NCBI GenBank assembly: GCA_963971285.1
Contig: OZ020260.1
Location: 7,846,798-7,910,797 of the forward strand
Origin: Astropecten irregularis
Taxonomy: Eukaryota; Echinodermata; Asteroidea; Paxillosida; Astropectinidae
Length of the DNA stretch: 64,000 nucleotides
Direction of reading: 5' to 3'
Shown here: piece by piece, positions 1-64,000 of the stretch
Position numbering within the stretch: position 1 is the first letter of the stretch
How the letters are laid out: every line of letters starts with the position of its first letter
Made by a program: the position numbers and the translations under genes
The notes under the pieces: generated by a model
The model's input: the letters and a program-made list of their open reading frames with translations, nothing else
Told to the model about the DNA's origin: nothing
The model's database searches: none

Positions 1-57
1 TCACGAAATGGAGCCGGAGCCGGAGCCTGAGCCGGAGCTGAGGTTTGGAAAAGGCCC
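1..57. mobile_element. GAGCC-type inverted-repeat element, truncated by window edge
   Basis: tcacgaaatggagccggagc through aaggcccc matches the right end of the element at 57926-58146. Confidence 0.6.
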
Positions 58-614
58 CAAATACTGAAAAGTTTATGCAGTCTCATGTACGGTAAAGAAA
101 CCTGCATTTGAAAATTGAACAGATCCTCATATTGCACAATTGCACATGTTTACATGTGGAGGGGAACCATGCTGGATATCTTCTGCAAAAAACAGGATAT
201 TACTGCCAACACAAGGAAAGGTCTTGTTATGATATTGGCAGTTCTAAGTTTTATCTACAGTGATCGATAACCAAATGTGAAATTTAAGGACTTAGTTGAC
301 ACTACTGACTGAGTTTCTATTTTTTTTTCTTATTGGTACAAAAAAACTACATGTATGTGTATTCATAAATTTCATGTATGCTACATATAGTCGTGACAGT
401 AGTTTTTACTACAACTGTCTTCGGCAACCTTATAATCATTGGCAGAACAGCATCTATCCTTTTAGCCATGTTAGTCTCAAAACAGGAAGACACATCTGCA
501 AGGAGAAGAATTACACTATCACACAACCTTATGTATTTTTTGTTTATTTATTAACATATTTTGGTGTGTGTTCATTTTTCGTTTACTTGCCCACCGCGTT
601 TATTGGGCCTGCAG

Positions 615-748
615 AGCCAGGTGAGCTGACCCTGGTACGTTACATCAATGATGCCATGATCAAGAAGATGGCTGGTAAAGATGTACTGAGAGATATAACC
701 TCACTGAACCTGACCTTGACAATGAGAGATGATGGCAAGAAGATTAGG
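615..748 (+). CDS. CNTRL: Centriolin exon 1 (first visible)
   Basis: Acceptor cctgcag|ag, donor agg|gtaaga. Residues 1-44, with a split codon at the 5' end, so at least one upstream coding exon lies outside the window. It holds RYINDAMIKKMAGKD, the helix before the LRRs. The open frame runs upstream of 615 only because the AT-rich intron lacks stops there. Confidence 0.85.
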
Positions 749-3700
749 GTAAGATGCTATCCATCCCTTACATCAGATAGGTGATTGATGAATAGCCTAC
801 ATGTACATTGTAAGTGATGTACGTGTACACTGATGGGTGTGAATTTCACAGACGTAACAGCAGTAGTGGCCTTGGTGCCACTTCAAATGTTTCAGCTTGT
901 CAGTTTCCCTCGTAGAAGTTGCTTTAACAAACAAAATCTTCCTGCATTGTATACGTGTTCACAAAAGTCCTTGCCTTGCTACACCAGTAGAAATCAGAAT
1001 TTTAGTAAAAATATACACTTTATGCACTTTCCTCATGTGACCCACTTGCATATGTACGTGTGTGTAAGTTAATCTCAACGGTACTATCATACTAAGGTAT
1101 CATACTGAAACAAATCTTTACACAGATTTACCTATAACTTAATGTATTAAGATGGTGATGATAGAAACATATCGTTCAAGTTTTTCGGCCTGAAATGCCA
1201 TATTTATCAAGAAAAGAGTAAAACCAATGATCAAAAACAATTTTGATCTTAAGATCAAAATAACGGTGAAAAGATTTTTAAAAATACCGTGGGCGTTTTG
1301 CTTTGTTTTCCAAAAACGTGGGCACTGTATGGCATGGGACTGGACATTTCACAGATGACTGTTGCTTGATATTTTTGCCCATGAATTTGCATTTCTTTGA
1401 CAAAAACCAAAGTATGATATAACCTTTAAGCACTCTTTGGGTCCATCTACCAGTGTGCAAAGTTTTATCTGTCAATCAATCAGTGGGAGCATGTGCCACG
1501 GCAGTGTGTTGCCGCATCTACCTTTGAGCGATACTCCTTCAGTCTTATGATAGCCATCCCCAAGGCAGCCATGCGACCCATGCCCATCTCGACAAGATAG
1601 TGATCCATCTGCATCTGACGCAACCATGTGTCATGCGGACGCCCTACCAGGCGAGCCCTACTAGTAGGTCCTCTCATAGAGAGAATTCCCCTGGCAGGAT
1701 TGCACGCAGGGAATCTAGCCACATGTCTGTACAGTTGCATCTGGCGTTCACGTATCATGTACCAGCTTACCTGTAGGTAATAGGTCTCATCTGACTCTCC
1801 CTGAGAAACCATGTTAGACACGTGGTCCAACCAGCGGTACCCAAGGATCCTCCTCAGAGACCCAGTACCAAAGACATTGAGTCGCCCACCTAGCTACATG
1901 TAGGCCCCCAGTCAAGGTCCATGTCAGTACATGTACACAATGTGTCTTTAGAATCATTTTACTGCTGGTTTTGCTACTCCCCTTTTAAGGTACATTCATG
2001 ACATTTGTGTACATGAACATGTACATTAATTCAACCTGAAAATGTAATCTTGCTTTGAATGATACTGTAAATACTGCTATATGTACGCAATGTGGAATGT
2101 ATCAAACAATGCAAGGCTGGCCCATCAATTTCCTTGTGGCAATAGCTAAAGTTTTTTTCTAAACCGTGTTGTGTACGGCCCTAATTGATTGTCAATCTTC
2201 TCTCCAGTACATAGAGAATATGGACGGACTGATAAACCTTCAGGTCCTGAAAATGAGCCACAACCAGATCAGCAAGATAGAGAGGCTCCACCACCTGACA
2301 CGACTCCGGGAACTAGACATCAGTTGCAATAGGATTGCCAAGATAGAAGGTCTGGATACCCTGATTCACCTTCAGACATTGAACCTGTCCCATAATCTAA
2401 TTGAGACCATCCCTGCCTGGCTGGCTAAGAAGCTGAAGGCACTGAGGGCATTCCACATTGCTGGTAACCTTCTCTACTCGGTAAGTACAGACAGAGACAC
2501 CTTTGCTTCTCATGGCTTAAAAAAACGGTCTTATCTTACATCGTTGGGTATGGACATTTGCTTGAACATAAAGGATAAGGGTCATTCCACCAAGTTGGGG
2601 CATGGTTTGTGACGGTGTTCCCGGTGTCCCATGGTAAAATTGCATCATTCATTACCCCTTTCATGATGGTGCACATTCGCTGTTCTTCAAATGATTAAGA
2701 AGTTAATGTGTAGTGTACACTGTACATTGAACAGGGAGATACACATGCTATTTCAGAAGTCATTGTAAATGATAATAGATGGTACAAGTTCACTGATGAG
2801 ATTGGGAGCTCCACCTTGGTGGAATGACCCAAATTCCCCTGAAGAATTCGGCAAATTCTTGCAGATTTCTCTTGATACTTATTCCAACCACGGTCTATAA
2901 GAATAGAATTTGTCTATAAGAGTAGATTTTTCTATAATGAGTAGAATTTGACTTGAAATTCAATCCTAAATATGCTAAATAAAGTAGACGGAGGCCACAG
3001 GGGCCATGGCCTTTGTTGCCCTGGTTCTTGGACTTGTTGCCTCCTTCTAACGTTTCCATAGACAATGGATTATTTTCCAATGGAAGTGCTGTTTGCAAGA
3101 TGGAAAAGTGGCCTTGCCCCTTCCAGAACCAAATTCAAGGCCTGGCGTCAGCATTCATTGAATTGTACTTATAATGGACCTAGAGTAAAACGGGATGAAA
3201 GGCATAATACCGGATCTTTAAAGGTGACAGAACAGCAGTAGCAGTTCATAATTTGATTTGTAGTGAAATAAAAACAAACCTGTGAAATATTCAGCTCATA
3301 TCATCACCGGAAACTGTAGAAAACAGTGCAAAATGCTCATGGTATTTTCAAATCTATTCACAGGAGTTTTCATCTCACCCTGAGATCAAAACTGTTTTTG
3401 GTCTTGGCTTTACTAATTTCTGGATTAATACACCATTTCATGCAGAAATATTTTAACGGTATGTTTCTACCAGCATCATCTCCATACCCTGAATGTTATA
3501 TGTAAATCTGTCAAAAATTTTGTTTGGGTATGTTACCAATCCTGTACTGTATCTTTATGGCATAGTACCTGATTTTCATTCAGAAGTTAAGGACAGATAA
3601 TATCTTGCATCCACAGCTATCTGATGTGTTCAGACTACGTCCATTGAAGGATCTAGTGCATCTCTCAATTGCTGACAACCCATTGTGCGATCTTCCACAT

Positions 3701-6700
3701 CATCGGCTCTTTGCCGTGTTCCACCTGAGGAGCCTACAGGTGCTGGACAAACGACCAGTCACTGAGACTGAACGCCAGCAAGCAGATGAACGATTTGAAC
3801 AAGGTAAGGGTAAAGACTGATATGTCCTGTCATGTAGTGGCATGGTAGGAGTGATGTTGATCACGGCTGACAATATTGACAACAAACTCATCTACTCATA
3901 TTCAGAGATTAGATTATGCAACTGTCGATTGTAAGACTCACTATGGGACCTCTGGGAAAGGTGTGTCATGGATAGGTCATTTACCACACATTCCTGACGC
4001 AGGGTATACCGTCATTGAAGCCCTTGGTCCATCACAACATTGACAAATGGGTGCGTCAATGTCAGTCATTTTAAACTCCATAGACTTCACTGGTGCGTAA
4101 ATTTTGCTATAATGCGCTGCACGCACAGGTGTGACTTTGCTAATGCCTTGGTTGGTTCGTCACTAGAACAGTTATGGTCCGTCAGAATCAAGAAATGGTG
4201 CATCACAAGACTGACTAAGAGTTCCGTCATGGTAGACGAACGTCCGTCATAATTTGGAAGCTGGGGTCCGTCATGGTACATGAAAATAAGACGCACATTG
4301 GACAAATGACGGAACATTCCAGGGAGTCCCATAGTGCATCTTACAATTCACAGGTCTGCATTATACTGAGTAGGGTTTGTGGAGACACCGTGTAAAAAAC
4401 TCTTTTGGAGGAGGTGTGGTTTTGAGAAGAACCTTTGAGTGTGAACTTGACATTTCAGTTTGTCAGTTTGTCATGTCCTCAGGCAGTGTCAGGAGAAAAT
4501 GAGATTATAGGTATTAGACAGTTATCAGCAAAGGTGTCCTCATTTCCGAATTTCCTTTGCTGTAAAAATCAATGCCAAGGTCAGGTCTAGACTAGGGGCC
4601 TGTTTGTTTAATGCACAGGATCACGAAAATTGCGTATCCGGATCCCATTTTAGCGTACCCTGCATAGAAGTTGGATCCCTAAATATCGGATCCTTTGCGT
4701 TAAACAAACAGGCCCTAGATCTCATGGACAGTGTTTTTGCCTTTGATGTTGGATAAAAGAAGTTTTACTTCTACCTCAAAGAAGGAAATGATCCATTGAC
4801 TTTATATCCTTGACCAGAGGAGTTGGAGAATCTTGAAGTCCAGCTGGGTGAGGAGGAGAAGAAGCTGAGATGTCTCCAGGAGGACCACGACAAGACCGTC
4901 ACTGAGCAGAAGCAATCCAAGAATCTCATCTCATCCTTGAAGACAAGGAATCTAGATCACCAGCGCACCATCCTGCAGTTACAAGGAGAGCTACAGGCGC
5001 AGACTGACCTGGTATGGACAGAGAGATGCTTCCTAAGTAGTCCTAATAATTAGAAGCCATTTCCTGATATAGTAAAGCAGGTTTGGTCTAAGCATAGGCC
5101 TTCAGTGTCAACCTTAAACCAGTGTTGTAGTCAAGTGCCAACATTTGAGTACCGAGTTCACGCAGTGCCGAGTACGGGCCGTGTCCGAGTACTTTTTAAT
5201 CGAGTCCTGGGCCAAAAAACCGAGTTCAAGTTTTTCAGAGTCCGAGTATGGGCCAAATTTGAGTACAAAGACATCGAGTACATCCCAAGTACATTTTTCA
5301 ACTAGAACATTGCGTCATGTGCAAATTACAGCATGGGACGCGTTTGTGTACATGTACACAACCTTTCCCCAACATACGATCTTTCCTCGCCTTGTTAGTT
5401 AGAAAATGCCGGCTGTGATGAACGCAAATGCAGCCCATGGAAAGATGGTTGCAATTTATTTCACTGTTATTTTTGTAGTGTTCCGTAGGAATAAGACGAT
5501 ACAAAAATATGCACAAGGGATAATGCATGCGCTGTATAGAGTCGATAACTCAATACATTCATCATTATTTTTTAGTTTTCTTTTGAGTACTCGCCACTGA
5601 GATCGAGTTCACCGAGTACAGTTTGTCGAGTTCGGGGACTAGTCTGAGTACGAAATTACATGTACGGGCTGAGTACTTTTTTGGTTTTGAGTACTTATGA
5701 CCGAGTACGGGCCAAGTACTTATTGGTACTCGAGTTGTACTCGAGTTTGAGTTCGAGTACGAGTACTCCAACACTGCCTTAGATACTGCATGAGAGGATT
5801 GCACGTTCATGTTTAGTCACAGCAACCATTGCGCAATCAACTATGAACCAGTCAATAATCACTTGTTTATTTTTGTTTCTTGTAATTGCTTGTTCAATCC
5901 TTAGTTGAAGCGTAAGACTGCTGAGCTGAACAAGGCCTGTCAGAAGCAGTACAGACTGGAACAAGAACTAGCCTTCCAGAAGATCGATGCCAAATTTGAA
6001 CCACTGGAATTCCGCAATGATCTGGATGAGGTGAGTAGACATTGAACCTGTAGGAAATCAAGAGTACTCTGCCCACTCCAACGCCTGCCACAGTCTTAGT
6101 CTTCTAAACGTGGGAACTAACTCTGGGATTTTGTAGGATATTAGAACCAAGGGGAAGAACAACACATACATAATGCATACATAGATTTTTGTGGTTTAAT
6201 AGGTGTGCATTAGAAATCTAAGCTTCCAAAAGCTATCTACATGTAGTTCCAAAAACTTGCGTTAAGCGTTAACATTTCTGATTTTTCTCCAAATTTCTCA
6301 GTTGGTCCAGCAGGGGTAATTTATAATTCACAACCACTTCACCACCACCTTCACCTAAACTAAATACTTTTCTCCTTTCTAAAGTAATGATAGCTGGTCA
6401 AAGAATACACCGATTCAGTAGGCCATGCCCCTTGACAAATTGACCGATTACAACGCGTAATTTAAGGTCCAACAAATTGCCGCCATTTTGTCCAATTTTG
6501 TCTTTACTACTCACTTTTGTTGAGTTTACTTTTGTTTTGTGCGTACAAGGCCATTCTTTTACAAACCAAAGTTTTATCCTTAAAGGGTGGCTGCAATGAT
6601 ATTTATCATTACTTGATGGCTTGTGAACCAGCTACCGGGTTGCCGTGATGACGTTACGACAGGATGACCATTTGTGGGCAGGGTGCTCCCCTCCCAGTTA

Positions 6701-8257
6701 ATAAAATGATTTTAACACCAACACAAGGGAGGCTAAAACTACGACAGCCACACAATTGCGTTTTAAAGACTTTATTCCTTCAATAAGCAAAAAACCCATT
6801 GCGACCAGCCTTTAACCATGGTCAAGCCGTGTTTCTACAATGTATATTTATTGTATTTCTGACTCTCGATGCCCTGACTGAGAGGAAATGTACATTTTTT
6901 GGCCTTTTCCAAAACCAAAGTCCATGGAGAGAAGTGCTTTCGGTGGTTGAGGTAACAAGTTGTGTGGGTACGCGTGTGCATTGTTGCTTGGCTGTTGCTA
7001 TGGTGGGCATGGCCTACTGGATCGTTGTATTGCCAGCCAAATGATTGAGTAATTGATTGGTGCTTGCCATGCAGACAGATGGCGGTACAGAGGAGAGTCC
7101 ATACATAGGTAAGGCAGGTTACAAGCGCAACCAGCTAGCTCATCAGCAGTACCTGACCCCAAGGACTAGCCACAGTGTACGAGGGATAGACCAGCGTGGC
7201 CAGGAGTCCAAACTGACCACACTCAGTCCAGAGACCCAGGGGCAGTTGAATGCTGTGCTGGATGACCGATTGACCGATAAGCAGAGGCAGATTGCTGCTG
7301 GTAAGTGCATCTTATGACAATCATCATCCACCAGCATTAGGATCATATTAAAGGTAATATCATACTTTGGTTTTTGTCAAAGAAATGCAGATTCATAGGC
7401 AAACATATCAAGGAAGATAGAGTAACAGCCATCTGTGAAAATTTCAGTCCCATACAGTGCCTACTTTTTGAGAATACAGTGAAAAATGGCCACGGTATTT
7501 CTTACTGGTTTTACTTTTTTCTAGATAAATACATGTACAGCATTTCAGGCAAAACAATTTTAACGGTATGTTTCTACCATCATCATCTTCATACCCTGTA
7601 AGTTATAGGTAAATCTGTGAAGATTTCTGTTTCGGTATGCTACCAAAGTATGATACTACCTTTAAGCAGTGTGTAAGATTGGAACACCGCCCTCTGTTGA
7701 CCAAACATAGGCATCTCATTGCTTTAAATAAACTTTTTGGCAGCAGTTTGAATGGTTATTATTTATAATTATTTGACCTTGCATGAACAAATTCAAATAC
7801 AGAACAGGAACAAATACATTGAAACAAAACCAAAGCACATAAGTAAATGGTCACAAAAATGGTAAATAATTATAATCACCGATTGTGTATGTAAACCAGC
7901 ATTTGAATTTCTTAAACTAAAGACCCTGTTGCTATACATGTATCTCATAATTGAGAGCAAACTACTGTATTGCACAGTGACATACCAAAGTCCTACATTG
8001 GTGCACTGTGGGCGAAATGGAGGCTCATGCTCTGGCTCCAGCTCTAGCTCTGTCATCCATATGCTGAAAATATAGGTTGTGTTTTTCATTGAAGCTGAAG
8101 TTCTCTTTGCATGAATCCATTCTAAAGTAACTGGTAAAAATAAAGAGGCTTTTGGCTGCAGTGCTGAAGTAGAATCTCTGAATTGAAAAGGAAAACAGAG
8201 CATCAGCTTCAACGAAAAACCACAACCTATATTTTCAGCATACGGATGACAGAGCTG

Positions 8258-8301
<44 letters not shown>

Positions 8302-11300
8302 ATCTCTGTTTCGTATTAAAACCCTGTGCTTCACATGTCAATAGTCAGGGGAATTGTAGAAGATTGGAAGTACATGTGGGCAAGGAAATGAAGTCTGTGT
8401 ACAAGACACTTAAGTTTGTATCAATTGAAAAAAACTTCATTGACCAGTATTCTGTGGTTGATGGAGTGTTTCCACACATCACCTCAATTTTAAAAGTTAA
8501 TACATCTTGTAAAATGAAAGGAGTACTGCTAAGTTGTTTCTTATTTCTGTTTCAGCTCAAGAGCAGCTGAGTAAATTGCATGATAAGATTGACGATGCAG
8601 AAGGGGAGCTAGATGCTAAAAAGACAGTATTACAGCAACTGTCAGCTGACAAGAGACCGGTGAGATATACTGACAATGTTTGACTGGAAAGGCAATGTGA
8701 CTCCGCAGTGGAAAGATTGTGTCATTCAGTGCCATGATCCTGTATTGATATTCCATGGCAACATTGAAATCACTTGAATTTTGCTTACTTTTACCCCTTC
8801 AGCTTGTTTTTTTTGGTTTTGTGTTTTACTGACCTCATTATCAATCATCAGTCAAATAGAGTTCATCTAGCTGGGCCATGTGTGCAGGGAGCTCGGCGTA
8901 AACAATACGGGCACACAATGGTTGAAAACTGCTGTAGAATATTTCATATTCCAGGCGTATGTAATCTATGCAAGGCAGCTGTGTTCAGAACTCACATTGA
9001 GCAAACTTTCTTTGGACAATAATGGTGCATTGAACCTCTGATCTTGTTCAATGTATTTTAATAGAAATAACAAAGCCATTGTGAATATTCTCATGCCATG
9101 AGGCGAACTGCTATAGATGCTTCTCGCGCAGAAAGGGGTTAAACAAATTTATTGGCAGTAGCAATCTATCAAGTCTATCTGTGTCATATACCTTTGAAAG
9201 CTTTTTGAAGATTATTTCAGTGGTGATACAATGGGTGATTCTTTGTATCTTGAATTACAATTGATCGTAATGCTTTGTGAAATCGTCGCCTGGTCATACA
9301 TTGTAAGTGTTAGCTATGGCCAAAAAAAACAATCTCGAAGCACAGTGATAAATGACAATTGCCACATTCTCTTAAGCAGAACATCTTCACAGGTTGATGA
9401 TACAAATTTTTAAAGTACTTATTTGTTGGTGTCATTCCTCTCAAGAATTCACCAAAATTATTTGTTGAGCACCCTCATAGGGCGATGCATACGCTTTAGA
9501 TCAGTCACAGTCCTTTACAGTCCACTGTTGTCGATGGCATCAATTTTCTTTAGTTGTCCGAAGCGGAGAAGCATGAACTGAGGAGACGACTCTGGGAGAG
9601 GTTGGAAGCCGTGAAGGACCTGAGACATCGCGTGGCTGAGGTGGAATCTGCGATGGCTGAAACGCTGGACATCATTCAGGAACGAGAAGAGGAAATGGAG
9701 CGATTGAGACGCCAGCTACCCAGTACCAGACATCCTAAGCATGTGAGTCTTATTAGGGCATGTTACACTAGGCAACTTTTACAGGCAACTTGGAGTCAAC
9801 CAAGTATACCACATACAAAAGGAAAGTTTCGGTAGCACAAAAGGAACTTCCCTGGCGGTTTCTCACTGTTGTCCTCTTTAAAATTACATCAAGATAAAAC
9901 GATGAATGTTATTTCTTCTTGGAGATAGCTTGAAACTGGTTGTCTGCAAATTGCCTTGTGTGACATGGGCCTTACACTACATGTACCTACCTATTAGCTC
10001 ATACAAAGCCTTCCAGTCACATGTTCTTAGACATGACTTCTGCAAATTTTCAGGGTTATTTTAAAATCTAAAAACAGTCTAATATGGAGTTCTGTTTGCA
10101 GTTTGATGCATTCCATAATTTATTTCTTTGATCACTGGGCTAAAGTGTCCTACCTTACTTGCTTTAACTCCTTGGGGAGTATACAGCCTGTAGTGCTTTT
10201 CATTCACATGAATGGTGATCAAACACTTAGCCTTTTGTGTAACTGCACTAGGTAATCATTCACTCTTGTGTGGAGTGAAACAAACAAAAAATGAAATGTA
10301 GGTTTGTGGTGACACAATGTTATCTCATGCAGTGTCATGCAGTGTGACGAACAGAGCACACTGTTCGGAACGTCGAGACAATATCAACGGTTCTTCTCAG
10401 AACCACACACTGACAGAAGAAATTACATGGTGTCACCGCAAACCTAACTTTACTTCCACCATGCATAGCTTCAAGTCTTATGAATCAACCAATGACGAAG
10501 TGACTTGCTCACAGAAACAAGCACTGTGACTGGACTCAAACCCACAATTTGTGGATTTTACTCCACAGAGATCTTGAGTTTGGCACACCAAATCACCAGG
10601 CCACAATCCTACACTGAACCAAAACAGGATCATGCTTGCCAAAGTGCAATATGCCACTTAGTGTTCTTTGTTTCAATTGCTGTTCAGGCTGAGGCATCTG
10701 CTGAGATTGCAAACAAGGAGCAAGGGGCTGCATCAGCAGGTGACAAGTACAAGGACTTACAGCAGGAGCTGGAAGAGGTGGTAGCACTCCTTGCTGGGGA
10801 GATGGAGAAGGTGAACAGAGTGAAGCAACAGATGGCCCAAGGTACATGTATGTACATGTAGAGAGCCACATACACTGGAACCTCAATCAACATTCATGAC
10901 TGCAGGTTACCTCTGTGTCCCTACTGACATAAACCAATTTTTTAAATACTTTAAAACTACTTGTTTAAAATTTGTTTTGGTTCATTTCATAGATTGTGGT
11001 TAGTTTGTGTTTGCGTTGAATTTTTGATTTTCATTCATTTAAAGGTACTATCATACTTTGGTAAAGTCTATAGAATATAGCTGCTGTCTGTTCATAATTT
11101 GATTTGTATTGGAGTAAAAACCAAACCTGTGAAATTTTCAGCTCAATTGGTTTTTAGAAACAGTAGAAAACAGTGAAAAACCATTGCCATTGTTACAAGG
11201 AGGTATTTGCATTTGTGAGGTTTTGATCTCAGATCAAAACTGTTTTCGGTATACAGCAGTACACACAGAAAAATGTTAATGGTATGTTTGTACCAAGTCT

Positions 11301-14300
11301 ATCTTTATACCTTGAAGTTATACAGTACGTAAATCTGTGAAGGCACTGAACTTGCTGAACATGTCCGTTTTGGTTTCCTACCAAAGTATGATAGTATACT
11401 TCAAAGTATGATCTTCAATAGTAATTTAATAAGGTTCTGCGAATGCAACACGTATGTAAACACTGAATCTAATTCTCTATTTTATTATCTGTGACATAAG
11501 AGTGGATGTACAACAAAGTGGAGCCGAATCCAGTGGCCTTTCTCAAGGCTTGGCTCCGGCTCAGGCTCAGGCTTTGTGAATCCATTTCAAAATGACAGGT
11601 ATCAAAATAGAGGCTTTTGGCTGCAGTTAGGAAGTAGATTCTCTGGTTTGAAAAGGACAACAGAGCTTCAGCTTCAATGAACAACCACAACGTATATTTT
11701 CAGCATGTGAAAACAGAGACGAAGCCAGAGCCGGAGGCGAGCTTTCCTTTGAGAAAGGCCCCAGAGCCTAAACTCACTTTTCGAAAAGGAGCGAAGGCTC
11801 TGCGTGAGAATGTAAAACGTGGCACGGCAGTTCCTTTAGAGATTCCCTGGCCTACTTGCTTGTGATCAGCAAATGTATCCACTGGCACATGATGGTGAAT
11901 TGACCAATTAGGATTTGGCTCTAGGTCATGAATATTTATGAGGTAAAAATATCATGTCTTATCCTGTCTCCCCATGTCTCACTCTATCTCACCCAGATAA
12001 AGTGGACCTGAATGACAGCCTGAAGGGGGAACTGGAAGAGACGATTGCAGGGCTGACCAAGTACATGCATGAGTCACAGCGCAGGGCAGCAGAGCAAGAC
12101 CGCAAGAACAAAGTCCTGCTCAGGGAGAGGGATGCCCTCCGAGAGAGACTGCATCAAGAAGAGGAGCAGCGGAAGAGACATCGAGAGTTACCTGATGAGA
12201 AGCGACCTAGAGGATCTGATGACTTCTTGCATGACTTTGAAGATTTGGAGGAAATGCAAAGAGTAAGTGGCTTATTATTTTCAATGTTTGTTTTTCCTGA
12301 GGCATCATCTGAAGAGTGCAATACTCTTGTAAGTTCTGGAGATCTAAACAAACTGATAGAGAAGCATACCTGCTGGGATGTCAGGCAACACCAGATGCTG
12401 TAAAAACCCTGGGGTCGATTTCACGAAGCCCTTTGAAATATCGATCGTAACTCAAGTTACGAAGGATAACCCATCGTATCCTTCAACTTCTACTTGGGGC
12501 TTCAATGTACATTATCATAAGTCCTAAGATTGATAGAAAGTTACGTTTAGTAAAATCGACCCCAGAGCTCATTGGAGAATCACTTCATGCTACTGCCACC
12601 AACTATGCAAACAGCACTTTGCATTTGCCTGTCTCTTTGACATACAAAATACAAAAAGGTCTACAATATATGATCGATTGTAACTCGTGATATGAAGGAT
12701 AACCCATCATATCCTTCGACTTCTACATGTACATTGGGCTGCAATGTTTCATGAGTTCTACGATTGAGAGTAAGTTCAGATGAGTTTGGCGATAACGACC
12801 TCTGTTTAAGCATTTTTCGTTAATCGTAACTGAGCAGTGGTTACCCTTAACTTCTCTTGTTCACTTGCTGTCTGGACCAGTCAAGCAGACTTCACTAGCC
12901 AAATGTTTTTAGATTTTGTGATCATTTAATTTCATTTTTCAAAGCACATTGGATTAAAAAAAGAAAAAGTGAAACAAAACAAAGAAGGCATCAATGAAAA
13001 TGTTGCTGTTATACGAGACTCAAAACCATTTATTTTACACTCCTACTATTAATAGTTTGACAATCATAACATCTGACAACAATTTGGTATTAACTAGTAA
13101 ACATCAAGATATATGATGTAGATTCGTGCTGTATAAAATAAGCATCCGTTCATTTGATTTCCAATATTAAACCATGTGTGCAAAGCCTTGGCCGTCATAG
13201 TTGGCTATGTGCCAATGCCATGCCTCTCCCACCTTGATACCCTGTCCCTTCGAAAATGACCTTTGCTCAGTTTGTGAGGAAAGCCTTTATCAGGATTGGA
13301 AACTTAACCCCTTCAGCCTAGGATTATTTTCAGCCCTGCTTATTCCGACCTCATTATCAGCCACCGGCCACAATAGAGGTCAGCTGGCCGGCTTTGTTTG
13401 CAGGGTGCTTGGCATAAACAATGCAGGCATGCATTGGTTGGATAGCACCGCACAAAAGATCACATTCAAGGTGGACTCTTATCCGTTCACGCCCAGATGT
13501 TCCGAACTCAGAGATTGCCATACACTCAACTAATGCAGATCTTTTCAAATGCAAATTATGAAGGTGAATGTACCACAATGAGCAGATCTTTGTGGACAAT
13601 AAAGGTTCCCAGAACCTCTTGTTCCAGACAATGCCCCCATTCAATGTATTTCAATGGAAATAACAAAGCCATCATGAATATTCTCAGGCCATGATGGGGA
13701 CTGCTATGGATGTCCTCTGACCTGAAGGGGTTAAAAAGAAATATGAGTACCCTGATGCTCAATATCATCTCTCTCACTTTTTACAACAATGCAATAGTAT
13801 GGTAGTTTACAACAATTTGTTTGAATACAATTATCATTCATCAAACAATGGTGAACAATACACCAATCCAGTAGGCCACGCCCAGTATAGCAACAGCCAA
13901 GCAACGACGCAGCTTGTCACAATTGCCCACATGTGAGGCGTTGTACAGGTACACCCTCAACCCTCAACTGGTACAATAATAATAATAATAATAATAATAA
14001 AGCCACATATAGCGCATTAAAAATCACTGATCTCTCAATGCGCTGTACACAATTAAAACTAATCCATAAACATTACCTAAAATACCAGACCCAACCACTA
14101 GCTAAAAATACATTAAGGAAATAAGACATTAATAAAAATGTCGGGATACAAGAATAAAATTAAACTACAATAAGAAAATTAAACTAAGCAGACAAAGTCA
14201 AAGTCAACCCAATAATACATACAAAAGGTATAAAATGCAAGACACTGAATAACACAAGTTAAAAACATAAAAAGTCACTGATATAACTGACGTGAATATA

Positions 14301-17300
14301 ACTACACAAGATACCATTTAGATAAAACATGGATACAAGAATATCAAGTCAAAAGTACAATATAATACAGCCATAAAAAGTCACCGATATAAATGACAAT
14401 TAAACTACACAAGATACCATTTAAATTAAACATGGATACAAGAGTATCAAGTCAAAGTGCAATATAATAATACAGCCCACCCGTACAGGCTGAGTCAGTC
14501 TATTTACTAGAACAGCGAAATTAACAGAGACACAATACGAAAATTAAACTAAGCAGACACACAAAACAAAACTAAATTCAACAAAAAGTGTGTAGTAGAG
14601 AATACAAAATTCATAACGTTATGACTGACAAAATGGCGGCTATTTGTCGAACCTTAAATAACTCATTGTAATAGGTCAATTTGTGGATCGGTGTGTACAG
14701 AGTGTGGGGCAGGGTTGTTGATTTTTTTGATTTTTAAAAAAAAATCAAAAAAATCGGATTTATTTGATTTAAATCAGATTTTTTTGATTTAAATCGGATT
14801 TATTTGATTTTTTTAAATTAAAAAATTATGTTCATACTTAACATGTTGTAAACTATATTTAGACTGCTTTTAGACCAATGATAGTAGTCAAGCACACTTT
14901 TGAACATTGTGTATTGTAAAACTTGACAGAATAATCCACTAAAGAAAGGATTTGTTTTGAATTTGTGTAATTTATTTGCGTTATAATGATGGACAGTTTA
15001 TGGAAGCCTGACATGCACTATACTCGGAATTATCTGTCAGTGTCTGTCAGTCAGATAAATATTTGAGGGGTTACTCCATGTCATAACTGGATTACCCAAA
15101 GTACATGTAGCTCTTGGGAATTCCAGTTGGGAATTTCCAACAACTTTCACACAAGGGATCCTCCAACTAACAGCTGAGCTGGGGATTTTCAATTTAAGGA
15201 CTTTTGCAGTATTTGTGTTCTTGCATAACTTACACATCATGTCATGAAAGAAAACCAGACCCCATTTGGTACTTTTTGAGAATGAATTACATTTCTGAAC
15301 AGTTGCATTTACCTAGCAACTTATTCATTTTTAATTCTAACTTATTGCTGGCAAAATCCACTTACTCCCGCGGTATTAAACTACATGTACATGTACATGT
15401 ATGCTTCCAAGTTCATAAGCAACTGAAAGTACGGGTATAACAAAAAACACAAACAAATAAACTTCAGCTTTTTGTAGAAGTATCTGATAGGTGGATATCC
15501 TTGCATTATATGTTCTCCTTCAAAAGAGTTTATAAATTCAGCTAACAGAAAGTAATTTTTTCATTTATTTTGGGAAATGTTGGTTATATATTGGTTTTGC
15601 ATTTTACAGATGAAAATAAAAACAATGCCATTAAATCAGACTTCAAGAGGGTGTAACATTCTTTTAAAGTGCCTCTAAAGCACTTTGTATAAAAATGGAA
15701 ATGATTGAATTGAAAGAAATTGTAAAAAAGAAGAGAAAATAGAGAAAAACTAATATTATTGCTAAAAGTTGATTTAAATCAGTGATTTTTATTAAAAAAA
15801 TCAAGTGATTTAAATCGCGATTTAAATCGGCGATTTAAATCACCGTGATTTAAATCAAACAACCCTGGTGTGGGGACCAGCCAGCCAATGAGAATATCTC
15901 TTACATGTATGTGCTTTGTCAGCAATGTTACCCACTTGTTAGTATTGTATAATCACAAGGCTATGCAAAGATGTAATAGAAAAAAATGTTTCTTTTTTTG
16001 TAACAAGTACATGTACAGGTGTTACAAAAAATGTTTTGTTATTGCTAAATTTGTATTTAAAACAGCGGTTTTTGAAATTCTTACACCATTAAACTTGCAA
16101 AGATACCGAGTGTTTTTTCTACATCTTTAAGAAACGTGAATGTTTAAAACCATAAAGCCCCTATCATGCCTACACATGATTGATGGCTCAATGCTGTGAG
16201 CAATATCAGAACTTTACATGCATCATGATATTGGATAACACGGTTGTAAATATATTAAATTGAATTGTTTTTTTTTTTTTTTTTTACACACATGGCCAAA
16301 GGCCAAATTACGATAAAAAATTAATAGATAATTTAATATAATCATCAAATAACCACAAAGGAACTACTGACTGAAATTTAAGTCATTGAAAAGTGGACAA
16401 TCAAAAAATTACTGGAGCAGGATTCAAACATGGTATTCAGGAGGTTGCTGGGTCGAATCCCGTTCCAGTCATTTTTTCTTTGATCACTTTTCAATGACAG
16501 ATAATCTAATAGATATATATACATGTGATAGATAATGATAGACAATATTTACACAAAATAAGCATAAAATATCAAACTGGGGCAAATTTCATAAAACTGT
16601 TAAGCACAAAAATTTGCTCAGCACAAAAATGTCTCACCCAATAAAACAAACCTTCATTGAAAATTCCATTTGATATTCATGGTCACCGAACAACAGCCAA
16701 AGAACAATCACAAGTGATACACAACATGTGGAAATTTGGTTGTTAACCCTGTTTTTACTAAGACAGAAATGTCATGCTTAGCAAATTGTTGTGCTTAACA
16801 GTTTTATGAAATTGGCCCCTGTTCATTTAAATACAATTTGCACAACATGTACAAAACAGAATAGTAGGAAAAATACATCAAAAGAGTAAATACTGTGTTA
16901 AAACAACTAAACATGTATAATGTCATAATAATGTATCTATCTTAACTTGCCAACTGACCATGTGTAATGTCGCTACAAGCATCACAAGTGATCACATTTT
17001 TGACTAAAAAAATTATTCAAACTGTCTTGTTTCCTATCAAGTACAGTCTGACCCCACATTATGATAGCATTTTCAATGTTTTTCCAAAAGATTCATGTTA
17101 GAAAAACCATCAAATTGCTACCAATACTAAGGCTCACTGCATGACTGCCTTTTAAAATGCGGTTAACAGTAGAACATTGTTAAAACTATTTACATTACAC
17201 TGTTCCATACATGTACACCATTATATCCCACAAGAACATAAAATCAAAACAATTGCCACATATCAGCACACAAAAGGTGAATTTTGGTCACGCTTTGTGA

Positions 17301-20300
17301 TATGGATCAACACTACATGTGTACATTCCTTTTTGTTTTTATAAATATTGCCCAACACAAGGCCCTATGAGGGCCACTCAGGTGAGAACAAAAGGAATTG
17401 AAAGAGAAAATCAGCAATTGTGACAGTATAATCAATGCTTCATTACAATATTGCTCATTATTCCATGAACGTGTTGCTATTTACATTACTTTCTACGGAG
17501 TGGAGAAAAAGCATCTGCAAACGTTACATGTTTTTAAGAAAATGATGTACAGCAGAAAACAGAATATATCTTTGCCCTTGGTTAGAATTCAACTCCAGAT
17601 TGAAGCGTTAAATGTACCTTTTTGGGTAATTCACACGTTAATCATTGGTCGGCGAGTCAGAGGACAGTCACAGCATGAATTAATCAAGCCACATAATGCC
17701 AGTCGAAGTTCTCGATTTCTCCAGTAGTAAATGACGCAATTCAGCCAGGAATTACTGATAAATACTACATGGGTCAGCTGTCCAATAGTATCATCATCAT
17801 ACCTTGTGATTTGTTGGATCAGTTCAGGGGTCCAGCAGAGACACATTGTTCCTACAACAATGAGTATAGTTGTAGAGGACTTGGTGCTGATTGGTTGTGC
17901 AGCCTTCTGTCTGCCGGGATTAGCAATCTGATTCTGAGCAGCGATGCGCCGAGCCTGATCCCTAGCAACCTTGAGAATCCGTATGTAAAGAACTGATACA
18001 GTCACAAGGGCAACTGCTAGCATAAAGATGGTTAAGTATCTCTCCATGCCAGGCCCATTATATTTACACTTTCCTTCATGATTTACGGTTGCTACTCTGA
18101 TGAAGCCAAATAAAATGACCATTGGGATTGTAGTCAGTGTCCACACAGCTGCAGTGATGACCTTTGACCTTGTTGGCGTCATTAAACTTATGTAGCGCAG
18201 AGAGTAGAAAACAGCAACATAGCGATCAATTGCCACAAGAGTAAGAGAAAAAATGCTCATGTAGTATATAATTGGAAGGAGGATTCCATGCAGAGTGCAC
18301 AAAAACTCTCCTAGTGGCCAATAGCCCACAACATCTCGCAGCCAAACTGGAAATGTGACGATAATCCCAATGCAGAGATCTGAAATGGACAGTGAGGCTA
18401 AGAACACCTTGGTTGGCTCTTGGATGCCACTGGCACGTTTGAGAACAGCAAGACTCAGCAAATTCAGAACCACAATAAGAATGATGTTCAACATCTGGAA
18501 CAAAGACCCAACATGCCCAAATACATTTTCTGAAAAATTTTCAGGAGGCTGAAAAATTTTCTCAAACTCGTCAGAGAAATTCATTGTTTTCAGGTATAAA
18601 TCCAAAGCGCGAATCAATATGCAAAAGGACCCTGTGATGGAGATTGCCTGACTTTACCGGTCAAAAGTACCAATCTGTGAGCCCCGGCTGTGCTTTGTCC
18701 TGTGTTGGCTGTTGAAATTAAATGCTGTTCAAACAGTCAAATGATGCATGCTTGAGACTTATACAGAATATGCAGAATACAGAGATAATGTTGCCGTGAC
18801 GTTGATATAACTTTCTCAGAGGAAATGCTCAAACCTAGTAGATGAATCTTAAAGCCATCCAGTGCAGGGTTGGATCTTGATGTTCTGTGCCGATTGCAGC
18901 AGTCTATGTGGTATATATTATACACTTAGAGTCTGGGCAATATTAGGACTCACAGTGACTAACGATTACATGGCAGTTAATTACAGTTCAGGTTTCTGGC
19001 ATGACAGCTTAAATATTCTACATCCCCTTCTCATAACAAAATCATGTCCATTATGGATGACTTGTATACACATGTATGATTATAATTGAGATCATTATTA
19101 AACTGCCAAGAAGAGATTGAACGGCATTGTAGCTCAGGAGAAGCCTTGATTGCTAAGGGGAGGCATATGATATTGCTATTAAATAGCAGCCTTAACAGAC
19201 AGATTCATTAAATCTTCATCAAACTACCTTCAGTCGTGTCAGTTTGAATTGCTGATGGAATTACATGTAGACATCATGCTGATGGTGTTGTATATTGTAG
19301 GGAACCAGCCAGCCAATGAGAATATCTCTTATGCGCTTTGGCAGCAATGTTACCCACTCACAAGGCTATGCAAAGACTTTTGTGATTGCTGATTTCAAAT
19401 AGCTGTTCTTGACATTCTTACCAATAAACTCGCATAGATATTATGTTTGTTTTTTTCATGTACATCTCCAACGTAAATGTATACAATCTTAAAGTCCTTA
19501 CACATGATTGATGACTCAATGCTGTGGCCAATATGATATCAGATTATATGCAAATAATTGAATTGAATTCTTTATTTATTTTTACACCCGTGGTTAAAAG
19601 CCAAATTAGGTAAATATTTACAACAAATAAAAGAAATTACACCAAAAAACATAAAATACCAAACTGTTCATTTAAGTAAAATTTCACATGATTAAAAATG
19701 TAGAAATGTACAACTACTGTACAACACGGTAAAGTAGGATAAAAATACAATAATTATGAGAGTAAATACTACATGTTGAATCAACTTTTTATATCAGCCA
19801 ACTACATGTACATTTGTATAATCCACATGTTCATCTATCTAAAATATTAACTTGCCTACTGGTAATCACATGTACATGTAATGTCTCTGTAAGCAACACA
19901 CAATATCCCATGACTTTGATCACCTATTTTCCTTGGTGATCACTTTTTTGAATAAAATGATTCAAACTGTCTTGTTTCCTATCAAGGATAGTCTGACCCC
20001 ACATAGCATTCTTAATGTGTGTGCAAAAGATTCCTTTAAGAAAAACATCACATTGCTACATTACCAAAGGGCATTTACGAAATGGAGGCTCAGGCTCAGG
20101 CTCAGGCTCAGGCTCCAGCTCTGACATCCATAATGCTGAAAATATAGGTTTTTCATTGAAGCTGGAGCTCTGTTTTCCTTTTCAAACTAGGGACTCTACT
20201 TCAGGACCGTAGCCAAAAGCCTCTATTTTGATACCCTTTACAAATTCAGTTTAGAATGGATTCACGAAATGCATGTAGCCGGAGCCTGAGCCTCCGTTTC

Positions 20301-23300
20301 GTAAACGCCCTAAGGCTCACTGCATGACTGCCTTGTAAAATGCCAGAAACAGTAGTCTGGTACACGTAGTTGTTGTATTAACATGTAACATTACAAAACT
20401 GAGAGATATCCCACAAGAACATTTCCAAAAAAATTCCACATTTCAGCACGCAAAAGATGAATTTTGGTTATTCTTTGTGATATGGATCAGCACTACAGTC
20501 ATGACAGTCATGACGGTATTGATCAAATTTTCATAAATAATTGCTCATCATTGAATGAGCATGTTGCTACATGTATACATGACTTTCACTGTACTTTCCA
20601 AAGAGTGGAGAAAAACCATCTGCAAAAGGTAGATGTTTTAAAGAAAAGGATTGACTTTCAAATTCCCTAGCAAGAAAATATGTAGGTATATAGCATTTTT
20701 AATGTGCGTGCAAAAGATTCATAAAAAAACATCAAATTCCTACCAATACCTTCGCGATGTACATGTACAGCAGAAAACAGAATATATCTTTGCCCTTGGT
20801 TAGAATTCAACTCCAGATTGAAGCTTTAAATGTACCTTTTTGGGTAATTCACACGTTAATCATTGGTCGGCGAGTCAGAGGACAGTCACAGCATGAATTA
20901 ATCAAGCCACGTAATGTCAGTCGAAGTTCTCGATTTCTCCAGTAGTAAATGACGCAATTCAGCCAGGAATTACTGATAAATACTACATGGGTCAGCTGTC
21001 CAATAGTATCATCATCATACCTTGTGATTTGTTGGATCAGTTCAGGGGTCCAGCAGAGACACATTGTTCCTACAACAATGAGTATAGTTGTAGAGGACTT
21101 GGTGCTGATTGGTTGTGCAGCCTTCTGTCTGCCGGGATTAGCAATCTGATTCTGAGCAGCGATGCGCCGAGCCTGATCCCTAGCAACCTTGAGAATCCGT
21201 ATGTAAAGAACTGATACAGTCACAAGGGCAACTGCTAGCATAAAGATGGTTAAGTATCTCTCCATGCCAGGCCCATTATATTTACACTTTCCTTCATGAT
21301 TTACGGTTGCTACTCTGATGAAGCCAAATAAAATGACCATTGGGATTGTAGTCAGTGTCCACACAGCTGCAGTGATGACCTTTGACCTTGTTGGCGTCAT
21401 TAAACTTATGTAGCGCAGAGAGTAGAAAACAGCAACATAGCGATCAATTGCCACAAGAGTGAGAGAAAAAATGCTCATGTAGTATATAATTGGAAGGAGG
21501 ATTCCATGCAGAGTGCACAAAAACTCTCCTAGTGGCCAATAGCCCACAACATCTCGCAGCCAAACTGGAAATGTGACGATAATCCCAATGCAGAGATCTG
21601 AAATGGACAGTGAGGCTAAGAACACCTTGGTTGGCTCTTGGATGCCGCTGGCACGTTTGAGAACAGCAAGACTCAGCAAATTCAGAACCACAATTAGAAG
21701 GATGTTCAGCATCTTGACCGAAGACGCAAATGCAGAACATTTTTCAGGAGGCTGAAAAATGTCAATGTTCATTTCAGGCATGTCAGGCATGTCATACAAT
21801 TTGCTAGACATGCTAGAAAAGTTCATTTTCAGGTATTAATCCGTACCACGAATCAATATGCAAAGGACCATGTGATGAAGATTGCCGAGCACTTTACTGA
21901 TGAAAAGTTCCAAACTGTGAGCTCCTGTGAGCTTTGTCCTGTGTTTGCTGTTGAAGTTACCAGTAATTGCCGTTCAAATGATGCAAGAATTGAGACACAT
22001 ACAGAATACAGATAATATGGCCCGTGGCTTTGAGATAACTTTCTCAGAGGAAATGCTCAAAACCTAATGGATGAATGTCAAAGTCTTCCAGTGAAGAGCT
22101 GAATCATGTTGTTGTGTGCCGATTGCAGTATCCTGTGTGGTATAATCTGGGCAATATTAGGACTCGGAGTGACTAACTGACTAATGATAACATGGAAGGT
22201 AATTTACACTTCAGGTTCATTGGCAAGACAGCTTCAATATTCTACTGTCCTCTTCTCATAACAAAAGCATGTCCATTTATGGTTGACATGTGCATGGTTA
22301 TAATTGAAACTGTCAAGAGATTGAATGGCATACTAGCTCAGGAGTAGACTTGATCACCAACATAAGCAAGGGGAGGCATATGATATTTCTATTAAAAAGC
22401 AGCCTTAACAGACAGATTCATTAAATCTTCATCAAACTACCTTCAGTCATGTCAGTTTGAATTGCTGATGGAGTTACATGTAGACTGGTAGACAACTGGA
22501 TCAAAGCGACCTTTCTGTTGCTCAACCTGTTATTCATTCAAATGAATCAATGAATGTTGTTTAAGGCATCAGCCTCATTGTACCCGGGTTCCTCATCAAA
22601 TTACTGCCAGTTTTAGTTTAAAATGTAAAATTGAAAGTTAAAAACAACAACTTTGACATGACTTGAATTGTTTTTCCATCTTATCCTCTCTGTCTCTTGA
22701 CAGATTTCATTTTGGATTTAAATATATACTTAAACTGCCAAAAGTTTGATTGGAGTGGATGAAATTGACAGGGCAAAGGTTGGAGCCAAATTAACCCTTT
22801 TTCATAATTTCCAATTTCTTACAAGAAATTAGACGCGGCAGAAGAAGCACTTGCTGCTGCTGAGGCAGAGAAGGAGCGATTGAGAACATCCCTGACGGCA
22901 GAGCAAGATGGCCAACTCACTGCCATGGACGAGAAGCTGAGGAGTGCTGAAGAGGAATCCAAGAAGTTAAACACCGTCCTCAAGAGGCAGACAAAACAAG
23001 CACAGGTGAGAAATAGAGCATGGGTTATCTAGTTCCTAGGGCATTTACAAAATGGAGGCTTAGGCTCCGGCCTAGGCTACGGCTCCATTTCTTACATCCA
23101 TTTTTATAAAGTAACATGTATAAAAATAGAGGTTATGGGGTGTGGTTTCGAAGTGCATACTCTGTTTCGAACAAGAAAATGGAACTTCAACCGTAGGGAA
23201 ATTTCACAACCTGTATTTTCAGCTTTTAGATGACAGAGCCTAAATCCAAGCCTAATCCATTGTTTTGTAAAGGGCCCTAGACTTTACTGCATACTTAATA

Positions 23301-26300
23301 TATATATTCTTATTTAGACCTGCTGTGTTAAATGCACTACACTAAAAAAATGTCAGTCATATCACTTTGGCAGAAATTACAGTGATGTATGGATAACAAT
23401 GTTATTCTTTTATACAGGCTGAGAAGGAAGCATTAAAACGACAGTTAGATGCCCAACGGAGACAAATGGATCATCTTAAACATGCAGCTGACCAGCCACA
23501 TGACTTGAAGGAGCTAGAAAATCTTAGCAATCAACTACAAAGGCTGCAGGTACAGTGCTTCATGTAGAAGCAATAGTGGTTGAAAACTGTTTTCGTGATT
23601 TGTGGTATTAAAATCCATGAGATATGGACTTTGACAGGGGACATGGGGAGACAACTTAATGTCTTCGGTACTGGGTCTCCGAGGAGGATGGGTACCACTG
23701 GTCGGACCATGTATCTAAGGAGAGGTTACTCTGGTAGAGTGAGATGAGACCTATTAACTTGCATGATATGCGAGTGCCAGAGACTGTACGGTCATGTGGC
23801 TAGATTCCCCGTGAGTGATCCTGCCAGGCGATTCCCTCTCTTTAGAGAATCTGGTAGGATTCACCCGGTGGGGCGTTCTCGTGACATGTTGTTGCGTCAG
23901 ATGGATTGGGATGGGGATGGGGATGGGGATTGGGATGGGGATGGGTCGTGTGCTGCCTGGGGGATGGTCATCAGAAGACCGAAGGAGTACCGCTCCAAGG
24001 TAGATGCTCAAAGGCGCATGCTCCCACTGATTGATTGATTGGAAACCCAATATGGAACTTGTCATGATCGGATGGTTCATTTTGTCTATTCTAATTTCCC
24101 CAACACAGGCTGAGAGAGATGAGCTTGAGAATCACCTCCAGGACCAGCAGGCTGAGATGCAAGATGCTCTGGATGCCTCCCTCAACCCAGATGACGTGGT
24201 GTCCCGCATCAATCAGATGAGAAGGCATCTGGAGCAAGGGAGGGGTAAGATGAGACCCGTGGATGAGGCAGACAGTCTGGGGAGGTCACTGGCTGATGTG
24301 GAAGACACTGTGAGAGACAGGATGAGGGATGCTCAGGGGGAGAGGGAGGAGGCTAGAAGGAAACAGCAAGAGGTGAGATATTACATGCATACTGACTGGC
24401 AACAGGGCACTAGTCATGCTAGTAATTCAAGTCACTGTGCACTAGTGGACTAGTTGAATGACCAGTATCAGGAGCACTAGTGCTAGTCTCTGTTCACTAT
24501 TGAACTAGTTTATTGACTAACACTGTTTTCTATTGAACTAGTTCATTGACAAAAACTAGCGACAATAGTCAAATGTATGCACTGCTGCCCTCATGACCAG
24601 TCAATATACTGACTTGCAACAGGTGCATTGAAGCAAGTTGCTGTTCACTAGTAGACTAGAAATGAGGCTAGTATGCACTAGTTTCCTTATTACCAGTCTG
24701 TATCAGGCCTTGAATTTGGTTCTGAAAAGGGCAAGGCCACTTTTCCATTGCAAGGGGCACTTCCATTGGAAAATCATAATGTCTATGGAAACATTTCAAG
24801 GGAGCATGAAGGCCAAGAACCAGGGCAAAGAAGGCCATGGCCTCCGTGGCCTCTGTTAAATTCAAGGCTTCCTATATACACATATTGGTTGCTGATAGTT
24901 TCACTGATATTTTCCTGTACTTATTCCCCTATTGTCCATGAGTGCCATATACACCGATTTGATGGCACAATTTACCACCCGCCTTTTGTGTAATACACAA
25001 ATCCAACTTGCAATTCATGTAATTGGTCCTGCGGTGTATCAGGGGACATACACCCTGCAGTATAGAGTGTGGCGGAGCGGAAATTCTTTTGTTGCCACTC
25101 AGTGGGCACAAAAGGCGGATGGGGACACCACAGTAATGGCGGACGGTATGTCATGCAGTCTGATCAGTCTATACCACATTGACACATGAACTGGGTTCAA
25201 GCCCACCTGACAATTAACTGAACTGACTTGAATACTTTATATTTGATTGGACAGGCTGAGCAGGAGGTAGAAGGTTTAAGGAGACAGGTGGCTGCGTTGC
25301 AGGAACAACTGGAACAAGCTGAATATGAACATCAGAGATATGGTGTAGATACGCCTGACTTTATTGAACCTGTAAGTCCAAATACTAGACTTGATTATTG
25401 TGAGCAGTAACACTTCATCTTTATCTTAAGCCCCGTTCGCACTGGATAAACATTTAGGGTAATTTAACTGAGACGATTAGGTAACATTCCAACAGGTTAA
25501 TCTTTCCACTGTCCGCACTTGGATTTATTGACGCGGTTAGATTTACCGAGACGATGGGTAAACTAACCGAGCTGCCCCAAAAAGCTGCTCAAAGTTTACG
25601 CACTCCATTATTTTCTTCGCTTTACTTGTGGTGCTAGGTCAACAAAATGAACTAGTTTGGTGACCAAAAAAAAGAAGAAAAACAGAGAGAATTCCAACGT
25701 ACCGAATACCGATGTCGAACACATTATGCAAAAACACAGTTGGACTGAGTGTCCAGTGTACATCACACCGGCGATCTACCGATGTGTATGCATTGTAATT
25801 TTGGTTGCGAGATCCCTGTAAAATATTCCTTCCAAACTACCATAAATTGCATTTTCCCGATGAGCTAAATCTTACTTGAATTTCACTCAGTTAATATGTC
25901 CAATTGGCCAAGTAGAAACATCGTGAAATCCTTCTGAAATCAACGATCGCATTGTGACTCTGGACGTAAACATCGATCGCGCACGCCATTCTCGAATTTT
26001 CCATGCCAAACCACGTGTTTCGGCAGAAAGCTTTCACGTACATGTATACATGTACACCAACATGTGTACAGTACTCAACGTATGTACACGTACAATGACA
26101 TGTTTGTATGTGGCATGCATGCCGGTGAAGTAGTGCTCGGACGGACTGAAATATTTCGCATCAGGACTAGACGTGTTGTCGGGGAAGAACGGATTGTTTT
26201 CGGTTTTTTTTTCGCGTTCGTTGTCTGTGTGCAATGATATTAAATGTAAATTGTACAGCTATATTGATAACACACAATCGACACCAGTTTCATGTGCGTA

Positions 26301-29300
26301 ATAACAGGCCTGGGAAATGTCACTGACGTAACCTGCATGGTCATTGGGAGATTTAACCTGACCTGGTCAATCTTCCTGGCCACCTTTGACTCGGTTAAAC
26401 TACCCACGCGGCTCGGTTAAGTTACCTGTCAGGTAAGTTACCCAGGCTGTCCGCACTGGACTTGAAATGGGTAAGTTACCCATTGGCTCGGTTAGTTTTC
26501 TCAAAATAAGTCCAATGCGAACAGGGCTTCAGTTTGTTTCTTGGGATATAGCAGTGTGTGCATGATTTCATGGCTTCTGACTGCCTAACGAACCAAGATA
26601 ATTGGCTATTAGAGACATTGCCATAATGACTGGATAGCTCAGTGGGTAGTGTGCCTGTACGCTATTCAGGAGGTCACCAGTTCGAATCCTGAAATTATTC
26701 TTTGTTCACTTTTCAATGACTTAATTTATTTTAGGTAAGAAGTGCATATGATTTGGTATGAGTTATGAAACTGTTAATGCTCTACACAAAAACTTGTTTG
26801 AGTGGATTGTGACTACCCTGTGCTCTGTTATAACAGTGATTGATTGATTGATTTTTATTGAGCAGCATGAGGTAAGGGATGAGGGAAGGCATGGTAGAGG
26901 TGGGCCAGAGGAGGATGCTATGGTAGATGCTATGAGGCAGGAGGTCAGGAGATTACAGGAGAAACTCAGACGGAGACCTGCACAACCTTTCTCTCAAGAT
27001 CAGGTATGGAACGACTGGGCTTGTTGGGTTGGTTTGGTTGCAATTGGGTTACCTTGCCTAGGCTGGTTTGGGCTGGGCATGGCTGGGCTGGACATGACTG
27101 GCTTTGCTGGGTTGGGCTGGGCTAGGTTGGGCTTTACTTTGCTGTGCTGGGCTGTGCTAGGTTGGGCTAGGTTGGGCTGGGCTAGGTTGGGCTTTGCTTT
27201 GCTGGGTCGGGCTGGGCTAGGTTGGGCTTTACTTTGCTGTGCTGGGCTGTGCTAGGTTGGGCTAGGTTGGGCTGGGCTAGGTTGGGCTTTGCTTTGCTGT
27301 GTTGGGCTGTGCTAGGTTGGACTAGGTTGGGCTGGGCTAGGTTGGGCTTTGCTTTGCTGTGTTGGGCTGTGCTAGGTTGGACTAGGTTGGGTTGGGCTAG
27401 GTTGGGCTTTACTTTGCTGTGCTGGGCTGTGCTTGGTTGGGCTAGGTTGGGCTGGGCTAGGTTGGGCTTTGCTTTGCTGTGTTGGGCTGTGCTAGGTTGG
27501 GCTGTGTTGGGCTGGGCTGGGTTGGATTTGCTTGCCATGATCTGACTGGCATGTGCTGGGCTGGTTTGGGCTTGGCTTGGATGTGCTTGGCCATGTTGGC
27601 TGTGCAGGGTTGGGCTTGGCTTGTTTTGTCTGTTCCAGGCTGGGCTGGGCTCTACTGTACCTGGCTACGATTTGTTGGCTGGGCTTGGACGGTTCAGCTG
27701 GATTTGGATTGGTTTGGCATAGGTTTTAGATTTTCAAGAAAAATTTTCACCAATATAAACTTCATTTTATTTTTGGAACTGACTGGACTGCTATATTTTG
27801 GGGTTAAAGTGGCTTTGTCAGGACTAGATGGGACTGTATTCAAGAAGCTTCCTTGGTTCATTTTCTTCAGGTTATGAGCACATTGCGACCTGAACATGAC
27901 CCTCATACTATGGCTGAACTGGAGCATCTCATAGCAGCCCTTGCTGACACGCAACGCCAGATGAGAAACAATGACCAACTGGCTGCAGAAGAGGTAATCA
28001 GCACTGTACTCTTCATCTGTCATCTATGATGGTGGACCAATAAACATGTCTTGACTGTTCACATGATCGGTCGGCAGGAATGCTTCTTGTACATATTCTC
28101 ACTAGGGCCTGATTCCAAATGTTAATAATAATAATAAACTGTTTTTATATATAGCTCATATCATAATTAACGTAATATGATGTCATATGCACGTATTGCT
28201 ATTTTCCTGGTCATTGGGCTACAATTATTAGATTCCTTAAATAGTCTCAACTCCCTGGGAAGTATACAGCCCCGGCTGCTGTAAGGCGCACGAAGGCTAA
28301 TCAAGCACACAAAGTCATATCTACTCTCACAGGTACCCATTTACACTTGGGTGAAGAGAAGCAATATGTAACAAAGCGTCTTGCCCAAGGATGCAAGCAC
28401 CACTAGCTTATGGCTGGATTTGAACCCACAATATGTAGATTGCCCACAAGATCTTGAGTATGACGCACCAGACCACTAGGCCACAGCACCCTAAATGTGT
28501 TCCTCCAACCATGATCCCCATGCAACCTACATGGTTTACCATTCAAATATTATAATGATGTATTGAATGACCGGTGTGTTGAACACTGTGTGTGGATTCC
28601 ACAGTTTTCTATGCAGCATCATAACATTGTATTGTTTTATTTGTCTCCACAGCTGGCCAGAGCTGATGCCGAGATGAGGCATCTTCAGGATGAGTTGGAC
28701 CATCGGGTGCAGCTTGCAAGAGACAGGGAGCAAGATGCCAAGAGGCAGATGGAGCAGCAGAGGAGAGAAGCCAGCAGGATGACCCAGGAGGCCATTGCTG
28801 AGGTATCTGTCAATTTTACCCCATCCTTTAATCTGGGGTTTAAAGTTCCCGAGGAGGACACCAGTCTCTCTAGTTGACAGAGTTAGCAGACTATGATCAT
28901 AACCATGTCTCCTCTGTCTGGATTGCACCAGGTTGAGTCCCGTGCCAGGGAGAGAGCTCGGCAAGCTGCCCAGGAACTGGCCAGAGCTGAGGATGACCTT
29001 GCTGGACTACACCAAGACCTGGCTGATAGAGAGAGAAGACTCCGGGAGGAGATGCAGCGCGGTGACCTAGCATCACAGACTGTTGGTGAGGACAAGATGC
29101 AGATTCAGATGATGATGTCTATTTAAGTACACTCAAACCTTAAGCAGAACAGCTGCAAGATGAAATTATTGTAATAGGCAAAATCTGAATTCCCCAAAAG
29201 TCTTTTTTCAGTTTTCTACAGTGCTAGGAGGTAGGAAGGCCCTCCTCCCAAGTTATAAATTTCAGGTCATTATTTTGGCTGGTGAGCAGTTTGCAGCAGT

Positions 29301-32300
29301 TACTTGTATTGACAATAAATGATATTTTACTAAATGAGTTTAAGAGATGGTGGATGGTCTCGAGTGAGGGCATTCAACTTATGTTTCAGAAAAAAAAAAG
29401 TATTTTACAATGTAATGCAGTTGAATACCAGTTTGCATTTTGAAGAACCAAAGGGAAGAATTTATTTTACCAATTTTGGATTCACTTTTACACTCCTAGT
29501 CAGAATCTCATCAACGTGGACGTATTTGTAATGATGATTTGTTTCTGTAATGGCAATTTTTTGTTGATTCTGTTTTGTTCTTTAATCAGGTGATCAACAG
29601 AGGGAGATTGGAGCTTTGCATGACACACTGGAAGACCAGAAGGCTGAGATCATGAAACTGCATGATGCACTGAATAGACTCATCACACCAGGGCCAGGTA
29701 GGGCAGTTGGTCAGCGGGGATAGGTGGATGTTAGTTGATGAGAGAGAGTCGGTTTCTTGCTGACTCATTGGGCATGTTGGGAGATCAGAAGGCTGAGATC
29801 ATGAAACTGCATGATGAATTAGCTTGTATGAAATGAAAATAAAGCATCAAACCCCTGCAAGGTCCTTCGTGTAGTATCTGGATGGTCATATTTGCCGTAA
29901 CTTTGACTTAAGTCTCTCTGATATGACTGACAACGCATTCAGACCAGGTCCTGATTATAGGGGAAAGTCCTGATTATCAGGACTTAACCCGGCAAAGCCA
30001 TAGTGTGGACGCTTGCTTGGACATGTTCCGTTGCTCCCCGCCTCCCAAACATGATGGGTTTGGGACAATTTTACAGGGAGAGGCTCGTAATTGATTGTGC
30101 GTAGCTGTTTTTGTGTGCATGTGACACATCGCCAAGCATTTATGACCTCATGCACAGCGGAAATCCAGCACTTCAGTTGTGAATTGTCCCTGGAAAGTGT
30201 TGGCATTCGATTACGGTGTTTATAAGCACACTCACTTACTCAGTCCTCTTCTGAGCTGTCTGGCGCTCGAGGCGACACAAAGGATCTTCACCTGGCTCTG
30301 TCTGCAGCAATTCTGGGGGCTGTCTCAAGGCCAAGTCCCCTGCTCTTCAGTTCTTTGGCAATTTTCCTACACCATGTTTCTCTTGGCCGTCCTCAGTTCC
30401 CTTTTCCGTTTATAAGCAAGGAAGGATAACAAAGATAAGCAGTTTCCAAACTGCCTCAGATAACAGAGACCTAGTCAGACTGCAGTGTTACTGATCTGTG
30501 TACTTAAATTGACATCTAATCAATTCAACCATTAAACAGGTGCACACCCTCCAGCTAGAGACCGTGACTTGGACCATCTACTCAGGGAGATTGATAGACT
30601 CAACCATGCCCTTCAGCAACAGAGGAACTACATGTCCAGCCTAGATATCCTACAGATGGGCTACCAGCAACCTACTATGGCTGGCCGTCAACAAGCTGGG
30701 TCACGACCCCGGCCTTATCAATATAATCCCATACCAGATCAGGTATGTAGAGAATTGTAGACACAATTCAGGAAATCACACTTCAGCTCAGTGCTTTATG
30801 CATAATCACCATATTACAAAACAGATAGACATTGGGTTTAAACTTTGCATTTTATATTAGTATTGGTAATTTTGCAAGCTGGTATCAGAGTGTGATATGC
30901 ATCATTCTTCAGACGTAGAATGTTTTTTTTTTGGTTAGAGATTCAGATTTTGTCAGCATTCATTTTTTATATTGGAAACTTATACTTAACATGCTTGAAT
31001 AGTAATTTCATACTTTCATTTTTACAGCCACGATGGGATACCATCCCTCAAGTCCTGTCTGGTGCTCCGCCCATCCCTCCAAATCAGCCCACAACCTTAT
31101 ACCCAGGGGTTGTCCCTGCAGATTGGAATGGAAATGGTCCCCCACCTCCAACCTTGACCTCAAGAGGCCGCCCCCTCGGAATGACTGCCATTCCGAATTC
31201 ACAGATCGTAGTAGACTCATTACCACCAGTTGATACACAAATGAACCGTCCTTATATCAACCCCCATGGAAATACAAGAACTGTACCAAGCTTGTTTACC
31301 GGTCATCCTGGAGCACAAGGCCAAAAGGTTCCGCAATCAGCCACTGAAGCAATGCATTCTGGGATTGCTACTAATGTGAATAATCAGAGATTTGCTGGAA
31401 GCATTCCTGCAGTGCCTAAGACACAGTTTGTGGCAGGGAACAGGCAGAGTTCACATCAGCCTGGTTTATTGATGGGACAAGGTGTCGCTGGCACTATTCC
31501 GCCAGGTACTCTTACTATGCAAACTCCCGGAGCCACCATGCAACCACCACAGCAAGCTGGAGTAACGGCAGGAACTCAGGGTAAGGTTTCCAGTGAATGA
31601 AACAAGTTTGCTCTCTGATACAACTTACAGGCTCTATGATGACTTTGTGGGGAGCTGAATAGCGCTGCGCACTTGCGCTAAAAATAGCACCGATCCTCAG
31701 ACAAACATTGCAACGTGGCCATGCAAACGTGTGGTGAGTGGAAGTATAATGTGTGCGCGTCGCGCGTGGTGTGACGTCATTAGTGCGGAACGCTATTTCA
31801 GAGGATGGGTACATAATGGTTGAGTTTTCATCATACATGGTTGGCTGCGGCTGCTAGTCACATCAAATCACATCAAATCATATAATGATCACAGAGAACA
31901 CCTTGAAATATATAGGATTTGTGCAGGGGGGAAACCACACAACCCAGAGGAAAAACCTTGTGCCACATGAGAGAAGCAATGCACAACTCTCATGCGTGAC
32001 TCAGGTTTGGAATCGAACTGCGCCAACATTGGTGACAGGCTAGTGCCTTCATATGCTCTCACACCCCCATGCCACTGGGCTTTGCCAATATTTATCACCT
32101 CTATGATAGACTATGTAGCCCACAGTTACTGCCTTCTGTCATTGGCTTGAAATTAACTCCAGTGGTATTATGACTTTACTCTGACTTGACTTGGGAATAA
32201 TCACATTGGCTTGAATTGGCTATATAGCACTGGGGTTGATTTCATCAAACTCATCGTAACTTACTATCAATCGAAGGACCAATGAATTTGCAGTCCTACG

Positions 32301-35300
32301 TACATGTAGGATTGGCCCCCTATGATGGGTTAACCTTCGTAACTCGATATACAATTGACCGTAGGGCTTCGTGAAATCGACCCCTGGAAGGGTAAGTATG
32401 GACTTATCTCATTTACAGGGCAGCCACGTCACATAGACCAGCACTCACAACATCACTCACTTCACTCACAACATTATGATTGAAATGTATATAATTGTAG
32501 ATTCTGTTTACCAGTATTTTAAGAGTGGCATCTTAATAAAAGGTTTATTATACGTACAGAGGCAACTGTATTACAATCAAGCAATTATAGTGGCACAGTC
32601 TTGAATCAGTTGTTTAAGTTTTCTTAAAAAGATTCTCTCATTTTTGGTTTACCTTTATGTTTTACAGGAGGATACAGTGTTGTGCAATCTATCCCAAATA
32701 CTACAGCAGGGGTGGCTCCCCCATCCAGTCAGCCAATTACTACAGGAATACCACTGATGCAAGCCATAGGAGCCTTGCCAGGGGTCCCCACACCTGGCCT
32801 TGTATTGGGCACCACAGCCCCTGCACAATCCACCGCAGCTAAAAACCCACCAGGTGGCTCAGGAAATGATGCTCCCACTGGTAATGAAACAGCAGATACA
32901 AGTACAGAGGGGGATACAGAGAGTACTGTTCCACCAGTTGGAAGGAAGCCAGGCCGAACTATTATTTTACCTCCTGGTGGTCTGTTCTGTAATGTTCCTG
33001 AACACCATGACATGGTAAGTGACAAACATTGTTTTATCTTGGCTGGAAATTCATCAATATGGCTCTGGAGCTGACTTCACTAACACTTTGCAATCATCGC
33101 TAAAGCCCAAATCTATCGCTAAATGGAGAATCGATCGTTACTTTGTGTAGCAATTTTCCGTAGCAATGGATTTGTGCTTTAGCGATGATCACAAAGCGTT
33201 AGTGAAATCGGCCCCAGGTTTGATTTCTTGTAAGAATATTTATATTGTGTATTCACATTGTGTTGCGCAGGAAGATGAGATGGCTCGTCTCAAGAAGCTA
33301 CTAGCAGAATGTAGAAAATCATCAAAGGTATAAGTCATTACTTCTGATCATCTCTTCTAAGATATTACAGTGGAACGCCGCTTTAACAAACACTGCTATA
33401 CTGAACATTTGGCTATACCGAACATCATCCTTGGCTCCCAATTCAGTTTTGTGAACATTGTTCACTATAACGAACAACCACTATAATGAACAATCTCTGT
33501 CCATCGCTGTACTGTAGTGGCATTCCACAGTATAAAATGCATTACATAATATTGTATAGTGTTTGCAACCTTTTCAGAGTTTGATTGAAATGTATGTAGA
33601 CATTAGCCAGCACTAATTTCTGATTAATTTTGCTTGTTTTTTTTTTTTTTTACATTTTTTGATGTTTTGCAGAAGAGGAGAGGAGACTCTACACTGGAGA
33701 AAATTGAATCGATTCTTGAGGTGACGACACAATTTTATGACTTTCTTATGTCAGTTATTTGAATTTGTCAAAGATAATCTGCCTGGAATGGGACTTGCAT
33801 GACGTACAAACTGTAAGAGAATCCAAGCTACATTGTACATTAGGGGGGGCCTACAAATCCAAAAAGTCAAATTTGCTCTTATTTTTAAATGATTGTTTGA
33901 TGTCCTTGATTTTGTTATTGTCTCATACTTGTCTCATATGAAAGTTTAAACCTTTTAGAATCTTTGCCAGTAAACTTCATGGAGGCGATGAAAGTATTGT
34001 CTTGATACCACTAGTCATTCATTGCCTTGGAAGTCATAGGCTCAGGGTTCCTCTCATTGTCTCAGTGTCTTTTAAAGGTACTTTCATACTTTGGTAGCGT
34101 ACCAAAACAAATCTTCACAGATTTACATACTGGGTATAAAGATGATGACGATAGAAAAATACCGTTAAAATTTAATCTGCCTGAAATGCTGTATTTATCC
34201 AATAAAAAGTAAAACCAATGACCAAAATTATTTTTGATCTGTTAAAGATCAAAAATAAAAGAGAACAATTTTTTAATTACTGTTGCCGTTTTTCACTGTT
34301 TTCTCAAAATGTGGGCACCGTATATGGGACTGAAATGTTCGCAGATGACTGTTACTGTATCTTTCTTGATATTTTTGCCCATGAATCTGCATTTCTTTGT
34401 CAAAAACCAAAGTATGATATTACCTTTAATTGCTGTCCAGGGGGCCCCTGGAAATGAGTCAAAGCATGAAGTTTCTTTTTGGAACATTTGATCCCAGGAC
34501 CGTACTAAGGAGTTGGATGCCCTAGATTTGGCTATTCAGAGACAGCATGACACCCTGAAGGTATTACACGATGCTGACACAGACATCCAACGTAGGAGGG
34601 ATGTTGCAGCTCAAGAATTACAGGAACTCAACGCTAACATTGACAGGAGAACACGCAGAAGGTGAGGCACTGTCTCTATTTTACCTCCTGAGGGTAACTC
34701 CGTTGCCATGGTATAAAATGTGAGGTGGAAAGCCTTTGCTTCCTTTCAATTGAACAAAATTGACCCAGCAGAAAAATTGATTGGAAGGAGAGATACATGT
34801 AGCTTTGATAAACCAGCTCTTCCTGAAAAATGACAGTCTAGTATCTTCAAACAAGTAGCTATCAATTCATTTCCAGTGTTGGAGTACTCGTACTCGAGTA
34901 CAACTCAAGTTTATGCAAATACTCTGCCTGTACTCAATTAAAAAGTACTTGAAAATAAAATGTACTTGGCCTGTACTCAACACAAACTACTTGAAAATAA
35001 ATGTACTTGGCCCGTACTCTATTTCATGTACTCAAATTTTGGGAGTACTTGACCATTTAGTGCAAATTTCATTTTCGTTACAATTTCACGGTTGATAATG
35101 TTGCCGATTTCCGATAAATTATACAATGGGAGTATGAATATCATTGGGAGTTTAGTATCCCATGGAGTATTAAAGCAGCAGTGTCATTTGCAAGGTTTGT
35201 AATGTACTCAGACTCGGCCAGTACTCGGACCTTGAAGTACTTGCCTACTTGGACCTTAAGTACTCGAACCGTGTAGTACTCGGACCTTGAAGTACTCGGA

Positions 35301-38300
35301 CCTTGAAGTACTCGGACCTTGTAGTACTCGGACCTTGAAGTACTCGGACCTTGTAGTACTCGGACCTTGTAGTACTCGGACCTTGTAGTACTCAAACCTT
35401 GAAGTACTCGGACCTTGAAGTACTCGGACCTTGAAGTACTTGGACCTTGTAGTACTCGGACCTTGTAGTACTCGGACCTTGTAGTACTCGGACCTTGTAG
35501 TACTCGGACCTTGAAGTACTTGGACCTTGTAGTACTCGGACCTTGTAGTACTCAGACCTTGTAGTACTCGGACCTTGTAGTACTCAGACCTTGTAGTACT
35601 CGGACCTTGAATTCCTCGGACCTTGAAGTACTTGGACCTTGAAGTACTCGGAGTACTCTACTCGGATCTGAGGACTCGACTCCAACACTGTTCATTTCTC
35701 TTCTAATTGGAATCCAAAATTAACCAAGCACTTGGACAACCAACATGACAAAAGGGAACGTATACTAGAGGAGAACATAGGAGACATTTAGAGGCATTAG
35801 CAAGTAGGTCTTAATAAGCTTCTCTTTCTTTTGGCTTGATCCTTTTCAGGGATTTCCTGGATGGTCGTGGGACCATCACACCAGAGGAGGTAGACTATGA
35901 GATGTTGGAGGCATCAATGGACCAAGAGGACTTGGAGGATGAAATTGGATGCTTAGAGAGGACGTTACGTAAGAGGAGAGCAGAGTTACGGGTCGCTGAT
36001 AAACTACTTCAGGAATGCCAGGCTGATTTAAAAGATGCTACAGACCAGGTATTATTTACAGATGCACTTGTGCTAATTCTCAAGAATGATGACGAATTGC
36101 ACTCTTTAAAATTGACAACCAACAGTGGACTTTTTTGGTTTTTTAATGACTGATCTATTTGTAATTTGATAATTTATTGCCGTTTTGGTAATGCAGATTT
36201 TTAGAACCAATTTACAAATGCAATAGCCCTGAGAGAACTTACAGTGTAGAAGCCAAGATATTTTCTGTTCATTTAATACTATATATTTTAAGATTTAAGA
36301 GCCTTTGTGCTTGTCATATTTTCATCTACCCCCCCCCCCCTTAAAAAAATGATTTTAGGCCAGAGGTACCTTGGAGAAGTATGACAAAGCTACCCTGAAC
36401 TTGAAACAGACAGAAGAGGATGCGGAGGAGCTAGAGAAGCGTTCTGTCCAGGTATCTAAGGATCTAGTTCTAGCCCAGCAACATCTGGAGGAGTTACAGA
36501 GGGATGTGTTAGGGATGGAGGAGGAGAAGGCTGATCGGGAGGCCAAGATGAAGACTGTGGACGAGGTTCTGGGAGAGAAGGATAAAACGTTTAAGGGACT
36601 GGCAACCAAAATTGAGCAGGCCACGGACAGGTAAGGCAGAGAAACTGTACTTCTGGTTGCCCCTGGGTTTTGACTGGGCTCTCCGGCAAGCTTTGATCAA
36701 TGGTCTATCCACTTTAAGCCCCTGGTTTGTCCTGGCCCATGTTTAGAACTTGAATCAACTGGACAGTATGTATTTGGAGGTGAATAATAGCCACATATCA
36801 GACAGATGTACATGTAGGAGGCGCTTAAGTCTGGCCAGGCATATTGAGGGGCTTGCATCATTGATTTTTATACCTCTTCTGTATTTTACACACATAAGTC
36901 CTGGACTGGCAAAAGGAGGATGTCAGGCCTGAAGGCCGTAGGGCCTCATCGTTATTAAAGTGTCTATCTGTAAGAAATCCTGTGGAGCTGCTGAGCATAT
37001 TTTTTGTGCTATGAAGAAATAAATATGAGGGTCAGTTACAACAATTTGCATTGCAAGCAATTTTGATCGGTACCTTATTTTGTTTTTTGCTGTTAATGAA
37101 AATGATAAATTATTGGAAATTATTCTGTCAGTAACTGAAAATGTTTCAGCCAGTTTTTTAGTTTTTTTAACTGGCCTTTTACTATTACTACATGTACATG
37201 TAGGCCCTCTCGGGCCCAATGAGCAGGCTTTGTCAATGACATAAAAATATTACAATTACATGGTTCTTTTGTGTTTCAAATTTCATATACTTTATTTGAT
37301 GGTATTAGATATAGGGCCATTTCTAGACCAATGCTGGGGTCTATTTTGGGATATGCTATTGGATTGAGTAGGTATACAGGCATTTGTACATGCATTGTCT
37401 TGGTGTTCATATGCAGAGTATAGATCATCACATTCTTCAAGGTACCAGGAAACCTTCTCATGGTTTTCAAATGTTTGTCTCGGCTCACTTTTCTTTTTCC
37501 CTAGACTTCAGAAGCTTGAGACAGACCTCTTAGTGACCGAAGAATCAGTATCTGAGAAACAGGAGCATGCACGACAGCAGAATCAGCTCATAGCAGACAG
37601 GACTGCCGACCTTCATAGACTGGAAGAACAGGTTGGTTGGAATCGGATCTGAAGCTTTGCATGTTAAGGAAGTCCCACAATGACACCATAGGAGAATCCT
37701 ATTTATAATGCAGTAGTCTTCAGAATGCATATTGCAGTTATTTCAATTTATAATTAATTGTCATGGAAGTAGACCAACATTAACCAATAACCATAGCTTT
37801 TACTAAAATCACACCTGAATTTGTCATCCTAAGGTTGATGAAGAGACCCGCCGATTGGCCGATCTGGACAGGGAGATTGGGCGAAAGCAAACTGACCTTC
37901 AAGCCTTGACTGCTGACCTAGACACCAACCACAAGGAGATGGTCAGTGCCCTTCGTGATGCTGAGACTGAACTGACGACATTGAAACAGAAAGTCAAGGT
38001 ACATGTTAAAAGAAAATTGCGGAATCATGGTCCAGTTTCATAGGAGATAAAAATATATCAAGCGCAAAAAATTGCTTTGCATAATAAAGTCTTGCAAATG
38101 AATAACATAGATAATGTGTGTTTAATGTGTACACTGTTAATGTCATTGCTTAGCATAAGTGACATTGAATTTTGCCTGGTAGTCCATTTTATGCCAAGTA
38201 AAGCATATTTTGATCTGAGCAAATTTTCTTGCTTATAGCAGCCTCTGATTTTGCCCCAGATGCCAGATTATGAAATTGGGAACTCGGCTAATTCATCCCA

Positions 38301-41300
38301 AGATCTGTAAAATAAAGCTGATCCGAAAACATAGATTTGCATTTTCACCTTATAAAAAGCTCTTGTCTTGTGTGAGTGTTTTGGTTCTGAAAAACATCAA
38401 GAAAGATTCCCATTGGGTTCTTTTCAGAATGTACACACTCTCTCAAAGGGGATAATTTTACACGATGCTACTACTACCTAGTTTGCTACCTTCATGATGA
38501 GTGGCCTTAAAACTTACCTGCGACCTCCTGAATACCGTACAGGCGCTCTACCAACTGAGCTATCCAGCCCTACGTTGCTGGTGTCCCTAATAGTCAATTA
38601 TCTTTATTCGTTTGGCAGCCAGAAGCCATGAAACTACGTACATACTGCTATATCCAAGGGATCATTTTATCGATACTCGTAGCAATGCTGCAACCTGAGA
38701 ACAGTACATGGGGGATCACTCAAAGAAGATGATCCCTGTAGAATGATCCCTGGTATATAGCAGTATGTGCGTGGTTTCGTAGCTTCTGACTACCAAACGA
38801 ATAAAGATAATTGACTATTAGGGACACCACCAACATAGGGCTGGTTAGGTCAGTTGTTAGAGCAACTGTACGGTATTCAGGAGGTTGCCGCTTCGAATCC
38901 CGCTCCAGTCAATTTTTCTTTGTTCACCTTTTAATGACTTAAGAATTCAGTCAGTTTCCCTTGTGGTTATTTGATGATTTATTATTTGATTTTGTTTTGA
39001 AGACTATTTAGGTCTTCCAAAATTTTAGGTCTGGAATTGAAATGAAAGACCCTCAGGTGTAGAGTGAATGGCATAAGAGTTGTTTTTCAGCAGCTGGGAT
39101 GAATATGAGTTCATGTAGAGATATGTAACAGCTATGATTCAGTTTGGACTTATTGGATAATATTTTGGATACTAACATTGATTTCAGGAAACCAAAGTGG
39201 TCCTGGATGATTTGAAACACCAGAAGCGGGATCTTCAGGCCTCCATTGAAGACCAGCAGGATTCCTTGGCTAAACGGCGCCAGGACACCGAGGAGGAGGA
39301 ACGCAGCTTGCAGGATGTCCGGGCAAGCATTGACAAGGGTCGAGCCGACTTGAAGCACACCAGGGAGATGATTCAGCTGGAGAAGATGGAACTAGAAGCC
39401 TTGCGCCTCCAGCATGATACCAAGATGGGAGACTTGGAGAAGACGCAGCTGACAGCATTGCAGGTAGGTGAAGATCGAACCCCAATGGGATCCGTTCTCA
39501 TAAAGCTGCTGTTTCAATCCCTTAAATGTACTCAAATTTAGACATTTTCTTAGTCTTCCCAAATCAATCAATGCTTAAAAATCCATTGACGCTCCTGAAA
39601 AACAGCAGTGACTGAACTTTTTTTCTGAATACCAGATCTCTTATAAATCCTGCTTCAGTGAGCCTTTGAGAAAGAATCCTCCAAGGATCGAAACGTCAGG
39701 CCCTCCTAACTCCAACTGTTTTCCTCTTCAATTATCGATCAGTCTTATAACTGTTGGGAGTTATTTCATGATTTTGAAAAGAAATCAACTGCTTCTGTCC
39801 GTTTATAGGAAAAATCTGAGCTTGAGACCCTCCAGCTGACCAGTCAAGAGAAGCGCAGTGAGCTGGACAGGATCAATACACAGCTGAGTCTACAGCGGAC
39901 AGAGAAGGACCGACTGACCACAGAGACTGCGGCCGTCGAGGCCCGGGCTACCACTCTCCACAGAGAGGAGGAGGGCTTAGAGGAACGATGCCGGCAGTGG
40001 GATGAGAAAGTGACCCAGCTCACAAGGTATCCATGTGCAATCGTAAATCTGTACTTCGTAGCTTCTTTATTTCCTTCTGCTTATCCTAGCAAAAAGCTAA
40101 AGAAGCTGTCTTGAAGTGATCTTCAGTTTCACCAGTGATACTATAGGAATAGGAAAAGCTGCTGCAAACTGCTCATCAACTAAAGTATCAACCTGAAATA
40201 TACAATGCTCAGAGGTTCCTGACATTTCGATCTCAGCAGGATCTTGCATTTTGATCCTAGCTTCCTCTTTCTCAGAGATGGAGTCTGCCAGGATCAAAAT
40301 TCACATCATCAACGCTTTCATTCAAATTGGTGATTCTTGCCAAGTTGAGACAAGACTTTTTTGGTGTCCATGTGACATCATCAAACTTCCATTCTATTTA
40401 TGCTATTTAATAGCTTGGAGTTAGGAGGACCTGACACGTTTTGATCCTAGCAGGATCTTACTCAAAGGCTGAATAAGTAAGATCCTGCTTGGATGTAAAT
40501 GTGTCAGGCCCTCCGAACTCCAAGCATTTATTTAGGATAATTTTGGCTGATGAGCTGTTTGCAGCATTTTATAACTTGTATTGATGCTAAAAAAATGTAA
40601 TATACTTCTTATAAGCACTATTGTGTTTTCCTATTTTGAAGTCCATAGTTTGAATAGTTCAGTGGTGTTTATTCATAAACATTATACAAATAATGCTCCC
40701 ACTTATTGGAAAGACACAAATGTTTCAATTAGTCTGATTACTTGTCTTCAACCTGAAACCTCACTTTTGGTCCTATAAGAAAGTTCTATAAGTTTTTCAC
40801 AGAAATGTGCATGCTTAGATTACTTACCCTGTGTTTATTGCCATATGTTTCTCTGACAGGCAGCATGCTGAGCTGCTCAATGCTCGGCAAGCAGAAGACT
40901 CTAGACTGGAGGAACTCCAGCAGGATTTGGTGGCTGGACGGGAAAACCTGGACAAGATCAACACCAAGAGGGCGCTACTCACCAACCAGTTGGGTTCTTA
41001 CAAGCAACAAGTCAAGGGTAAGATATTGGAATGTTGAGTTCTCCTTTGCTGTACTCTCTAAAGGTATAATACATGATTGGTAAAAGTCACAGAACATCAC
41101 TCGCACTTTGTGTGATCCAGCATGTGCATGAAATGATAAACCTGTGAAAATTTGAGCCGTATGGGTGACAAGAAAATAGCGAAAAACTAACTCAATTTTT
41201 CTTATAAAAAAAATAAATGGTTTTGATCTTACCCCGAGATCAAAACTGTTTTCGGTCTTTGTTTTTACTAACTTCTGGACAAATACAGCATTTCAGGCAG

Positions 41301-44300
41301 AAATTTTTACAGTTGGTTTCTACCAGCACCGTCTTCATACCCTGAAAGTTCTGTTTGGGTATGTAACCAATCCTGTACTGTGGCTTTAAGACCTTTGACT
41401 TGTATTCAAGTCTTGATATGCCAAAAAGTTACCATTTAATGGTAATATGTACATGTAGACATGCAGGAGATGAACCACTCCATGAAATACCCTATTAAAA
41501 TCCAAAACTCACATAAGATCCTTTGTATTCTCTTTTGTAAACACAGAAACAGCTAAAGAGCTGAAGTCAGCAAGAGAGGATCTACAGAAGGTTGAAGATC
41601 TCAAGCAACGTGTACAACAGGTAGGACATTAACTGCAGTACTCTTCGTAAATCTATGACTAGCTCTCCTCGTGGCCTGTGAGCTTATTGCAGCCGTTCCC
41701 ACAATTTCTCTCCTTTCTCCTTTTGTCCTATTGTCCTTTTTCCCCCATGTTGTCTCTTCTTATCTTCCTGTTGTTCCATTTATTTCTTTGTGTCCTTCTG
41801 TTCCCGTCCTATTCTCTGCCCTTTTTCCTCCTTTTGCCCTTTTCTCATTGTTCAATCTTATTGTGGATTATTGTCCCTTTTCCCTGTTTTTCCTCTCCCT
41901 TACGTCTTGTATTTGCAAAATGCATTCCTCAGGAACTTCAAGAACATGAACGTCAGAAAGCAGGAGCTCGAGGTGATTTGGCTGAATTGCGTGCATCCGT
42001 TGAGAAGACCAAGCAGTCACTGCTAAGGGTCACAGATGAGCATAGGGCACAGAAAGAGACTCTGCATCGACTGAAAAGGGAGGTGGTAGAGCGCATTCAA
42101 GAGGCTGAGAATGGACAGCATCATGTGGAGAGGGTACAGGCAGATGTTGAGCAAGAGGAGAATAGGTTGTCCAGAGTAGGTATTCCACAGTCCTCACTAT
42201 AGACCTTTCTTTTGCAATATCACAGTCTGAGTTTTTGCCAACCAAGATGGCGGAAACTATGGAGAGCCATCAAAGCCAGGCATAAAAAATAACCACAATT
42301 TGTACCCAATTTGTAGTGTACACATCGTTTCATAAACGTTGAAAGATTTTGCTGAATGTTATGGAAACAACACAAGCATTGATGGTATGTATTTGTACAC
42401 ATGTACAGCTATGGAGAGTTAGCAAATTATGTTGAATTTGGTCATGCCGTCTGTCAAGAAGATGAAATAATTTGCAACATTTAGCCGCCCATACCAATTA
42501 TTGCCGACCAGCATGTCGATGTTTGTAAACAAAAGAATAGTCTATACTTATAGCCAATCGTGTTGAACAGGTATTAAACACCACAGTGGAACATAGGAGT
42601 TCTCACCTTTATGTAGAGGTCTACTAAATGTTCAGTGTAGTCTTTGTCAGGAGTGTAGAGTGAAGAGGAGTGTCTCTATCTCTGATTATGTCAGTAGTTG
42701 TTTTTGGAATTTGGTCACTCCTCTGCTTCATCAGTGCAATAGCTGCTCTTCCTTCTTACAGCACATGTTACACAACTACCTGAGCCCAATTTTGTAAATG
42801 GAATTCGTTATGGCCTATTTTTGTGCTTATGGGCACTGCTTTGTGTAAAATCTCTTTCATGGATCTGTGAACAAGACTTTCGGTGCTTAATTGTTTGGCA
42901 AATTATTTCTAGGCTATAACCATAATATTTTTTTGCTAACGCTCTGTAATGTGTATTCTGCAGAAAGTCCTTGCTTACCGTTTCCAAAAGAAAACTCTCC
43001 TGTACTGTTTTCACACAGCTCTGAAATTACCCGGCTAATTACTTACCCAGGTAGTCATCCGCACCCGGGTAAAAAGTAACCCGGAGAATTGGTTTCACAC
43101 TACAAAATTAACCCCGTTAGCTTTACCCGCTTGGTGCATACCCGGGTTGTGACGGCATTCACACTATCGAAGCGCGGACCCGGAGAATTTGCACTAGCCT
43201 ACATCTGCCCTCTCCAAATCCATTGCCCTCACAGCGGCTTGGCACAACAGCCCGACGTTTTAGTGTTGATCATACTACTTTTCAAAGTAGAAAGCGCTAT
43301 CTATCTTGCGCAACATCCACGTTTTTTGTTCTTTTGGACGAAATTTTACCAGTTTTACCAGTCTCTTGCGACATTTTCCTACTCGAAGTGTCGATCGCAA
43401 AATGCCGGTGTTAAGGTATAGACTGTCCGCGTGTTGAGTGGTCACATTCCGTGTGGTGGACCAATAAGGTCATGATACGTTAATACACCATTCATGCGCA
43501 CATCATGACGGAAAGGTGTGCTGAGTTGTTTATGTCCGTACAGCACGCACTATCGAGTAGGCTATCCCGTGTCCCATGCACGTACGTGTGTTTTCAGCAC
43601 GCCAGACAGTTGAGCTTGTGACACCGGAACGAAATTTCGTGCACGCACGTGGAAGTTCTGCATATTAGTGCACACACTATTGTTGATTGGTGCCCTGTAA
43701 TTCGTCAAAATAATAATAGTGAACGGAAACTTGCTACAGGCTACCAGCTACGGAACGCAATCATTGCGCTGAGAAATGACATCATGCCATGACAGTTTAC
43801 TTCCGGGTTTCCGTCCAGCACGCGCTGACTGCCCAACGAACGTACCCGGGTAGGAAAACTGGGCGAGCATTCACACATCCAACGATAACCCGGAGAATTT
43901 TCTCAAGGCCGCCGTTAACCCCGAGATTGGTGGGTTAACCCACCTCGCGAGCAGGGTTAAAAATTACCCGGGTTAAGTGGTGTTTTGGGGCAGTTAACCC
44001 GGAGAATTTCTAACCCGGAGAAGTGTTGTGTGAATGCTCCAAGTTACCCGGGTAATCTCGGGGTTAAATTTTTTGTTAACCCCGAGATTACCCGGGTAAC
44101 AGCTGTGTGTGAAACCGGTACAGTTGTATGTAGCTAAGCGTAAGCAAAACATATTTGCTACCGTAAGCAAAGAATTTTTGCTTACTGTAACAGATTCCAT
44201 GAAATGGGGTCCTGTTCCACTATGACAGACTGTTAGACCTGGGGGGTTCTACTTGGTCATGCCATAATTAGGTCCTTACTACATGTACTAATAGTGTTCT

Positions 44301-47300
44301 CTGTGAAGTTGTACATGTATTACCTGCTTGCATTCCTTGCAGGTGATTGGTGGTTTGACAGTTGAAGCAGAACATCTCCAATCTGACATTGCTGTCAAGA
44401 CTCAGGAACTGGAAGCTATGAAGCTCAAAGTACTGGAGTTACACAGGCAATATGAGCAGCATCAACAGGATGGACTATCAGTAGCTGAGCTTCAGACTCG
44501 GGTTACACAACTTGGTAAGAATGTCAAAACCTGAATATAAAGAGTGATTCACAATACCTGTGTCACCATTCACTAAACTCTAAAATCTCCAAACTATATT
44601 GATGACGTTCTTTTCAAAAAGTGGATTGCCGTGGCCTTGTGGTCAGGCATTAAGTTTTCAAGATCTTGTGGTTAATTTACAGATTGTGGGTTCGAGTCCA
44701 GCTATGGGCAGTGGTGCTTGCGTCCTTGGGCAAGACATTTTGTCACATATTGCTCCTCTCCACCCAGGAGTAAATGGGTACCTGTGAGGATAAAGATGAC
44801 TTTTTGCCTTATAAGCCACTGTATACTCCTCAGGGAGTTGTTATTGGGAATGTTAATGAAGCCCAATGACCATGAATAACTTGCGCTCAGAAACACAGTA
44901 TTAAAGGTTGTATCATACTTTGGTAAGAAACCAAAACAGAAATATTCACAGATTTACGTACAAAAAAGTTACAGGGTATGAAGATGGTGCTGGTAGAAAC
45001 ATACCATTACAATTTTTCCGCCTGAAATGCTGTATTTATCCAGAAATTAGTAAAACAAAGACAAAAAATCTTTTTGATCTTTTAAAAGATCAAAAATAAA
45101 ATAGAAAAGACTTAAGAAACACTGTTTTTCACTGTTTTCTCAAAAAGTTGGCACTGTATGAGACTGAAATTTTCACAGATGACAGTTACTGTATCTGTCT
45201 TGATAGTTTTGCCCATGTGTATTTCTTTGATAAAAACCAAAGTATGACATTACCTTTAAGCACGTTATAAATGTAATTTGTTATTGTTATGTACTTAGAA
45301 AATTTTTATTTCAAAAAGTGTTCAATGCTGTGTGGCTATTGCAAACCGAAGATAATATATCACATATAATGTAAAGCTCACTGGGTTTAATTGTCAGCAG
45401 ACTAATAGGCACTTGTCTAGCACCCTCTCATGGCAGCTTACATATTATAATTCACAGGTTTTTATTTAAATCATTTGAAAAAGATCTTCCTCACTAATAT
45501 TTTGATGTTTTTATGTTTGCTTGTTCTTTTGTCTAGAGGGTGAAGTAAAAGAGCGACAAGATGAAAAAACCAAGCTTGCCGAAGCTCTGAACTTCTCACA
45601 TACAGAGATTAACTCACTCAGGAAGGTACGACATCGGATATATCAAAAATTGAACTCACAGATGCTCATTGTAAAGTGTTGTGGCCTAGTGGTGTTTTAC
45701 TCATGATCTTGTGGTCAATCTACAAATTGTGGGTTCGAATCCAGTCATAGGCTAATGGTGCTTGCATCCTTGGGCATGTTGGGCAAGACGCTTTTGTCAC
45801 ATACATGTATTTTGCTCCTTTTTACCCTGGTGTAAATGGGTACCTGTGAGAGTAGAGATCTTGGCTTTGTGCTTGATTAGCCTCTGTGTGCTTTGTAGCA
45901 GTCGGGGGCTGCCCCCAGGAAGCTGAGATTGTTTCAGGAATGTAAATGGGCCCGATGACCAGAGATAATAATGGTGTAAAGCGTTTTTATACCACTTACG
46001 CGAGAATGCTATATAAATGCCTTAATCATATGTAGAAGCAGCTAAGATGCATTGAATCCTTGTGGATATGCTTCATAATATGTAGCAATTATTCATGAAC
46101 TGTGTCCAGGATTCCTCAAACCCTAGTTTTCATTCATAAACCGTGACCATTACTTATACATTCATGTACACCACAGCCTTGGTTCGTAAACCATGGCTTT
46201 AGGTCATAAACATTATGTTTCATAAACCATGGTTGAACTTTGGCTGTGATTCTTGAACCATGGCTATAGTTTTTGACCACGGCTATAGTTCATAAACTGT
46301 GGCTATAGTTCATAAATCATGGCTGTACTTACTTCATAAACCGTGATTTGTATACCATGGCTATAGATCACAAACAATGTCTTTAGTTCATATACTATGG
46401 CTTTAGATCATAGACCATGGCTATAGTTCATGAACCATGGCTATGCTTCATAAACCATGGCTATGCTTCATAAACCTTGACTGTGATTCGTAAGCCATGG
46501 CAGAGGCTCTTCAGTCATCCTCTATTTCTCTCAAGTGTGATTGTTTTAATTGTTTCTACAGGACAAAGAGTCTTTGGAGAAGCGTTTGTCTGAGATAACG
46601 TCTCATCTGGAGGCAAATGAAGAGAAGCTACGCCAAGCCAAGCTGGTCAGAACCAGTTCCATATTTTACCTGTCATTCATCAATTTTACTGCAACTTATG
46701 CATGTTATATGCTTTTGGCTTTGAGAAAAGGTTCACTTGTTGTATGACACTTGAGAGTTTCAAGTCAGAATTTCCAATCTGTTGTTATATATAAAATGTC
46801 TTTCTTTAGTTCTTTGAAAAAGGCAGAAGTTTGTTTGACCTATCCGAATAATTGAATTTACTTGAAATTTTCACACCTGTAAATTTGACGGCTTCTAAGG
46901 TTGATGATTCAAGTTCTGCACATTTTCTTCCAAAAATATTGCAGAAGTTTAGACAGAAGCAAAGAGAACTTGAGAGAGAGATAGAAGAATCTACCATGGC
47001 TGCCAATGAGCACTGCTCACGGGCTGATAGACTGAGTATCCGTCTTAAGGAAATGACTCAGCAGTACATACAGCACCAGTCACAGGTGAGTCACTGGATA
47101 TAACTCAATAATAGATGGTACCTGACTTCAACAAGCTTCAAGTATGTGAAATTATTGGCAGGCTTGGAGGTATTGCTTAAAGAGAATTAAAACGAGGTCT
47201 GTTGTTTCTGGCAGTCATCAAGAGATCTAGATGAGGAGAGAAAGGCCAAGATGGAAGCCTTAGAGAAACTCCGGGAGCTGTCGAGGAAGGAGGAGGTATC

Positions 47301-50300
47301 CAGCATTGATGGCACATCAGATCTGGATGAGCTGGAGGATCTTCAGCAACAGAAGATGGATCTGACCCGCCATCTGGTAGAGCTGCAGTCCAACATACAG
47401 CAGGTATGGGCCACGCTAAGATTTCAAGGAAGCTTTAAGCTTCTTGAAGTTCAATTCTTGGAACACTGTCTGCATGTGTTGAATCCTCATCCTCATTTGA
47501 TTTCAGGCCCGACTGGATGCATCCCTGATACGTGAGGGGGACTTCCTGCATGACATGAGTTCCACCGATGAGAGTCGCTGGAGGCAGGACCAGGAGAAGG
47601 CCAAGATGCAGGAGGAGCAAGACCGACTCAAGGTGAGAAGTCAATCCCTCATCTGGATGCCCAGTGGGGTTTTTGAAGACATGAAATCCAAGCCTGGATG
47701 CTGTGCCTGAATAAGTAGGGCTGAAGGTCCAACTCAAAACTTATATCTCGTTTGAGTGTTAACGTGGTAGAGGGTGACACTCTTCATACTTCGATTTAGT
47801 TTTCACTTCAAAGTCTTTGAATCTAGGTTTACTGTAATTTGACACTGTCAGTTCTCTAATAGTTACACATCATTTGAACTGGATCCAGTCAGTCTCACTT
47901 CAATTGGAATCTTGCAAGGTCCTGGATCTATTTGAACTTATCAAGTAACCCTGATTCATATTTTCCATGCATATACAGCTGCAGATCCGTCAGCGTGTGT
48001 CTCGCCAGGCTGACATGCTAGACAACGTCAAGGAGAAGGCTAACTTGACCTTGCACAGTCTGAAACGGAAACTGGACAACCTGGAAGGACTGGTCAGTAA
48101 TAACTCTGCCATGGGCCGATCACTCACCGGTACAGAGAGCGGAAGAGACAGCGACATATCACAAACCCAGGTATGCATCTCTTACAGGTTTAATGACCTT
48201 GAACATACTTTGTGAAGTCCATCAAAGAGACATCTGAACTTGATTGCTGAAGGTCATGGCTTCAAATCCCTTCAAAGTGACATTTTTTCTCATAGGCAGG
48301 TGATTGTACATTTACCAAGACAATGAGTGGAATTTAGAGTAAGTACTGAGAGTTACCATACTGAATGTTACATGTACACGTAAGTGGTAGTGTACACTAA
48401 GGTCTGTCGGTTTTTCGATATATCGACTTTTCATAATATTTCAATCTGCCGATATATCGATATCGACAAATAAAAAAATATTGACATATCGACTTTTTTC
48501 GATATTCCTTTTTTCTTCGATATTAACCATCATATATCGACCAAAATCACAAAGTATCGACATACATTTTTCATTATGTCACTAGAACATGAAATAGGCC
48601 TAACTCGTGAAGTAGGCCTTGGTCGGAACGACCGGCGGCATGCCGAATTCTGTCCGAAAAAACCCCACGTGAAAATTGTAAACACACAATACGATAGGAT
48701 ACGATACAAGCACATGTACATCACGCTCCATAGGGGTTGGTGTAAATGCATCAATTGCAGTAACCCAATGTTAGTCTTTCCTCCAGACGTAAGGTTGGCA
48801 ACACGAATGGGGTGCATGTAATGTGTGCATTCTCCCGGTAATGTGTGCATTCAGTGCGGTTGAATTTAGGCTACGTGCGCTGTATAGGGGTTGATGTCAA
48901 TACCCTGCGTCAGTCTTTCTTCCAGACGTAAAGTTGGCCAGGTACGAGTGGGGTGCATGTACGCGTGCGTTATCCCGGTAATGCGTGGGTTCAAATGCGG
49001 TTGTATTTAGGCCACGTGCACCGCAGGGTTGTTGACGTAATGCAATACTCTAACGAACGTAAGTAATGGTCGCAACGTTACGTTAGTAATGGTCACATTC
49101 GAGCGATCGCGGACGCAGTTTGTGACTCAATCATCACAATGAGAGTGTGAAAACCAAATAGCAACATTGAAATAGACACGACAAGTTTGTAGAAAACTTG
49201 TCACATCATTTTTGCACCGGATTAGGAAAGATTTTGTCATTGTTCGGAGGAAAACTTTGACTTAAGAAGCGGGATTTTAACCGTACAGTGTAGGTAGCCA
49301 TGTCAGTCAGATAACAATATAACAATATATCTGGTGAAGTACTTGTTGCTACCAAAGCTTATGCATATTTTAACTCAAGTTAGTTAATGAAGTGCTACTT
49401 GTATTTTCCTATCTTATACATACTGATGCAGTACACATACATGAAGTAGGGTATCAAAAGGGTCAAACTTGAATACTGAACCTGATGTTATCTCATTTTG
49501 TTATCAGCATGGATCACTTGCTTCTGATCACTACCCTCAGCATGATACCACACCCATCAAGATGACATCTTCTAATCCTCAACCAAGAGGAATACTGAAA
49601 ACCTCGCAGGCCCCTCCTAGAATGAATGAGGTTTGTCAATATAGAATCCAGATTAACAGGGCCCAATTAAATGGAATCCGTTACCGTTAGCAAAAATTCT
49701 TCGCTTAGGGTAGCAGAATATTTTTGGTTATGGTTAGTGTATTTCACAAAAGAGTTTCCATTTTGGTAACGGTAAGCAAGGAATTTGTGCAGAATGCATA
49801 TGACAGTGCGTTAGCAGAAAATGATCACCGTTGCCCTAGAAATTCTTTGCTAACCGAGAGTCTTGCTTACAGATTCCATGAAATAGATTTCACGCGTAGC
49901 AGTGCAAAAATAGGCCGTAACGTATTCTATGAAATTGGGCCCTGGTCTACTTCCTACAGCCTTGGAGTGACCTTCCTCTTGTTGTGATTCACTGGTTAAG
50001 GTTTTTTTTTTTTACGTTTTTGAGTATTTGATTATGGTTCCTGTTTTATAAAGTCAGACACTGAGCCATGACTTCTTCTCTCCAACCTGACAGGAGCTGG
50101 TGTCACTTGCACGAGCTCCATTAGTGATACAATCCAGTCCCATAAAAACTGTGAAGTAGAAATGGCAATGAAGCAACATATTATGCTAAGTCTAAAATGG
50201 CCAAGTATAAAAGGACATTAAGTTGTGGATGCTGCAGCGAGGCCTGTTGCCTTCCTTATTCTAGATAGGTTCCAATTACTTCTGCGGTCATTTTTATGAA

Positions 50301-51796
50301 GATTGGGCATGATCTATACAGGGTGTCTAAAAAAAATCTGTGATACAACCATGTCTTGGCTATCACCATGTAGAATTTGAGCAAAATTGGACTTAAATTG
50401 AGCGAAAAAAAAAACAAAACCTGAATTACCCAACCTCAAAACCCGATTTTCATCTTTCTTTCATACACATTATGTGTGTATTGACCACTGTGCGTGTTTT
50501 CCTTGCAAATTGTTCTTAAGGAGTACTCTTTCAATTGGTCATATTTTCGCCAATTTCAGCCCCAATATGCTTAAATTATACATGGTGATAACCAAGACAT
50601 GGCTGTATTACATATCTGAATCTTGAAGTGATAAACAGTTTAATTTCAACATAATGAGTCTCGACACAGTGTTGCGTTTTTTCTATAATAATGTCCAGGT
50701 AGTTTCAGCAAATTTGTACTGTTCATGTCAGGACTCGGTCATTGCCAGATTTTCTTGTTTCCTCATTTCAGTAGAAAAGTTTGCCGATACTATGTGGATA
50801 CCACAAACCATGCCCTAGTATGATGGAATGACCTATATTCATATTAAGATGATGACCTGTATGATGTTTTCTTCTGTGTGTGGTTTAGATTGATGAAGTG
50901 CCATCATCATCAGTTCCATCTCGTACCTATTCCAGTCAGAGACATCGCAGGACGTCCCCATCTAGGACAGAACAACATACCCATAGACAGACAGGTAAAT
51001 GAGGCATGACTTGTACCTTGTTTCTTCTCCAGAAAGAAGATATATGAAGCCGACGTGCATCTATGCTGGCCAATGTTTTTCCTTTCAAGTACCACAAGTC
51101 CCCATTATGTTTCAGTTTCCCTACAATTGTAGAATAAGGTGACCAGATGTCCTCAATTTCCCGGGACAGTCCCCGATTTGACAGTGCCGCCCCCGATGAA
51201 AGATTTTCCCCGAAAATTTCCCTGATTCGACGGAATGCCCCCGAAAATTATAATTGTCCTAAAAAAAACCCAAAACTGAACACAAATGCTGTGCTGAAGA
51301 AGATCCATTCTTCAGAGAAGTATGCGAAGACAACCACCTAAGACATGTAAGTATGTAATCCACTCATGTCAACTGGACAAGATGTCCATAGATGCCACCA
51401 TTTTGCATGTAGGAACCATCTGGATTCAAAAAAATTTCAAAATTATACCCCTCCCCCAGGACACGGATCACTGTCCCCGGATCATCCCAACAAAATATGG
51501 TCATCTTAGTGTAGAATAGTCTTCCAGACTTCAATGATGGCACCATTACTGGGGAAGGGTTTCCCTCCGTCAATTGTCATGTGATTCAACCCCTGTATAC
51601 AACTTCTAGTGCTCATTGTATACTTAGCCCAGACTCTACTCTATGAATTGGTTTTTAATTGTTTACTTTGTACAAAGCTGTGGAATCCAACCGGTACCAG
51701 TATGATGACTTCATGGATTCCTTGCAAAGACTGAAAGAGGAAAAGTTAGCCCAGATAGGGCAGTCTTCCCACCGTCCGTCCAAACCATCCCGCTGA
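615..51796 (+). CDS. CNTRL: Centriolin orthologue, 44 visible coding exons, 5' end outside window
   Basis: Joined exons give about 2,553 residues in one continuous frame; human centriolin is about 2,325. Order of domains (window residue numbers): pre-LRR helix 1-44, four to five leucine-rich repeats with a cap 45-195, coiled coil about 200-1110, Pro/Gln-rich hinge about 1110-1430, coiled coil about 1440-2430, basic Ser-rich tail to 2553. Diagnostic matches to vertebrate centriolin are ESPYIGK..YKRN (exon 6), FEPL (exon 5), HPKH (exon 8), NVPEHH (exon 22), a DFLDG block (exon 26) and a TLHSLKRKLDNLEGLV block (exon 41). The family is a centrosomal protein of the mother-centriole subdistal appendages and the midbody, needed for late cytokinesis; that role is transferred from vertebrates. 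All phases agree across the 43 junctions I read. Intron 10 carries two antisense GPCR genes. Exon boundaries are read by eye; small phase-0 exons could be missed. Confidence 0.93.
1079..1430. mobile_element. TTAA-flanked MITE, copy a
   Basis: Right end ccaaagtatgatataacctt followed by TTAA-like taag; interior gatggtgatgatagaaacat as in the other copies; left TTAA is lost. Confidence 0.65.
1473..1895 (-). mobile_element. LINE 3' fragment A (reverse-transcriptase tail)
   Basis: The minus strand encodes RERQMQLYRHVARFPACNPA, GRPHDTWLRQM and KEYRSKVDAATHC, the common end of a LINE ORF2 (LRLYGHVARFP...GRPRxxWLxQ...RWR). The 3' end is a tgat-type tail (caatcaatcagtggg on the plus strand). Confidence 0.7.
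2208..2480 (+). CDS. CNTRL: Centriolin exon 2, leucine-rich repeats
   Basis: Acceptor ctccag|tac, donor tcg|gtaagt, phase 0 at both ends. Residues 45-135 start with YIEN and hold successive LRRs (LQVLKMSHNQISKIE, LRELDISCNRIAKIE, LQTLNLSHNLIETIP). Confidence 0.95.
2986..3144. mobile_element. Short GGCCATGGCC repeat, copy 1
   Basis: Shares (inverted) ggccatggcct, ccattggaaaataatccatt-like and ccaaattcaaggcctgg with copies at 24.7 and 55.6 kb. Confidence 0.6.
3217..3565. mobile_element. TTAA-flanked MITE, divergent copy b
   Basis: Shares cagttcataatttgatttg and tgggtatgttaccaatcctg with the 11.0 and 41.1 kb copies; ends are eroded. Confidence 0.55.
3617..3803 (+). CDS. CNTRL: Centriolin exon 3, last LRR and LRR cap
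   Basis: Acceptor ccacag|cta, donor caag|gtaagg, ends in phase 1. Encodes LVHLSIADNPLCDLPHH and FHLRSLQVLD, the typical cap motif closing this LRR class, then the charged start of the coiled coil. Confidence 0.95.
3928..4347. mobile_element. Inverted-repeat element
   Basis: attgtaagactcactatggg at the left mirrors cccatagtgcatcttacaat at the right, about 420 bases. Interior is rich in tccgtcat/atgacgg words. Confidence 0.65.
4594..4717. mobile_element. Small palindromic MITE (124 bp), copy 1
   Basis: ggggcctgtttgtttaatgc mirrors gcgttaaacaaacaggccc; core contains several ggatcc words. Confidence 0.7.
4818..5011 (+). CDS. CNTRL: Centriolin exon 4, coiled coil start
   Basis: Acceptor gaccag|ag, donor ctg|gtatgg. 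Glu/Lys/Gln/Leu-rich heptads (EELENLEVQLGEEEKKL). Phase 1 in, phase 0 out. Confidence 0.92.
5120..5776. mobile_element. hAT-like GAGTAC element, copy 1
   Basis: cagtgttgtagtcaagtg at the left mirrors cgagtactccaacactg at the right. Flanks ccttaaac and ccttagat agree at 6 of 8, as an aged 8-bp duplication. Interior is full of gagtac and ccgagt words. Confidence 0.65.
5905..6030 (+). CDS. CNTRL: Centriolin exon 5
   Basis: Acceptor ccttag|ttg, donor gag|gtgagt; 42 codons. Includes CQKQYRLEQELAFQKIDAKF followed by EPL, one of the best conserved centriolin stretches. Confidence 0.95.
6406..7029. mobile_element. Inverted-repeat element, TACACCGATTC family copy 1
   Basis: tacaccgattcagtaggcc mirrors ggcctactggatcgttgta; about 624 bases in intron 5. 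Confidence 0.65.
7075..7300 (+). CDS. CNTRL: Centriolin exon 6
   Basis: Acceptor atgcag|aca, donor ctg|gtaagt, ends in phase 1. Carries the non-coiled signature EESPYIGKAGYKRN. An inverted-repeat element ends only about 45 bases upstream of the acceptor. Confidence 0.95.
7348..7664. mobile_element. TTAA-flanked MITE, copy c
   Basis: TTAA|aggtaatatcatactttgg on the left and ccaaagtatgatactacct|TTAA on the right. Confidence 0.75.
8009..8325. mobile_element. GAGCC-type inverted-repeat element
   Basis: Arms read cgaaatggaggctc... and ...gagcccgaatctctgtttcg. The interior shares gctgaaaatataggtt and gaggcttttggctgcag with other copies. The right arm holds about seven tandem gagcct hexamers at 8253-8298. 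Confidence 0.7.
8556..8659 (+). CDS. CNTRL: Centriolin exon 7
   Basis: Acceptor tttcag|ct, donor ccg|gtgaga. AQEQLSKLHDKIDDAEGEL aligns with the human segment AQTRLSELHDEIEKAE. Confidence 0.92.
8791..9142. mobile_element. CCCCTTCAG inverted-repeat element, copy 1
   Basis: ttaccccttcagc at the left, aaaggggttaa at the right; interior shares gacctcattatcaatcatc with copy 2. Confidence 0.6.
9554..9742 (+). CDS. CNTRL: Centriolin exon 8
   Basis: Acceptor ctttag|ttg, donor cat|gtgagt; 63 codons, phase 0. Ends in STRHPKH, matching the conserved KDPKHS position. Confidence 0.93.
10130..10640 (-). mobile_element. tRNA-derived SINE, interrupted (see 10298-10448)
   Basis: Reads as the reverse of the SINEs at 44.6 and 45.7 kb: cttggggagtatacagcctg, then ctcaaacccacaatttgtgg and ccaggccacaatcc. 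Confidence 0.6.
10298..10448. mobile_element. Short inverted-repeat element inserted in the SINE
   Basis: gtaggtttgtggtgacacaa mirrors ggtgtcaccgcaaacctaac; 151 bases. Confidence 0.6.
10688..10841 (+). CDS. CNTRL: Centriolin exon 9
   Basis: Acceptor gttcag|gct, donor caag|gtacat, ends in phase 1. Residues about 478-528 are coiled coil (QQELEEVVALLAGEMEKV). Confidence 0.9.
11037..11404. mobile_element. TTAA-flanked MITE, copy d
   Basis: Left TTAA|aggtactatcatactttgg; right ccaaagtatgatagtatact with a mutated flank. Confidence 0.7.
11534..11762. mobile_element. GAGCC-type inverted-repeat element
   Basis: Starts ggcctttctcaaggcttgg and ends ctttgagaaaggcccc; shares the family interior (tcaaaatagaggcttttggc). 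Confidence 0.65.
11997..12262 (+). CDS. CNTRL: Centriolin exon 10
   Basis: Acceptor acccag|at, donor aga|gtaagt. Encodes LNDSLKGELEETIAGLTKYM, matching human NEALKKDLEGVISGLQEYL. The following 10.6-kb intron hosts the GPCR pair. Confidence 0.94.
12409..12565. mobile_element. Palindromic MITE with CTGGGGTCGATTTC ends, copy 1
   Basis: ctggggtcgatttcacgaag mirrors agtaaaatcgaccccag; a decayed partial copy lies at 12668-12800. Confidence 0.7.
13304..13734. mobile_element. CCCCTTCAG inverted-repeat element, copy 2
   Basis: TTAA|ccccttcagcc and cctgaagggg|TTAA; interior gacctcattatcagccacc. The 110-codon open frame here belongs to the repeat. Confidence 0.65.
13859..14697. mobile_element. Inverted-repeat element, TACACCGATTC family copy 2
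   Basis: tacaccaatccagtaggcc mirrors ggatcggtgtgta; contains an (aat) microsatellite at 13974-14000 and A-rich near-tandem sequence. Confidence 0.6.
14710..15867. mobile_element. hAT-like non-autonomous element with perfect 8-bp target duplication
   Basis: cagggttgttgattt mirrors aaatcaaacaaccctg. gtgtgggg lies immediately on both sides (14702-14709 and 15868-15875). Subterminal regions are stacks of gatttaaatc. No transposase frame is present. Confidence 0.85.
16335..16500. mobile_element. tRNA-SINE 3' fragments, head to head
   Basis: gtattcaggaggttgctggg tcgaatccc resembles a pol III B box; the tail words atcaaataaccacaaaggaa and ttcaatgaca are shared with 38.5-38.95 kb. Confidence 0.5.
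16578..16819. mobile_element. Palindromic MITE
   Basis: ggggcaaatttcataaaact mirrors agttttatgaaattggcccc. Confidence 0.7.
17631..18617 (-). CDS. Class A (rhodopsin-family) GPCR, orphan, copy 1
   Basis: Intronless 328-residue frame. Seven hydrophobic segments, N1.50 in VVLNLLSLAVL, D2.50 in LASLSISDLC, W and C before TM3 in YWPLGEFLCTLHG, DRY in LVAIDRYVAVF, TM4 Trp in AAVWTLTTIP, CWTP in TM6, and NSWLNCVIYYWRNREL in TM7/helix 8, where NPxxY is NCVIY. Cysteines near the end (SCCDCP) could be palmitoylated. DRYVAVFYSLRYISLMT resembles the melanocortin/cannabinoid/adenosine group, but the ligand is unknown. Translation probably starts at the second Met (18584, MNFSDEF), which aligns with copy 2; this leaves two N-glycosylation sites (NFS). 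It lies antisense inside centriolin intron 10. Confidence 0.92.
   Translation of the reverse strand: MIRALDLYLKTMNFSDEFEKIFQPPENFSENVFGHVGSLFQMLNIILIVVLNLLSLAVLKRASGIQEPTKVFLASLSISDLCIGIIVTFPVWLRDVVGYWPLGEFLCTLHGILLPIIYYMSIFSLTLVAIDRYVAVFYSLRYISLMTPTRSKVITAAVWTLTTIPMVILFGFIRVATVNHEGKCKYNGPGMERYLTIFMLAVALVTVSVLYIRILKVARDQARRIAAQNQIANPGRQKAAQPISTKSSTTILIVVGTMCLCWTPELIQQITRYDDDTIGQLTHVVFISNSWLNCVIYYWRNRELRLALCGLINSCCDCPLTRRPMINV
20068..20311. mobile_element. GAGCC-type inverted-repeat element
   Basis: Best-preserved copy: agggcatttacgaaatggag at the left mirrors ctccgtttcgtaaacgccct at the right. It lies downstream of GPCR copy 2. Confidence 0.75.
20849..21826 (-). CDS. Class A (rhodopsin-family) GPCR, orphan, copy 2
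   Basis: Intronless, 325 residues, start MNFSSMSS at 21826, stop at 20849-20851. From TM1 onward only three residues differ from copy 1 (I/L at the TM1 start, A/T and C/R in helix 8). It keeps DRY, CWTP and the unusual NCVIY in TM7. The N-terminus differs: MPDMPEM comes from a 9-base tandem repeat, although MNFS and IFQPPE are shared. Same strand as copy 1, with stops 3.2 kb apart. The ligand is not predictable; a lineage-expanded receptor family is likely. Confidence 0.92.
   Translation of the reverse strand: MNFSSMSSKLYDMPDMPEMNIDIFQPPEKCSAFASSVKMLNILLIVVLNLLSLAVLKRASGIQEPTKVFLASLSISDLCIGIIVTFPVWLRDVVGYWPLGEFLCTLHGILLPIIYYMSIFSLTLVAIDRYVAVFYSLRYISLMTPTRSKVITAAVWTLTTIPMVILFGFIRVATVNHEGKCKYNGPGMERYLTIFMLAVALVTVSVLYIRILKVARDQARRIAAQNQIANPGRQKAAQPISTKSSTTILIVVGTMCLCWTPELIQQITRYDDDTIGQLTHVVFISNSWLNCVIYYWRNRELRLTLRGLINSCCDCPLTRRPMINV
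22826..23005 (+). CDS. CNTRL: Centriolin exon 11
   Basis: Acceptor tacaag|aaa, donor cag|gtgaga; 60 codons of Ala/Glu-rich coiled coil (KLDAAEEALAAAEAEKERL). Confidence 0.92.
23038..23278. mobile_element. GAGCC-type inverted-repeat element
   Basis: agggcatttacaaaatggag at the left, ttgttttgtaaagggccct at the right, flanked by TA on both sides. Sits 33 bases past the exon 11 donor. Confidence 0.7.
23418..23549 (+). CDS. CNTRL: Centriolin exon 12
   Basis: Acceptor atacag|gct, donor cag|gtacag; 44 codons, phase 0 (AEKEALKRQLDAQRRQMDHL). Confidence 0.92.
23650..24045 (+). mobile_element. LINE 3' fragment B, same family as 1473-1895
   Basis: Encodes CQRLYGHVARFPVSDPARR and KEYRSKVDAQRR, colinear with fragment A, and ends in attgattgattg. 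A ggggat-type hexamer expansion (23905-23946) adds an Asp-Gly run. Confidence 0.7.
24109..24372 (+). CDS. CNTRL: Centriolin exon 13
   Basis: Acceptor acacag|gct, donor gag|gtgaga; 88 codons. LNPDDVVSRINQMRRHLEQG and SLGRSLADVE match human VRPEEVAARVDELRRKL and VLGKSLADLQ. Confidence 0.95.
24710..24869. mobile_element. Short GGCCATGGCC repeat, copy 2
   Basis: gccttgaatttggttctg at the left and gttaaattcaaggctt at the right form imperfect inverted ends; core has ggggcacttccattggaaaa. Confidence 0.65.
25255..25371 (+). CDS. CNTRL: Centriolin exon 14
   Basis: Acceptor ggacag|gct, donor cct|gtaagt; 39 codons, phase 0, ending in a non-helical DTPDFIEP. Confidence 0.9.
25429..26528. mobile_element. 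Harbinger-like inverted-repeat element
   Basis: agccccgttcgcactgga mirrors tccaatgcgaacagggct with two differences; flanked by TTA and TCA (imperfect 3-bp duplication). Interior has repeated gtaacttaccc-type words. No open transposase. Confidence 0.65.
26540..26730 (+). mobile_element. tRNA-derived SINE
   Basis: tagctcagtgg (A-box-like) and agttcgaatcc (B-box-like) spaced as in a tRNA, then the family tail tttgttcacttttcaatgac. It does not fold as a full tRNA. Confidence 0.6.
26866..27003 (+). CDS. CNTRL: Centriolin exon 15
   Basis: Acceptor gagcag|cat, donor cag|gtatgg; 46 codons. The Gly/Arg-rich start (HEVRDEGRHGRGGPEED) is unlike the neighbouring heptads. Confidence 0.88.
27110..27540. 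repeat. 60-bp minisatellite in intron 15
   Basis: From 27241 the sequence repeats with an exact 60-base period (ggttgggctgggctagg core), after a less regular lead-in. 60 is a multiple of three, so both strands stay open over about 110 codons; these frames are not genes. Confidence 0.9.
27871..27993 (+). CDS. CNTRL: Centriolin exon 16
   Basis: Acceptor cttcag|gtt, donor gag|gtaatc; 41 codons, phase 0 (VMSTLRPEHDPHTMAELEHL). Confidence 0.9.
28110..28497 (-). mobile_element. tRNA-derived SINE, second family
   Basis: Reverse of the 45.7-kb copy: ctgggaagtatacagcccc, ctctcacaggtacccattta, gatttgaacccacaat, accactaggccac. Confidence 0.65.
28653..28802 (+). CDS. CNTRL: Centriolin exon 17
   Basis: Acceptor tccacag|ctg, donor gag|gtatct; 50 codons of coiled coil (LARADAEMRHLQDELDHRV). 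Confidence 0.92.
28932..29085 (+). CDS. CNTRL: Centriolin exon 18
   Basis: Acceptor caccag|gtt, donor gttg|gtgagg, ends in phase 1. ARERARQAAQELARAEDDL matches human SRKAAQAARDLTRAEAEI. Confidence 0.94.
29590..29697 (+). CDS. CNTRL: Centriolin exon 19
   Basis: Acceptor aatcag|gt, donor ccag|gtaggg, phase 1 in and out. About 35 bases of this exon (29639-29673) recur in the next intron near 29782. Confidence 0.92.
30540..30742 (+). CDS. CNTRL: Centriolin exon 20, entry to the hinge
   Basis: Acceptor aaacag|gt, donor cag|gtatgt. Encodes LLREIDRLNHALQQQRNYMS, like human EIAELRREVSYQNDYISSM, and then a Tyr/Pro/Gln/Arg-rich stretch. Confidence 0.94.
31028..31580 (+). CDS. CNTRL: Centriolin exon 21, Pro/Gln-rich hinge
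   Basis: Acceptor ttacag|cca, donor cagg|gtaagg, ends in phase 1. This is the longest exon (184 codons). Pro, Gly, Thr and Gln dominate and no coiled coil is seen; it corresponds to the Pro-rich linker between the two rods of centriolin. Confidence 0.92.
32230..32386. mobile_element. Palindromic MITE with CTGGGGTCGATTTC ends, copy 2
   Basis: ctggggttgatttcatcaaa mirrors cttcgtgaaatcgacccctg. Confidence 0.7.
32419..32483 (+). CDS. CNTRL: Possible alternative last exon of centriolin
   Basis: A good acceptor (atttacag|gg) in the correct phase after exon 21 opens a 65-base frame adding 21 residues rich in His and Gln (ends HSQHYD), then stops at TGA 32481-32483. A canonical AATAAA lies at 32535-32540, 52 bases past the stop. 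If used, it ends the protein after the first rod and hinge. It could instead be chance in AT-rich DNA. Confidence 0.4.
32535..32540 (+). terminator. AATAAA polyadenylation signal, intronic
   Basis: Exact hexamer placed 52 bases downstream of the in-frame TGA of the candidate alternative last exon. It is the main support for premature polyadenylation here. Confidence 0.35.
32668..33014 (+). CDS. CNTRL: Centriolin exon 22, end of hinge
   Basis: Acceptor tttacag|ga, donor atg|gtaagt. Gly/Pro/Thr-rich, then LPPGGLFCNVPEHHDM, which matches the human IPMGVLHCNVPEHHN boundary. Confidence 0.96.
33065..33217. mobile_element. Palindromic MITE
   Basis: ctggagctgacttcactaac mirrors gttagtgaaatcggccccag; the interior arms gcgctaaagc-like are also complementary. 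Confidence 0.7.
33271..33327 (+). CDS. CNTRL: Centriolin exon 23 (19 codons)
   Basis: Acceptor gcgcag|gaa, donor aag|gtataa, phase 0. EDEMARLKKLLAECRKSSK corresponds to human ENEVSRLEDIMQHLKSKK. Confidence 0.92.
33368..33530. mobile_element. Mariner/pogo-like MITE with TA duplication
   Basis: TA|cagtggaacgcc ... ggcattccacag|TA, 163 bases; interior repeats ctataacgaacaa words. Confidence 0.75.
33673..33720 (+). CDS. CNTRL: Centriolin exon 24 (16 codons)
   Basis: Acceptor ttgcag|aag, donor gag|gtgacg. The smallest exon; phase-neutral, so it could be skipped without a frameshift. Confidence 0.85.
34072..34430. mobile_element. TTAA-flanked MITE, copy e
   Basis: TTAA|aggtactttcatactttgg and ccaaagtatgatattacct|TTAA; full-length, in centriolin intron 24. 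Confidence 0.75.
34498..34661 (+). CDS. CNTRL: Centriolin exon 25
   Basis: Acceptor cccag|gac, donor aag|gtgagg, ends in phase 2. Coiled coil (DRTKELDALDLAIQRQHDTL). Confidence 0.92.
34874..35690. mobile_element. hAT-like GAGTAC element, copy 2, with perfect 8-bp target duplication
   Basis: cagtgttggagtactcgtac mirrors gactccaacactg. The flanks ttcatttc (34866-34873) and ttcatttc (35691-35698) are identical. The right half is a tandem array of 16-base units. Confidence 0.8.
35215..35660. repeat. 16-bp minisatellite (agtactcggaccttga)
   Basis: About 27 units differing mostly at ttgaag versus ttgtag. Three units equal 16 codons, which produces a spurious repetitive minus-strand frame (SEYYKVRVLQGPSTSR). 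Confidence 0.85.
35850..36048 (+). CDS. CNTRL: Centriolin exon 26
   Basis: Acceptor tttcag|gga, donor cag|gtatta. DFLDGRGTITPEEVDYEML, then EDEIGCLERTLRKRRAELR, closely parallel to human DFIDGNVESL and DEIECIEKTLLKRRSELR. Confidence 0.97.
36359..36630 (+). CDS. CNTRL: Centriolin exon 27
   Basis: Acceptor ttttag|gcc, donor acag|gtaagg, ends in phase 2. TEEDAEELEKRSVQVSKDL matches human TESDAEELERRAQETAVNL. A run of 12 C precedes the acceptor at 36329-36340. Confidence 0.95.
37505..37631 (+). CDS. CNTRL: Centriolin exon 28
   Basis: Acceptor ccctag|act, donor cag|gttggt, which is weak at +3. Coiled coil (RLQKLETDLLVTEESVSEKQ). Confidence 0.88.
37834..37998 (+). CDS. CNTRL: Centriolin exon 29
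   Basis: Acceptor cctaag|gtt, donor aag|gtacat; 55 codons. LADLDREIGRKQTDLQAL parallels human MAVLDRQLGHKKEELHLL. Confidence 0.94.
38505..38950. mobile_element. Inverted pair of tRNA-derived SINEs
   Basis: The left unit is reversed (ctctaccaactgagctatcc at 38550) and the right unit forward (gttagagcaactgtacggta, cttcgaatccc). The flanks gactattagggacacc and ggtgtccctaatagtc also mirror, so the arms extend over about 160 bases each. Confidence 0.65.
39188..39463 (+). CDS. CNTRL: Centriolin exon 30
   Basis: Acceptor tttcag|gaa, donor cag|gtaggt; 92 codons. MIQLEKMELEALRLQHDTK and GDLEKTQLTAL match human MLQLENHELQGLKLQHDQR and SELEKTQVAVL. Confidence 0.96.
39809..40026 (+). CDS. CNTRL: Centriolin exon 31
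   Basis: Acceptor ttatag|gaa, donor aag|gtatcc, ends in phase 2. Includes GLEERCRQWDEKVTQLT, like human DLQEKCDIWEKKLAQTK. Confidence 0.94.
40135..40530. repeat. Palindromic GATCCTAGCAGGATC-rich repeat
   Basis: ggttcctgacatttcgatctc and gatcctagcaggatc recur; related sequence (gatcgaaacgtcaggccctc) is at 39690-39715 in the previous intron. Confidence 0.5.
40860..41017 (+). CDS. CNTRL: Centriolin exon 32
   Basis: Acceptor tgacag|gca, donor aagg|gtaaga, ends in phase 1. Coiled coil (LLNARQAEDSRLEELQQDL). Confidence 0.92.
41060..41390. mobile_element. TTAA-flanked MITE, divergent copy f
   Basis: aaaggtataatacatgattg at the left, gtaaccaatcctgtactgtg at the right; same subfamily as copy b. Confidence 0.6.
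41547..41620 (+). CDS. CNTRL: Centriolin exon 33
   Basis: Acceptor acacag|aa, donor cag|gtagga; ETAKELKSAREDLQKVEDL. Phase 1 in, phase 0 out. Confidence 0.9.
41933..42175 (+). CDS. CNTRL: Centriolin exon 34
   Basis: Acceptor cctcag|gaa, donor aga|gtaggt; 81 codons of coiled coil. The open frame extends about 250 bases upstream of the acceptor through a pyrimidine-rich intron; that part is not coding. Confidence 0.93.
42782..44214. mobile_element. Inverted-repeat MITE split by another element
   Basis: Left part 42782-43000 starts gagcccaattttgtaaatgg; right part 44123-44214 ends attccatgaaatggggtcct. Joined, it matches the intact copy at 49658-49943 in general layout. Confidence 0.65.
43001..44122. 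mobile_element. Inverted-repeat element nested in 42782-44214
   Basis: tgtactgttttcacacagct mirrors agctgtgtgtgaaaccggta. Inside, acccgggtaa, cggagaatt and gggttaac words repeat in both arms. Confidence 0.7.
44343..44514 (+). CDS. CNTRL: Centriolin exon 35
   Basis: Acceptor ttgcag|gtg, donor cttg|gtaaga, ends in phase 1. The preceding 2.2-kb intron is mostly a nested pair of inverted-repeat elements. Confidence 0.92.
44622..44893 (+). mobile_element. tRNA-derived SINE, second family
   Basis: gtggccttgtgg (A box) and gtgggttcgagtcca (B box), then ggtacctgtgagga and actcctcagggagttg. Confidence 0.65.
44901..45260. mobile_element. TTAA-flanked MITE, copy g
   Basis: TTAA|aggttgtatcatactttgg and ccaaagtatgacattacct|TTAA. 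Abuts the end of a SINE at about 44890. Confidence 0.75.
45537..45625 (+). CDS. CNTRL: Centriolin exon 36
   Basis: Acceptor gtctag|ag, donor aag|gtacga; EGEVKERQDEKTKLAEALNF. Phase 1 in, phase 0 out. Confidence 0.9.
45676..46020 (+). mobile_element. tRNA-derived SINE, second family
   Basis: tgtggcctagtgg and gtgggttcgaatccagtc boxes, gggtacctgtgagagtagag, and the 3' tail taccacttacgcgagaatgc. Confidence 0.7.
46135..46503. repeat. Imperfect 20-bp tandem repeat upstream of exon 37
   Basis: About 17 variants of accatggctatagttcataa, ending about 60 bases before the exon 37 acceptor. Confidence 0.75.
46562..46645 (+). CDS. CNTRL: Centriolin exon 37
   Basis: Acceptor ctacag|gac, donor ctg|gtcaga (weaker donor); 28 codons, phase 0. 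Confidence 0.88.
46945..47085 (+). CDS. CNTRL: Centriolin exon 38
   Basis: Acceptor ttgcag|aag, donor cag|gtgagt; 47 codons. STMAANEHCSRADRLSIRLK resembles human ATIELVAQDNHERARRLMKEL. Confidence 0.93.
47215..47403 (+). CDS. CNTRL: Centriolin exon 39
   Basis: Acceptor tggcag|tca, donor cag|gtatgg; 63 codons, phase 0 (LDELEDLQQQKMDLTRHL). Confidence 0.93.
47507..47632 (+). CDS. CNTRL: Centriolin exon 40
   Basis: Acceptor tttcag|gcc, donor aag|gtgaga; 42 codons. DESRWRQDQEKAKMQEEQDR parallels the human DEHWRGEALREKLRHREDR block. Confidence 0.94.
47979..48170 (+). CDS. CNTRL: Centriolin exon 41, end of second rod
   Basis: Acceptor atacag|ctg, donor cag|gtatgc; 64 codons. ANLTLHSLKRKLDNLEGLV matches human GTLHSLRRQVDALGELV near the vertebrate C-terminus, then Ser/Thr-rich. 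Confidence 0.97.
48405..48560. repeat. TATCGA-rich palindromic tract
   Basis: Repeated tcgatatatcga, tcgatattcc and gacatatcgac words; possibly one end of a transposon, the other end not found. Confidence 0.5.
48729..49050. repeat. Tandem duplication, unit about 152 bp
   Basis: cataggggttggtgtaaatg (48729) and tataggggttgatgtcaata (48883) begin units sharing ttccagacgtaa, gtggggtgcatgta and ttatcccggtaatg; a partial third starts near 49023. Confidence 0.65.
49508..49630 (+). CDS. CNTRL: Centriolin exon 42
   Basis: Acceptor tatcag|cat, donor gag|gtttgt; 41 codons, low complexity (His/Pro/Thr/Ser), extending past the human end. Confidence 0.85.
49658..49943. mobile_element. Inverted-repeat MITE (same family as 42782-44214)
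   Basis: agggcccaattaaatggaat mirrors attctatgaaattgggccct; interior ccgttagcaaaaattc and ggtaagcaaggaatttg. Confidence 0.7.
50094..50159 (+). CDS. CNTRL: Possible cassette or alternative last exon of centriolin
   Basis: A good acceptor (cctgacag|gag) follows exon 42 in phase 0 and opens ELVSLARAPLVIQSSPIKT. Two uses are possible. Splicing at act|gtgaag gives a 57-base phase-neutral cassette (50094-50150). Reading through gives VK and a TAG at 50157-50159, an alternative C-terminus. No canonical AATAAA follows. Confidence 0.4.
   Translation, partial: ELVSLARAPLVIQSSPIKTVK
50319..50625. mobile_element. Inverted-repeat MITE
   Basis: gatacaaccatgtcttggct mirrors aaccaagacatggctgtatt; starts with cagggtgtctaaaa. 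Lies between the candidate cassette exon and exon 43. Confidence 0.65.
50889..50994 (+). CDS. CNTRL: Centriolin exon 43
   Basis: Acceptor gtttag|att, donor acag|gtaaat, ends in phase 1. Basic Ser/Arg/His tail (SRTYSSQRHRRTSPSRTEQ), a possible phosphorylation region. Confidence 0.87.
51135..51508. mobile_element. hAT-like MITE in the last intron
   Basis: taaggtgaccagatgtcc at the left, tatggtcatctta at the right; flanks ttgtagaa and gtgtagaa agree at 7 of 8. Confidence 0.65.
51678..51796 (+). CDS. CNTRL: Centriolin exon 44, terminal
   Basis: Acceptor tacaaag|ct; reads YQYDDFMDSLQRLKEEKLAQ and ends SSHRPSKPSR with TGA at 51794-51796. The frame closes exactly through all preceding phases. Confidence 0.9.
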
Positions 51797-53163
51797 AAGA
51801 GGGCTAGAAGCCTGGAAGCACTTCTCCCTGTGATGTTAGTTGTTCATGTCATCTCGCCGACAGGTACATTTACTCCGAAGTGACAGGCAAGTGACGCCAA
51901 ATACCCAATGACCTATGTTTAATTCTGGTGCTTGTGTAAAATGGGCTCAAGTTGACATGGTTGAGTGTTGTTTGCCAGACTAGTGTGTAGCACAATTTGA
52001 TTCCCATATTTGTGTAGTAAGCGAAGCTTGATCAATACAATTTGGAGTTGCTGCTAGAATGCTTGAAGCTTCTACCATCCAGAATAGAGTGGATACCTAG
52101 CAATGTATCCTGCCACTACTCATTGGTGGCATGATGGACAAATCCTAAGACCTACATGTACTACCTCTCAAATGAGTTGAAAAAGAACTTTTTATAATGG
52201 TGTGCAACACTTCAGGTGCTATTTTCCTTTGTTAAAACCCGTAACAGTTTAGAAGGGTTGGCTCCACTATGTAATATCAGGACATTTCATTTATATTTTT
52301 ACCGCACAATTTTTTTACAAAGGTGCAGCTGATACATCTTGTACTTTGTCACCAATAGCCAGGCCTGCCAGTAGCCAAGTAGAATTTTTCAGTAAATCTT
52401 TCCTCTATAACATCTGCTCAAAGTTTTGCTCTTGTATCTTTAAGAGCTGTATGTTTTGTTGCTTAAAGTCTAAAGAGACTTGACTTTTCTTGAATCTACT
52501 TCATAATCCATAGAAAATATCATAAAAACCATGGTGCCATCTGATTAAAAAAAGCAATTAAATGTTGTTTCCGAATGAAATTGTTTTCTTAAATCCTGTC
52601 AAACAACTGAGAGCACTGGAACAAAATCATTGCATCTTTCAAAACTAGTTAGACTTTCGTTTGAAGATGCTACTCCAAATGATTTCCAAACCTACACAAC
52701 ATTACACAAATAAGAAAGTGTTTTAAATTTATGTCATAGTTACATTTTAGTTTCAGTGCTTTGTTCTCAAAATTTGTATCTTTTTCACGTCTGAAATGTA
52801 ATTTCTTTAAGAGCCTCAAACAAAACCTGTATAGTATTTGAACTGAAATGAAATCATTTATTGTAAGAGAACAAGCAAAAAGCTTGAGGATTGGATGCAT
52901 TTACAAAAGAATCATTCAACTTCCGATTCAATTTCAATTTAATACAACTATAGTAAAAATTTGCAATATGCTTTGTACATGTATATGCACACAATTATTA
53001 CGCTATACGCTATGTTATATCCCTTCATTTAGTACGTGTGGCTTTATAAAGAACACCACTAGATCAATTACATATATTAGACGTTGGGCAGTTTTTAATT
53101 TTTTTTGGACATTTTTGAAGTCGCAAAGCTATCCTGAAATATATCAAGGAAATCAATCAAAGT
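51797..53163 (+). other. Probable centriolin 3' UTR and downstream DNA
   Basis: AT-rich, no convincing frame and no canonical AATAAA. ATTAAA variants at 52544-52549 and 52557-52562 are the best polyadenylation candidates. The UTR end is not determined. Confidence 0.4.
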
Positions 53164-53372
53164 AATCGTGCAATTAGAGTACTGGTCGAATAGTTTAACC
53201 AAAATTTCAAGTTGTTCCTGGAAAACCTTTTATTTATCTTAAAATGTTTATTTGTTTGTTTTAATTATAACTATCCTAGAGTTTGGTGTGATGTACAATG
53301 TAATTGCTTTGGTGTTGAAACTACTGAAACATTTGTCTGAATCTAGAGAGCTCTCTTGGGGAATTCTTCTTA
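53164..53372 (+). repeat. Direct repeat, left copy (flanks LINE/kinase relics)
   Basis: About 210 bases from caattagagtactggtc to ggggaattcttctta recur at 54594-54797 in the same orientation with moderate divergence. Confidence 0.75.
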
Positions 53373-53412
53373 TGTCACGCATAATAGTCAGTAAGGACTG
53401 AAAGACAGCCTT

Positions 53413-53438
53413 ATCTCTCTCTCTCTCTCTCTCTCTCT
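53413..53438. repeat. (CT)n microsatellite
   Basis: About 12 ct dinucleotides just after the left direct repeat. Confidence 0.9.
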
Positions 53439-53489
53439 AAGTGCCATATCTGTATGTACCACAATTCTCTTTTTTTCTTGCTCTCTCCA

Positions 53490-53760
53490 GCAGCTCCACC
53501 TCCTGATGTTTTACTCCCCTTTCTTCAAGTCACTTTCTCAAGCTGGACATCCATACCACCCTTATTCCTCTACCCCTCTTCCCATCTATCTTCCCAGTCA
53601 AAGCCAAGTTCTCAATGCTTTCTTTTCTGATGAAGCACCTTCTCATGTCTGATGTTATAGACCATGCCTCACTACTGTACAACAGAACATGGTAGACGTA
53701 GCAGTTTATAACTCAGATTCTGGTTTTCATGCTAAGTGTGCGATTTCTCAAAATGTTTTG
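53490..53760 (-). mobile_element. Degraded LINE reverse-transcriptase C-terminus
   Basis: The minus strand reads VINCYVYHVLLYSSEAWSIT, then RKESIENLALTGKIDGKRGR. These are typical of the end of LINE polyproteins (YxxVLLYGSEAW..., FLGH.xRKExLExLxLTGKxxGKR). An internal deletion joins the two motifs, and stops occur before (TGA) and after. Confidence 0.7.
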
Positions 53761-53828
53761 TAAATTGATGATTTTGCTAATGCAAGGCTCTTCTCTTATC
53801 TCCTTATCACATCTTGCATCTTCAGTGA

Positions 53829-54520
53829 TTAGGCTACCAAGGTAATTTGGTCCCTATCTACAAGTATAAAGTCATGACACAAAGTCTTGACAACACTTCT
53901 GGGTTTTCGGAACAGGTTTTGGAACAAGACCCCTAGCTGACATGTCCTTTCAAACAGTTCAGGGGGGAGATGGACACAGTTCTGCAGGCGGTATGTTTTC
54001 ATTGGCTCCTGCGACTCTTCGGCCGATGGAGGGTTGTCGATCCTCGTTGCTTTCCCCAGGTCAATGATCTTCGCACCCCAGCAGTCATCAGCCCCGGATG
54101 GGTCCCTCCACACCATGATATTACGGCAGTGGAGGTCACTGTGGGTCCATCCACTGCAGTGCAGAGGGCATGCAGAGATCCGGACCCATCCGAGAGCGTC
54201 AATGTTGGCTGGAGGGTTCTCAACAACAAAACGGAGGTGTCTGGTCTGCAGCGTGACGGCACTTTTTGACGATCACTTTTGGGAACTCGCTGCGGTGGTT
54301 CACAGACAGTAGTGCCCTCAGCTCCTTGTACATTACAGCGGGATCCTGCACATCCAGGAGCGTCTTGAAGGCCACCAGGGCACCGTCTGACTACCTGCTC
54401 TTCAGCAGGACCTCCCCATACGTTCCACTACCCAGGCACGTCGGCTGGCCTCCTTGCATCACGTCTTGGAAGTCCGACTTTATCGATGACGGGGATGAAA
54501 GATGCCTGGGCATGTAGAGG
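53829..54520 (-). pseudogene. Broken protein-kinase-like gene fragment
   Basis: The minus strand encodes CLGSGTYGEVLLKSR, VAFKTL and MYKELRALL (glycine loop, VAxK lysine and helix C Glu), then in another frame THSDLHCRNIMVWRD (catalytic loop HxDLxxxN) and AKIIDLGKATR (DLG in place of DFG). It is broken by an in-frame TAG (plus 54391-54393), by a TGA (plus 54220-54222) and by a frame change between lobes near 54222-54240. The remainder reads to about 53829. Not a functional kinase; no spliced exon structure is visible. Confidence 0.75.
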
Positions 54521-54593
54521 AGCATAGTTATCAGTCATCACAATTTATCTCACAAGTCAACTCACCTGAAAAATCATGAAAATCTGTTAAAAT

Positions 54594-54797
54594 TAATTGT
54601 GGAATTAGAGTACTGGTGAAATAGTTGAAACTAAATTTCCAGTTGTTGCTGGAAACTTTTTTATTTATTTAAGAACTTTTGTTTGTTCGTATGTTTTTAC
54701 CAAAACTATCATAGAGTTGGGTTTGATGTAATTGCTTTGGTGTTAAAGCCATTGAAGCACTTGTCCAAATCTTGAGAGCTCTATGTGGGAATTCTTA
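54594..54797 (+). repeat. Direct repeat, right copy
   Basis: Matches 53164-53372 in order (ggaattagagtactgg to gtgggaattctta). It bounds a 1.2-kb segment holding the LINE relic and the kinase pseudogene. Confidence 0.75.
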
Positions 54798-55567
54798 CAC
54801 ATCCCTTTTATTTATTTTTGTTTTAATTTATTCATTTCTTAATTATCCTGGGGGTAACCTCTCAGTGTTACCACTATTTTTCAAAGTGCTCAGCGATAAC
54901 AATGGTGACAAAAATTTGAATACCAAAGCAGCAAACATAAGAAGAAAACTAATTAAGAAACATATCCCATATAACAATACATTGCAACTTGCCAAAAGAG
55001 AACATCAACTGGAACATAGACAAACACAAAACCATTATTTACAAAATATCATACAAAATTCACCAAACACACTCACAAAATAATTATAAGACTACAGATC
55101 AGGCTCCTGTATGAATGCTTTTAATTAAGCAAAAGATCATGGTTTGGGGATTCCTGAACAATTTTCACTGGGGAAAAAGTCGCAATCTTACCATGATCCA
55201 GCCAACTTTCCAGCTCTTCCAGCTCTTCCAGCCAGTGAACCTACTCCCAGCAGCTCTGCAAATATACATCAAAATATATACATCATGGAATTGATTTGCT
55301 GCACATGGGATACAAGTTGAAAAAAAAAATACTTAGTCCATCATGTTTCCATCCCTGCAGTGTTGACGATACATGACCTCATTGATATGTTGAGTAATCA
55401 TTGCTTCAGCTACCTCTCTCACTTTCTTCAACTTCAAGTTCAAGTCTATCTTGATGATCATCCCACCAGGCTTCCAAAGTTCGATGCTTGCTATTCTGAA
55501 ATCATTCTTATTTACTATTACTATAAACAAATTCTTTGTCGTGAGTGAAATCCTCATGGTGGTATCC
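54798..55567. other. Gene-free AT-rich stretch
   Basis: A-rich low-complexity DNA (54890-55085) and short ttccagctctt repeats near 55205. No supported gene. Confidence 0.5.
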
Positions 55568-55733
55568 CAGGGCTGGAAATAAGGTTTGGTGAGGGCAAGG
55601 CCAATTTTCCATTGCAAGGGGCATTCCCATTGGAAAATCATAATGTCTGTGGAAACATTTGAAGGGGCACCAAGGCCAAGAACCAGAGCAACGAAGGCCA
55701 TGGCCTCCGTGGCCTCCGTTTATTTCCAGGCTT
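55568..55733. mobile_element. Short GGCCATGGCC repeat, copy 3
   Basis: ggctggaaataaggtttgg ... tttatttccaggctt; core ggggcattcccattggaaaa and ggccatggcctccgtggcc match copy 2. Confidence 0.65.
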
Positions 55734-55863
55734 GGTATCCGTCATCTCTGAGAGTTCAGTACGCTTCTGCTCTATCTTTGATTCTGACCATGACAGAATG
55801 GTTTCTTTCAATGGGTAGGCATAGTGTGTCCCGTGACAAATCCTCTGGTCACAGGACACACAT

Positions 55864-55982
55864 AGGGCCTGTTTGTTTAACGCAAAAGATCCCAGATTTT
55901 ATCCACGTCCTATGCATGGTACGCCAAAATGGGATCCGGATCAGTAGAATCCTTGATCCTGCGCATTAAACAAACAGGCCCT
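55864..55982. mobile_element. Small palindromic MITE (119 bp), copy 2
   Basis: agggcctgtttgtttaacgc mirrors gcgcattaaacaaacaggcc; same family as 4594-4717. Confidence 0.7.
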
Positions 55983-56263
55983 TGGCTTACAGTAACAGGC
56001 ATACATTGCATTATGTGTACACATGCACTGCAGTATACAAACTTTTTTTTCTAACGCGCTTCACTTTGACACTTCAACTCTCAAATGCCGGGACAAAATA
56101 CTCGCGTTCACGAGCCATATGGGAGTCCCTGACGACTTTTTAGGCCAATTCTTCAACTTCTTTAAATCTGAATCTTACAATCGGAATTATTAGAAAGTAG
56201 AAACAACAACGCCTTAACGGTTACTTTGGAGCACTATTTGTCTTTCACTTCACTTACCTGTTA

Positions 56264-57556
56264 TGCACTTGTCAATTGTAACCCGCACCCCGGGGGACCC
56301 TGGACTAGCGGGGACTTAGCCGGGAACTTCCATTTTGAAATTTGGAAACCCCCGGGTAGTCCCTGGTAAGTTTCTAGTCAAGTGCCACGGGGCGGGGACA
56401 CTGTTTTCTTGGAACCCATGGGTAAGTCCCCGCCCCTGACCGCTGGGCATAAGTTTGAAGTCCCCGCCCCCTCCCGCTGGGCATAAGTTGGAAGTCCCCG
56501 CACAGTCCAGGCCCTGTAACGCCGGGCCTAATGTGGAAGTCCCTTCATTATGCCCCGGCAAAAGATTCCTTGCATAGTATGCCCTAAAACTAAGGCCACT
56601 CGGTCATGCAACAGACAATAAGGTAACGTACCATTCATGATGTTTCAGTAGCTTTGTTCATTTTATTCTGTTCAACTTCTTTCATTAATCGATTAATTGA
56701 TTAGCAATTTACCAGTGCACTGTTTTTTTAAGCATTTTTTTTTAAACAGCTAGTTGTACGTATGAGCTAAGAGAACTTGTGAAAAGTACTGCTCAAACTG
56801 TTTCATTTAAAAAATATTTGGTCATATAGGTTTTCTCTTCCAAATTTTCATCATCAGCCATCCACATAGGTGTAGCCATACCCCCCCCCCCCTCCATATT
56901 TTGTAACGACTGCATTTTTCCTTTCATATGCGCTTTTTCAACTAGCCTGCAAGCTCTGTAGTACAGCCAGAAGCCATGAAACCACTTCAATATAATCATA
57001 TATAATCATATTAAACATACCATCATGTAATGATTCAATAACGTGTTACAAATCGTTTTCGTCAAGATTCCCATAAGTATTTTTTTTCACATACTGCATG
57101 CAAGCATATTTGCATCAATACATTTCTGTTTTACTTTTTAATTGTATTTTTGTGTGTGTAATTGTATTCTTAACTTGTTTATATATTGTTTGATTTTTTA
57201 TTGTATGCCACCATTACCCCCTGTGGGATATAATAAAGATACTTAAACTTGAACTTGAACTTCAACCGGCCGGCGGGGCATCAGTTTTTGGAAATCCCCG
57301 GGTATCGCCCCGGCCGGCGGGGCATCCGTTTTTGGAAATCCCCGGGTATCGCCCCGGCCGGCGGGGCATCTGCTTTTGGAAATCCCTGGGTATCACCCCG
57401 GCTTGCGGGGCAACCCCTTTGGAAGTCTCCGGTCAGTCCCGGGGTAATGTCCAGGGTAGCGGGGCACCTTTTTCTTGGAAACCCTTGGGAAGGTCCCCGC
57501 TAGTGCCCTGCTATAGCCAGGGTCCCCCGGGGCGCGGGTTACAATTGACAAGTGCA
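56264..57556. mobile_element. Harbinger-like GC-rich element with TTA duplication
   Basis: tgcacttgtcaattgtaacc mirrors ggttacaattgacaagtgca; the inverted match continues for over 40 bases with one difference. TTA lies on both sides (56261-56263 and 57557-57559). Arms carry ccccgg-rich subrepeats, including three of about 50 bases at 57267-57410; the centre is AT-rich. The open frames here are repeat-derived. Confidence 0.8.
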
Positions 57557-57925
57557 TTATTATTATGCTTGACATAGGAAGGGGTCACTACGCATGCGCG
57601 AATGGCCCTTCTCGCACTTAACTTGTTAAAGATAGTCATCCGCCATGACACGAATTTCAGGGCGGTGTAACGGTTAAAACACTCCAATTTGTTGTCTTGT
57701 GCAACAGTTTACCGATGAATCTATGAATCAATACGACTGACGTGATAGGACTAAGAGCTTTAATATCTCAAACGACGATTCAAAGTCCTAACTCCCGGCA
57801 GTGGCCTTGGCGGATTGGGCAGTGTGTGTAGGCCTATATTAATTATATACACATGACTGTATTAATATGCACAGTTTTTTTCCGGTTATAACTCTTTTCT
57901 TTATGATATTGGCCCAAAGTCTTCT

Positions 57926-58146
57926 AGGGCCTTTCCCAAACGTTCGCTCCGGCTCAGGCTCCGGCTTCGTCTCTGTCATCTGCTGAAAATATAGATTGTG
58001 GTTTTTCATAGCTGACGCTCTGTTTTCCTTTTCAAACCAGAGAATGCACTTCCGAACCGTAGCCTGAAAAGCCTCTATTTTGATACTTGTTATTTTAGAT
58101 GAGATTCACACAATGGAGCCGGAGCTGAGGTTTGGAAATGGCGCCT
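57926..58146. mobile_element. GAGCC-type inverted-repeat element
   Basis: agggcctttcccaaacgttc to tttggaaatggcgcct, with family interior gctgaaaatatagattg. Confidence 0.7.
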
Positions 58147-58825
58147 GGAAATAACCTTGAAAGGTTACGGTCAGCCATTGATTGTCGATAAATGTGGCTA
58201 ATATTTCTAGGCCCCACTACACCTTATAGTGAGAATACTCTTGTAAACATCTTGGCGATTTTATGTACTGCACGGTTATTGGCAGTTGTGCATATTCTGG
58301 TATGAATGTTTTGGGCCATCATTTTGCTCGTTTGAAGATGTTGCTTTTGTTTGGGTAAAAATGTATTACTTTATTAAGAAAAATAAGCACACCGCTATAT
58401 CCTTCCAAGCAGGACCGAACCTCTCCCTCTGTACACTATACTGCCTGGTCAAATGCATTGTATGCGTGTATGTATGATATGCATTGTTTGTCTGAATGTA
58501 TTTCATATTCAGTATGGAAATCCAGAACATGGACTATATTTTGATGAACATGTACATGAACTTGTATGCGTTACAGAAGATTTCTGTGAATACAATTACA
58601 GTATTGGAAACTCATTCGATATGATATTAGAAACGAAGGAGAAATATAATTTTATCTGCAGTTTGTTTGTCTATGGTTTGTCTCAGTAAATTGTGATGGT
58701 TGCATATTTCCATTTCTTACTTGTTTCCAACATGTTGTTAACATTCATGTTATGTGATAAAAATTTTCCTATTTTCATAGATAAATGTAGTTGTATATAA
58801 AACTTTTGTAAAGTATAAAATAAAA
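58147..58825. other. Gene-free stretch before the repeat block
   Basis: A 78-codon open frame at 58453-58689 has no recognisable motif or splice context; AT-rich and probably not coding. Confidence 0.45.
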
Positions 58826-59259
58826 CTAGATGTGTTTGTTGACAAACACTGAGCTGTTTCGCGTATGTTTTTATAAATAATATGAAAAACAAACATGAAC
58901 GCAATTGTCCCAGTACAGAGAAATTGCGGTGTTTTAATTGTCGTAAACAACTATAAGGAGCGTCGTCACTCGTCCATTAATATACATAAAGATACATGTA
59001 CATACACACGATCATGAGAAACACAGAAATGGCAGTCTACTATAGGCCAGCGCGCAAAGTATGTATGGTTGTGCATGGGCGGTGGAAACAGCAAAATGAC
59101 TGATTTTTTAGCTCGTCGTACTACGTTTACGTGTACCCAATTGGCCCACTACTATGGATAGCCATATCAGCGGTCCAAGAATTTCCAAGGCCCGTGTTTT
59201 GTGTTATGTTTGACTCTAAATGGCAAAATTAATGATTAAAAAAAATCAATAAAAATTCA

Positions 59260-59860
59260 ATCGATGACGTCATCGTGACGTCACTTCACATTAAGGATAC
59301 TAGTACCATTTCCTACCTACCCACCAAGTTTCATTACGATCGGATATACGCTTATATGTGTTTCTGGGGAAAAATGGCAAAATTAAATATTCAAAAATCA
59401 ATAAAAAATCAGCCGATGACGTCATCGTGACGTCACTTCAGATTTAGGATACTAGTACCATTCCCTACCTACCCACCAAGTTTCATCACCATCGGATATT
59501 CCCTTATATGTGAATCAGAAAATCGGCTTTCTGGTGACGTCATCATGACGTCACACTTTTTTGGTCAATTGTGGCATATGCCTATAACCTAACAAACATT
59601 TTACCGAAAAAATTTCAAAAATACGATTTGTCGTTCAGGAGATATAAAGAAAAGGTCCAAAAATGGAATAATTTGTATAAAATCACACGATGACGTCATC
59701 GACACGTGACTGCTTTTGTTGTCTAAAACACGTCCCAATATACTTGCATACCAAGTTTGAGTTGCATCGGACTTGCAGTTCCAGAGATAAAGAGCTCTGA
59801 AATTTGCACGTTTAGAATGACGTCATGGTGCACGTGATGACGTCATGATGACGAAATTGT
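59260..59860. repeat. Cluster of TGACGTCA palindromes
   Basis: Octamers at about 59265, 59275, 59416, 59428, 59535, 59546, 59691, 59818 and 59838, often paired 10-12 bases apart (gatgacgtcatcgtgacgtc), within near-repeats of about 130-150 bases. Confidence 0.75.
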
Positions 59861-61550
59861 TCGGCATGCGATTCGGGGTGGTGGTCTAACTATGTGCCAA
59901 GTATGAAGTTGATCGGAATTAGCGTAAGGGTAGAAGTGACTTGTAGAAAAAACATGTGCATTGTCTATGGGAAAAAAGTGGAAAAAAAAAAAAATAAGAA
60001 ACTAGAGGTTGTGTCTGTTGAAAACAGAACACATGGCTTTTCCGCATATGATATAAAATATTTCTCAAATTAAATACACATCGCTGATGTTGTTTGATTC
60101 AGCAAATAAATGATATCGTCTTCGGGAAATGATTTCTCGTTTTAATCAAAAGAGGGCGTTATTCAAAACCGTGCGCTCGGAAAACTGAATCCTGCATTAC
60201 GGGTGCAGCCAAGTAAATACATGTAGTGGCAAAATGGGTCCGCCGAGCTCATGAATAAAAGTTAAGCACTCAATTTATTTGAAATAAGAGAGTTGTGAGA
60301 GCTATGAAAATGAAGGATTGAAGAAATATGGCACTGGACCTCCTGCCCGGTCTCTGGGCTTCCATTTGTGACCATTTTTGATGCAATTGGGTGAGAAAGT
60401 GGGTCTATTTAAGCCGCTTTGCAGAGGGATGTTTTTTTTTTTGAAAATGGCTTCTTTGACTGGAGTGATCCGTACCTTGTTTTAGGGGTGGTCAGCTGAG
60501 AATGAGTATAAATCAAAAATTCAACCGTCACCCTACCATAAAATGAAAAGAAAATGAAAGGTTACATGTTCATCATCATTTTTCTGTGCAACTTGAACAG
60601 CTGTGAGAGTTCTGTATATTTTTTAACGATTTTTGAAGTTTGGGGATTTATCACTGTTGTCCGCGGGAGTTTATTTACTTGGGTGCAACCTTACGTACTG
60701 AAAACGGTATAAGTAGATTGCTGCGCGTGCGCGGTTGTCTGTTCAAAACACGGCTCAAAATCAGCATTTACGCTGCTTTGCTGGCAACTATGATAAGGAA
60801 GTAAATGAAAAAACGGCATATATAATCCAGGCAATCAAACATCTCATCGCGCCTTGTATTTATGTTGTTTAAATCGTATGTTTTATTTAATGACCAATAT
60901 TTTCGCGTACAGAGCAACCTACATCGATAGCATTTCGATTAAGATTTGGTGCTGGTATTTAATGATATTATAAAGGAATTACGTGCAAACTATGGCAAGT
61001 GTAAACGACGTTTTGTATCACGCAATCGGACATGTGCATTGTATGTTACAAACAGTGAATTGCGTACGCAGGCCTACATGTACACTGTACATAGTGTATG
61101 GGGAATTGATCAAGCTTTATGTTTAGTACAACGACCATGTTCACGTAATCTGTGTACAGGTGAACGGGCTAGTTTGATAATTAAAAAAATCATATAAAAT
61201 CAAGTTTTGACGTCATGATGACGAAAAGTTTCGGGGAACAACTACCCTATATGGACTTCATTCAGACCAAGTTTGGTTAAGATCGGCTGTTTCAAAGTGA
61301 CCAAAGTGCCGCGGACAAAAATCTGTGTACAAAGTCTATGGGCCACAGCACAAACTCAAAAAAAATACTAGAGATTGTGTCTGTTGAAAACAGAACACAT
61401 GGCTTTTCCGCATATGATATAGAATATTTCTCAAATTGTGTCACTTATTTTGTCTGTTTAAGACATGTGGTTTTAAAGTATCAATTATTTCAATGTAGAA
61501 AACTAAAGTTTAACCCATTTAGTTGCAGGGTTTATGGAACACATTGTCAT

Positions 61551-62130
61551 TTAGAATTGTGTCACAAAAAATAACTTTGCCTAACATTGACTTTTGGTGA
61601 AAGAATCATGATCAAAGCCCTTACCACTTTTAAATGAGAAGCTACCTCATGTTTGAACGGAGGTAGAGGTCACAGAGGTCAAATAATGTGTCACAAATGA
61701 AAGACCTTGCCTAACATTGTCGATTGGTGAAAGAATCATGATCCTAGCTCTTACCACTTTTGAATGAGGAGCTACTTCCTGTTTGACCGGAAGTAGAGGT
61801 CACAGAGGTCAAGCAATGTGTCACAACTGAAAGACCTTGCCTAACAATGTCTATTGGTGAAAGAATCATGATCATAGCTCTTACCACTTTTAAATGAGGA
61901 GCTACTTCCTGTTTGACCGGAAGTAGAGGTCACAGAGGTCAAGCAATGTGTCACAAATGAAAGACCTTGCCTAACATTGTCGATTGGTGAAAGAATCATG
62001 ATCATAGCTCTTACCACTTTTAAACGAGGAGCTACTTCCTGTTTGACCGGAAGTAGAGGTCACAGAGGTCAAGTAATGTGTCACAAAGAAAGACCCTGCC
62101 TAACAATCACTTTTGGTGAAAGAATCAACT
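61551..62130. repeat. 130-bp satellite-like tandem repeat
   Basis: tggtgaaagaatcatgatc recurs at 61595, 61725, 61855 and 61985 (130-base steps), with a partial fifth near 62114. Each unit holds gagctacttcctgtttgacc. Confidence 0.85.
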
Positions 62131-62609
62131 TAATATCTCAAACCGTTGATTTTTTGTTGATTTTTAAAGATTTTGATTATTAAATTCAAATCGCTTGTCA
62201 CATGACACCTGATGACGTCATACTGACGAAAAGTTTCGGCCAAGAACTACCCTATATGGACTTCCTTCATACCAAGTTTGGTAAAAATCGGCAGTTTAAA
62301 AGTGACCAAAGTGCCGCAGACAAAAAGTCTATGGTAACTCAAACGACAAGAAGAAGAAGAAGAAGAAGAAGAAAAAAAAAAAAAATCAGAACAAAAACAA
62401 TACCTTTTCCGTTGAACACGGAAAAGCCAAAAAAAAAATAAGAAAAACAAAAGCTGTTCCGCTGCATGCGAAACAGCTAATAAAAACCACAGTAAAGAAC
62501 TTTGTGCCTATTCAGTATTGAATGGGTTTTCTTGAATTGTCTAGCCTTTTCTGGAGTCAACTTTAAGTGATGTAAATGGCCCCTATTTTCAGCCCCTGAT
62601 CATTATCTC

Positions 62610-62741
62610 TAAGGCCGTGTCCCAATTATCTGGCTGCGACCGTTAATAACACACAAGTCTATGGAAATGGCTACTGGATATGGCTGCCATAGGTGCATGC
62701 GTAATTTGCAGCCGCAGCCAGAGAATTGGGACATGGCCTTA
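62610..62741. mobile_element. Palindromic MITE (132 bp)
   Basis: taaggccgtgtcccaattat mirrors gaattgggacatggcctta; gctgcgaccg/cagccgcagcc also pair. Confidence 0.7.
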
Positions 62742-63575
62742 ATTTGTACCTATCATATAGCTGTAATTTGTGTATGAACATTAATGTATACGCGTGTACT
62801 TGAATTGTGAGACACCTTCAAAAACGAAAAATACAATAAACGAATTAATTAATAAATATCCAACATAAATATAGAGAGGGAGAGTAACTTAAGAGAAGAA
62901 AAGTTAGGAGGTCGGAGATAAAAAATAATTGGGCAGTTCACGCCATGCAGGCATGCCCGCTGTAACCTGCTAGCTTTGATCGCCCCAAAAGGTAAATAAA
63001 ACTAAATCAGGCTTCTTGTAAATCATGTAACGTTATATACTAAACAAACATTTGTTTGGTCATGTACATTGAAGACGAATTCAAGAACATGAATTGATCT
63101 TATATCTGCGTCCCTTTTTCAGGAGCGTTATGGCTTCAAAGCCGGTTGTGATCTATTTGCCTTCAGAAAATGATAATCATAGATGAAAGTCATTTTCTCC
63201 AGTTAGTTTCCCTTGTGGTTATTTGATAAAACCGATTTATATTATTGTGTAAGTTTAAGTGGCAACTTCCTTATGACTGTACATGGACTAATCTGGAATT
63301 CTGGACAGACGCACAATATATAGAGGATTTGGTTTCGTATATACATGTAATCGTTCTGCATTTTAATAATCAACAACAATATATGCAGGAAAAAAATAGT
63401 TTGAAAACAAATTGTTATCTTTGAGGCTTGTTGCTATGTAAAAGTCAACTCGGAATCGTACAAATTGAAATCACAAGGGATCGACAAGAGGTATTATACC
63501 CTTTTGGAACCGAGCACGCAGAATATGCTAAATGTAAAAACTAGGCCTATTAGTTTTTCTATTTTTTAAGTTTTC
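62742..63575. other. Gene-free stretch near window end
   Basis: AT-rich. The word tttcccttgtggttatttgat at 63209 is the same SINE tail seen at 38955; otherwise nothing recognised. Confidence 0.45.
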
Positions 63576-63953
63576 TTAAAGGTAATATCATACTTTGGTT
63601 TTTGTAAAATAAATACAGATTCATGGCTAAAAATATCAAGGTAGACACAGTAACAGTCATCTGTGAAAATTTCAGTCCTAAGCGGAGGCCACTTTTTGAA
63701 AAAAAAATCAGTGAAAAACGGCCACAGTATTTCTTAAGTCTTTTCTCTTTTTATTTTCTATCTTTATAAGATCAAAAACAATAAATTTTGGTCACAGGTT
63801 TTACTCTGTTCTGTACAAATACAGCATTTCATGCAGAACAATTTGAACGGTATGTTTCTACCATCACCATCTTTATACCCTATAAGTTATAGGTGAATCT
63901 GTGAAAATGTCCGTTTCGGTATGCTACCAAAGTATGATACTACGTACTTTAAT
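63576..63953. mobile_element. TTAA-flanked MITE, copy h
   Basis: TTAA|aggtaatatcatactttgg and ccaaagtatgatactacgta with ctTTAA after; interior as in copies c and e. Confidence 0.75.
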
Positions 63954-64000
63954 GCCTCAAGCACCATTGTAATGAAAATGTCAAAATCTCAAAAGGCTAT

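Follow-up and report, generated by a model that had tools for sequence, protein, structure and literature searches.

The stretch of DNA analysed here, which we refer to as the window, is 64,000 nucleotides long and includes an LRR/coiled-coil gene on the forward strand, which we take to be centriolin. The DNA is probably that of a starfish, the mitochondrial genetic code indicating an echinoderm. One intron of this gene, 10,563 bp in length, with its upstream exon ending at 12262, its downstream exon starting at 22826 and phase 0 at both, houses two receptor genes on the opposite strand, here termed A and B (Table 1). Both frames are intact, with 317 and 325 uninterrupted codons giving single-exon coding sequences, and the near-identical GPCR pair described in an earlier note as antisense within an intron is thereby confirmed. 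Elsewhere in the window a match to a histone 3' stem-loop at 10384-10429 was set aside, as no histone frame was recognised by eye in the region 9300-10440, which has 11 open reading frames of at least 40 aa.

Table 1. Coordinates in the window of the host intron, the receptor genes and the parts of the duplicated segment
Feature	Position	Strand	Details
Host intron, LRR/coiled-coil gene	12263..22825	+	phase 0
Tandem unit A	about 15872..19272		entire duplicated segment, flanks diverged; colinear matches to unit B
Tandem unit B	about 19300..22485		colinear matches to unit A
GPCR gene A	17631..18584	-	single exon, 317 aa from first ATG, 7tm_1 (PF00001 E 5.8e-38)
GPCR gene B	20849..21826	-	single exon, 325 aa, 7tm_1 (PF00001 E 6.1e-38)
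Putative conversion tract in A	17547..18460	-	codon 42 (TM1) to 84 bp beyond stop
Putative conversion tract in B	20765..21678	-	5 differences in 914 sites against A
N-terminal coding region A	18495..18584	-	30 codons, sequons at residues 2 and 16; outside tract
N-terminal coding region B	21713..21826	-	38 codons, sequon at residue 2; outside tract
Low-divergence block upstream of A	19157..19272	-	4/116 differ
Low-divergence block upstream of B	22370..22485	-	counterpart of A block

The predicted products are rhodopsin-class GPCRs of an odorant-receptor-like or chemoreceptor-like type. They score 131.3 and 131.2 bits against the Pfam 7tm_1 profile (cut-off 30.5), covering positions 2-260 of 260, and carry exact DRY (at 120 in A and 128 in B) and CWTP (250/258) motifs, while the NPxxY position reads NCVIY (282/290), with Cys replacing Pro. 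The Pfam profile for vertebrate-type olfactory receptors, 7tm_4, gave 20.1 and 19.6 bits, under its 27-bit cut-off. In a tree each receptor is the closest kin of the other (SH-aLRT 100), and a protein search of the 475.7-Mb assembly (168 contigs) found no close copies besides A and B, the next-best match being 51% identical; the pair is an isolated two-gene array.

The duplication extends further than was first noted, and involves whole tandem units rather than the genes alone. The unit starts match at 86% (15872-15936 against 19300-19358), and a segment at 16055-16206 matches 19392-19534 at 71.5%, with more colinear matches beyond. Across the 5' flank 97 of 519 sites differ, with 15 gap events (a low-divergence block upstream being counted apart), and across the 3' flank 32 of 117; an element of 0.25 kb is present in unit B and absent from unit A. 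The cores, by contrast, differ at 5 of 914 sites, four among 830 coding positions and one among the 84 of the 3'-UTR, and the claim that the flanks had diverged more than the cores holds. The 3' edge of high identity had been placed at 17541/20767, a few bases from the measured 17547/20765, and the three residue differences reported between TM1 and the C-terminus were recovered exactly (I35/L, A296/T and C298/R in A numbering).

Divergence along the two units is far from uniform. The longest stretch with five or fewer differences spans 933 sites, and the maximum found in 10,000 shuffles, which redistributed the same differences under the assumption of uniform divergence, was 262. Fourfold sites of the core differ at 1 of 137 positions, as against the 97/519 of the 5' flank (Fisher p=6e-10). 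A low-divergence tract that includes silent sites and has diverged homologous sequence on either side is the pattern by which interlocus conversion is recognised, and gene conversion is an ordinary process in gene families of this kind. Conversion of the core, as the earlier note had proposed, is well supported by the sharp tract and by its silent and untranslated sites, and is the best-supported process. Paralogues give no polarity for the core differences, since the nearest of them disagree or carry other residues there and the next match is no closer than 51%; the conversion may have run in either direction, in one event or in several.

Purifying selection alone, with the core held alike while the rest drifts, would dispense with conversion altogether, and receptor cores are indeed constrained, with ICL2 and ICL3 slow in the wider family. 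Protein constraint is nevertheless insufficient to account for the identity of the core, because the homogenisation extends to its fourfold sites and to the 3'-UTR (1/84); unless these are otherwise strongly constrained the explanation is disfavoured, and since fourfold differences do build up in the same regions of other paralogue pairs we consider it highly improbable. A technical origin, in which read correction, polishing or a false haplotype join equalised the cores, draws some credit from the fact that the evidence is a single assembly and that a core divergence of 0.5% would fall within the allelic range. Against it stand flanks that are 19-27% different with many indels, the 0.25-kb element found only in B, the absence of any N within the window and the recovery of just two close copies from the assembly, and an artefact of this kind seems improbable.

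The N-termini lie outside the tract, and it is here that the earlier note fares less well. It had them sharing just MNFS and IFQPPE; both motifs are indeed common to A and B, but three scattered residues among the 25 aligned columns are as well. Outside the two motifs 12 of 15 aligned columns differ, as do the lengths. The N-terminal substitutions, 19/76 when counted over 18494-18584, are not significantly more frequent than those of the 5' flank (97/519; Fisher p=0.21), and over 30 aligned codons pS is 0.25 and pN 0.23; the aligned codons are few (25 or 30 by comparison) and the placement of gaps is uncertain.

A wider view is given by the family in the genome, where a search returned 123 scored matches among 783 candidates, many of them arrayed on C20, C17, C12, C16, C22 and C23. 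Regional pN/pS, taken from 30 of 36 adjacent paralogue pairs, is highest in ECL3 (1.15) and ECL2 (1.00), high as well in TM4 (0.94) and TM1 (0.88), although with wide intervals, intermediate in the N-terminus (0.62) and low in ICL2 (0.20) and ICL3 (0.18). Of 46 genes, 45 carry an N-x-S/T sequon within the first 20 residues; in shuffled sequences the mean count is 14.1 and the highest 27. In the N-terminus 201 of 1158 codon columns are gapped, while the core has 88 such columns out of 8546, a contrast that is inflated by the choice of the first ATG. The description of a freely changing N-terminus is therefore apt for length and fails for substitution rate, and the suggestion that it contacts ligand sits poorly with a family in which variation peaks in ECL3 and ECL2 and the sequon is nearly always kept. 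Those two loops are identical between A and B and, because they are the most variable in the family, we infer that the two receptors bind the same ligand.

In a competing account the core is homogenised by conversion, but the two N-termini meet different ligands and owe their unlike sequences to selection, which either drives or protects the difference. The unlike N-termini of A and B and the end of the tract just within TM1 agree with this, as does the case of mammalian CCR2 and CCR5, described in PMC2880985, where conversion is mainly transmembrane and the amino-terminus and extracellular domains matter for ligand binding. Yet the substitutions show no significant excess over the flank, pN about equals pS as expected with no selection, the family pN/pS of the N-terminus is below that of ECL2 and ECL3, and N-terminal amino-acid change exceeds that of the core in 16 and falls short of it in 11 of 30 pairs. 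Mosaic, conversion-like similarity occurs in other arrays too, at varying locations, and in the pair C20:3707673/3709240 the tract spans the upstream region and the N-terminus but leaves the core largely untouched; the A/B pattern is therefore not a family rule, and the account is unlikely. A variant in which the tract ends inside TM1 through selection against conversions that replace the N-terminus, the tails separating two receptors with one pocket, is a little less plausible still; there the receptors would differ not in ligand choice but in how their tails affect surface delivery, the choice of dimer or the cell type. Selection shaping conversion across the family is likewise not claimed: over 15 regions, change at fourfold sites and change in amino acids have a Spearman correlation of 0.40 (p=0.14), with bootstrap limits across pairs of -0.04 and 0.55. 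The differing N-termini look like bystanders that lay outside the copied stretch.

The low-divergence block at the upstream end of the units (p=9e-6 against the remaining 5' flank) could be a constrained promoter element or noncoding exon and not a second conversion tract, a possibility to which we give somewhat less than an even chance. Its low divergence and weak same-strand matches about 1.0-1.3 kb upstream of genes in one other array (best E 0.0069) speak for constraint; against this, the matches are confined to that one array of related genes, and a shared-word search revealed no evident element common to arrays besides neighbouring coding sequence. That search, covering 1.6 kb upstream of most genes, was dominated by apparent TM7 codons of the neighbouring gene. 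Of 47 genes, 14 have the word TTAATGAAT upstream in sense orientation and none has it antisense, but the word is not claimed as a shared cis-element because it was picked post hoc and its matches, in three arrays, differ in context and distance.

The history that we favour would begin with an older tandem duplication of a segment of about 3.3 kb, which left two antisense receptor copies in the large intron. Much later, interlocus gene conversion, as a single event or an overlapping series, would have overwritten some 0.9 kb of one unit with the sequence of the other, beginning inside TM1 and reaching past the C-terminal codons into the 3'-UTR, and left the N-terminal codons and both flanks with their older divergence. 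The N-terminus may then be a short, length-tolerant, N-glycosylated trafficking tail, retained mainly for its sequon. Old duplication, later partial conversion, a common ligand and a sequon-bearing tail together make, as a whole, a probable account. A and B offer a clean, well-bounded case, probably from an echinoderm, of gene conversion that took in only part of two chemoreceptor-like GPCR genes, in a family that varies most in ECL2 and ECL3 and whose N-terminus changes length around a retained glycosylation site. They also caution that an unconverted end should not be taken for a selected one and, if expressed, would serve as a natural experiment on the role of the N-terminal tail in receptors that hardly differ elsewhere.

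Vertebrate odorant receptors likewise form intronless arrays subject to gene conversion, and their motifs are partially present in A and B, with 7tm_4 under its cut-off. As in the A/B family, their N-terminus is short and its N-x-S/T sequon conserved, as described in PMC4626375; since, in the same account, sequons added to the N-terminus of one mouse receptor did not rescue surface delivery, a trafficking role for the tail is not assured. Echinoderm OR-like GPCRs, as described in PMC5442662 and PMC7042368, resemble the A/B family in being rhodopsin-class, tandemly arrayed and expanded by lineage, and sensory-tissue expression is reported there for the ApORs of Acanthaster planci, the surreal-GPCRs of sea urchins and the OR-l genes of sea cucumbers. 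The latter are mostly single exon, like A and B (PMC7042368). The A/B pair differs in being isolated as two genes and nested in an intron, and a literature search for nested chemoreceptor genes found no report. Of the signature LxxPxYxxxxxLxxxDxxxxxxxxP, whose L, L and D are kept in clade OR-l1 according to PMC7042368, residues 62-87 of B keep three of six positions (P65, L73 and D77), with I62 for L, K67 for Y and the final P one residue late at 87, so that two of OR-l1's three are kept. Neither 'gene conversion' nor 'N-termin' occurs in the main text of PMC5442662, and among the matches listed no paper treated surreal-GPCRs together with gene conversion. The Aplysia receptors AcCR, whose main text (PMC2700072) likewise lacks 'gene conversion', are described as rhodopsin-like and largely intronless, with a short N-terminus and predicted N-glycosylation near the start, a likeness by description. 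Mammalian CCR2 and CCR5 are reported to bind protein ligands through the amino-terminus and extracellular domains, whereas A and B bear no sign of a protein ligand or of N-terminal selection; as neighbouring GPCR genes converted mainly over their transmembrane regions, according to PMC2880985, they nevertheless parallel A and B.

The seven-transmembrane receptor genes A and B are open reading frames of 317 and 325 codons respectively, each matching 7tm_1 at 131 bits, and the duplication that relates them takes in whole units of about 3.3 kb. They have in common a near-identical tract, running from TM1 to 84 bp past the stop codon, in which 5 of 914 sites differ. Four of these are coding, two being silent and two altering an amino acid, and the fifth lies in the 3'-UTR; a third amino-acid change is found in TM1 just ahead of the tract. 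The flanks are more diverged, as the earlier note had described, with differences at 97/519 sites and 15 gap events on the 5' side and at 32/117 sites on the 3' side, and the N-terminal codons differ at 19/76 sites with two gap events. The longest stretch holding five differences or fewer spans 933 of the 1775 aligned sites (160 differences in all), the maximum in 10,000 shuffles being 262. In a protein search of the 475.7-Mb, 168-contig genome, in which 123 of 783 candidates were scored, no close copies besides A and B turned up, the next match being 51% identical.

Features of the window (C24:7846798-7910797), and of other contigs of the same genome
Feature	Contig	Position	Strand
Gene A	window	17631-18584	-
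Gene B	window	20849-21826	-
Tandem unit A (approximate)	window	15872-19272	
Tandem unit B (approximate)	window	19300-22485	
Tract in A	window	18460-17547	
Tract in B	window	21678-20765	
Low-divergence block, unit A	window	19157-19272	
Low-divergence block, unit B	window	22370-22485	
Host-gene intron	window	12263-22825	+
244-bp element	window	20068-20311	
Pieces related to the element	window	8013-8287, 11552-11736, 23038-23101, 57946-58086	
Histone 3' stem-loop (RF00032)	window	10384-10429	
G-rich minisatellite	window	27069-27533	
Pair with alike N-termini	C20	3707673/3709240	
Gene with first ATG inside TM region	C12	17714351	
MNAT/LNAT genes (L016, L018, L019, L020)	C20	14395974-14442700	
Identical array genes (L026, L027, L028)	C17	14764259, 14768769, 14773259	
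COX1-family gene (L009)	C131	32162-33484	
COX1 piece	C25	9951047-9952018	

Simple recent duplication as the source of this likeness is disfavoured by the diverged homologous flanks on both sides. Protein constraint is insufficient as the sole cause of core identity because only 1/137 fourfold core sites differs, compared with 97/519 sites for the 5' flank (p=6e-10), and because the 84 non-coding bp past the stop have been homogenised too. The same evidence supports the conversion of the core proposed in the earlier note, and the most straightforward reading of the sequences is conversion between the two loci; in our verdict this tandem pair of chemoreceptor-like genes offers a real, cleanly bounded and ordinary case of gene conversion over part of its length. 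At the residues changed between A and B, the nearest paralogues disagree among themselves or carry another residue, and so do not polarise the conversion. A 116-bp block at each unit's upstream end differs at 4 sites between the units (p=9e-6 against the remaining 5' flank); it could represent another tract or have a regulatory role. Also present in unit B is a MITE-like repeat, a 244-bp element bounded by 35-bp inverted ends (91%), which is missing from the matching site in unit A and has related pieces elsewhere in the window.

Both genes lie within a single intron, phase 0 at donor and acceptor, of a plus-strand host gene that is tentatively named centriolin; an LRR stretch was detected in it and coiled-coil-like exons were judged by eye. 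The intron may hold a small undetected exon. The host gene region contains a histone 3' stem-loop (36.1 bits, cut-off 34), near which no histone frame was recognised by eye, and elsewhere in the window is a minisatellite with strong GC skew, a 15-bp unit near TGGGCTGGGCTTGGC and a 60-bp higher period.

The N-terminus had been proposed to change freely and possibly to contact ligand, a functional claim that is not supported. The substitution rate here does not significantly exceed that of the 5' flank (p=0.21); over 30 aligned codons, including the first five of TM1, pN is 0.23 and pS 0.25, and therefore position outside the tract suffices to explain the divergence. As aligned, length differs by a 13-codon stretch particular to B and a 5-codon stretch particular to A.

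In the wider family, 50 ORFs matching B were reduced to 48 by removal of one partial and one cut ORF. Counted from the first ATG, the N-terminus is 10 residues or longer in 46 genes, of which 45 carry N-x-S/T within the first 20 residues (shuffled mean 14.1, maximum 27), and sequons total 116 against 29.9 in shuffles, the paralogues being related and hence not independent trials; sequon-bearing genes occur in all 11 genome groups (100-kb bins). Four genes of one C20 receptor region have N-termini made of repeated MNAT/LNAT units, with 2 to 11 sequons each in a mostly 4-residue register, which form a coding minisatellite of glycosylation sites. Of the 36 adjacent pairs, 30 were pooled (A/B was excluded, as were pairs beyond pS 0.005-0.35; region limits were set by eye), and pN/pS stood at 1.15 for ECL3 (bootstrap 0.89-1.53), 1.00 for ECL2 (0.78-1.27), 0.94 for TM4, 0.88 for TM1, 0.62 for the N-terminus (0.51-0.76), 0.20 for ICL2 and 0.18 for ICL3. 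Positive selection is not claimed, as no region clearly exceeds 1 in these pairs, neighbours among which have genes in common. ECL2 and ECL3 are identical between A and B, so the two would probably share a single ligand profile. Across the family, change at fourfold sites of the N-terminus (44/388) is not unusual: 16 pairs show more of it than their cores do, 11 show less and 1 the same, and 2 have no fourfold sites there. N-terminal length is loose, with gaps in 201/1158 codon columns against 88/8546 in the core, although choice of first ATG inflates the former.

After three pairs at locus edges and one with too few differences were dropped from the 36, the longest stretch holding three differences or fewer exceeded uniform shuffles in 32/32 pairs, including A/B (p <=0.004), an excess that is weak alone given that coding and flank constraint differ. 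The tract positions say more. By our own count, tracts are upstream only in 5 pairs, span the first ATG in 4 (in one, on C12, this ATG falls inside the TM region), cover the whole gene in 1, lie within the core in 9, cross the stop codon in 7 (including A/B) and are downstream only in 6. One C20 pair reverses the A/B pattern, its upstream 500 bp being 99% and its N-terminus 100% alike, with core segments at 84-89% at the nucleotide level. Homogenisation of the core but not of the N-terminus is one of several outcomes. Three C17 array genes encode identical proteins, and L026 and L027 also have identical coding DNA, which suggests that the array grew recently by duplications spaced about 4.5 kb apart. 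On the mitochondrial contig, C168, the part of COX1 covered contains 10 TGA, 10 ATA, 6 AGA and 4 AAA codons; judged by eye against known COX1, their best reading is Trp, Ile, Ser and Asn, as in the echinoderm code. Frames resembling ND1 and ND2, identified by eye, run on the other strand from COX1, an order typical of starfish. Elsewhere in the genome, a COX1-family gene whose frame stays open and has no TGA is perhaps from a bacterial contaminant or symbiont, and a COX1 piece with 7 TGA may be mitochondrial DNA copied into the nucleus.

Tandem arrangement and expression in sensory tissue are reported for the OR-like receptors of echinoderms (PMC7042368; PMC5442662), those of sea cucumber being mostly single-exon (PMC7042368); A and B fit this description in structure and arrangement. 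Of the six positions of the OR signature, three are kept. For odorant receptors, a sequon in the N-terminus has been described as a conserved motif, and extra sequons are reported to have failed to rescue surface delivery of M71 (PMC4626375). Aplysia candidate chemoreceptors, as described, resemble the present family in that their N-termini are short and carry predicted sites of N-glycosylation (PMC2700072). In their probable conversion, A and B resemble the neighbouring GPCR genes CCR2 and CCR5, whose conversion tracts are reported to be mainly transmembrane (PMC2880985).
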